From a virus: a stretch of 31,443 nt of DNA. This document shows positions 1 to 31,443 of the stretch, piece by piece; within the stretch, counting starts at the first letter, position 1, and each line of letters begins with the position of its first letter. The stretch covers positions 1-31,443 of the IMG/VR virus record IMGVR_UViG_3300020205_000602; one strand, written 5' to 3'. Position numbers and translations under genes: made by a program. Under the pieces are notes generated by a model. That model searched no databases. It saw only the letters and a program-made list of their open reading frames with translations, and was not told where the DNA came from.

Positions 1-571
1 CTTTACGGAGTTCGCTTGCGACTGGGGCACGTTCTTGGTTAAGTTTTGCGATCTCGGCTTGCGACTTCTGGATTTCGGAGAGGAGGGTTGCTCGCTCTTT
101 GGCTTGTCGCTGACGGATGGCGACGGAGTTGTTGGCACCTCGTTCGTCTTTACTTCTTGCGAGGGTTTGATCAACTTGCGAATCCAGTTGAGAAATTGAT
201 TTACGAGCGACATCTATGTTCTCCCTTTCGGTTTTAATTTTTTCGTCTATGATTGCTACCTTAGCAACAACATCCCCAGTGGGAACTGCTTGATCTAAGT
301 GAGCCTTTGATAGATATCCAAAGATACCCATACTCGTCAACAACATTAAAACAACTACTGCAGTGGTAAAATATGTCAATAGTAGTTTTGGTGCTGTATT
401 CCAGTTCCTGTACAACCATGATGCTGAGACGAGTTTACTTGCCTCGAGCACTGAGCCCATGATCGCAATAGGAATGACTGCTGTCGAGAAGATAGCAATC
501 AATCCCATTATTGAGTAATACGCTGCTACTGCGGACAACACTAGACCGCATGAAAATAGTAGGTACGTCAT
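1..571 (-). CDS. membrane protein with coiled-coil tail (3' end outside window)
   Basis: This frame is open from an ATG at 571 to the window edge, about 190 residues without a stop, so the C-terminus is missing. The N-terminal part is strongly hydrophobic, with about three membrane segments near residues 3-20, 24-42 and 64-87. It includes YLLFSCGLVLSAVAAYYSI and a conserved-looking SASWLYRNW stretch. From about residue 100 it becomes a charged, Gln/Glu/Lys/Arg-rich region of coiled-coil character. The ATG overlaps the stop of the nuclease gene upstream (ATGA at 571-568), which indicates translational coupling. Proteins of this layout recur in T4-like phages of aquatic bacteria, but their role is not established to my knowledge. 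Likely site is the host inner membrane. Its base composition is visibly richer in GC than that of the genes just upstream. The reading frame is secure; the function is unknown. Confidence 0.8.
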   Translation of the reverse strand, partial: MTYLLFSCGLVLSAVAAYYSIMGLIAIFSTAVIPIAIMGSVLEASKLVSASWLYRNWNTAPKLLLTYFTTAVVVLMLLTSMGIFGYLSKAHLDQAVPTGDVVAKVAIIDEKIKTERENIDVARKSISQLDSQVDQTLARSKDERGANNSVAIRQRQAKERATLLSEIQKSQAEIAKLNQERAPVASELRK

Positions 572-957
572 TTCTTTAAATGTTTCCTGTGAGTTTTAAC
601 CATAATCCATTCATTATAATAATTATCGTCTAAAAGCACATTATTGTCAAATAAGAATTTGGCTTCCCAATAATTCGTATTGCCTCTTGACTGACACAAC
701 ATCAAAATTTTGCGTGAAAACTTCTCTTTCCCATATTTATCAATATCGGAAAGTAGTTCTTTACTAGAACCCCAATAGTCACGCCAATCACTTTCAACTC
801 TTGTTCGTTTTTTCTTTAACTTTACTTGCCTTGTTTTGGCTTGAGTAAAGTATTTACGACCAATGTATTTTCTACCAGTTTCATTATTTGTAATTTCGTA
901 GATAAAACCATACCAATTTTCAGGGTCTAGGAATGGGTCATTCTGGTAGATCCACAT
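568..957 (-). CDS. GIY-YIG family endonuclease (putative homing-type)
   Basis: This 129-residue protein has the two signature elements of a GIY-YIG nuclease near its start, GFIYEI (about residue 17) and KYIGRKYF (about 30), where GFIY stands in for GIY. Next come a basic stretch, the family-typical DYWGSSKELL and DKYGKEKF segments, and YWEAKFLF, whose Glu is the likely metal-binding catalytic residue. Enzymes of this family cut DNA, and in T4-like phages they often act as free-standing homing endonucleases. No extra DNA-binding domain is visible, so it is a minimal version. The start ATG at 957 lies within the preceding 49-residue ORF (20-base overlap), and the stop overlaps the next ATG. There is no strong Shine-Dalgarno, so coupling probably drives translation. 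The nuclease-fold assignment is fairly sure; homing is inferred. Confidence 0.75.
   Translation of the reverse strand: MWIYQNDPFLDPENWYGFIYEITNNETGRKYIGRKYFTQAKTRQVKLKKKRTRVESDWRDYWGSSKELLSDIDKYGKEKFSRKILMLCQSRGNTNYWEAKFLFDNNVLLDDNYYNEWIMVKTHRKHLKK
622..650 (-). promoter_or_regulatory. possible sigma-70 promoter inside the GIY-YIG gene
   Basis: On the minus strand TTGACA (650-645) is followed after 17 bp by GATAAT (627-622). The -35 is perfect and the -10 matches 5 of 6. It lies in the 3' part of the nuclease gene and would start RNA near 615, about 44 bases before the membrane-protein ATG at 571. It matches the layout of the other promoters here but could be a chance match in coding DNA. 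Confidence 0.4.
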
Positions 958-1087
958 TTTGTTCTTGTGGTTCAGGTTTCTTGTCGCTCAATCCTTCAGC
1001 ATTAGCCGTTTCGTGCCCCGATCCTTGTGGATTTTTTAATCTACTAAACCAATCATTACCTTGCAAATCGCTTGCATTTTCAGCCAT
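938..1087 (-). CDS. small hypothetical protein, 49 residues
   Basis: A short ORF with ATG at 1087 and TGA at 938-940, beginning MAENASDLQGNDWFSRL and ending EPQEQNVDLPE. It is hydrophilic, with no membrane segment or cysteine motif. A Shine-Dalgarno-like AGGA precedes the ATG. It fills the gap between the PP-loop gene and the nuclease gene, and overlaps the latter by 20 bases in another frame, as expected of a phage operon. The sequence WFSRLKNP followed by a low-complexity acidic tail looks like a short conserved phage protein rather than random DNA, but I do not recognise it. Support is position, start signal and gap-filling. Confidence 0.6.
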   Translation of the reverse strand: MAENASDLQGNDWFSRLKNPQGSGHETANAEGLSDKKPEPQEQNVDLPE

Positions 1088-1124
1088 AATTTTCCTAAGT
1101 TGTAATTGTAACTTTAGTATTTAG

Positions 1125-2240
1125 TTATTGCTTGTTGAGTGGTAGTGGTATAAAACTATTATTTGGAACATACAAAGATTCCGCATCCAGTGTTTCTAAA
1201 AATTCAAAATCGATTGTCAACCCATGGGGTGTTTTCTTTTGCATAAACATTCTACCAAGACTGGGTAATTTCTGTTTAACATCACGATATACTGAATCTT
1301 GTGTGTATTCATATATCAATTCTTTTGCCAAAAACTTATATGAATTCCATGCATCTTGAATTTTAGTATGTTGGTTGTGCATACTCCATTGTTGAAAATA
1401 TTCCTCACCAAAGAAATGGTGATAATATGTGTCAACAAATTGTTGATTTATGTTTACCCTTTGTTCTTTGTCGCAGCGTATCAATAATCTAAAAAACACT
1501 GCTTGCCATTTAAAATTAAAATTTAGCCACCAAAGAAAATCAAAAACAGTAGTCAATACTACTGGAGAATTTTTACAACTCTCATCAACCAAATCATACC
1601 AGATATTCGCACCAGCATCAGTCATACCAACATCTGTAAATAATTTAGTAATGTTTTCTCTACTATATTTTTCTTTTATTTTTTCGATGTTATATCTTTG
1701 ATGTACAAGTTTTACTATGTCTGAACCAAACAATTGATCATTAAATTCGCCACCAACAACAATACAAGATCTATCAAAATAATTTGAAAAATTAACACTA
1801 GGTAAGGTTTTATGTTTACCTCGTATGTATGTATAATACATATTTGGATTTTCTTTAATACTATCTGCATCCATCAACAGAACAAGACGATCTCTGTCAT
1901 TTTCTGGGATTACTTTCAATAGAGAAACAAATACTAAAGATGAATCAATACCACCAGAATAAAGTAAATAAATTGGTTTGTTTAATTGTTTTGACAATTC
2001 ATATAATTCAGTTGCTCTTCGATCACAACATTGTTCATATGACAAATCGAAATTTATATCCAAACTTGGCATTTTAAACTTATCATATAATTTTACATTA
2101 AATGGTAGTATAATTTGTTCACTTCTATCCACCATAACAACATTGTTGGCTAACAATTCATACATATTTGCCCACTCTGAAACACCTGGAGAATCATAAG
2201 AAGATAAACTTCTAACATTTCCTGCGTATATTTGTATCAT
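1125..2240 (-). CDS. asparagine-synthetase-like PP-loop ATPase
   Basis: This 371-residue protein carries the PP-loop signature SGGIDSS at about residues 95-101, preceded by a hydrophobic strand (IYLLY). Further on, VVGGEFNDQLFGS (about 161-173) resembles the GE-x-x-DELFGG element of asparagine synthetase synthase domains. Such enzymes adenylate a carboxylate or similar group with ATP and release pyrophosphate. There is no N-terminal glutaminase domain (no Cys at position 2), so ammonia or another nucleophile would come from elsewhere, or the reaction differs, as in amidotransferase or macrocyclase relatives. An upstream GTG at 2249 is possible, but ATG at 2240 overlaps the preceding stop as ATGA and is preferred. 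The gene is coupled to the 215-residue unknown before it. Family assignment is good; the substrate is unknown. Confidence 0.7.
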   Translation of the reverse strand: MIQIYAGNVRSLSSYDSPGVSEWANMYELLANNVVMVDRSEQIILPFNVKLYDKFKMPSLDINFDLSYEQCCDRRATELYELSKQLNKPIYLLYSGGIDSSLVFVSLLKVIPENDRDRLVLLMDADSIKENPNMYYTYIRGKHKTLPSVNFSNYFDRSCIVVGGEFNDQLFGSDIVKLVHQRYNIEKIKEKYSRENITKLFTDVGMTDAGANIWYDLVDESCKNSPVVLTTVFDFLWWLNFNFKWQAVFFRLLIRCDKEQRVNINQQFVDTYYHHFFGEEYFQQWSMHNQHTKIQDAWNSYKFLAKELIYEYTQDSVYRDVKQKLPSLGRMFMQKKTPHGLTIDFEFLETLDAESLYVPNNSFIPLPLNKQ

Positions 2241-2884
2241 AAATTCCACTCATTCACAATATTTCGCCAAACTGTTTTAGAATATTCCGTCATCTCATCT
2301 TCAGTATGTAACTTGTTTATACCATTAACATTTTTTTTATACCAACCAAAATAACGCATGTATATTGTAGATGCGTTATCTGTCAGCAGTTTTAACTCAT
2401 CGTACGCTTCTCTGCTGGTAATTTCAAGTATTTCTGCATATTCTCTTATACCACTTGTATATGTGTTAGAATCAGAATCACAATTATTAAGTTCCTGCAA
2501 TAGGTATGGTATGATAGCAACATTTGGAACAACAACTGCTCTATCAATATAAAGTCTATAAAATGATTCTTGATAAGATATGTATTTTGCGCGAAGAATT
2601 GCCAGTTGTTTTTTTACTTTCAACTCTTCAGTAATCAAATGAGATGGTAGAGAACAAACATATTCTCTTTTACCATCAATAACATCATATGATAATTTCA
2701 CTAAATCTTTTCGCAAATCAAATTTACTTACTGCTTCTCTGCAGTTTTTTAAATCAGTAGGAATGTTTGTAGTAAAGGTATTTGGTATACCCTCACTAAC
2801 ATATGTTGCTACTGCAGATGTGTTGCATTCAGTCAATATAGCACGTGTCTCATGATCTACTACTAGACTTAGTCCTCTTCTCAT
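2237..2884 (-). CDS. conserved-looking unknown protein coupled to the PP-loop ATPase
   Basis: A 215-residue protein that I do not recognise. It is soluble and mixed alpha/beta in appearance, with a central helical region around KVKKQLAILRAKYISYQESF and a C-terminal helix-rich part rich in Tyr and Trp (IYMRYFGWYKKN, VWRNIVNEWNL). No catalytic motif, signal peptide or membrane segment is evident. Its ATG overlaps the stop of the zinc-ribbon gene (ATGA at 2884-2881), and its stop overlaps the ATG of the PP-loop gene in the same way. The two products are therefore probably made in balance and may act together, for instance as substrate or partner of the ATPase. That partnership is inference from gene arrangement only. 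Confidence 0.7.
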   Translation of the reverse strand: MRRGLSLVVDHETRAILTECNTSAVATYVSEGIPNTFTTNIPTDLKNCREAVSKFDLRKDLVKLSYDVIDGKREYVCSLPSHLITEELKVKKQLAILRAKYISYQESFYRLYIDRAVVVPNVAIIPYLLQELNNCDSDSNTYTSGIREYAEILEITSREAYDELKLLTDNASTIYMRYFGWYKKNVNGINKLHTEDEMTEYSKTVWRNIVNEWNL

Positions 2885-3030
2885 TCGTCTTCCTCTAAAT
2901 CTTCTTCTTCGTAAATATCTGCGCTACAGAATGGGCAATATACAACATCTGTTGTTTGATACTCACCCTCTTTAAATGAGATTTTACCATGCGCTCCGCA
3001 CGATTCGCAATCGAAATGTTTTGTTGCCAT
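2881..3030 (-). CDS. small zinc-ribbon protein, 49 residues
   Basis: The ORF runs from ATG at 3030 to TGA at 2881-2883. It starts MATKHFDCESCGAHGKISFK and contains two CxxC pairs, C8-C11 and C32-C35 (YCPFC), spaced as in a rubredoxin/zinc-ribbon knuckle, followed by an acidic tail (EEEDLEEDE). It would bind one zinc ion and could act as a small nucleic-acid- or protein-binding adaptor. Its ATG shares one base with the nrdB stop (TAATG) and its stop overlaps the next ATG, so it sits in the same transcript as the ribonucleotide reductase genes. Small ribbons of this kind are common in T4-like genomes. The exact role is unknown. Confidence 0.8.
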   Translation of the reverse strand: MATKHFDCESCGAHGKISFKEGEYQTTDVVYCPFCSADIYEEEDLEEDE

Positions 3031-4022
3031 TATGCTGCTTTCCCCCAAACATCGCCCCAACCACCTGATAGTGCACCTTTAGCATAATCAGTAGCACGAT
3101 TCTCAAAGAAGTTCGTGTGAGTGGGAGCATTAATCATTTCCTCTACCCATGGTAAAGGATTCTTTTTGACTTTGTAAATTCCCTTCAAACCAAGAGAAAT
3201 TAAACGACGATCACATATATATCGAATGTATGTCTTAACATCTTCTGATGTTATTTCTTCCATAGCACCCATAGAGAATGCCAAGTCAATAAATTTATCT
3301 TCAAGAGAAACCATTTTTTCTGCGATAGAATAGATCTTACCCTTTAGATCGTCATTCCAAATTTCTTTGTTCTCTTCAATATATGTTCTAAACAATTTAA
3401 TCATCGACTCAGCATGCATCGTTTCATCAACAATAGACCAAGTAATAATTTGACCCATACCTTTCATTTTCCCATGACGTGGAAAATTCAATAACATAAT
3501 GAATGATGAGAACAGCTGCATACCTTCAGTGAAAGCAGAGAATACAGCGATGTGTTCAGCAGTACTGGCGATAGTGCTATTGCGACTAGAAATGTCAAGC
3601 ACATAGTCATGTTTATCTCTCATCTCCTGATACTCTAGGAATTGATTGTAAGTAGATTCTGGTAAACCTAATGTTTCAATCAGGTGTGAATATGCAGCGA
3701 TATGTAATGCTTCGCGAGCAGCAAAGCCCATCAACATCATACGAACTTCTGGTTGAGGAAAGTATGGCAAGTAGTTCTTTACATAACCACCAGCAACGTC
3801 AATGTCACCTTGTGTAAAGAAACGAAAGATGTTAGTAAGAAATTGTTTCTCTTCCAGTGTTAGTTTCTTCTTCCAATCTTTTACATCTTCTGCCATTGGC
3901 ACTTCTGAATGAAGCCAATGTGCTTGTTCATGCTTCAACCAAGCATCATATGCCCATGGATAGTTGAATGGTTTAAAGGAATCTCTTGTATCCGTTAATC
4001 TTGTTTTTGTTTTAGTTATCAT
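3030..4022 (-). CDS. nrdB: class Ia ribonucleotide reductase, beta subunit
   Basis: This subunit carries the diiron-tyrosyl radical that starts reduction of ribonucleoside diphosphates by NrdA, supplying dNTPs for phage replication. With the start at 4022 (330 residues), the first metal ligands and radical site can be read as D73, E104, H107 and Y111 (in REALHIAAYSH). The second set follows as a Glu in SAFTEGMQLF and as DETMHAES, giving the last Glu and His. Length is slightly short of the usual 340-375. An in-frame ATG lies at 4037, but ATG at 4022 has GGAG at good distance and overlaps the preceding stop as ATGA, so it is preferred. It forms a cluster with nrdA, split by one unknown gene. 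A complete active subunit is expected. Confidence 0.95.
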   Translation of the reverse strand: MITKTKTRLTDTRDSFKPFNYPWAYDAWLKHEQAHWLHSEVPMAEDVKDWKKKLTLEEKQFLTNIFRFFTQGDIDVAGGYVKNYLPYFPQPEVRMMLMGFAAREALHIAAYSHLIETLGLPESTYNQFLEYQEMRDKHDYVLDISSRNSTIASTAEHIAVFSAFTEGMQLFSSFIMLLNFPRHGKMKGMGQIITWSIVDETMHAESMIKLFRTYIEENKEIWNDDLKGKIYSIAEKMVSLEDKFIDLAFSMGAMEEITSEDVKTYIRYICDRRLISLGLKGIYKVKKNPLPWVEEMINAPTHTNFFENRATDYAKGALSGGWGDVWGKAA

Positions 4023-4651
4023 TCGTTCATTCTCCATTTATTTTCTGGTAATCCATAGTCCCACTTTGGATCTATTTCAACATTCCATCTAGTAGTGGCA
4101 ACATTAAAATCTGGTATCTTCATTTCTTTAGGATTAGATGCTGGTTCCAATATAACAATACGATTATTTGGTTGCGCAGCAAATTGCCCATTATCGCATT
4201 TTATAAAGTTAAAGGATTTATGATCCTCAACATCTTCACTGTGTCCACAATCAAGGATGTTAAAATCTGGATGTGAGGAATCAACTGTAAAAAGATATTC
4301 ACCTTCCAACCAAGATCCATCTTTCATTTTAATTTTACATCTCATATTTGCTATCATTGCTTTTTTAATTACAGTGATATCATAAGACATGCTGTTCCAC
4401 AATTGTAAAAAGTCTAGTGGATACGGATCGCCTTCAATCGGTTTCCAGCAGTAAGCATGTAGTGGAAGTTTATCATACAACGCACCATATTGATTTAAGT
4501 ATGATTCAATTCTAAACGCTTGACTGCGCTGAGATTTTATTGTTATCCACCAACAAGGTTCAAGTTCTCCATGACCTTTTTCAAAGTCATAGAGAAACTC
4601 TCTACGCACAAAGCACTTAACTGGTGGAAGGTTAGCAACGATATGCGCCAT
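4019..4651 (-). CDS. unknown protein between nrdA and nrdB
   Basis: A 210-residue protein that I do not recognise by domain. It is soluble, rich in Trp and aromatic residues (EPCWWITIKSQRSQAFRIESYL, YCWKPIEGDPYPLDFLQLW), and has a central segment with basic and beta character (MRCKIKMKDGSWLEGEYLF). A few Cys and His residues occur in the middle (LDCGHSEDVEDH) but do not form a clear metal site. The ATG shares one base with the nrdA stop (TAATG) and the stop overlaps the nrdB ATG, so it is co-translated with the reductase subunits. It might affect the reductase or nucleotide metabolism, but only its position suggests that. Confidence 0.7.
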   Translation of the reverse strand: MAHIVANLPPVKCFVRREFLYDFEKGHGELEPCWWITIKSQRSQAFRIESYLNQYGALYDKLPLHAYCWKPIEGDPYPLDFLQLWNSMSYDITVIKKAMIANMRCKIKMKDGSWLEGEYLFTVDSSHPDFNILDCGHSEDVEDHKSFNFIKCDNGQFAAQPNNRIVILEPASNPKEMKIPDFNVATTRWNVEIDPKWDYGLPENKWRMNE

Positions 4652-6435
4652 TATCCCTCACAAGCCAAGCAATCGTTACCTTCTGCCAATGCCTTCAAGT
4701 CAATTTCTTGAATAACTTGTCGCTCAATTTTACGAGCTACTTTATCTGCTTTACCAATCTTTTCACTACGGCAGTAGTACAGAGTTTTTAATCCTGATTT
4801 CCATGCTTGAAAGTGTACGGCATGGATGTATTTAATATTCGCATCAGGTCGGAAGAATACGTTGAGAGATTGGGCTTGGTCAATATATTCTTGTCTATCG
4901 GCTGCATGTTGAATGAGCCAACGCTGATCGATTTCCATACTTGTTTTGAATACGTCTTTTGTCCAGTCGTCCAAGAATTCCACATGTTGTACGGATCCGT
5001 CATTAGCAATGATGCTTGACCAGATTTCGTTATAGTCCATTTTGCTGTCTGCATCGCACTTCTCCTTAATGATTTTATCAAGCCACTTGTTCTTGTTTAA
5101 CGAAGAACCCGATAGAGTGTCTTGACGATAAGCATTGGCACGCAGAGGTTCAATACTAGGAGAAGTATTGCCCATGAGAATGGAAGAAGAAGCATTGGGA
5201 GCAATAGCCATAAGATGACTAAAGCGATTCCCAGTGCCCACTGCGTCAGGTGCTTCACCACGCTCCAGTCCCAATGCCTTGTTTGCCTCATCTAATCCCC
5301 CTCTTATGTAGCTGAATATTTTTCTATTTTGTCCAACTGCCAATGCCGTTTCCCAAGGAATGTTATTCTTTTGTAAAAACGCATGCCAACCCAAAGCACC
5401 AATACCAATACTACGCTCACGCATAGCAGAATATTTTGCTCTAGAAATAACATCAGGAGCATTATCAATAAAATATTGAAGGACGTTATCTAACATCTCA
5501 GCAACATCTTTAAGAAACAATGGTTCTTTTTTCCAATCATCATAGTATTCTAAGTTCAATGATGAGAGGCAACAAACTGCTGTGCGTTCTTCGTTAGTTG
5601 GAAGAATAATTTCTGAACACAAATTAGATTGGTGTACTGTTAGACCTTTATCTTTCAACCATTGCGGTAATGCGTTATTGCTTGTTGTGATGAAGTGAAG
5701 ATATGGTTCGCCAGTCATCATACGCAACTCTAAAATTTGTTGCCACAGTGAGCGAGCAGAAACAACTTCTCTTACTTCATTAGAATGTGGATCTTTCAAT
5801 TCCCAAGAGTCATCCGCTTCTGGGTCTAACATACATTTCTCAATAATATGCATAAACTCATCAGGAATATTCACCGCATGATGTAAATTTAGGCAACGCA
5901 TGTTTTGGTCGCCAGTTGGCTTTCTCATCTCCAGAAAAGGAATGATATCGGGATGATCAATGGAAAGATAAGCAGCGTAACTGCCACGACGAGTGCGCCC
6001 TTGACGGTATGCCAAAGAAGATGCGTCATAGATTTTGAGGTGAGGCATAACGCCAGTTGACTTATCATCAGCAGCCCGAATACCAAAGCCAATCCCGACA
6101 CCGCCTCCAAACATCGAGAGCCAATTCGTTTCAGAAAGGTTATCAACTAATCCCTCCGCAGTATCTTCAATGTAATTAAGGAAACATGATATAGGCATGC
6201 CACGCTTACTACGACCAAAAGATAAAATGGGAGTAGAATAAGACAACCAATGTTTACTGCTGTATTCATATAGTCTTTGCGCATGTTCTGGATTACTCCC
6301 AAATGTTTTACTGACAAAAGCAAACCTCTCTTGTGGGCTTACCTCATCATCCTTCATATAACTTTCTTTTAATCTTTTAATGCCCAGAGGATCAAAAAGT
6401 GAATCTCTCTCGTAATTCAGAACAATGTCTGTCAT
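4651..6435 (-). CDS. nrdA: class Ia ribonucleotide reductase, alpha subunit (short form)
   Basis: This is the catalytic subunit that reduces ribonucleoside diphosphates to deoxyribonucleotides with NrdB. Visible residues are the redox cysteine in PISCFLNY (C84), the active site NLCSE (N271, C273, E275), the partner cysteine in AVCCLSS, the radical-transfer pair Y553-Y554 (LYYCRS), and the C-terminal CLAC pair (C589, C592) that is re-reduced by thioredoxin or glutaredoxin. At 594 residues it is about 150 shorter than typical NrdA. Its N-terminus begins almost directly with the catalytic domain, so the ATP-cone that gives dATP feedback inhibition is absent. The start has an AGGAA sequence about 10 bases upstream. 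It is probably fully active but not shut down by dATP, which would suit a lytic phage. Confidence 0.95.
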   Translation of the reverse strand: MTDIVLNYERDSLFDPLGIKRLKESYMKDDEVSPQERFAFVSKTFGSNPEHAQRLYEYSSKHWLSYSTPILSFGRSKRGMPISCFLNYIEDTAEGLVDNLSETNWLSMFGGGVGIGFGIRAADDKSTGVMPHLKIYDASSLAYRQGRTRRGSYAAYLSIDHPDIIPFLEMRKPTGDQNMRCLNLHHAVNIPDEFMHIIEKCMLDPEADDSWELKDPHSNEVREVVSARSLWQQILELRMMTGEPYLHFITTSNNALPQWLKDKGLTVHQSNLCSEIILPTNEERTAVCCLSSLNLEYYDDWKKEPLFLKDVAEMLDNVLQYFIDNAPDVISRAKYSAMRERSIGIGALGWHAFLQKNNIPWETALAVGQNRKIFSYIRGGLDEANKALGLERGEAPDAVGTGNRFSHLMAIAPNASSSILMGNTSPSIEPLRANAYRQDTLSGSSLNKNKWLDKIIKEKCDADSKMDYNEIWSSIIANDGSVQHVEFLDDWTKDVFKTSMEIDQRWLIQHAADRQEYIDQAQSLNVFFRPDANIKYIHAVHFQAWKSGLKTLYYCRSEKIGKADKVARKIERQVIQEIDLKALAEGNDCLACEG

Positions 6436-6450
6436 GTTTAATTCCTATTA

Positions 6451-7128
6451 TTATTGTTGTATAAATTCTGTCGACAGAGGAAAAATCTTAGCAATAACCT
6501 GAGCGCAGATTTTTGCGATTTCCATATGTTCCTTCTGTGTTCCGTTGCCTGAGCGTAATTGTATATAGTGAATCCATGAACGCAGAGATCCATTCATGTA
6601 CAAACGTGAAACTGTTAAACCTTCTGGCAGAACAGCACGAGCTTGTTCTTTAGCAATACCGTTGGCAATAGCATATTCGTATGCCTCTCGACACTTTCTG
6701 ATTACTTCACGCTGAATATTTTCCCAACCAGCTGCAAGAAATCTATCAGCATCGTTACTAAGATCTAACTCTACTGAGTTTTGTCGATTCTTTGTGTCTT
6801 GACGACGTGCCTCACGAAGAACGAATGCGTCTTCTAGTTCTGCTGTTGGGTCAGCATATCGTTGACTGAATTCTTGGAAAGAGAAAGAACGATGGCGTAA
6901 CATTTGACGTGCAATATCACGTGTCGTTTCAACTTCTAAACATACATTGACCATCTCAAGTGGAGACCAATGTTGATTTTTAATTAGATATTTAATTAGT
7001 TTTTCATTTGTTGCTGTATTCATTTGACCAGCGGGATTACTAACACGAGCACAGAATGCCACCAAGTCAGTCATATCGCTCGCAAAGTTTTCTGCTGGTT
7101 GCGAGTATGATATCAATTCAATCTTCAT
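6451..7128 (-). CDS. thyX: FAD-dependent thymidylate synthase
   Basis: ThyX makes dTMP from dUMP using methylenetetrahydrofolate, FAD and NADPH. The 225-residue length is normal. The family signature RHRX7S is intact as RHRSFSFQEFS (R78-H79-R80, S88), followed by QR. The C-terminal part has the conserved ARAVLPEGL and SRLYMNGSLRSWIHYIQLR elements that bind dUMP and complete the tetramer site. It lies 15 bases upstream of nrdA, forming a nucleotide-synthesis cluster, and its ATG overlaps the 47-residue ORF before it by 11 bases. Many T4-like phages use the unrelated ThyA-type enzyme (td) instead, so ThyX marks this lineage. Confidence 0.96.
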   Translation of the reverse strand: MKIELISYSQPAENFASDMTDLVAFCARVSNPAGQMNTATNEKLIKYLIKNQHWSPLEMVNVCLEVETTRDIARQMLRHRSFSFQEFSQRYADPTAELEDAFVLREARRQDTKNRQNSVELDLSNDADRFLAAGWENIQREVIRKCREAYEYAIANGIAKEQARAVLPEGLTVSRLYMNGSLRSWIHYIQLRSGNGTQKEHMEIAKICAQVIAKIFPLSTEFIQQ

Positions 7129-7261
7129 CTTTTTGTTCCAATTCTTGTCGTATCTTTAGAATTTCTTCTTTGGTTAATAGAGTTGCCAATTCAACTTTAT
7201 CAACATGCATAACATCCTTGATGGATTCTTCTGTAATTTTATTATCTATATTTTCTTCCAT
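7118..7261 (-). CDS. small charged hypothetical protein, 47 residues
   Basis: A short ORF between primase and thyX, from ATG at 7261 to TGA at 7118-7120. It starts MEENIDNKITEESIKDVMHV and ends IRQELEQKDED. It is very rich in Glu, Asp, Lys and Ile and looks like one or two amphipathic helices. It overlaps the primase end by 16 bases and the thyX start by 11, which is what closely packed phage genes do and what explains an otherwise coding-free gap. No function can be proposed. Confidence rests on gap-filling and an uninterrupted frame. Confidence 0.55.
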   Translation of the reverse strand: MEENIDNKITEESIKDVMHVDKVELATLLTKEEILKIRQELEQKDED

Positions 7262-8262
7262 TGGTTAAACCTCGCAATCGCTTCTAAACCACTTACGGTA
7301 TTGTCATCAATCAGACTTAGGATTCTATCCTGAGTCCACCCTGCCTTTACTAAATCATTAATATCTTTATATCCTGTTTCTGGCATCAATGAAACAGTAT
7401 AACCACTATCTATACACTTGTTAATTTGCTTACACAACTCTACGTTTCTTGGCTCATTGTCAAATACAACTACAAGATTACTAGACAAGCCAAGAAGGTA
7501 AGCTGAAGTAAAACTTGCTCCTGCCACAGCAATTGCGTTTGGTATGAATAAACTATCAATCGGTCCTTCAACTGCGTAAACCTTTTTACTAAAGTCAACT
7601 TTATCAAGTCCATAAATTCTCTCCATATTATCATCAAGTTTAATAGTCATATATCTTGGATCTTCATTACCAAAAGCACGACCTTGAAACGCAAACACTT
7701 TACCATGTTCATTGAAGAAAGGAATCACCAAACGAGGATGTTCATTCTCTTCTTCTGAAGTGTATGTATATTTAACGCTGTTTACATACTTTTTCCACTT
7801 CGGTGCATAAAAAAGTAATTTAAATTTATCCTTGGGGATCAAACGAGATGCAACATACATATACGCAGGATGGGTAGGGGGTAAGGTATCGATCGCACGC
7901 AGACCATCTAAAATCTCATCTTTTAACTCAGTAAATACTGGTTTTGTCTCTGGATATGATATGGTTTTATGTGAATTGTGTTTACTTGCACCACTCTGGT
8001 ATCTTTCTAAGACATATTGCTCATAGAGATAACTATCGACTTGTTTGATTAGGTTACCAGCGTTTGTTCCAACACCACAGTTGTGACATTTATAGAACAG
8101 ATCGTTCTTCTTCTGATAGACGTAACCACGTGCCTTCAGTTTATTCTTTTTACTATCCCCACAGAATGGGCAAGAAAAGTTGAAGGTGTAAGTGTTCGTA
8201 TGCTTGAAGTTACGAAGCCGAGTACTTAGTTGGGAGATGTATTTTAGATCAACGAATAACAT
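7246..8262 (-). CDS. DNA primase, T4 gp61-like
   Basis: This enzyme makes the RNA primers for lagging-strand synthesis and works with the gp41-type helicase encoded at 25272-26672. It has an N-terminal zinc-binding domain with cysteines C31-C34 (SCPFCGDS) and C59-C62 (KCHNCG). A TOPRIM domain follows, with Glu in YAVEGPIDSLF (about E232) and acidic residues in VVVFDNEPR (about D268, E270). Length 338 matches T4 gp61 (342). There is no Shine-Dalgarno before the ATG at 8262. Instead a promoter -10 box sits so close that the predicted RNA start is the A of the ATG, so the transcript may be leaderless. The start is supported by alignment of the early residues with T4 gp61 from memory and by lack of another start before the zinc finger. 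Confidence 0.93.
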   Translation of the reverse strand: MLFVDLKYISQLSTRLRNFKHTNTYTFNFSCPFCGDSKKNKLKARGYVYQKKNDLFYKCHNCGVGTNAGNLIKQVDSYLYEQYVLERYQSGASKHNSHKTISYPETKPVFTELKDEILDGLRAIDTLPPTHPAYMYVASRLIPKDKFKLLFYAPKWKKYVNSVKYTYTSEEENEHPRLVIPFFNEHGKVFAFQGRAFGNEDPRYMTIKLDDNMERIYGLDKVDFSKKVYAVEGPIDSLFIPNAIAVAGASFTSAYLLGLSSNLVVVFDNEPRNVELCKQINKCIDSGYTVSLMPETGYKDINDLVKAGWTQDRILSLIDDNTVSGLEAIARFNQWKKI

Positions 8263-8268
8263 AATAAT

Positions 8269-8297
8269 ATTATACTACCAATAATGAAAAAAGGCAA
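8269..8297 (-). promoter_or_regulatory. sigma-70-like promoter for primase
   Basis: On the minus strand TTGCCT (8297-8292) and TATAAT (8274-8269) are separated by 17 bp. The -35 hexamer overlaps the 3' arm of the terminator upstream. The calculated RNA start is 8262, the first base of the primase ATG, which would give a leaderless message. Confidence 0.65.
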
Positions 8298-8311
8298 GTT
8301 TATCTTACCTT
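8287..8311 (-). terminator. rho-independent terminator after the lysis genes
   Basis: On the minus strand AAGGTAAG (8311-8304), a five-base loop (8303-8299) and CTTGCCTT (8298-8291) form an 8-bp stem with one G-U pair. A run of T follows at once (8290-8287, with two more T in the stem end). It lies about 60 bases after the stop of the XhlA-like gene, so it ends the virion/lysis transcript before primase. Confidence 0.75.
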
Positions 8312-8322
8312 CGGAAAAACAA

Positions 8323-8351
8323 TTGACAGTAATGTGTAACTACTGTATAAT
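8323..8351 (+). promoter_or_regulatory. perfect consensus sigma-70 promoter on the plus strand (antisense)
   Basis: TTGACA (8323-8328) and TATAAT (8346-8351) are separated by exactly 17 bp, identical in layout to the consensus promoters of the minus-strand genes. RNA would start near 8358 and run antisense through the XhlA-like and spanin genes. No credible plus-strand gene follows; the longest nearby frames are about 33 codons without a start signal. It may give an antisense RNA or a replication primer. The hexamers are certain; activity and purpose are inferred. Confidence 0.6.
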
Positions 8352-8373
8352 AACAGTGTTGGGTTTGATGATA

Positions 8374-8694
8374 CTAATTAAGTAGCTTACTGAAGAACTC
8401 CATATGTCCAATCAAATATCCAAGAGCAATCGCTCCACCAACAATCATAAACCTCCAGCGTTCGAGTATTTCTACTCGACTCTTGATTTCATTCATAGTC
8501 TTTGACATTACCTCATGCTGTTGTTTATCAGACTCAGCCAGATTGTCAATCTTCCTGTCGATGTGGTCAGTGATTTCACGTGACGTTGTCGTGATGCGCG
8601 AATGTAATTCTTTGATGTCAGATTTGACATCAGCTACATCTTCTTTGATGCCTTCGACTTGAGTTTCCAATTTTGCTATTCTCTCTAGATCCAT
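8374..8694 (-). CDS. XhlA-like coiled-coil membrane protein (lysis cassette)
   Basis: This 106-residue protein has a long heptad-patterned N-terminal coiled coil (about residues 1-78), then ERWRFM and a single C-terminal membrane segment (about 82-100, IVGGAIALGYLIGH). The order of coiled coil, Trp-rich junction and membrane anchor matches the haemolysin XhlA family, whose members help holin and endolysin lyse the cell. It follows the spanin genes with a 1-base gap and precedes a terminator, so it fits a lysis cassette. A holin role of its own is possible, but one membrane segment and the coiled coil favour an accessory role. Confidence 0.7.
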   Translation of the reverse strand: MDLERIAKLETQVEGIKEDVADVKSDIKELHSRITTTSREITDHIDRKIDNLAESDKQQHEVMSKTMNEIKSRVEILERWRFMIVGGAIALGYLIGHMEFFSKLLN

Positions 8695-8695
8695 G

Positions 8696-9286
8696 TTATT
8701 TGTTAAAGATAATCTCTTGCTCTTTAATCCATGTTTGTAGTGCTTTTAATTGTTCTGCGTTTTGATGGCAGATACTATAATTCCCTACTACTGTTTCGGT
8801 AACGGTAGAGAGTTTAGTGGCTGAGGTTCCTTCATTAGCAAGTCTGGTGGGGTCGGGAATTTCGTTTTTACTGGCACTGTCGTGGAGCACGACGAAAGCA
8901 TTAGGGATAGGGCACTTAGCATCAGACTCTTTAGTAATATACTTTGGTACTTCTTTAATGATGACATCACCCTTCTCCTTAACAATTTTTACAGTTTCGA
9001 CATATTTGGTAACAACTTTCGTTGTCGCTTCAGCAGATTCAACTTCTTTCTTGGCAACCTGCAATTCCATCTCTGCTACTTTTTCTTTCCAACTTGCTTC
9101 ATTTGAGATACCACCCGATAAGTATACTCCCAAAATGAATAAAACGCAAGCAATTAGTTGTGCTAATTTTGCGTATTTCCCAATAATAGGTATGTGACCC
9201 AAAACGAATGTGACAATGATGGTCAAGAAACTTAGACCAGTTACGGCATAGATTAGACCATCAGGAACAAACGTCAACAACCACAT
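8696..9286 (-). CDS. i-spanin (Rz-like inner-membrane lysis protein)
   Basis: A 196-residue protein with two N-terminal hydrophobic segments (about residues 10-30 and 40-60, the second IACVLFILGVYLSGGI), then a long coiled-coil region (KEKVAEMELQVAKKEVESAEA), and a periplasmic domain. It ends with a segment typical of Rz-like proteins (CHQNAEQLKALQTWIKEQ). Together with an outer-membrane lipoprotein, an i-spanin bridges and fuses the two membranes in the last step of lysis. The identification is strengthened by the proline-rich lipoprotein ORF lying inside this gene in another frame, the same arrangement as Rz/Rz1 of lambda. The gene starts 2 bases after the stop of the preceding one. An extra N-terminal hydrophobic segment compared with lambda Rz is unusual. 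Confidence 0.75.
   Translation of the reverse strand: MWLLTFVPDGLIYAVTGLSFLTIIVTFVLGHIPIIGKYAKLAQLIACVLFILGVYLSGGISNEASWKEKVAEMELQVAKKEVESAEATTKVVTKYVETVKIVKEKGDVIIKEVPKYITKESDAKCPIPNAFVVLHDSASKNEIPDPTRLANEGTSATKLSTVTETVVGNYSICHQNAEQLKALQTWIKEQEIIFNK
8788..8967 (-). CDS. o-spanin (Rz1-like lipoprotein) nested in the i-spanin gene
   Basis: A 59-residue protein in a different frame, wholly inside the i-spanin gene. It starts at ATG 8967, which has a strong Shine-Dalgarno AAGGAG seven bases upstream; a longer frame starting TTG at 8985 would include that site and is rejected. It has a basic start (MSSLKKYQ), a hydrophobic core (ILLKSLMLSALSLMLSS), and a lipobox LSSC with Cys at residue 27. The short mature part is rich in proline (KFPTPPDLL, KEPQPLNSLPLP). 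This is the layout of Rz1-type outer-membrane spanins, which pair with the i-spanin to fuse membranes. Lipobox, start signal and nested position agree, so it is very likely real despite being easy to miss. Confidence 0.82.
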   Translation of the reverse strand: MSSLKKYQSILLKSLMLSALSLMLSSCSTTVPVKTKFPTPPDLLMKEPQPLNSLPLPKQ

Positions 9287-9288
9287 AG

Positions 9289-9990
9289 TTATCCTTTACT
9301 TACACGTGTCCACATACTGTTGGCTTTACTGGCAAATTTTAAAACTTTGGACTCACCAGTCTCTTCGTTTTGTAACATAACAACAACACCTGGATTTCGT
9401 TTTACGAAATCGTAGATATCATCTTCGGCATCACCAATACCAAATTTTTCCTTTAGTCTAGTGTTCTTTACACCTTTAGACATTCTGATGTATACTGGAG
9501 CAGAAACAGAAAACTTCGAAAACTTCTTTTTTCTTATAACAGGCTCATCCGTCTTAACAGCTGCGCCAGTAACATTTGCTGGCATTTCTTCGTTGATTGT
9601 TTCTAAAAACTCTTCAACCAAAAGATATTCTTCAACAAGAACAATATCTTCCTTCTGTATTTTTTTCAACAAGTCAAGGAAGTCTTCTTCAAGTGTTGGT
9701 GGAATACTACCACGATTATTACATTCTTTTACTAAGAAATATGCAGTAGCCAATGTTCCTAGTTGCGTATTAACAAGAGGAATCTTACTCATGATAACCT
9801 TAAGACGAAACACCATTCTATGCAGCATAGAATAATGATCTTTCTCAGTGTTGGTCATATCTTTGAGTTTCTTTAGCGCACGACCATTCTTGTCGATTAT
9901 ACCTAATTCGAAAGATCTTGTTTTTTCGAATGGTGTAACCAACATACTAAGTATGCGAAACGCAATTAAATTGTCAACCAACTGTGACAT
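9289..9990 (-). CDS. conserved-looking unknown protein of the virion block
   Basis: A 233-residue protein that I do not recognise. The first 130 residues are helical and begin SQLVDNLIAFRILSMLVTPF. A linker with a Thr/Ala-rich stretch and basic KKKFSKF follows, then a C-terminal region of beta character (SAPVYIRMSKG, PGVVVMLQNEETGESKVLKF). No signal peptide or membrane segment is evident. The ATG shares one base with the stop of the preceding gene and has AAGGAAG upstream. It lies between structural genes and the spanins, so a role in virion assembly or as a virion component is plausible but not shown. Confidence 0.7.
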   Translation of the reverse strand: MSQLVDNLIAFRILSMLVTPFEKTRSFELGIIDKNGRALKKLKDMTNTEKDHYSMLHRMVFRLKVIMSKIPLVNTQLGTLATAYFLVKECNNRGSIPPTLEEDFLDLLKKIQKEDIVLVEEYLLVEEFLETINEEMPANVTGAAVKTDEPVIRKKKFSKFSVSAPVYIRMSKGVKNTRLKEKFGIGDAEDDIYDFVKRNPGVVVMLQNEETGESKVLKFASKANSMWTRVSKG

Positions 9991-10361
9991 TAAATCTTCC
10001 TTAACTCTGCGATAATGTTATCGTCTAAACCAATATCAGTAGCTAGATGTGCAGTTCCTGGTATTTGTTCAGGCATTCTTCCGATATATGTTAAAAATGT
10101 AGCTAATACATTCCAGTCATCAACATCTATTTTATAAAATAGCATCTTGACTGAAGCATCACCAAATAAATTAAAAAGAACGATTAGATGATTAAGAATT
10201 AATCTCTCTTTCAACTCATCGTTCTTTTTATATCTTGTAAATAGTTTCTTCAAATACAAAAACTTTTTCAAATCCTCTTCGAACTCCGATACGGTAGAAC
10301 ATTGAGGATTATCATAATTATGCATTGCATATTGTAGAAACTCAGCTTCACTTTTAAACAT
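9990..10361 (-). CDS. conserved T4-like phage protein (DUF7207-like)
   Basis: A 123-residue helical protein. The stretch EDLKKFLYLKKLFTRYKKN followed by LKERLILNHLIVLFNLFGD resembles a short protein conserved next to structural genes in T4-like phages of aquatic bacteria (I believe DUF7207; recalled, not searched). No enzymatic motif is visible. A longer frame reaching 10466 would overlap the preceding structural gene heavily. The ATG at 10361 lies four bases after that gene's stop, and the family pattern begins just after it, so it is preferred. A chaperone or assembly role is possible but unproven. Confidence 0.7.
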   Translation of the reverse strand: MFKSEAEFLQYAMHNYDNPQCSTVSEFEEDLKKFLYLKKLFTRYKKNDELKERLILNHLIVLFNLFGDASVKMLFYKIDVDDWNVLATFLTYIGRMPEQIPGTAHLATDIGLDDNIIAELRKI

Positions 10362-10365
10362 TATA

Positions 10366-11307
10366 TTATGCGTCGTGTAATTGAATTCCTTGAGTTGGGG
10401 CAGTAGTCGATCCTGTTGTTGCAAATGTTGCACCAGTAATTGGATACCAGCGACTTGTTCCGTCAATCTTCAACCATGCAAACTGCATAACATAAGCACC
10501 AGTAACAGCAGCTGTACGATACTTGAAGTACTTAGTGCCACGCTCAGATGCTCCGAATGGGAACAATGACTGTGAGTTTGTAGTAGATTGGTTGATAACG
10601 AATGTCCAAATCTTACCAGAATCTGCATCAGTCATACTTGCTGTTGGTAATGTAATATCGTAGTTAGCAGCACCAGATTGGTTTAAGTAAACCAATGAAG
10701 TATTTGCTAACTGAGCAGCTGTTAAGTTGGTTGAAGTAGAAATAGCAATTGTGTTATTCGCAATTGTTATGCTATTGTGTGTACCAACGAAACCTAGTGA
10801 AGCGAATCTAGGATACGACGCTTGCATCCACATGTTACCAGAGTAGTCGATAGAAGCAACTTGTGTACCACCAACTTTAACACTCAATGGTCGTGAAGCA
10901 GTTGCGCTTGCTGTATTGGTAATTTGCAGATCAATGGTTGTGTGAGTTTGAGCACCTGCGTTCCATGTCTCAAGAATTGTTAATGATGTGCCACCAACAG
11001 TAGCAGTATCACCAACACCAAATGTAAACTTAGTAGCAGATCCATTACTTAACAACAGCGTTGGTAAGTTAGATGCGTTACCTTGAACACGCATAATACC
11101 GTTGGTAGAGTTACCACCAGTACCCTTAACGATAAACGAGTTAGTCGTTAGAGTAAGTGTTGGGTTTACGGCAGCCGATGTTGTTAGACCAGCCAACAAA
11201 CTATCGAGTGTCAACTGGCGATTGTCGCCAGACTGAACGATTAGAAATCGCTCAGCACCAGTCAGCGTAGACGCTGAGTTTAATTCTGAAATTTTCTTAG
11301 AAGCCAT
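10366..11307 (-). CDS. virion structural protein (fibre-like)
   Basis: A 313-residue protein beginning MASKKISELNSASTLTGAE and continuing into LIVQSGDNRQLTLDSL, an N-terminus seen in many phage fibre or decoration proteins, with the K-I-S-E-L motif and a short attachment-type domain. The remainder is rich in Ser, Thr, Asn, Gly and Ala with beta-strand character. It ends with a compact domain (KIWTFVINQ, KYFKYRTAAVTGAYVMQFAWLKIDG). A good Shine-Dalgarno AAGGAG lies upstream, and a possible late-promoter motif lies before that. It follows another structural gene of similar composition. A virion surface or fibre role is likely; the exact location is unknown. Confidence 0.75.
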   Translation of the reverse strand: MASKKISELNSASTLTGAERFLIVQSGDNRQLTLDSLLAGLTTSAAVNPTLTLTTNSFIVKGTGGNSTNGIMRVQGNASNLPTLLLSNGSATKFTFGVGDTATVGGTSLTILETWNAGAQTHTTIDLQITNTASATASRPLSVKVGGTQVASIDYSGNMWMQASYPRFASLGFVGTHNSITIANNTIAISTSTNLTAAQLANTSLVYLNQSGAANYDITLPTASMTDADSGKIWTFVINQSTTNSQSLFPFGASERGTKYFKYRTAAVTGAYVMQFAWLKIDGTSRWYPITGATFATTGSTTAPTQGIQLHDA

Positions 11308-11331
11308 ATTTTAAATCTCCTTATTTTCAAT

Positions 11332-11339
11332 TATTTATT
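11332..11339 (-). promoter_or_regulatory. possible T4-type late promoter (AATAAATA)
   Basis: AATAAATA on the minus strand matches 7 of 8 positions of the T4 late consensus TATAAATA. It lies about 24 bases before the ATG of the structural gene starting at 11307, in a 30-base gap that also holds its AAGGAG. An 8-base AT-rich match is weak evidence. Confidence 0.25.
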
Positions 11340-12588
11340 AAGCGTCTGGAGCTTCTAAATCATCAGCAGCATCACCACTGATTAATGAACGACCAGCGAC
11401 CAGTGTTTCGTATTGGACACGACCTGCGCGACCACCAGTACCAACAGTCTTCAATACCCATCCTGGGTTAGTGATAGTTGCTTGATCACCAGAACCAAGA
11501 TCAGCAACAGCAGTAGCTTGATCAGCAGTAGCTTGAATTTCAAAGTACTGAGCATTGTTACCAGTACCAGAAATATCAATAATTGTTTCAGTTGTGTATG
11601 TAAGACCAGTTAATGTACCAGCTGTAGTAACAATTGCAGAACCAGCATTTGTTTGTAAAGTAAAACCAGTTACGCTTGGTGAAGTTCCAGTTACTGCAGA
11701 AACTTTATATGTTGTTCCACTTGCGTAGCCAGTAATAGTTCCTGTTCCACCCAATGTACCTGTAATAGTAACACGATCACCAGCTGCAAGAGTAGAAGCA
11801 CCGCAAGTAAATTGTCCAGCAGTACCTGAGGTAGCAACAGTTGCTGCTATTGTACCAGTTGTGTTCGCTGCCTTTACACTGAATACACCTGCAGCAAAAT
11901 TAGCAGTAGCGACATAGTAAGTAGTGTTATTTGTCAAACCTGTTGCAGCAGCTCCACCACCATGAAAATATTTAACTTCTTCACCAGCAACCAATCCATG
12001 AGTTGCATATGTAACAGTGTCTGCAGCAGTGGTAATCCCAGAAGTAGGAATAATACGAGCAGGTTTATCAACAGCAACAGTTGGTGCTGAAGTATATGAA
12101 GAACCTACGTTTGTTACAGCGATTGCTGTAACTGCACCACCAGAAATAGTGGCAGTAGCAGCAGCAGAAGAACCACCACCACCAGAGAATGTTACTGCTG
12201 GAGCAGTACCAAGGTAACGTGTACCAGCATTATTAACTGCCACAGAGATAGTGTTATCACCACCTGCATGCGCTTCTGTTGTGTCAATACCAAGAGTTGA
12301 TCTTTTCTCTGTTAGAGTCAAGTTCTTAGGTGATTGTTGAACACGAACTGGTGCTGAAGAAATTGTCTTAGTTCCACTCGAACCCTCGAATGTGCTTGAC
12401 AATGTCAAAGCTGTATCAGTAGTGACTGACAATACTTTATATTTTGTTGTTTCGATGATTAGCGTATCGCCAGCATCAACGTCTGTCAGGAATGTTGTAC
12501 CTGAACCTGTTACAGCTGCTGATCCGTTAGTAACACCGATCGATGTTCCAGCTGGTGTCGCAGCGTCTTGTTTTCCCCAAAGTGCCAT
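11338..12588 (-). CDS. virion structural protein (Gly/Ala/Thr-rich, beta-repeat)
   Basis: A 416-residue protein starting [16 protein letters not shown], a start typical of a structural protein family of T4-like aquatic phages. Residues near 15-80 ([36 protein letters not shown]) form a beta domain. Later come repeats of the G-x-x-YTSAPTV type ([13 protein letters not shown] and the related [11 protein letters not shown]), linked by a GGGGSS stretch, and alternating T/G/A-rich strands. There is no enzymatic motif. A strong AAGGAG precedes the ATG. The composition (almost no Cys or Trp, many Thr and Ala) and neighbours support a virion surface, tail or decoration role. Confidence 0.75.
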
Positions 12589-12603
12589 ATTAGTTCTCCT
12601 TGT

Positions 12604-14208
12604 TTATCTGTTTTTATTTGGCAGGTGTAATTTAAAACCTGTTGAGTCATATCTGTCATCAGCTTTTGCTGCTGAACCCTTTTGTCTTGCTCCTGAGGCA
12701 GCACCTTTTGGACGACCACGACCACGCTTCTCGCCTGACTCTGGTTGACTAGTTTCTTTCTCAGCTTTTTCATAATCACGCTCATGCTTAACACCAGTGC
12801 TAGTTACAGTTTGTGTGCCTTTAGCAGTAGTTGATGATGTGCCAACTTTACCTCTTGATGGTGTGTCACCAAATTTCTTTTTATATTCAGGAGTTCCTGG
12901 CCACATAGCCTCATCGAGATCTTCCTGCATGTAGGATTTGAATGAATTCATTTCTGTTTCCTCTTTTGTTAAACGATCAACTGCTTTGTTGATACCAGAA
13001 GCACGTTTTTGAACCTTCTTCTCTGCACGCTCTTTACTTTTTGCGCCAGCAGAATCCATTCCAGTAACTTGAGCATTTCCAATAATGCTACTTTTGGCTT
13101 TCTTAACATAAGAACCAATAGTAGTTTTAGAAAGTTCATCAAGTTCTTCAACTTCTTCTTTTACACCACGTGCTTTAGCAAGGTTATTCTTGTCGCTAAG
13201 TGTATCATTCTTCTTCAGATCGTCTAAGTTCAATGGCTTATCGCCACGAGCTTTGCGCAAAAATGCTGGAATATCTTGCTTCTTAACAGCTTCTAATAAC
13301 TCTAGTGCTTGTTCAGTTGTAATATCCATGTCAAATTCTTCTTTGACCTTCTTTTTAGCAATTGCGATTGCTGCTTGTTGGGCTAAATGTTTTGCTCTTG
13401 ACATAGGTGAATGTTTCGCTCCTGATTTATCAGTTACTGTATTTTTTACTGTTGTATATGGACCATCGAATGGCGGATCTTCTTTTTTCTCATCTAACTT
13501 AGATGATACTGTAAACTTATGAACGCTTCCTACTTTCTTAGGGTTATAAGAGTCATGTGTTTGCTTAACATGAACTTCTTTACCATCGTTCTTCATTACT
13601 TTACCAGAAACTTTATCACCAGTCTTTGGCTCATAATAGTCATGCTCGCTACCAACAGACATATTTTTTGCCATGTCTGGATGCATTTTACCTTGGGAAG
13701 CAAACTCGCGATGGTTGGCTTCATCAAGCACATCTTCTTTTACAGTTTTCGCAGCGTCTTTGAAATCCTTTGCGCTTGGAGCACCTTCGCTTCCTGGCTT
13801 ACGCATACGCTCATTAGAACCAGCTTCAATACGTTTTCTCTTAGCGTTGATATTTGCATAGAGTCCTGGTTTGGCTTCATCAAGAGCTTCTTCTTTCATG
13901 TAATCATTATACTTTGACTTTAAATGAGCCTGTGCTTTAGATTGGGCATCTTTACCATGTTCTTTTCTAGAGAACTCAGCTTTAGTTTGTCCAGTATTAC
14001 CAAGAACTTCATAGTTACCTTTACCATCAGAAGATACGTATGGCTTTTGTTTGCCCTTCATGTGGTCAGGAACTGCGCCTTCTACCACCTCTTCTTCTTT
14101 GCGTAGAAGTTTAAAGTCGTGGGCATCGATTTTGTTGTTCTTGTTCTTGTCGATTTTCTTTTGGTTTGCAGACAACTCCTGCAAATATGCGTTTCTAAAT
14201 GGGTTCAT
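12604..14208 (-). CDS. charged modular virion-associated protein with EF-hand-like loop and AT-hook
   Basis: A 534-residue protein dominated by Lys, Glu, Asp, Ala and Ser and probably largely flexible. An EF-hand/dockerin-like loop sits at residues 20-31 (DKNKNNKIDAHD). A conserved phage segment follows at about 112-150 (KPGLYANINAKRKRIEAGS), then EELDELSKTTIGSYVKKAK near 353-371, and an AT-hook core RGRP at 497-500. The tetrapeptide LDEA occurs three times and LLEA once, separating the modules; these resemble the L-x-E cleavage sites of T4-type prohead proteases. The gene overlaps the Dps-like gene as ATGA and has AAGGAG. A role as an internal head or core protein that is cut during maturation and binds packaged DNA is an inference. 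Confidence 0.7.
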   Translation of the reverse strand: MNPFRNAYLQELSANQKKIDKNKNNKIDAHDFKLLRKEEEVVEGAVPDHMKGKQKPYVSSDGKGNYEVLGNTGQTKAEFSRKEHGKDAQSKAQAHLKSKYNDYMKEEALDEAKPGLYANINAKRKRIEAGSNERMRKPGSEGAPSAKDFKDAAKTVKEDVLDEANHREFASQGKMHPDMAKNMSVGSEHDYYEPKTGDKVSGKVMKNDGKEVHVKQTHDSYNPKKVGSVHKFTVSSKLDEKKEDPPFDGPYTTVKNTVTDKSGAKHSPMSRAKHLAQQAAIAIAKKKVKEEFDMDITTEQALELLEAVKKQDIPAFLRKARGDKPLNLDDLKKNDTLSDKNNLAKARGVKEEVEELDELSKTTIGSYVKKAKSSIIGNAQVTGMDSAGAKSKERAEKKVQKRASGINKAVDRLTKEETEMNSFKSYMQEDLDEAMWPGTPEYKKKFGDTPSRGKVGTSSTTAKGTQTVTSTGVKHERDYEKAEKETSQPESGEKRGRGRPKGAASGARQKGSAAKADDRYDSTGFKLHLPNKNR

Positions 14209-14639
14209 TTAAGATGGCTCCTTATCATCCAACCGTGTTTTTTATGAGTGTCTAATCTGCCTGCCAAGTAATCCATAAGACCTTGTTCATTGACAGAATT
14301 GGCAATCTCCATTGCTTTATTTAGGGATTCTATTACTCCGTTGTTAGCAATATCTAGATCTTCAAGCATTTCACGATCGGTAATGGCAACATTTCCCTCA
14401 TTTATTGTCTTGAATTGATACAAATCACTCAATGTTCTTGGGGCATATTCTTTCAGCGCACGAATCTCCTCAGCGGTAGTATCAACTGCGCCATGTAAGT
14501 CTACATAGAGATCTCCAAAGAAATCGTGTAATTGAGAGAAGTTCATACCTTCTACATTCCAGTGGTGTGCATGGGCTTTAACGTACATACAAAATGTATT
14601 CGCTAATGCTATTTTCATTGCTATCGTTAATTGTTCCAT
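14205..14639 (-). CDS. Dps-like ferritin-fold protein
   Basis: A 144-residue four-helix protein with the Dps signature region AHHWNVEGMNFSQLHDFFGD and continuing AVDTTAEEIRALKEYAPRTL. Dps proteins form dodecamers that oxidise and store iron and protect DNA. Lining up by eye with E. coli Dps, ligands H51, H63, D78 and E82 correspond to H26, H38, D53 and E57, but D67 falls on Gly42 (Asp43 is next), so the ferroxidase site may be altered. The C-terminus lacks the usual Lys-rich DNA-binding tail but ends with several His and Lys. ATG at 14639 shares a base with the preceding stop; a GTG at 14651 is possible. It sits among virion genes, so it may be packaged or protect phage DNA. Confidence 0.8.
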   Translation of the reverse strand: MEQLTIAMKIALANTFCMYVKAHAHHWNVEGMNFSQLHDFFGDLYVDLHGAVDTTAEEIRALKEYAPRTLSDLYQFKTINEGNVAITDREMLEDLDIANNGVIESLNKAMEIANSVNEQGLMDYLAGRLDTHKKHGWMIRSHLK

Positions 14640-14929
14640 CAGCAGTTCCACTTTCTAAGAGCGAGTGCCTTACGACTTGGTTCGCCATTTGGTTTTTTCA
14701 TTGGACCATCAACTCCGCTCATGCGAGCGCAGAAAGACTTGCGACGATTGGCAGCTTTACTTCCTGGTTTTAATTTTGATGGTGGAGTCGTTACGGCAGT
14801 TTGTAGTTTACTGCCAGGAGTTTTACTACGATAATAATCAACACCTTTTTGTGTTAATCCACCAGTAGAACTCTTGTGTCCCTTGGCATCAATTGCGTAT
14901 TCTAGTAAGTATTCTTTGAATGATATCAT
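14639..14929 (-). CDS. small conserved basic phage protein (DUF6321-like)
   Basis: A 96-residue basic protein that starts MISFKEYLLEYAIDAKGHKS. Its C-terminal half contains SKAANRRKSFCARMSGVDGP, followed by KKPNGEPSRKALALRKWNC. The KSFCARM...ALRKWNC pattern is a well-conserved segment of aquatic T4-like phages (I believe the DUF6321 family; recalled, not searched). The paired Cys residues might bind metal but do not form a standard motif. The start overlaps the stop of the 1067-residue gene (ATGA), and the stop overlaps the Dps-like start. It is probably a small virion or DNA-associated protein, judging by its basic character and neighbours; the biochemical role is unknown. Confidence 0.75.
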   Translation of the reverse strand: MISFKEYLLEYAIDAKGHKSSTGGLTQKGVDYYRSKTPGSKLQTAVTTPPSKLKPGSKAANRRKSFCARMSGVDGPMKKPNGEPSRKALALRKWNC

Positions 14930-17900
14930 TTTGTATACTTCTTATGTTGGAGTCTTGCTTTTTCGATTTGACGTACACGAGGAGCAACTCTGCGTGCCAA
15001 TCTATCAATGACATCTTTTCTTCTTTGTAAGAATGTTTCTATTCTTTCTTTTTCTTGAACAGATGCAGTAGCAGGATCTTTTCTAAGCATACGCTTCTTA
15101 ATCATACTTACTGCTAATCTGCGCGAACGCTTATTGATAGTTGCCATGTTAGAAGTTTTTCTAAGGGCAATCTTTGTTCTAACTTCACGTTTTGATTTTG
15201 TTCTAGCAAATCTTTGTGCCCTACGAATACGTTCCATACGACCAATCGCTTCAAGAATAACTTCTTCTTTAACTTCTTCTTTGTCGTCATCTTTGTATTC
15301 ATGCACACCCATAAGTTCTTCTCCTGAGTCGTCATCAACTACAGCGAGTTCTTCATCATCGTACGCATCAATAATATGTTCTGGTTCAGACATTGAGTTG
15401 ACTTCATCATCAAACTCATCATCGTCTAAATCATCTTCTTGTGATTCTGTTTCTTCACCAAGAGCATACTTAACTTTTCTGTTGATCAAATGTTTCAACT
15501 CACCATAAGATCTTTTGCTATGCGATTGTCCATGAACAGCTGGATCCATATGGGGAACTGTTATTTGACTAGTGGTATTGGATTGATATCCCATAGCACT
15601 ATCTACATCTTCTGGTTTATCGCCATACTTTTGTTCTAAATCATCGTTTGACTTCTCTGGTCCAGCAGAGAATGGTTGCTGAACACCAAGTAATCTTGCC
15701 AAGTCAGAATACTTTAAAGTTTGGTGTCCATCATTATGACCAGCAGCTGGGTTAGTAATCGCCTGTTCAACTTTTAGTTTATGTGCTTTGTATTTCTTAC
15801 CACTCTTGTCTAACTTGTAATCAGAAGTTTCAATTTCACCTTCTTTGATTTGTTTAGAATCTTTGGCTTCTTTTTCTTTCTTCTCACGTGCTAGACGTTC
15901 TTGTTTAGCAACACGTGACATCTTCTTTAGGAAAGAAGGTTTATTGTAGTATGCAGTAGCCTCACCAAGTTCTTCTCTTGACTTTAAGTAATCTCGTACA
16001 CTCGAGATATAATCTTGAGCCAAAGTAATCTTAGACTGAACCCACTCAGGTAGGTTTTCATCCATTGATAACATGTTAATTAGTTCTTGGGAGTTTCTAA
16101 TTGTTGTTTGAAGTTGCGTTCTTGCCATTGCGCCTTCGTAGTCGTACTCGCCTTTGTCGATTACAGCCATTGCTTCATCTAACGCTCGCAAAGCAGAATC
16201 GTAATCAGTAGATTCTTTCATTGATTCTTTTTCTTGCTTATGTTTAGACGTAAGTGATTCTTTTTCTTTTGCGTGTTTTGCTGCAAGATTTGCCTTTGCT
16301 AATTCTTTGACAGCAGGGTTTTCTTTAATCTCTTCATTAGTCTTACGCTGACCCATAACACGATCCAACGCACGATCAACACCAGCCTTACGTTTCTTTC
16401 CCATATCTTTTTCGATACGATCGTACATGTTTGGCTTAACACCAACTTTATCTATATGTTTCTTTGTGGCTGCACCATAGTAGTTACCAGCAAGTTTTGA
16501 TGAGATCTCATCAATTTGATCAGCTTGTTCTTTTACTGGAACTACTTTATAACGACCACCACTACCATGTGTGTTCGGTACCCAAACAGTTTTCATTTTA
16601 CCTTGCTTTGCTTTTTCACCAACACGCTTTACCATATCTTGGTAACCACTTCCGTATTGTTCTTCTTTCTTTGCCTCAGTAACTGGCTTTGGTACTAAAT
16701 TCTTATCATACTCAATTCCCGCATCATCAGCTGTAGATAACATTTTCTTAACAATAGCTGCGTATTCTGGACGTAGTGGTTTGTTTCTAATCTTACGTAA
16801 TGAATTATTGATGAGTTGTTCAGCATTAGATGTTTTCTCCACATCTACCACACCAAGAGCATCGGCAATAATCCTAGCAACTTTAATTTTATCTGATGCG
16901 TTGAATTTCATTTCTAGAATTCCTTTTATTTTTATATATTCTTCTCCAAAGGCATCACCGAATGTTCCTGTGTGATACTTTGATGCAACCTGTTGAACTG
17001 TATGAACAGTATGCATAATATAATCTTGGTGGTGCTGAATGTCTCCAAGTTTTACGAGATATTCCTGAGCACGCTGTAAGTTATCACCAAAAACTTTTTC
17101 TTGTTCATCATCTAAACTATCTGTCGCTTCTGCTTCTTTTGCGATACCGAGGTAAAGATCCGTGGCTTTGATTGCGTTTAATACTGCTACTGGATCTGCA
17201 TCTGGCAAACCCACTAATCTATTGAATGCGTTTACTACTTGTTGGTCAGTATCAAAATTTTGTGTCTTATAACCTTTGTATGATACCTGAGTGTCGTCTT
17301 CATCTTTGTCTAAGTCAGATGGGTCTTTTGGATTATAATCCTCAACCAGTGTTACATCAGTTATCCACTTACGAGATGTGGTGCCATCAGAATCAACAAG
17401 GGTAAGGTAATTGCTACCTCTAGACAGTATTTCATACTGCTTGCCATTAGACTCAACGACTTGTCCAACATTATAGATTTCTCCACGGTAGTATGACTCG
17501 CGAAGCCAATCTGTTGTTAATTTAACTTGTTCTTTAACAACACCCAAGCCCATACCTTCACGCAACTCATTCATCAAACGCTTTGCGTCAACAGTAGTAA
17601 GGGTATGTGGTAAACCTTTTTTAAATGAAGCGAAGTCGCCTTTCTTAGCAGCCTCACGCATTTTCGTACCAGACATTCCTGATGCGGAATCGCTGTCTGG
17701 ATCACGCTCGCCAGCAGATACTACTTGTATAGTGTCGAAGTTATAATCTTTACCATTGTATTGCTCAAGAAGTCTTTTATACTCAGGAACTCTATCGCTT
17801 CCTGCAACCATAATTATATTCTTGTATTTTTTGTTTAATTCTTTAGCAACTTCAATTAGGGTACGTGTCGTTGGACCAGCTGCCTTAATATTGGCTTCTG

Positions 17901-18129
17901 GGAACATACGCTTTAGGTAATATACTTTACGGGAAACTGGGAGGGGATTTGATTTCTTATCTTCTGTTTTAGAAGCATAGATGCAATGAGAAGCATTCTG
18001 TTCTTTGGCTAGTTTATCAACTGCTTTTACCAGAAGCTCGTGTCCGATCGTTGGTGGCTGGAAGCGACCAAACGCAAATACTACCTTCTTTGAAGGCAGT
18101 TCTTTAAGAAACTGACTATATGCTTTCAT
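14926..18129 (-). CDS. giant modular protein with NMNAT-like nucleotidyltransferase head
   Basis: At 1067 residues this is the largest gene here. Residues 1-190 form a cytidylyltransferase/NMN-adenylyltransferase-type domain, with FAFGRFQPPTIGH (18-30, the nucleotide-binding HxGH-like motif reading TIGH) and SGTKMREAAKKGDF (153-166, the second ATP-binding motif). Such enzymes join a nucleotide to a phosphate-bearing acceptor. The rest is Lys/Glu/Asp-rich, with helical repeats, acidic stretches (EDDLDDDEFDDEV) and a very basic C-terminus rich in Arg (GRMERIRRAQRFART). Conserved phage segments recur (IDEISSKLAGNYYG, YNKPSFLKKMSRVAKQERLA), and LDEA/VTEA sites resemble prohead-protease sites. It precedes virion genes and may be a processed virion component carrying an enzyme. 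The domain is fairly sure; the role is not. Confidence 0.75.
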   Translation of the reverse strand: MKAYSQFLKELPSKKVVFAFGRFQPPTIGHELLVKAVDKLAKEQNASHCIYASKTEDKKSNPLPVSRKVYYLKRMFPEANIKAAGPTTRTLIEVAKELNKKYKNIIMVAGSDRVPEYKRLLEQYNGKDYNFDTIQVVSAGERDPDSDSASGMSGTKMREAAKKGDFASFKKGLPHTLTTVDAKRLMNELREGMGLGVVKEQVKLTTDWLRESYYRGEIYNVGQVVESNGKQYEILSRGSNYLTLVDSDGTTSRKWITDVTLVEDYNPKDPSDLDKDEDDTQVSYKGYKTQNFDTDQQVVNAFNRLVGLPDADPVAVLNAIKATDLYLGIAKEAEATDSLDDEQEKVFGDNLQRAQEYLVKLGDIQHHQDYIMHTVHTVQQVASKYHTGTFGDAFGEEYIKIKGILEMKFNASDKIKVARIIADALGVVDVEKTSNAEQLINNSLRKIRNKPLRPEYAAIVKKMLSTADDAGIEYDKNLVPKPVTEAKKEEQYGSGYQDMVKRVGEKAKQGKMKTVWVPNTHGSGGRYKVVPVKEQADQIDEISSKLAGNYYGAATKKHIDKVGVKPNMYDRIEKDMGKKRKAGVDRALDRVMGQRKTNEEIKENPAVKELAKANLAAKHAKEKESLTSKHKQEKESMKESTDYDSALRALDEAMAVIDKGEYDYEGAMARTQLQTTIRNSQELINMLSMDENLPEWVQSKITLAQDYISSVRDYLKSREELGEATAYYNKPSFLKKMSRVAKQERLAREKKEKEAKDSKQIKEGEIETSDYKLDKSGKKYKAHKLKVEQAITNPAAGHNDGHQTLKYSDLARLLGVQQPFSAGPEKSNDDLEQKYGDKPEDVDSAMGYQSNTTSQITVPHMDPAVHGQSHSKRSYGELKHLINRKVKYALGEETESQEDDLDDDEFDDEVNSMSEPEHIIDAYDDEELAVVDDDSGEELMGVHEYKDDDKEEVKEEVILEAIGRMERIRRAQRFARTKSKREVRTKIALRKTSNMATINKRSRRLAVSMIKKRMLRKDPATASVQEKERIETFLQRRKDVIDRLARRVAPRVRQIEKARLQHKKYTK

Positions 18130-18179
18130 TTAATCCATCTATGTTAAAATATATCATCTTATTTAGTCCATTTATAATC

Positions 18180-19409
18180 TTATCTTTGCCAACCCTTAAT
18201 TATATCGGGAGAAAAATTGGCTCTGCTAAACTCTAATCGGTCAACGATTTTAACCGCACCGCCTGTAAGGTGGTCAATAGCAACAAACCCTTCTACACCT
18301 GTAGTTCTAAAGCCACTGGTAGTCTTCAAAAAGGTTTTTATTGTGCCAGCATTATTCATTTTAGCAATGATTAGTTTCTTTGCTTCTGTCATCACATTGG
18401 CCAACTCAAAGATCTTTTCGATAGAGACCTTATCATTATTGGCAAAGAAAGACATAACTGCCTTACGCTTTTGATCAACACCAGCTTTGCCTTTTTCAGT
18501 TTTCAACTTGTCTGCATCTTTCTGATATTTGTTATGAATGTAGTCAAACAATTCGCTAACATGTTTCTTTGGATTTGATATAGTTTCTCCTGCTCTAACC
18601 TTAGAATTGGTAAAGGTTTTTACTAGTATAAGCAACTCTGGGTTTTGTGAAATGCTGTTTAATGTGTTTGCGTTTATTTGTTTAAACAGAGCACCAGCCT
18701 GTGACAGTAATTTAGTTACTGTGGCAGTTTCTGATTTTGTGAAGGTGGCGTTGCCAGATAAATCTTTGTAGTTTGCGTCATCCATCCAAACTGATGCAAC
18801 CTTGTTGAGTTTATTTACGATACCAGCACCGAAAGATGCTTTCATAGTCTCAAGAGAATCACCTTCATAAGTGGTGTGCCAAACGACACCAATTTTAGCA
18901 GAACGAATCTTAGTAGCAAGTACGCTTTCGTATGGAACAGCGTAGACGATAGTGTTTGGGTGGAAGGTGGTGTATTTTTGACCTTCAATTGTTTCTACTT
19001 TTAAGTCATTGGTAAACATCAAATCGCCTTGGTAAACACCTGATGTAATGCCCAACTTTTTAAATTCATTAAGAGCAATTTTTAATTTTTCTGCCAGATC
19101 ACCATCTGTGTCTTCATCGATTTGTTTCGCTGTCTTATAGACTTTTGGTTTTTTATTAAACAAACCCTTCTTAGCAACGAAAAATTTACCATCGCTAGGA
19201 TCAACACCAGCGAATATTGCTGGGGCACCATCCCATTTTACAGTAGACGTGTTTTTAGATGTTGAATGCCCAGCTAACATATCACGCAAATCTTGTAGAA
19301 AATTTATTGCTTTGCGTGTTCCTGTAACACCTTCGTTGAAAATCAAATCTTCAACGTGCTCCATATGCGTATTGGTTTCTTCTTTTATAAAATCTCTTAG
19401 TCTTAACAT
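18180..19409 (-). CDS. ligase-type nucleotidyltransferase-like protein (DUF6267-like)
   Basis: A 409-residue protein with what look like the motifs of the covalent nucleotidyltransferase (DNA/RNA ligase and capping enzyme) superfamily: motif I TVKWDGAP (K58, D60, G61), a motif III-like VYQGDLMF (125-132), motif IV VEGFVAID (E373) and motif V GGAVKIVD (K387). In such enzymes the motif I lysine takes AMP or GMP from ATP or GTP. A mainly helical insertion (about residues 200-345) separates motifs III and IV, much longer than in simple ligases. I believe the protein falls in the phage family DUF6267 (recalled). A TTG at 19454 opens the frame but lies in the promoter; ATG at 19409 with GGAAAAG is used. 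RNA or DNA joining is possible; the substrate is unknown. Confidence 0.65.
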   Translation of the reverse strand: MLRLRDFIKEETNTHMEHVEDLIFNEGVTGTRKAINFLQDLRDMLAGHSTSKNTSTVKWDGAPAIFAGVDPSDGKFFVAKKGLFNKKPKVYKTAKQIDEDTDGDLAEKLKIALNEFKKLGITSGVYQGDLMFTNDLKVETIEGQKYTTFHPNTIVYAVPYESVLATKIRSAKIGVVWHTTYEGDSLETMKASFGAGIVNKLNKVASVWMDDANYKDLSGNATFTKSETATVTKLLSQAGALFKQINANTLNSISQNPELLILVKTFTNSKVRAGETISNPKKHVSELFDYIHNKYQKDADKLKTEKGKAGVDQKRKAVMSFFANNDKVSIEKIFELANVMTEAKKLIIAKMNNAGTIKTFLKTTSGFRTTGVEGFVAIDHLTGGAVKIVDRLEFSRANFSPDIIKGWQR

Positions 19410-19425
19410 TTCTTTTCCAACCTTA

Positions 19426-19454
19426 ATTATACCTGAAAACCGAATTTTCGTCAA
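19426..19454 (-). promoter_or_regulatory. sigma-70-like promoter for the ligase-like gene
   Basis: On the minus strand TTGACG (19454-19449) and TATAAT (19431-19426) are 17 bp apart. RNA would start near 19419, only about 10 bases before the ATG at 19409, so the GGAAAAG ribosome site lies at the very 5' end. It rules out the upstream TTG as the real start. Confidence 0.75.
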
Positions 19455-19459
19455 GCATT

Positions 19460-19480
19460 AACCCTACCAACAGTAGGGTT
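19460..19480 (-). terminator. hairpin after the 438-residue gene (weak terminator)
   Basis: AACCCTAC (19480-19473), a five-base loop and GTAGGGTT (19467-19460) form a perfect 8-bp stem that overlaps the TAA stop of the upstream gene. Only TT ends the stem and no T-run follows, so termination may be partial. It lies directly before the promoter at 19426-19454. Confidence 0.4.
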
Positions 19481-20795
19481 ATACACCCTTTACAACAATA
19501 TATAAACTACTATCGTTACTTAATTTTTTAGAACTATAATAGCAAAATTTCATATTATCTTTAAATTTCGCTGTTCCTTTTGGAGCCATTAGGAAACTGT
19601 AAAGATATGATACTAAATTAGCGAATCTATCTTTTGTCAGTTTATCTGCTTTATTAAAAATTGCTTCTGCTTGTTTATAATCTTTAATAGTATTAGATAA
19701 TCTAGGATATGCAGCAAACATTGCCTTTAATTCTGTTTTTGCTTTTGTGTAATCTGATGAAGTAACACCAACACCACTACGAACTTCATATTGGTATTTT
19801 GATTTAATATGTGGTGAATATTGTTTCGCATCTACCGCACCAAGCTGATAACCTGCGCCAATAAATCTACCTTCAAGAGATACGTTTAGTGTTGTTGCTG
19901 ATGCCTTAAAACCACAACGAACTGCGAAACCAGATTTGGTTTGAACAATAAAGTTTGCGAATGTGTCAGATAAATCCACTTTAGAGAATGATACATCAAA
20001 ATCTAAATCTTTGTCCATCTGAGATGCTGGATCAACCAACTCAATAACAGCCTTCTGTTTACTTTCAACTTGTTTAAGAGAGATTGGAATCAATTCCTTT
20101 TTCTTAAATGCTGAAGCAATTTCGGTATTCAGTTCAGTAATACTACTTGCCTTTGTTAACTTCTTCATATCAAAGTTATTCTTAATCAACCAAACATCTG
20201 CTGGATTCCAGTTATCATTTGCCTTACCAGATAACTTTCTACCAACCTTGTATAACTCGTCTGTCTTGTCGGCAGCTTGGCGTTCGTAATGATAACCTTT
20301 AGCACCCTTCATATACTTCTTCAACTCTTGTGTCTGTTTTAATGCACTCTCATAGTAAAGGGATTGGTATAAACTTTTCTTTGCACCAAGCATAGACATT
20401 ACTTGATCTTCTGTTAAGATCTTATTACTCTCAATCATACTTTTGAACATGTACATACTAGCAAGTTCTTTAATTTCAGTAAGAGCACCTGTGTTACTTT
20501 TACTATTTTGGGAGTAATGATTGAATGCAGTATTGATTGCGCTTTCAGAACCTTTGACAAGGATTACTTTTTGCTTGTCATCTTTGACATACAGTGTGGC
20601 TGTTCCAGATGCCAACTCGATGACAGTAGAAATATCTTTTGCTTTTGCGGATTTTGTTATTGAAAATACAGACTCGCCAAGTTTATATTTTAAACTTGTG
20701 AATTTAGAAGCGACTGCAGCAGACATTTTGTCTGCTTCTTTTAGGACGATTTGATGCCCTTCTCCGTATTTTGTGCTACCAACAATAGATGCCAT
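19479..20795 (-). CDS. unknown phage protein with NPADVW motif (possible nuclease-like fold)
   Basis: A 438-residue soluble protein that I do not recognise with confidence. The N-terminal part is beta-rich (TVIELASGTATLYVKDDKQKVILVKG). A helical segment follows (ASMYMFKSMIESNKILTEDQ), then YHYERQAADKTDELYKVGR leading to NDNWNPADVWLIKNN. The Glu followed by a P-x-D-hydrophobic strand ending in Lys could be read as a PD-(D/E)xK-type nuclease core, but spacing is not clearly right. The C-terminus is alpha/beta and rich in Lys and Tyr. It follows the metallopeptidase-like gene in the same transcript and ends in a hairpin. A DNA-related function is possible but weakly supported. Confidence 0.65.
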   Translation of the reverse strand: MASIVGSTKYGEGHQIVLKEADKMSAAVASKFTSLKYKLGESVFSITKSAKAKDISTVIELASGTATLYVKDDKQKVILVKGSESAINTAFNHYSQNSKSNTGALTEIKELASMYMFKSMIESNKILTEDQVMSMLGAKKSLYQSLYYESALKQTQELKKYMKGAKGYHYERQAADKTDELYKVGRKLSGKANDNWNPADVWLIKNNFDMKKLTKASSITELNTEIASAFKKKELIPISLKQVESKQKAVIELVDPASQMDKDLDFDVSFSKVDLSDTFANFIVQTKSGFAVRCGFKASATTLNVSLEGRFIGAGYQLGAVDAKQYSPHIKSKYQYEVRSGVGVTSSDYTKAKTELKAMFAAYPRLSNTIKDYKQAEAIFNKADKLTKDRFANLVSYLYSFLMAPKGTAKFKDNMKFCYYSSKKLSNDSSLYIVVKGV

Positions 20796-20813
20796 AGGAA
20801 ATATCCAGTTATT

Positions 20814-21482
20814 TTACTGAATATTTAGTGATTCGGCATGTCGTTCGTATCTGGTTTCCCAGCGCAATATCTCACGATAGAGATACTTTAATGGATAATC
20901 AAACCCATCGAAGTGTCCCTTTATTCTTTTTAAAGTCGGTGAGTAATAGCCAACTCTCTTTGCTCGGATCATCTCAGAGGCAGGTTTGTTTAAATTCTTT
21001 GACTTCATTTCCATCAGAATACAATGCGCATACGCTTGAATCTCACCCCAAGCAGCATAGTATTCACGTTCTTCTTGCATTTCAGCATTTTTACTTTCTT
21101 TGTGCAGAAGAACAAACTCGTACTTATCCTCATGGTAAATCCACTGCATAAAGTGCACATATTCATGCATGAGTGTGACGATTACCTCAAATTTAAACGA
21201 CTCCCACAATATATCTGTAAAGGTATTTGGGCGAACTGTGAACAGTTGCATTTTCTCTTCATCAAAAGCGAATTCGCCAGAGACATAAAACTCTTTGTTT
21301 TTGGATCTCTCCGTATACAATGTAGTCCTATGATATCTGGCAAGATAACGCTTCATACCCACAGGATCGCTGCGGTACTTGTCTAACTTATTCCACAGTA
21401 CACTTGGTACTAGTTTTGGTAAATCTACTTTAAGTATGTCTGCAAAGTTACCATAATAATTCGCTAAAAATCTACCTTTCAT
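20814..21482 (-). CDS. zincin-type metallopeptidase-like protein
   Basis: A 222-residue protein with the zinc-peptidase signature HEYVH at residues 106-110, in a hydrophobic helix (VTLMHEYVHFMQW). About 36 residues on, EREYYAAWGEIQAYAH supplies a plausible third ligand, E147, as in gluzincins, with E107 as the general base. There is no signal peptide, so it would act inside the cell or in the virion. The ATG at 21482 has AGAGG at five bases; a GTG six bases upstream (21488) is less likely. It is the first gene after a perfect consensus promoter, which suggests early expression, perhaps to cleave a host protein. The SprT family is an alternative, but its other motifs are not visible. Confidence 0.7.
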   Translation of the reverse strand: MKGRFLANYYGNFADILKVDLPKLVPSVLWNKLDKYRSDPVGMKRYLARYHRTTLYTERSKNKEFYVSGEFAFDEEKMQLFTVRPNTFTDILWESFKFEVIVTLMHEYVHFMQWIYHEDKYEFVLLHKESKNAEMQEEREYYAAWGEIQAYAHCILMEMKSKNLNKPASEMIRAKRVGYYSPTLKRIKGHFDGFDYPLKYLYREILRWETRYERHAESLNIQ

Positions 21483-21502
21483 AAACACCTCTTTTGTAGT
21501 AT

Positions 21503-21531
21503 ATTATACTACGAAAAGTGTTCGATGTCAA
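21503..21531 (-). promoter_or_regulatory. perfect consensus sigma-70 promoter for the metallopeptidase gene
   Basis: On the minus strand TTGACA (21531-21526) and TATAAT (21508-21503) are separated by 17 bp. Predicted RNA start is near 21496, giving a leader of about 14 bases that holds the AGAGG ribosome site. It follows the glycosyltransferase stop directly. Confidence 0.85.
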
Positions 21532-21535
21532 GTCC

Positions 21536-22885
21536 TTATGCGAAGAATTCGTCCAAGTCTTGGGATGTTGATTCCTCGAAGTGCTCTTCGAACATGTTTC
21601 TAGCAGTTCTGAGGATAGATGGATCATGGTTCGACTTTATTTTGAGTTCGTTCAGATAACCTGTTTCCTTACCCATAGCCAAGTCGATGTAGTGCTGAGC
21701 AACTACTTTTCGATCAAATTTCTTAATCAATTCGTAATTATTTAGCTGAATCTGTTGGTAGTCAGTTTGACTCATATTACAAAATTCTTGGATTGCCTCA
21801 CCATACTGTTTTGGGGTATAGCTCTTTTTCAGCATACAGTAGTTTACACCAGCTTTCAACAAAACCCCATTACCTTCTTCGTTGTTGGAAACCCCATAAT
21901 TTACAGCAATAGGAACAACCCCAATTCTCATGGCGTCAACCACAACCCTGTTAAAATGCTCACCAAAAGTATTAGACCAAGAAGGATCGACCAAAAATTT
22001 CGAAGTAGAAAGAATCTCATCTCGTTTTGCTCCTGAAATAAACCCAAGATATTTAAAGTTACCAGAATTCTCCGCATTCTCCCAAATACGTTTACCCCTA
22101 CGATCGTCAGTTACGTCTGGATCATATTCGGATGTCGCGAAATATTCTTCCTTACACTTGTCTTTCGACATCATGTATGCTGCCTCGATACCATAACCAC
22201 CAACCAATGTTTCAACTTTAGGCATATACGGCACAGCACGAATCAAATCATCAACACGTTTCCAACGCTTGAATGTCTGTATTGATAGAAGTTTGTTTTC
22301 CTGATTAGAATACAAAGGTGGTTGTGGGATGTTAGCAATATCTTGTGGGTTTAAGATAAGTGCCCTTGGAACATCCATAAAATCTGCTGATTCATATGCT
22401 GCTGGATGCACGCATGCGAGACCAACAAAATGTTTCTGAAATAACTGAATCCATGGGTAAAGTTTTTTCAAGTTGGCATCGTGGATAATTGGAACCTGTT
22501 TAGTTGTTACTTTCTCAACCATCGGCAACCACATCAAAGATTTCTCAGTGTCTTTATTCTTGAAACCAAAGATAGACTGCCAAATAACCAAGTCGTGCTT
22601 GTTAGCATCTTCAACAAATTTATCAATAGACTCTTTAACTTTGTAAGAATAATACGGTGCGATCCAACCATCACCTTGGTGGACAGGATAACCTGTACCA
22701 ACACCAATTTCGTAACCCTCTTTTAACTCAGTAGGCATTTCAACAGGGCGAACTGTCTTGTTACCTTTGAGATATGCGAAAGTCACTTCATGTCCAAGTT
22801 CTTTCAATCCAGCTACGAGATGTTCGCAGTGATTGATAATTCCTCCAAAGTTATTGAAGGTATGCATTACCATCATAATTTTCAT
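21536..22885 (-). CDS. GT-B (GT4-like) glycosyltransferase with clamp-tail-like C-terminus
   Basis: A 449-residue glycosyltransferase with two Rossmann-like halves. It starts MKIMMVMHTFNNFGGIINHC, with the GG-I loop typical of GT4 enzymes. The C-terminal sugar-nucleotide site region is DPSWSNTFGEHFNRVVVDAM followed by RIGVVPIAVNYG, the EX7E-like element with Asp in the second position. The last residues, SQDLDEFFA, match the ends of the DNA polymerase (NSLDEFFA) and the dioxygenase (AVLDEFFA) in this window. That suggests binding to the same replication partner, so the likely acceptor is DNA, perhaps hydroxylated bases. ATG at 22885 has AAAGGAAAAAAG and overlaps the preceding stop (ATGA). Family is sure; the DNA target is inferred. 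Confidence 0.85.
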   Translation of the reverse strand: MKIMMVMHTFNNFGGIINHCEHLVAGLKELGHEVTFAYLKGNKTVRPVEMPTELKEGYEIGVGTGYPVHQGDGWIAPYYSYKVKESIDKFVEDANKHDLVIWQSIFGFKNKDTEKSLMWLPMVEKVTTKQVPIIHDANLKKLYPWIQLFQKHFVGLACVHPAAYESADFMDVPRALILNPQDIANIPQPPLYSNQENKLLSIQTFKRWKRVDDLIRAVPYMPKVETLVGGYGIEAAYMMSKDKCKEEYFATSEYDPDVTDDRRGKRIWENAENSGNFKYLGFISGAKRDEILSTSKFLVDPSWSNTFGEHFNRVVVDAMRIGVVPIAVNYGVSNNEEGNGVLLKAGVNYCMLKKSYTPKQYGEAIQEFCNMSQTDYQQIQLNNYELIKKFDRKVVAQHYIDLAMGKETGYLNELKIKSNHDPSILRTARNMFEEHFEESTSQDLDEFFA

Positions 22886-23046
22886 CTTTTTTCCTTTAGT
22901 TCTTTCATCGTAGAATCTAACCAATCAGTCGCTTCTTTTTCGCTGTCGAAATATGGACTAATCACTTGTTTTTTATAAATGTAAAAAAAAGTATAGGTAT
23001 GCATTCCTGCGTCCCTATACCTAACAAGTTCAAGTCCAGAGTCCAT
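22882..23046 (-). CDS. small conserved-looking protein, 54 residues
   Basis: An ORF from ATG at 23046 to TGA at 22882-22884, starting MDSGLELVRYRDAGMHTYTF and ending in a charged helix DWLDSTMKELKEKR. The start is aromatic-rich and beta-like, giving a compact alpha/beta small protein. AAGGTGAGAC lies directly before the ATG. It overlaps the end of the Trp-rich protein gene by 17 bases and the glycosyltransferase start by 4, so all three are translated together. I do not recognise a function. Because it fills an exact gap with a good start site, it is probably real, possibly an accessory of the adjoining modification genes. Confidence 0.65.
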   Translation of the reverse strand: MDSGLELVRYRDAGMHTYTFFYIYKKQVISPYFDSEKEATDWLDSTMKELKEKR

Positions 23047-23887
23047 GTCTCACCTTGATCAAGCGAATCATCATATCTTCATCTTCTTGTTCATGAGCAG
23101 CTTCAATCTTATGACATTCGTCAAGCATCTTAGAAACACGTTCTTTTTCTTCTGGTGTTTTCTCATCACGGAATAATCCAAACGACTCACCATCTTCATC
23201 TTTCTCATCACGTTTCTCATCGCAATAAGCAGTCCAACCAGAAGCATCGTGTGGATCAACACGCTTTGGTCGCTCAACTGTCCACCAAGTATATAGATCT
23301 AGAATTTCTTGTGCTTTATTTGCTTGGTGAGTTGGCTTACCGAATTCTTCGTCTTCAGGTTTTAGACCATAACCCTCATCAGCTACCAATTTACGTTGCC
23401 AATCAAGATTATCTAAACCAGCTTGAGGGCAACGCCAAGTGCGCCAGCGAAACCAACCAGAAGCCCAAAAGGGAGCATTATATTTTTTCTTAGCATCACC
23501 ATCATCCCACGCAATGTGCCACCAAGCAAGTTCTACTTCGACGAATTCGACCAGTTCACCGAAAAGACAGGGGAGAAACCTGTTTCCGACATCTCGCCAT
23601 TCACCACGAGGAATATCCCTACTGTGTGCAGTAAGACAATGAGTGCGAGTAACGTAACGATTGTTAATATAGTATTTGACATCGTAGATTTTCCTAATTG
23701 GCCAAGTAATAAAGTTTTGAATATGATCAAGTCCCTCTTCAACTATCCAAAAGCGAATTGGGTGTGTTTTCTTTGCTGCTTTACGCCAAGTATACCACTC
23801 ATCGCTGGTTCCGCACTTGAGTTTATCTGTGCCACGAAGCCAGTCAGCGAACTTCGAACAAGACCAATATGTATTATGAAATGCCAA
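23030..23887 (-). CDS. Trp-rich conserved phage protein, unknown function
   Basis: A 285-residue protein that I know only as a recurrent unknown of aquatic phages, with an N-terminus of the form AFHNTYWSCSKFADWLRGT. It is exceptionally rich in Trp (for example WRKAAKK, ELAWWHIAWDDG, WFRWRTWRCP). It has a Glu/Asp-rich C-terminal half and no classic catalytic motif. The reading frame extends upstream to a TTG at 23917, but that codon lies inside the -10 box. The preferred start is TTG at 23887, seven bases after GGAG, giving a leader of about 23 bases. It starts the transcript that also carries the 54-residue ORF and the glycosyltransferase, directly after the dioxygenase. It may belong to the DNA-modification system, but this is inference from position. 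Confidence 0.7.
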   Translation of the reverse strand: MAFHNTYWSCSKFADWLRGTDKLKCGTSDEWYTWRKAAKKTHPIRFWIVEEGLDHIQNFITWPIRKIYDVKYYINNRYVTRTHCLTAHSRDIPRGEWRDVGNRFLPCLFGELVEFVEVELAWWHIAWDDGDAKKKYNAPFWASGWFRWRTWRCPQAGLDNLDWQRKLVADEGYGLKPEDEEFGKPTHQANKAQEILDLYTWWTVERPKRVDPHDASGWTAYCDEKRDEKDEDGESFGLFRDEKTPEEKERVSKMLDECHKIEAAHEQEDEDMMIRLIKVRHGLWT

Positions 23888-23916
23888 AATATATCTCCAA
23901 AACTTAATTATACTCA

Positions 23917-23945
23917 ATTATAGTTGATTATAGTTTAAATGTCAA
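23917..23945 (-). promoter_or_regulatory. perfect consensus sigma-70 promoter, with triple TATAAT
   Basis: On the minus strand TTGACA (23945-23940) and TATAAT (23922-23917) are separated by 17 bp. Two more TATAAT copies lie at 23932-23927 and 23912-23907, so three copies are spaced exactly 10 bp apart, one helical turn. The -35 box overlaps the stop codon of the dioxygenase gene. It drives the Trp-rich protein, small ORF and glycosyltransferase genes. Confidence 0.85.
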
Positions 23946-25261
23946 GCAAAAAATTCATCAAGAACTGCGTTGTTCGCATCAGAGTGGTGTTTAGCAATCA
24001 TCGCTTCACCATTAGGTTGCTTACGAAGATAATCATACCATTCCTGTTCGTCCCACATTCCTGGACTTACACCATTCCAAAGTTTTTTCCACATAGGATG
24101 CTCTTTATTTAGACGACGTGATTCAACGTATTCATAGCGAGCATTCTCATATTCCCAACTACCAAGTTCAAGCATTTTCTCGCGTAAATAAACAACAAGA
24201 GAAACACGCTCAGAACCTTCCTCACAAACAATCGGTGTATTGCCATGGATAACTTCGTGATTATTAACCAACAACAAATCGCCAGGACGCACGTTTACGG
24301 CTACACGAATTTCTGGGAAAATCAAATAACCACTTGTATAACGACCATCGTTAGATAGTGTCAACAGATTAGACATACCTTCAGTAAAGTCACCAGCATC
24401 ACGATGAGCAGCTGTGCGGAATGTTTTATTAACTGTTACTGTTGTAAATGGTGTTCCTTCAATAACAAACTTCTGATCAATAGTATCAGTTGCTGCCTTT
24501 TGATTAGCATAACGCTTTGGTAGTAGTGTTTCGAAACCACGTGCTAATGATTGTAAAAATGGATACGCCATTCTAAACTTCTCAGGGTTGTCGCGAGTAT
24601 AAGTTGTCGCACGACCAAACGGAATACGAGGATAGCGATCGAACCAACCTGCGATACCAGAATCTACTGGATTGCCATAAGATGTTTCACTAATCATCTT
24701 CATCACTTCTTCAGTCTCAATCGCACGTTGTTCACGATTAAGCGAAATGATACTGTCGATGAATTCATCAAAGTTGAATTTGTTACGGAAACGTGAGATA
24801 ACCCATACATTATTCTTACCAGAACCCAGTGCCTTCAAACGATCATCTTGAGTTGAATATCGTGAACGAACATCATCAATAACGTCACCATCAACTAAAG
24901 ATGCTGTTCGAGCACTTAAAATTGATTGAAGCATTTCTTCTTGATAGTTGGTAACCCATTCGCGACCCTCACCTGTTACTGATGTACCTTCTTTAATACC
25001 AGAAGCCAAGCCACGATTTTCAGTGCGAACTGCTGCTTCACGCAAGCCAGCATACGCAGCATCTTGTTCTTCCTTAGTAAAGAAGTTCTTACGAAATTTA
25101 AATGCGATATTTGCTTCAGAAGGTTGCCCACCAAATGATCCAACTGGCAAATAATAATCCACATCTTCCTCAACAAGAAGATCATAATGTGATTCATCTA
25201 CGAACATACCAAGCAAATGTTCTGAGTCGTGAATTTTATCTGCTACTAATACCTTTACCAT
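23942..25261 (-). CDS. TET/JBP-type 2-oxoglutarate/Fe(II) dioxygenase with clamp-tail-like C-terminus
   Basis: A 439-residue protein. The iron site is visible as HRDAGD (H286, D288), then a beta strand GYLIFPEIRVAVNVRPGDLL and NNHEVIHGNTP (H339), with R352 (ERVSLVVYLR) to hold 2-oxoglutarate. This pattern, plus an upstream RATTYTRDNPEKF segment, is that of the TET/JBP family, which hydroxylates methyl groups of DNA bases (5-methylcytosine or thymine). The C-terminus is AVLDEFFA, shared with the DNA polymerase and the glycosyltransferase. ATG at 25261 has AAAGGGGAAA; the longer frame start at 25303 would overlap the helicase. It follows the helicase in the same transcript. DNA base hydroxylation is likely; which base is unknown, since no methyltransferase is in the window. 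Confidence 0.82.
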   Translation of the reverse strand: MVKVLVADKIHDSEHLLGMFVDESHYDLLVEEDVDYYLPVGSFGGQPSEANIAFKFRKNFFTKEEQDAAYAGLREAAVRTENRGLASGIKEGTSVTGEGREWVTNYQEEMLQSILSARTASLVDGDVIDDVRSRYSTQDDRLKALGSGKNNVWVISRFRNKFNFDEFIDSIISLNREQRAIETEEVMKMISETSYGNPVDSGIAGWFDRYPRIPFGRATTYTRDNPEKFRMAYPFLQSLARGFETLLPKRYANQKAATDTIDQKFVIEGTPFTTVTVNKTFRTAAHRDAGDFTEGMSNLLTLSNDGRYTSGYLIFPEIRVAVNVRPGDLLLVNNHEVIHGNTPIVCEEGSERVSLVVYLREKMLELGSWEYENARYEYVESRRLNKEHPMWKKLWNGVSPGMWDEQEWYDYLRKQPNGEAMIAKHHSDANNAVLDEFFA

Positions 25262-25271
25262 ACATTTCCCC

Positions 25272-26672
25272 TTATACTTTAAATCCATCAAATTGACCAT
25301 CACTCTTCAGTCGTTTACCAAACTTACTTTGGTCAAACAATGGTGTGTCATCATCAACAATACCTTGTTCCGCTACATGCATTTGAGCACTCATCTCAAC
25401 ATCATAAAGTCTCATCTGCTTTCTGTCAACGCCAATCACAAATCTCTTATAGAAGTTTGGATCTGAATAACGATTCTTCAACTGCTTAACCATAATCTGA
25501 CTCATTTGATCCAACTCTTCAGTAGTAATCAGCGCAATCATCAAGTCTGCTGTTGCTGGTAAACCAAAAGATTCTGAAGTATCTTCAAGTCCTGGATCCG
25601 TGTTAGCAAAACCAGAACGAGTCGTTTGTGTAGCACTAACCAGTGGTACTTTATATTCACCTGCCAAACCACGCAACTCTTCAGCGATTGACTTAATATA
25701 TGTATAAGAGTTTACATTTGCTCCCATACGAATTCTCTGAGAAGAACAAATATTCAGATAGTCAATGTAAATAATATCAGGAATAAAATTACGTTTCATC
25801 TTCAACTCTTCAACCAATGCTCGGAAGTGACCAGCATGAGCAGAAGCAGTAGGATATTCCTTAACAATCAATTTACCTTGTGTCTTAGCACGAATCTTAC
25901 TAACACGACTGTCAAATACACGTTTCTCAACCATTTTGAGCGAATCCATAGACAACTCTAGTAAATTGGCATCAATACGTTCTGCGATTTTCTCTTCAGC
26001 CATCTCCATAGTTATGTATAAGACATTTTTACCCTGCATCAAATTACTTGCTGCGAAGTGACACATAGCCAAGGACTTACCAACACCTGTACCAGCTAAG
26101 ATAATGTTCAGTGTTTTTTTACTGAGTCCGCCATTTGTGATTTTGTTGAGCAGGTCGAGGTTGAAAGGAATCTTCTCTTCAACCCTATGATAAAAATCAT
26201 AACGTGCATCTGAATCCTCAAGATAGTCATGACCAACGTGGGAATCGAAAGTAACAGCAAGAGCTTTAGACAATAGATCGGGGATAGCATCAGTAGTTTG
26301 ATTCTTATCTTTTCCATCAATAATTTTGATTGATCCAAGAATAGCATTATAAACAGCCTTATCTTTACAGAATTTTTCTGTTGTGTTTGTAATCCAATCT
26401 AGATTTGGTAACTGATCAACATCTACAGATTCAAGAATCTCATTTGCCCTTTTAACTTGTTCCTCAGTCACATCTGTGCGATTAGATATTTCAATTTTTA
26501 AAACATCTCTGTTTGGAGCAGAGTTATACTGCGAGAAGAATTTAACAAACTCCTCAAAGATAACTCTATCTGTCCTATCAGTAAAGTAACTAGGATCTAG
26601 GAAGGGCATAACCTTTCTAGTATAAGTTTCATTACCAATTAAGTTACCAAAAATTTGGTCTTCAATCCGCAT
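25272..26672 (-). CDS. replicative DNA helicase, T4 gp41-like
   Basis: This 466-residue DnaB-type helicase unwinds the fork and works with primase. The N-terminal helical domain is followed by Walker A GTGVGKS (194-200) and Walker B IIYIDYLN (about 300-307). Further on are the DnaB-type Gln/Thr sensor (SATQTTRSG) and an Arg/Lys-rich motif (VKQLKNRYSD). Length agrees with T4 gp41 (475). Its ATG at 26672 has GAGG upstream and overlaps the end of uvsX by 11 bases. A consensus promoter within uvsX (26719-26747) may give an extra transcript for it. It does not end in LDEFFA, unlike the polymerase. Confidence 0.95.
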   Translation of the reverse strand: MRIEDQIFGNLIGNETYTRKVMPFLDPSYFTDRTDRVIFEEFVKFFSQYNSAPNRDVLKIEISNRTDVTEEQVKRANEILESVDVDQLPNLDWITNTTEKFCKDKAVYNAILGSIKIIDGKDKNQTTDAIPDLLSKALAVTFDSHVGHDYLEDSDARYDFYHRVEEKIPFNLDLLNKITNGGLSKKTLNIILAGTGVGKSLAMCHFAASNLMQGKNVLYITMEMAEEKIAERIDANLLELSMDSLKMVEKRVFDSRVSKIRAKTQGKLIVKEYPTASAHAGHFRALVEELKMKRNFIPDIIYIDYLNICSSQRIRMGANVNSYTYIKSIAEELRGLAGEYKVPLVSATQTTRSGFANTDPGLEDTSESFGLPATADLMIALITTEELDQMSQIMVKQLKNRYSDPNFYKRFVIGVDRKQMRLYDVEMSAQMHVAEQGIVDDDTPLFDQSKFGKRLKSDGQFDGFKV

Positions 26673-27717
26673 CTACTTCTTCCTCTTTTTCAACGACTTC
26701 ATCATCAGCACTACCATAATTATACTTCCCTTTACAGTATTTGTCAAGCTGTTTTAAGATATCTTCGGAGAAAAAGTCAGAAGGATTGTTGGCAATATTT
26801 TTACCAAATACTTTACGACCATCGTGTACTTCGATACGACCACCTTGTGCTTTCCAGATACCAGCTTCAACAGCAAGATCGGTAAGACCATGGTAACGAT
26901 CAAGACCTTTAGTAAATGAGAGTTTAGTTTCGACCATAGATTTCTCACGAGTGAAACGAGATTTCTCAACTTTACATTTGATAATATTACCAACAACTTC
27001 AGTACCATCTTTGTCTTGCGACTTAGACAAGAACACAATCGAAGAAGCTGCATATTTCAAACCATCACCACCACCCATAGTACGAGATGGCATATAAGAA
27101 CCGATGACTGCGTAGGTATGATTGGTAACAACCATAGCAACATCAAGTTTAGATAACTTCAATGACAACACACGGAATGCGCCACGAATCAACTGAGAAC
27201 GTGTCATATCACGAGTGTCTTTACCCTCAGCGATATCTTCCATCTCTTTAGAAGTTGATAACATACCCAATGAGTCCAAGAAGAACATTAATGGTGGGCG
27301 ATCTTTCTTTGGTGTTTTCTCATAAGAGTCGAGAACCTTAGTAGCCTGAGTGCGGAATTCTTGAACAGTTGATACGGGAACAATCATAAAACGCTTGGTA
27401 TCAATACCACGCTCCTCTAACATCTCACGATTCAACGCACCTTCTGTCTCGAAGTAAATGACTCCAGCTTTGTCATCAGTTCGAAGAAAATTGTTCGCAA
27501 TGCCAAGGGCATAGAATGTTTTCCCTGTTGAAGACTCACCAGCCAGAGCTGTAACTTTGTTCCCAGGTAAACCACCATAGATGCTGCCAGATAACAAGGC
27601 ATTGAGAGTATAAGAACCAGTGTCGATAAAAGTATTAGTATCACCAACGACACCGTCATCAGCCAATCCCGCATATTCATTATCTAACTCCTTAACAATA
27701 TCTTTTAGAAAATTCAT
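26662..27717 (-). CDS. uvsX: UvsX recombinase (RecA-like)
   Basis: A 351-residue RecA-fold strand-exchange protein for recombination-dependent replication and repair. Walker A is GESSTGKT (60-67) and Walker B is MFFLDSLG (about 144-151). Between them lies FETEGALNREML, the catalytic Glu region. SRTMGGGDGLKYAASSIVF is a typical loop 2 and DNA-binding region. The C-terminus is acidic (EVVEKEEEVDAD), as in T4 UvsX, and could contact partners such as UvsY or the single-strand binding protein. Its ATG overlaps the preceding stop (ATGA) with AGGAG just before, so it is coupled to the 83-residue Zn protein. Length is slightly shorter than T4 UvsX (391). Confidence 0.95.
   Translation of the reverse strand: MNFLKDIVKELDNEYAGLADDGVVGDTNTFIDTGSYTLNALLSGSIYGGLPGNKVTALAGESSTGKTFYALGIANNFLRTDDKAGVIYFETEGALNREMLEERGIDTKRFMIVPVSTVQEFRTQATKVLDSYEKTPKKDRPPLMFFLDSLGMLSTSKEMEDIAEGKDTRDMTRSQLIRGAFRVLSLKLSKLDVAMVVTNHTYAVIGSYMPSRTMGGGDGLKYAASSIVFLSKSQDKDGTEVVGNIIKCKVEKSRFTREKSMVETKLSFTKGLDRYHGLTDLAVEAGIWKAQGGRIEVHDGRKVFGKNIANNPSDFFSEDILKQLDKYCKGKYNYGSADDEVVEKEEEVDAD
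26719..26747 (-). promoter_or_regulatory. perfect consensus sigma-70 promoter inside uvsX
   Basis: On the minus strand TTGACA (26747-26742) and TATAAT (26724-26719) are separated by 17 bp. RNA would start near 26712, giving a 40-base leader to the helicase ATG at 26672. Full match in coding sequence is unlikely by chance, so helicase and dioxygenase may be expressed apart from uvsX. Confidence 0.65.
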
Positions 27718-27965
27718 TTTGTCTCCTGTTCAAATGTTACTTCGCTGGCTACCATTGACAAATACTCAATAGCGCATACCAAACAATAAGTTTTATTTTC
27801 GTACCCAAACTCTGGCATGTTTACACGAAATGCGTAAGCATCATTCAACTCTCCATGTTTTTCGCAAAACATTTTTGGAAGTGTCTGTGGTTGTGGGGTT
27901 TCTTTAATTACTTCATCAATTGGTGGGAAATCAATTGGATCGTCTGTATTAGTTTCATGTGTCAT
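27714..27965 (-). CDS. small metal-binding-type unknown protein upstream of uvsX
   Basis: An 83-residue protein with an acidic, Pro-rich N-terminal half (DDPIDFPPIDEVIKETPQPQ) and a C-terminal half with cysteine/histidine pairs: CEKHGEL (Cys, His) and, 25 residues later, YCLVCAIEYL (CxxC). This suits a single zinc knuckle. It is the first gene after a promoter, with AGGAG eight bases before the ATG, and its stop overlaps the uvsX start. The location suggests a role near recombination or replication; the specific function is unknown. Confidence 0.7.
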   Translation of the reverse strand: MTHETNTDDPIDFPPIDEVIKETPQPQTLPKMFCEKHGELNDAYAFRVNMPEFGYENKTYCLVCAIEYLSMVASEVTFEQETK

Positions 27966-27987
27966 GTTTTCTCCTAGTGTTTCATAT

Positions 27988-28016
27988 ATTATACTATGTA
28001 TATTGTTTTAAAGCAA
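27988..28016 (-). promoter_or_regulatory. sigma-70-like promoter for the uvsX transcript
   Basis: On the minus strand TTGCTT (28016-28011) and TATAAT (27993-27988) are 17 bp apart, with RNA start near 27981 and a 16-base leader that includes AGGAG. It lies just after the DNA polymerase stop and serves the Zn protein, uvsX and helicase. Confidence 0.75.
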
Positions 28017-28020
28017 AAAA

Positions 28021-30528
28021 TTATGCGAAGAATTCGTCAAGACTATTTTGTTCTTCGATAGTCCAACCAATTGATTGCATAATAGCTGAAAGTGGATCAA
28101 GGAACACTTTCTGAAACTGCTTTTCATAGTCTACGTATTTATGTAGCCCAAATTCTTTCGGGAGTGTGTTAGTAAAACTGATAACATCCTCACGAATAAT
28201 GTTCGGCTCTTTCAAGTAGATAAATTTGATTCGATCACCCTCACGAATCAACTGGTGTTTTCCCAACAAGCCATGTTCTTTAACAAAGTGGTTGAACATT
28301 AACGCACCTCTAACATGAATCGGTGTAGATTTACGATAGATGTTTGCTGGGTCAGAATACTCTTTCAAATTGTTAACGCTTCTTGGAAAAGCAGCATCTT
28401 CAACAGGAAGATTATAAAACTCTTTCTGATAGTCAATAATAAATTTACGCAAGGCAAGTTGATCACCTTTGATGACAATCGTCATCGCTTCCTTCAATTT
28501 GGCACGAACGACCAGCGGAGTTGATGACTTGATCATCTCAAGACCCATAATCTTCATCTTTGGTTGTGCGTATTGAACACCTTCAGAATTGTGTACGTTT
28601 AAGACGTAACGCTTCTTAGCAGTCCAGATACCTTTATCCGCAATAACCTCACGCTTCATAATCATCTTTTGATCAAATGCGTTTTGTCGTTCAGCCAACT
28701 CCTCATAACATTTATCGATGAATGGTTGAAGACGATCTTCACAAATTCTATCAATGTAGCGAACAACTTTATCTTTGTCGAGTTGCTCCTCTTTACTAAA
28801 GACTTTATCTACCAATGGACCGAAACGCAAATAGACTGAGTCAGTATCAACAGCGATAACGTAGTCTGCTTTCTCAGTCTTGAGTAGTTTGTTAAAATAC
28901 TCATTGAATTTCTTTTCCATCCAACGAATAGACAACTGACCACTCAACGTGATACCTTCAGACATGCGTTGATCATAGTATCGGAAATACTGATTAGCCA
29001 ACGCACCATAAGCAGAGTTCAGGGCAATCTTTAAAGCCATCTGTAGATTGTTGAGACGAGAGATCTCATTCAATAATGATTTATCTTTTGTGTTTTCGTA
29101 TTCTTGTTGAATACGCAACATTTGCTTTTTACTTTTACTACGATTTGTGTACATCGTTTCCATCAACTCAGGTAAGAAACCTTTAATGTCTTTACGATAA
29201 CACCAACCATTAGCAGTACAAGACAAATTTAAATCATGGTACCCACCAGTCTCCGCATGCTCAAGAAAATAACCAACACCACCAACATGTTTATATCCAG
29301 TATCCATTGTCTCAGGACTAATGTTATACTGCATAATCAAGTGAGGATATAGACTGTTCAAGTCAAATGAAACAACCCAGTCATGCATGCCCACGAGAGG
29401 GTCTTTAACATAAGCACCCTCAATCACAGAATCTTTATCATTGCTAACTTTATTTGGAATGACAACTTTCTTAGCACGCAAATGATTATAGATGATTGTA
29501 TCCCACATACGAACCTGTGAGAAAACATCCTCATAGTTTACCTTTGCGTTATACGCCATAACCATAGCAAGTTCAACCAACTTCATCTTATCTTCAAGTT
29601 TGTCAACAAGCACAGTGTCGTGAATGTTGTAATCAACAAACTTTTTCCATCCGTAAGTATAGAAGTCTTTGAAGGTATCGTACTCTGAGTAGTCTAGTTT
29701 ATTCTCACCAAGTTCAACGAAAGCAATGTGATCAAGTTTATACGACTCTTGCATAGAATACGTAAACTTTTTATAGAGATCGATATAATCTAACGCAGAA
29801 ATACCAGCGATGTCATAGCTGATTTGCTCAGTGCCTTTAACATGAATCCTGCGCTCATTGATAACTCCCCATGGTGATAATTGTTTCGCATGTGTCTCAC
29901 CAAGTTGATTGATGATACGACGAATCAGATATGGTGTATCAAAGAAGTTGATGTTCCAGCCAGTGATAACATCAGGATAATCTTTTTTCCAGAAGTCGAT
30001 GAAGTTTAGTAGAAGTGCGTTTTCATTTTCGCATTGATGAAAGATTACTTCTTTGTTGCCTGTGTATGGGCTTTTACCAAAAGTGTGAATCTCTTTGGTC
30101 TGCCCATCCATCAATGTGATTAAAAGAACTTCTTCGTTAGCAGTTTCAATATTAGGAAACCCATCTTCCGTAGATGTCTCAATGTCGATAGAATATCGTT
30201 TGATTAAATCTTTGTTGAATGTTATGTCAGCTGGATAATTGTCTGAGAGATATTGATATGCGAAGTTTGTGTTACCATAAACATCAAACCCATTTATGTT
30301 CTTGTACCTTTCAAGAAACTCTTTTGTGTCTTTGATAGATCCAGGTTTGATTGGGTACAACACTTGTCCGTCAAGTGTGCGAAATATTTCTTCTGAAGAG
30401 TTCTTGCTCTTCGATGATGCGTAAAGTGTGGGATTAAAATCTAGTTTGTGTTTGTATGGTTGACCATTATCATAACCACGTACACATAGTTTGTTTCCCA
30501 TTGGGAATACGTTGGTGTAAAATTCCAT
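28021..30528 (-). CDS. family B DNA polymerase, T4 gp43-like
   Basis: The phage replicase, 835 residues (T4 gp43 has 898). The proofreading exonuclease domain shows DIET (D115, E117), GWNINFFDTPYLIRR (about 190-204) and a late YNIHDTVLVD. The polymerase domain shows DLNSLYPHLIMQYN (from D389), KIALNSAYGALANQYF (about 500-515), AVDTDSVYL with DTDS at 561-564, and KKRYVLNVHN. All catalytic residues look intact. The last residues, QNSLDEFFA (827-835), match the Q-x-x-L-x-x-F-F clamp-binding pattern, as the C-terminus of T4 gp43 binds the gp45 clamp. The glycosyltransferase and the dioxygenase end in the same LDEFFA. The ATG has AAGGAG five bases upstream and follows a promoter. Confidence 0.96.
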   Translation of the reverse strand: MEFYTNVFPMGNKLCVRGYDNGQPYKHKLDFNPTLYASSKSKNSSEEIFRTLDGQVLYPIKPGSIKDTKEFLERYKNINGFDVYGNTNFAYQYLSDNYPADITFNKDLIKRYSIDIETSTEDGFPNIETANEEVLLITLMDGQTKEIHTFGKSPYTGNKEVIFHQCENENALLLNFIDFWKKDYPDVITGWNINFFDTPYLIRRIINQLGETHAKQLSPWGVINERRIHVKGTEQISYDIAGISALDYIDLYKKFTYSMQESYKLDHIAFVELGENKLDYSEYDTFKDFYTYGWKKFVDYNIHDTVLVDKLEDKMKLVELAMVMAYNAKVNYEDVFSQVRMWDTIIYNHLRAKKVVIPNKVSNDKDSVIEGAYVKDPLVGMHDWVVSFDLNSLYPHLIMQYNISPETMDTGYKHVGGVGYFLEHAETGGYHDLNLSCTANGWCYRKDIKGFLPELMETMYTNRSKSKKQMLRIQQEYENTKDKSLLNEISRLNNLQMALKIALNSAYGALANQYFRYYDQRMSEGITLSGQLSIRWMEKKFNEYFNKLLKTEKADYVIAVDTDSVYLRFGPLVDKVFSKEEQLDKDKVVRYIDRICEDRLQPFIDKCYEELAERQNAFDQKMIMKREVIADKGIWTAKKRYVLNVHNSEGVQYAQPKMKIMGLEMIKSSTPLVVRAKLKEAMTIVIKGDQLALRKFIIDYQKEFYNLPVEDAAFPRSVNNLKEYSDPANIYRKSTPIHVRGALMFNHFVKEHGLLGKHQLIREGDRIKFIYLKEPNIIREDVISFTNTLPKEFGLHKYVDYEKQFQKVFLDPLSAIMQSIGWTIEEQNSLDEFFA

Positions 30529-30550
30529 GCAACTCCTTCGTCAATCTATT

Positions 30551-30579
30551 ATTATATATGTTCATGGCATTAAAGTAAA
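30551..30579 (-). promoter_or_regulatory. sigma-70-like promoter for DNA polymerase
   Basis: On the minus strand TTTACT (30579-30574) and TATAAT (30556-30551) are 17 bp apart. Predicted RNA start is near 30544, leaving a 16-base leader that holds AAGGAG before the ATG at 30528. The -35 is weaker than the others but spacing and leader length agree. Confidence 0.6.
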
Positions 30580-30581
30580 GT

Positions 30582-31154
30582 TTATTTACCATGGATCAAC
30601 ATCATGATATCGTAAGCACAATCATGGGTGGGGTGGTGTTTGATAACATGTGAGCCACGATCGAAAGAAATCTTGAGATCGCAATATCCATTTTTAGAAG
30701 TTTCGGTAAGACAATCCAAGGCAGTGCGAATGTCACGCCAATTATTGTATGGTGCGATTAGTTCTTGCCCTGATACTTTACACAAACTGTCAATTGACAT
30801 TTGATCAAGCGAACCACGTGACCACATTGTGTTTTCATTATAAGGTGTATCAATGTATTCAGCAATTCGTTTGATACCTTCAACGGCAGGCAAATCGTCT
30901 TCTTCGCTTGGATGGAAACTTACTTTTCGAACATAGTCATGTTGTTTCGACCACCACTCAATGGTAGACTTATCAATAGTACGTTTATACTTATTCACCT
31001 GTTCCTGCACATCAAACTTCACAAACAATGCTTCGGAAATATAGTCATCGTATGAAAGTGTTGTGTTTGTTGGATCAAACTTAATAATCGCAGCAGATAA
31101 AATTACAGTAGTAGACTCAACACCAAGAGTCTCCACATCAAACATATACATCAT
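30582..31154 (-). CDS. 3'-5' exonuclease, DexA-like (DEDD family)
   Basis: A 190-residue exonuclease of the DnaQ-type fold. The acidic residues are visible: FDVETLG (Asp, Glu at about residues 6 and 8), MWSRGSLDQMSIDSL (Asp near residue 117), and HHPTHDCAYD (His and the final Asp). The fold and length are like T4 DexA (227 residues), which degrades single-stranded DNA or trims RNA. The ATG overlaps the stop of the Api92-like gene (ATGA). It lies just upstream of the DNA polymerase promoter, so it ends the preceding transcript or reads through. Activity is likely; its biological target is not known from sequence. Confidence 0.85.
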   Translation of the reverse strand: MMYMFDVETLGVESTTVILSAAIIKFDPTNTTLSYDDYISEALFVKFDVQEQVNKYKRTIDKSTIEWWSKQHDYVRKVSFHPSEEDDLPAVEGIKRIAEYIDTPYNENTMWSRGSLDQMSIDSLCKVSGQELIAPYNNWRDIRTALDCLTETSKNGYCDLKISFDRGSHVIKHHPTHDCAYDIMMLIHGK

Positions 31155-31443
31155 TCTTCTTCATCCTGTTCTATGTCTTCATGATATTCTGAGATAGCAA
31201 ACATCTCATCAACATCAGTTGGTATTTCCTCACGAATTTCATCAGCGGACATACCTGAATATTCATAATAATTATCGAAACCATCTTCGTACTTACCACA
31301 GAATGCCATTCCTGGCTCATAGTAATAAGCACACACAGACCAACCCTCATCTTCTAAGTATTCATAAAGAGTTGTTGGTGGTGCCCATGCGCTGTCGAAA
31401 CTAATTAACACACTAGTCTCAGATAGAATTTCGTAATCGTGAA
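31151..31443 (-). CDS. Api92-like (DUF1281-type) protein, 5' end outside window
   Basis: The frame is open from the window edge (31443) down to TGA at 31151. The visible part is 96 residues and continues upstream past the GTG at 31411, reading HDYEILSETSVLISFDSAW before APPTTLYEYLEDEG. The pattern F-x-S/T-A-W-x-P-P followed by a Y-x-E-P-G and F-x-G-K/x-Y motif resembles the ferredoxin-like domain of Api92-type phage proteins. The C-terminus is very acidic (EYHEDIEQDEEE). The stop overlaps the exonuclease start. The assignment is by motif only, and the function of the family is not known to me. Confidence 0.6.
   Translation of the reverse strand, partial: HDYEILSETSVLISFDSAWAPPTTLYEYLEDEGWSVCAYYYEPGMAFCGKYEDGFDNYYEYSGMSADEIREEIPTDVDEMFAISEYHEDIEQDEEE

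Follow-up and report, generated by a model that had tools for sequence, protein, structure and literature searches.

Why would a DNA polymerase, a base-modifying dioxygenase and a glycosyltransferase of one virus end in the same six amino acids? In the window, the whole 31,443-nt stretch of viral DNA that was analysed, these three proteins have the C-terminal residues LDEFFA in common. The features concerned are the following:

28021..30528, minus strand: family B DNA polymerase of the T4 gp43 type, 835 aa (Pfam DNA_pol_B and exo1; PHROG 262, E=0)
28024..28044, minus strand: predicted C-terminal clamp-interacting peptide of the polymerase, SLDEFFA, aligned with T4 gp43 SLDFLFG and its stop
26662..27717, minus strand: UvsX-type recombinase, without tail (PHROG 97, E 7.5e-85)
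25272..26672, minus strand: gp41-type replicative helicase, without tail (PHROG 19, E 8e-124)
23942..25261, minus strand: TET/JBP-type 2OG-Fe(II) dioxygenase (Pfam Tet_JBP, E 5e-25)
23945..23962, minus strand: C-terminal tail LDEFFA of the dioxygenase, following a variable linker
23030..23917, minus strand: protein of 295 aa without tail, located between the dioxygenase and the glycosyltransferase (unmatched in Pfam and PHROG)
21536..22885, minus strand: GT4/Glycos_transf_1-type glycosyltransferase (Pfam Glycos_transf_1, E 1.5e-10)
21539..21556, minus strand: C-terminal tail LDEFFA of the glycosyltransferase, following a variable linker

The polymerase ends in QNSLDEFFA, the dioxygenase in NNAVLDEFFA and the glycosyltransferase in SQDLDEFFA, in each case directly before the stop codon, and all three reading frames lie on the minus strand. 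A six-frame scan of the window revealed no further LDEFFA and no further reading frame of annotated length with such an end, which confirms the three unique ends described in the original prediction. The starts given there for the two enzymes, 22885 and 25261, match those conserved in relatives (MKI.. and MVKVIVA..), with the frames remaining open to 22924 and 25303; the span of 21536-28048, in turn, included no more of the polymerase gene (28021-30528) than its end. Based on the residue usage of the window and 30 plausible genes, about 1e-11 triples with identical last six residues would be expected, by which a chance identity is ruled out.

Another origin of the tails would be a recent copy at the DNA level, by gene conversion or duplication of the 3' end, which would leave them functionless on both enzymes. 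The polymerase and the glycosyltransferase indeed have 18 identical bases in common over the tail, GACGAATTCTTCGCATAA, for which codon usage gives a chance of about 0.015 for one pair and about 0.044 for any of the three pairs. The dioxygenase uses GAT GAA TTT TTT GCT TGA, as had been correctly noted, and differs in four of the five DEFFA codons. Accordingly, the claim that the codons point to selection on the peptide holds within the window for the dioxygenase alone and not for the other two. In the relatives, many different synonymous codons are used for the tails, and residues are exchanged conservatively (LEEFFG, LEDLFA, LDDFFG), which settles the DNA-level question in favour of the peptide and rules out a shared DNA repeat. 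Since the relatives keep L-[DE]-x-F-F though codons and residues differ, the linkers are dissimilar among the tailed proteins and the tails persist across proteins of 41-58% identity, a recent copy is highly improbable.

A possible function is indicated by the polymerase, which shows 54% identity to a cyanophage gp43 and whose SLDEFF aligns with 892-SLDFLF-897 of T4 gp43. In T4, this segment was proven structurally and genetically to be the clamp-interacting peptide; it binds the clamp in the form of one turn of a helix, and a gp43 without its final six residues no longer associates with the clamp (PMC12746103), in agreement with the original statement that the gp43 C-terminus binds the gp45 clamp. 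The tails of gp43 (SLDFLFG), gp33 (TLDFLL) and gp55 (SLDFLYEAND) are interchangeable clamp-binding motifs, which in the case of gp55 and gp33 serve late transcription (PMC2988020). This motif, termed CIP or SCBM, resembles the window tails in its C-terminal position, its hydrophobic and acidic character (x-L-D-x-F/L-F/L/Y) and its divergent linker, and the same clamp type occurs in relatives of the window virus; while it is known from the polymerase and late-transcription proteins of T4, it is found here on base-modifying enzymes. All three LDEFFA peptides lie at the extreme C-terminus, resemble the proven T4 peptides (SLDEFF versus SLDFLF, and by a score trained on polymerase tails) and follow a linker that is variable in the alignments and apparently flexible, with low pLDDT at the end. 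The earlier framing as a PIP-box, Q-x-x-L-x-x-F-F, turned out to be loose, as the Q varies among polymerase relatives; the real match is to the T4 pattern [S/T/N]-L-[D/E]-x-[F/L]-F. In gp55 relatives, a similar motif precedes an acidic stretch (in G002 NSLETFLEEDSNE); these proteins fail the polymerase-trained score.

No gp45 clamp gene was found within the 31,443-nt window; it lies outside the contig. A T4-type gp45 clamp is present in the near relatives G001, G002 and G005 (match to T4 gp45, E 2e-26), and the model of a relative's clamp, with a pLDDT of 94.8, showed as its best fold match 6drt, the T4 clamp with the ligase peptide (TM 0.92).

The identity of the dioxygenase is indicated by a Tet_JBP score of 88.1 bits compared to the curated cut-off of 34.9. 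Among 33 homologues, H300, D302 and H353 of the HxD...H iron triad as well as R366 are invariant, and Leu448 and Phe452 of the tail belong to the columns with at least 90% conservation. The AF2 model was matched by Foldseek to human TET2, CcTet and NgTet1 (E down to 2e-11); its last 13 residues showed a low pLDDT of 48-63, with a short helix predicted in the tail. A C5-methyltransferase, the route to 5mC, was searched for in 18 related records and none was found, which leaves thymine possible as the substrate. The glycosyltransferase showed no match to the T4 AGT and BGT families (PF11440, PF09198) and matched Glycos_transf_1 instead. No relative of it was found among 50,697 cultured-phage records; relatives are present in IMG/VR. 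In a four-way alignment, L-D and the last F of its tail are invariant and the preceding columns are variable.

The distribution of the tail in relatives was determined with the score trained on polymerase tails only, which passes 0.5% of internal pseudo-C-termini. The tail was present in 146 of 153 polymerases, 140 of 160 dioxygenases and 16 of 17 relatives of the window glycosyltransferase, as well as in 33 of 49 TET-associated glycosyltransferases (TAGTs) and 44 of 66 D12 adenine methyltransferases. Elsewhere it was nearly absent, with 4 of 714 proteins from ten other T4 replication and recombination families and 1.3% of unassigned ORFs. Sorted by hand, 21 of the 28 tail matches in nine large records (1465 genes) were polymerases or modification enzymes, and among the 40 distinct combinations of tails that include both a dioxygenase and a polymerase, 36 showed the tail on every scored member. 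LDEFFA-like ends, which had been proposed as a check in homologues, recur with varied codons on dioxygenases, glycosyltransferases, D12 methyltransferases and polymerases. ADDT (PF18724), ending in GLEALW or GLENF, and GNATs passed in only 6 of 82 and 20 of 78 cases, so that these ends represent only possible variants of the tail.

The tail is not exclusive to modification enzymes, since a few other ORFs pass and PF12322 proteins of the T4 baseplate end in EGLESFF, directly after a zinc-ribbon-like stretch. As these proteins are unrelated, the motif alone is no proof of clamp binding. Similar endings arising for other reasons would fit a short hydrophobic signal for structure or degradation, which DNA-acting enzymes happen to have in common and which is no clamp ligand. 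This is nevertheless very unlikely, since polymerase tails of the same type are proven clamp ligands, other T4 replication proteins are without the tail, and non-T4 phages retain the enzymes but not the tail.

In these small non-T4 phage records neither gp43 nor gp44 is detectable, and their TAGTs are without the tail despite 65-74% identity to tailed ones. The TET enzymes of non-T4 records without a gp43/gp44 match lack the tail, too. At the level of sequence, these phages are the best control for the clamp-tail reading. The TAGT tree requires only three changes of tail state and yields 2 independent pairs, which are too few for significance. A tail universal on modification enzymes is ruled out by its absence from T4 AGT, BGT and Dam and from some T4-type dioxygenases (L011, L012, L138, L139, L044); most cyanophage D12 methyltransferases (Dam) also lack it despite a T4-type replisome. 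Degenerate dioxygenase tails were observed as LGDEWFA in L049 and L014 and as GATLF in Cr30. Such losses indicate that some lineages can do without the tether. Tailless homologues, which according to the original prediction would refute it, are limited in T4-type phages to few exceptions without a pattern.

Altogether, the match to the gp43 peptide, the tail kept after a variable linker, the T4-type clamp in close relatives and the tailless homologues without a T4 replisome support the proposed function. Sequence evidence thus strongly supports a predicted tethering of the modification enzymes to the clamp. With a probability of roughly 0.87, LDEFFA would be a sliding-clamp-interacting peptide by which dioxygenase and glycosyltransferase are held on the clamp, modifying new DNA behind the fork. 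The polymerase tail would be an ordinary T4 gp43 tail plugging into the hydrophobic pocket of gp45, and in the two enzymes a short flexible linker would precede this same peptide; both would act post-synthetically. The dioxygenase would hydroxylate the base, the glycosyltransferase would then cap the hydroxyl, and the gap would be closed before unmodified DNA meets restriction enzymes. We infer the physical binding in this phage, the reaction order, the modified base and this advantage from the comparisons above. Binding to gp45 could also serve other ends, such as clamp-dependent storage, a block of polymerase exchange or a steering of late transcription versus gp55/gp33, which in T4 use the same motif for that process; moreover, all tails would be in competition for the three sites of the clamp. 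These roles are unlikely, since the tail tracks base-acting enzymes (TET, GT, TAGT, D12 MTase), for which placement on DNA is the simplest reading.

A phage DNA glycosyltransferase bound to the sliding clamp, as predicted here, has a parallel in T4, where Sommer in 2004 reportedly observed binding of the alpha-glucosyltransferase to gp45. This binding was confirmed, but the alpha/beta ratio is mostly set by expression and not by clamp binding (PMC13216743), so that a functional benefit of the tether is not assured. Unlike the window enzymes, T4 AGT (ending in QFDIITK) and BGT (KKAIDL) are without such a tail, and the clamp binding of AGT differs or is internal. The DNA ligase of T4 (6drt) likewise processes DNA and has a gp45-binding peptide, but it ends in HEVTGL and has no such C-terminus. 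In eukaryotes, DNMT1 and PCNA couple DNA modification to replication via a clamp-binding peptide. DNMT1 is listed as a PCNA client (PMC5264654); since clamp lineage, enzymes and motif position all differ from the phage case, this is an analogy only. The enzyme families are the same as in the phage TET and TET-associated glycosyltransferase pathways (PF12851, PF20691), which in small non-T4 phages occur without the clamp tail. No report of a clamp tail on phage modification enzymes was found in the open literature searched.

Since the tag on the three enzymes corresponds to the T4 clamp hook, DNA decoration in this T4-type bacterial virus probably takes place immediately behind the replication machinery. 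More tentatively, a single portable peptide address might direct an entire set of base modifiers in T4-type phages to the clamp: methyltransferase, TET/JBP, glycosyltransferases and perhaps also transferases of acetyl groups and amino acids. This address would be lost or gained with the passage of genes between phages that have the clamp and phages that do not. Polymerase, oxidase and glycosyltransferase could then occupy the three clamp sites of a phage such as the present one simultaneously, and modification would be part of the replisome. As a predicted portable clamp tag on DNA modifiers, LDEFFA turns the old and debated idea that the T4 clamp couples modification to replication into a general rule that can be read and tested, according to which the last six C-terminal residues tell which enzymes ride the clamp. 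The tail may also serve to find unknown DNA-modifying enzymes in T4-type genomes, and a clean natural contrast is offered by tagged and untagged members of one enzyme family. If confirmed, removal of six residues would part "modify at fork" from "modify later", and phage hypermodification would be replisome-linked, a bacteriophage counterpart of the clamp-coupled DNMT1.

The window is a 31,443-base IMG/VR fragment of a T4-type myovirus, which encodes UvsX, gp41 helicase and a gp43-type polymerase (53-55% identity to cyanophage gp43) and, as read from the translations, also NrdA, NrdB and ThyX. Three of its proteins share an ending:

28021-30528, minus strand: gp43-type polymerase, C-terminus LDEFFA
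23942-25261, minus strand: Tet_JBP dioxygenase, C-terminus LDEFFA
21536-22885, minus strand: Glycos_transf_1 glycosyltransferase (GT), C-terminus LDEFFA

The translations bore out the original prediction that this ending is common to the three proteins and confined to them, as no further copy was found in the six frames of the window. Based on the residue usage of the window, the number of such triples expected by chance is about 1e-11. The 295 aa protein encoded between dioxygenase and GT (23030-23917) is tailless, showed no match in Pfam or PHROG and is a candidate for an additional component of the modification locus. A 129 aa ORF at 568-957 resembles, judged by eye only, a GIY-YIG-type protein (NWYGFIYEITN...YIGRKY).

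Reading of the T4 genes themselves gave the C-termini KASLDFLFG for gp43, TNTLDFLL for gp33 and SPSLDFLYEAND for gp55. The three tails are much alike, bind gp45 and are freely swappable (PMC2988020). In gp43, 892-SLDFLF-897 forms a single helical turn in a hydrophobic pocket between two clamp domains, and loss of the last six residues abolishes clamp association (PMC12746103). The window polymerase ends in SLDEFFA. The relatives conserve the T4 pattern, but not the PIP-like Q of the Q-x-x-L-x-x-F-F pattern proposed originally. The window fragment does not contain the gene for gp45, a trimeric clamp in which each protomer has one pocket; it is encoded in close relatives (L067:1501-2157 and others), matching T4 gp45 at E 2e-26. 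The AlphaFold2 model of a relative's gp45 (pLDDT 94.8) was closest (TM 0.92) to 6drt, a structure of T4 gp45 in complex with a peptide from ligase. The model of the dioxygenase resembles TET2, CcTet and NgTet; its C-terminal tail, which has low confidence, is predicted to form a short helix.

One IMG/VR scan with the dioxygenase as query yielded 62 relatives, nearly all of which carry this type of ending (LDEFFA, LEEFFG, LEDLFA, LEDFF). In an alignment of 33 dioxygenases, the others being 45-91% identical to that of the window, Leu448 and Phe452 were at least 90% conserved and the directly preceding residues variable; the GT alignment showed the same. Among all ORFs of at least 80 aa in the related loci, tail-like endings beyond the three proteins occurred only in amino acid:DNA transferases (ADDT, PF18724), GNAT proteins, TET-associated glycosyltransferases (TAGT, PF20691), gp55-like sigma factors and one stray ORF.

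Less circular than this search is a six-position score trained on polymerase C-termini only, with a cut-off passed by 0.5% of 17,400 random internal positions.

Proteins passing the score
Polymerase: 146/153
Dioxygenase: 140/160
GT: 16/17
TAGT: 33/49
D12 adenine methyltransferase: 44/66
GNAT: 20/78
ADDT: 6/82
gp41, UvsX, gp45, gp44, gp62, RegA, gp46, gp47, UvsW and UvsY together: 4/714
Unassigned ORFs of at least 150 aa: 26/2009

The 26 unassigned ORFs again include DNA-modifying or -cutting enzymes, namely a TAGT (locus L474) and an N6/N4 methyltransferase and a BglII-type endonuclease (locus L418). At L418:1571-6922 (also L419, L420), polymerase, D12 methyltransferase (STLDAFFG), BglII-type restriction endonuclease (NNIENFFE) and N6/N4 methyltransferase (ILDSFFE) form a single run, all four with clamp-like tails, which may be a phage-borne restriction-modification set riding the clamp. 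In nine larger records, 28 of 1465 greedy gene calls passed; sorted by the author, these were polymerases, dioxygenases, GTs, TAGTs, one GNAT, one ADDT and seven others, of which four were baseplate proteins of the PF12322 type, three with Pfam confirmation. The remainder of about 0.5% is the chance level permitted by the cut-off. In the T4-type baseplate proteins L085:5797-6501, L506:7960-8688 and L517:17091-17816, the C-terminal EGLESFF directly follows a zinc-ribbon-like CxxC stretch. The ADDTs adjoining the dioxygenase (L047, L018, L054, L064 and about 100 ADDT homologues) end in a conserved variant, GLEALW, GLENF or GLEMFT, which may be another type of clamp tail.

Deviating dioxygenase endings were GQNLMEMDL (L011, L012; overlapping the GT start), LGDEWFA (L049, L014), EHNRLVES (L138, L139), KKEYTLDI (L044) and GATLF (Caulobacter phage Cr30), and in several of these loci a partner protein still carries the tail. 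Cyanophage D12 methyltransferases are mostly tailless. The tag is thus common and selected, but not essential. Cultured Cr30 has the system in partly eroded form in a laboratory host: its locus (L076:20001-25164) comprises the TET/JBP enzyme, an ADDT and, with the ending ISDLSKLF, a weak match to TAGT.

Counted by distinct tail combinations, every scored member was tailed in 36 of 40 combinations including dioxygenase and polymerase, and dioxygenase-TAGT pairs were almost all-or-none (both tailed 29, neither 11, one 2). The "neither" pairs come from small phage records, many of 25-33 kb, some sharing genes with cultured phage HTVC112P; gp43 and gp44 were not detected in them, which, as they may be fragments, is no proof for any single record. 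Over about 250 residues, their TAGTs share 65-74% identity with the tailed ones of T4-type phages but end directly behind the domain (..NAELRLKDMR). Their TET enzymes are likewise tailless, and the same holds for the TET enzymes of HTVC112P and P12024L, both cultured non-T4 phages. After clustering at 70% identity, the tail was present in 13 of 13 dioxygenase clusters from T4 contexts, while none of four no-tail clusters had T4 genes. Two tailed clusters lacked nearby T4 markers; their contigs carry gp41 helicase (G020) and a T4 baseplate protein (G019/L347). In the TAGT tree, only three changes explain the tailless rows, and the independent pairs all point in the expected direction, although two pairs (p 0.5) are too few for a test. 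This natural control is taken as strong in kind and modest in count.

A search for C5-cytosine methyltransferase (PF00145) gave no hit in 18 related records, among them G001, G039, G040 and G041; four of the 18 measure 162-174 kb. The same search was positive in 10 of 14 control genomes. Since ADDT genes also often lie near the dioxygenase, thymine (JBP-like oxidation to hydroxymethyluracil) seems no less plausible than 5-methylcytosine as the target; a TET/JBP-type dioxygenase without a PF00145 partner hints at the former.

Already known were the tail motif, the clamp and the binding of one phage glucosyltransferase to it. In the open literature searched, no account was found of T4-type phage TET/JBP enzymes, adenine methyltransferases or members of two unrelated glycosyltransferase families bearing a conserved C-terminal clamp peptide; priority is not asserted. 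T4 alpha-GT reportedly binds gp45 (Sommer, 2004). This binding has been confirmed (PMC13216743), but unlike the window GT, the T4 gene encodes no C-terminal tail motif. According to the same 2026 study, the T4 alpha/beta ratio reflects mostly expression strength rather than clamp binding (PMC13216743). T4 is both support and warning for clamp-tethered modification.

The peptide and its distribution are established, as is the clamp of the relatives; clamp binding by the tails, the order of reactions and a benefit are what we infer. Polymerase, oxidase and glycosyltransferase with the same peptide would alternate at, or share, the gp45 pockets, and because of this, new DNA would be oxidised and then capped while the clamp slides off from the fork.
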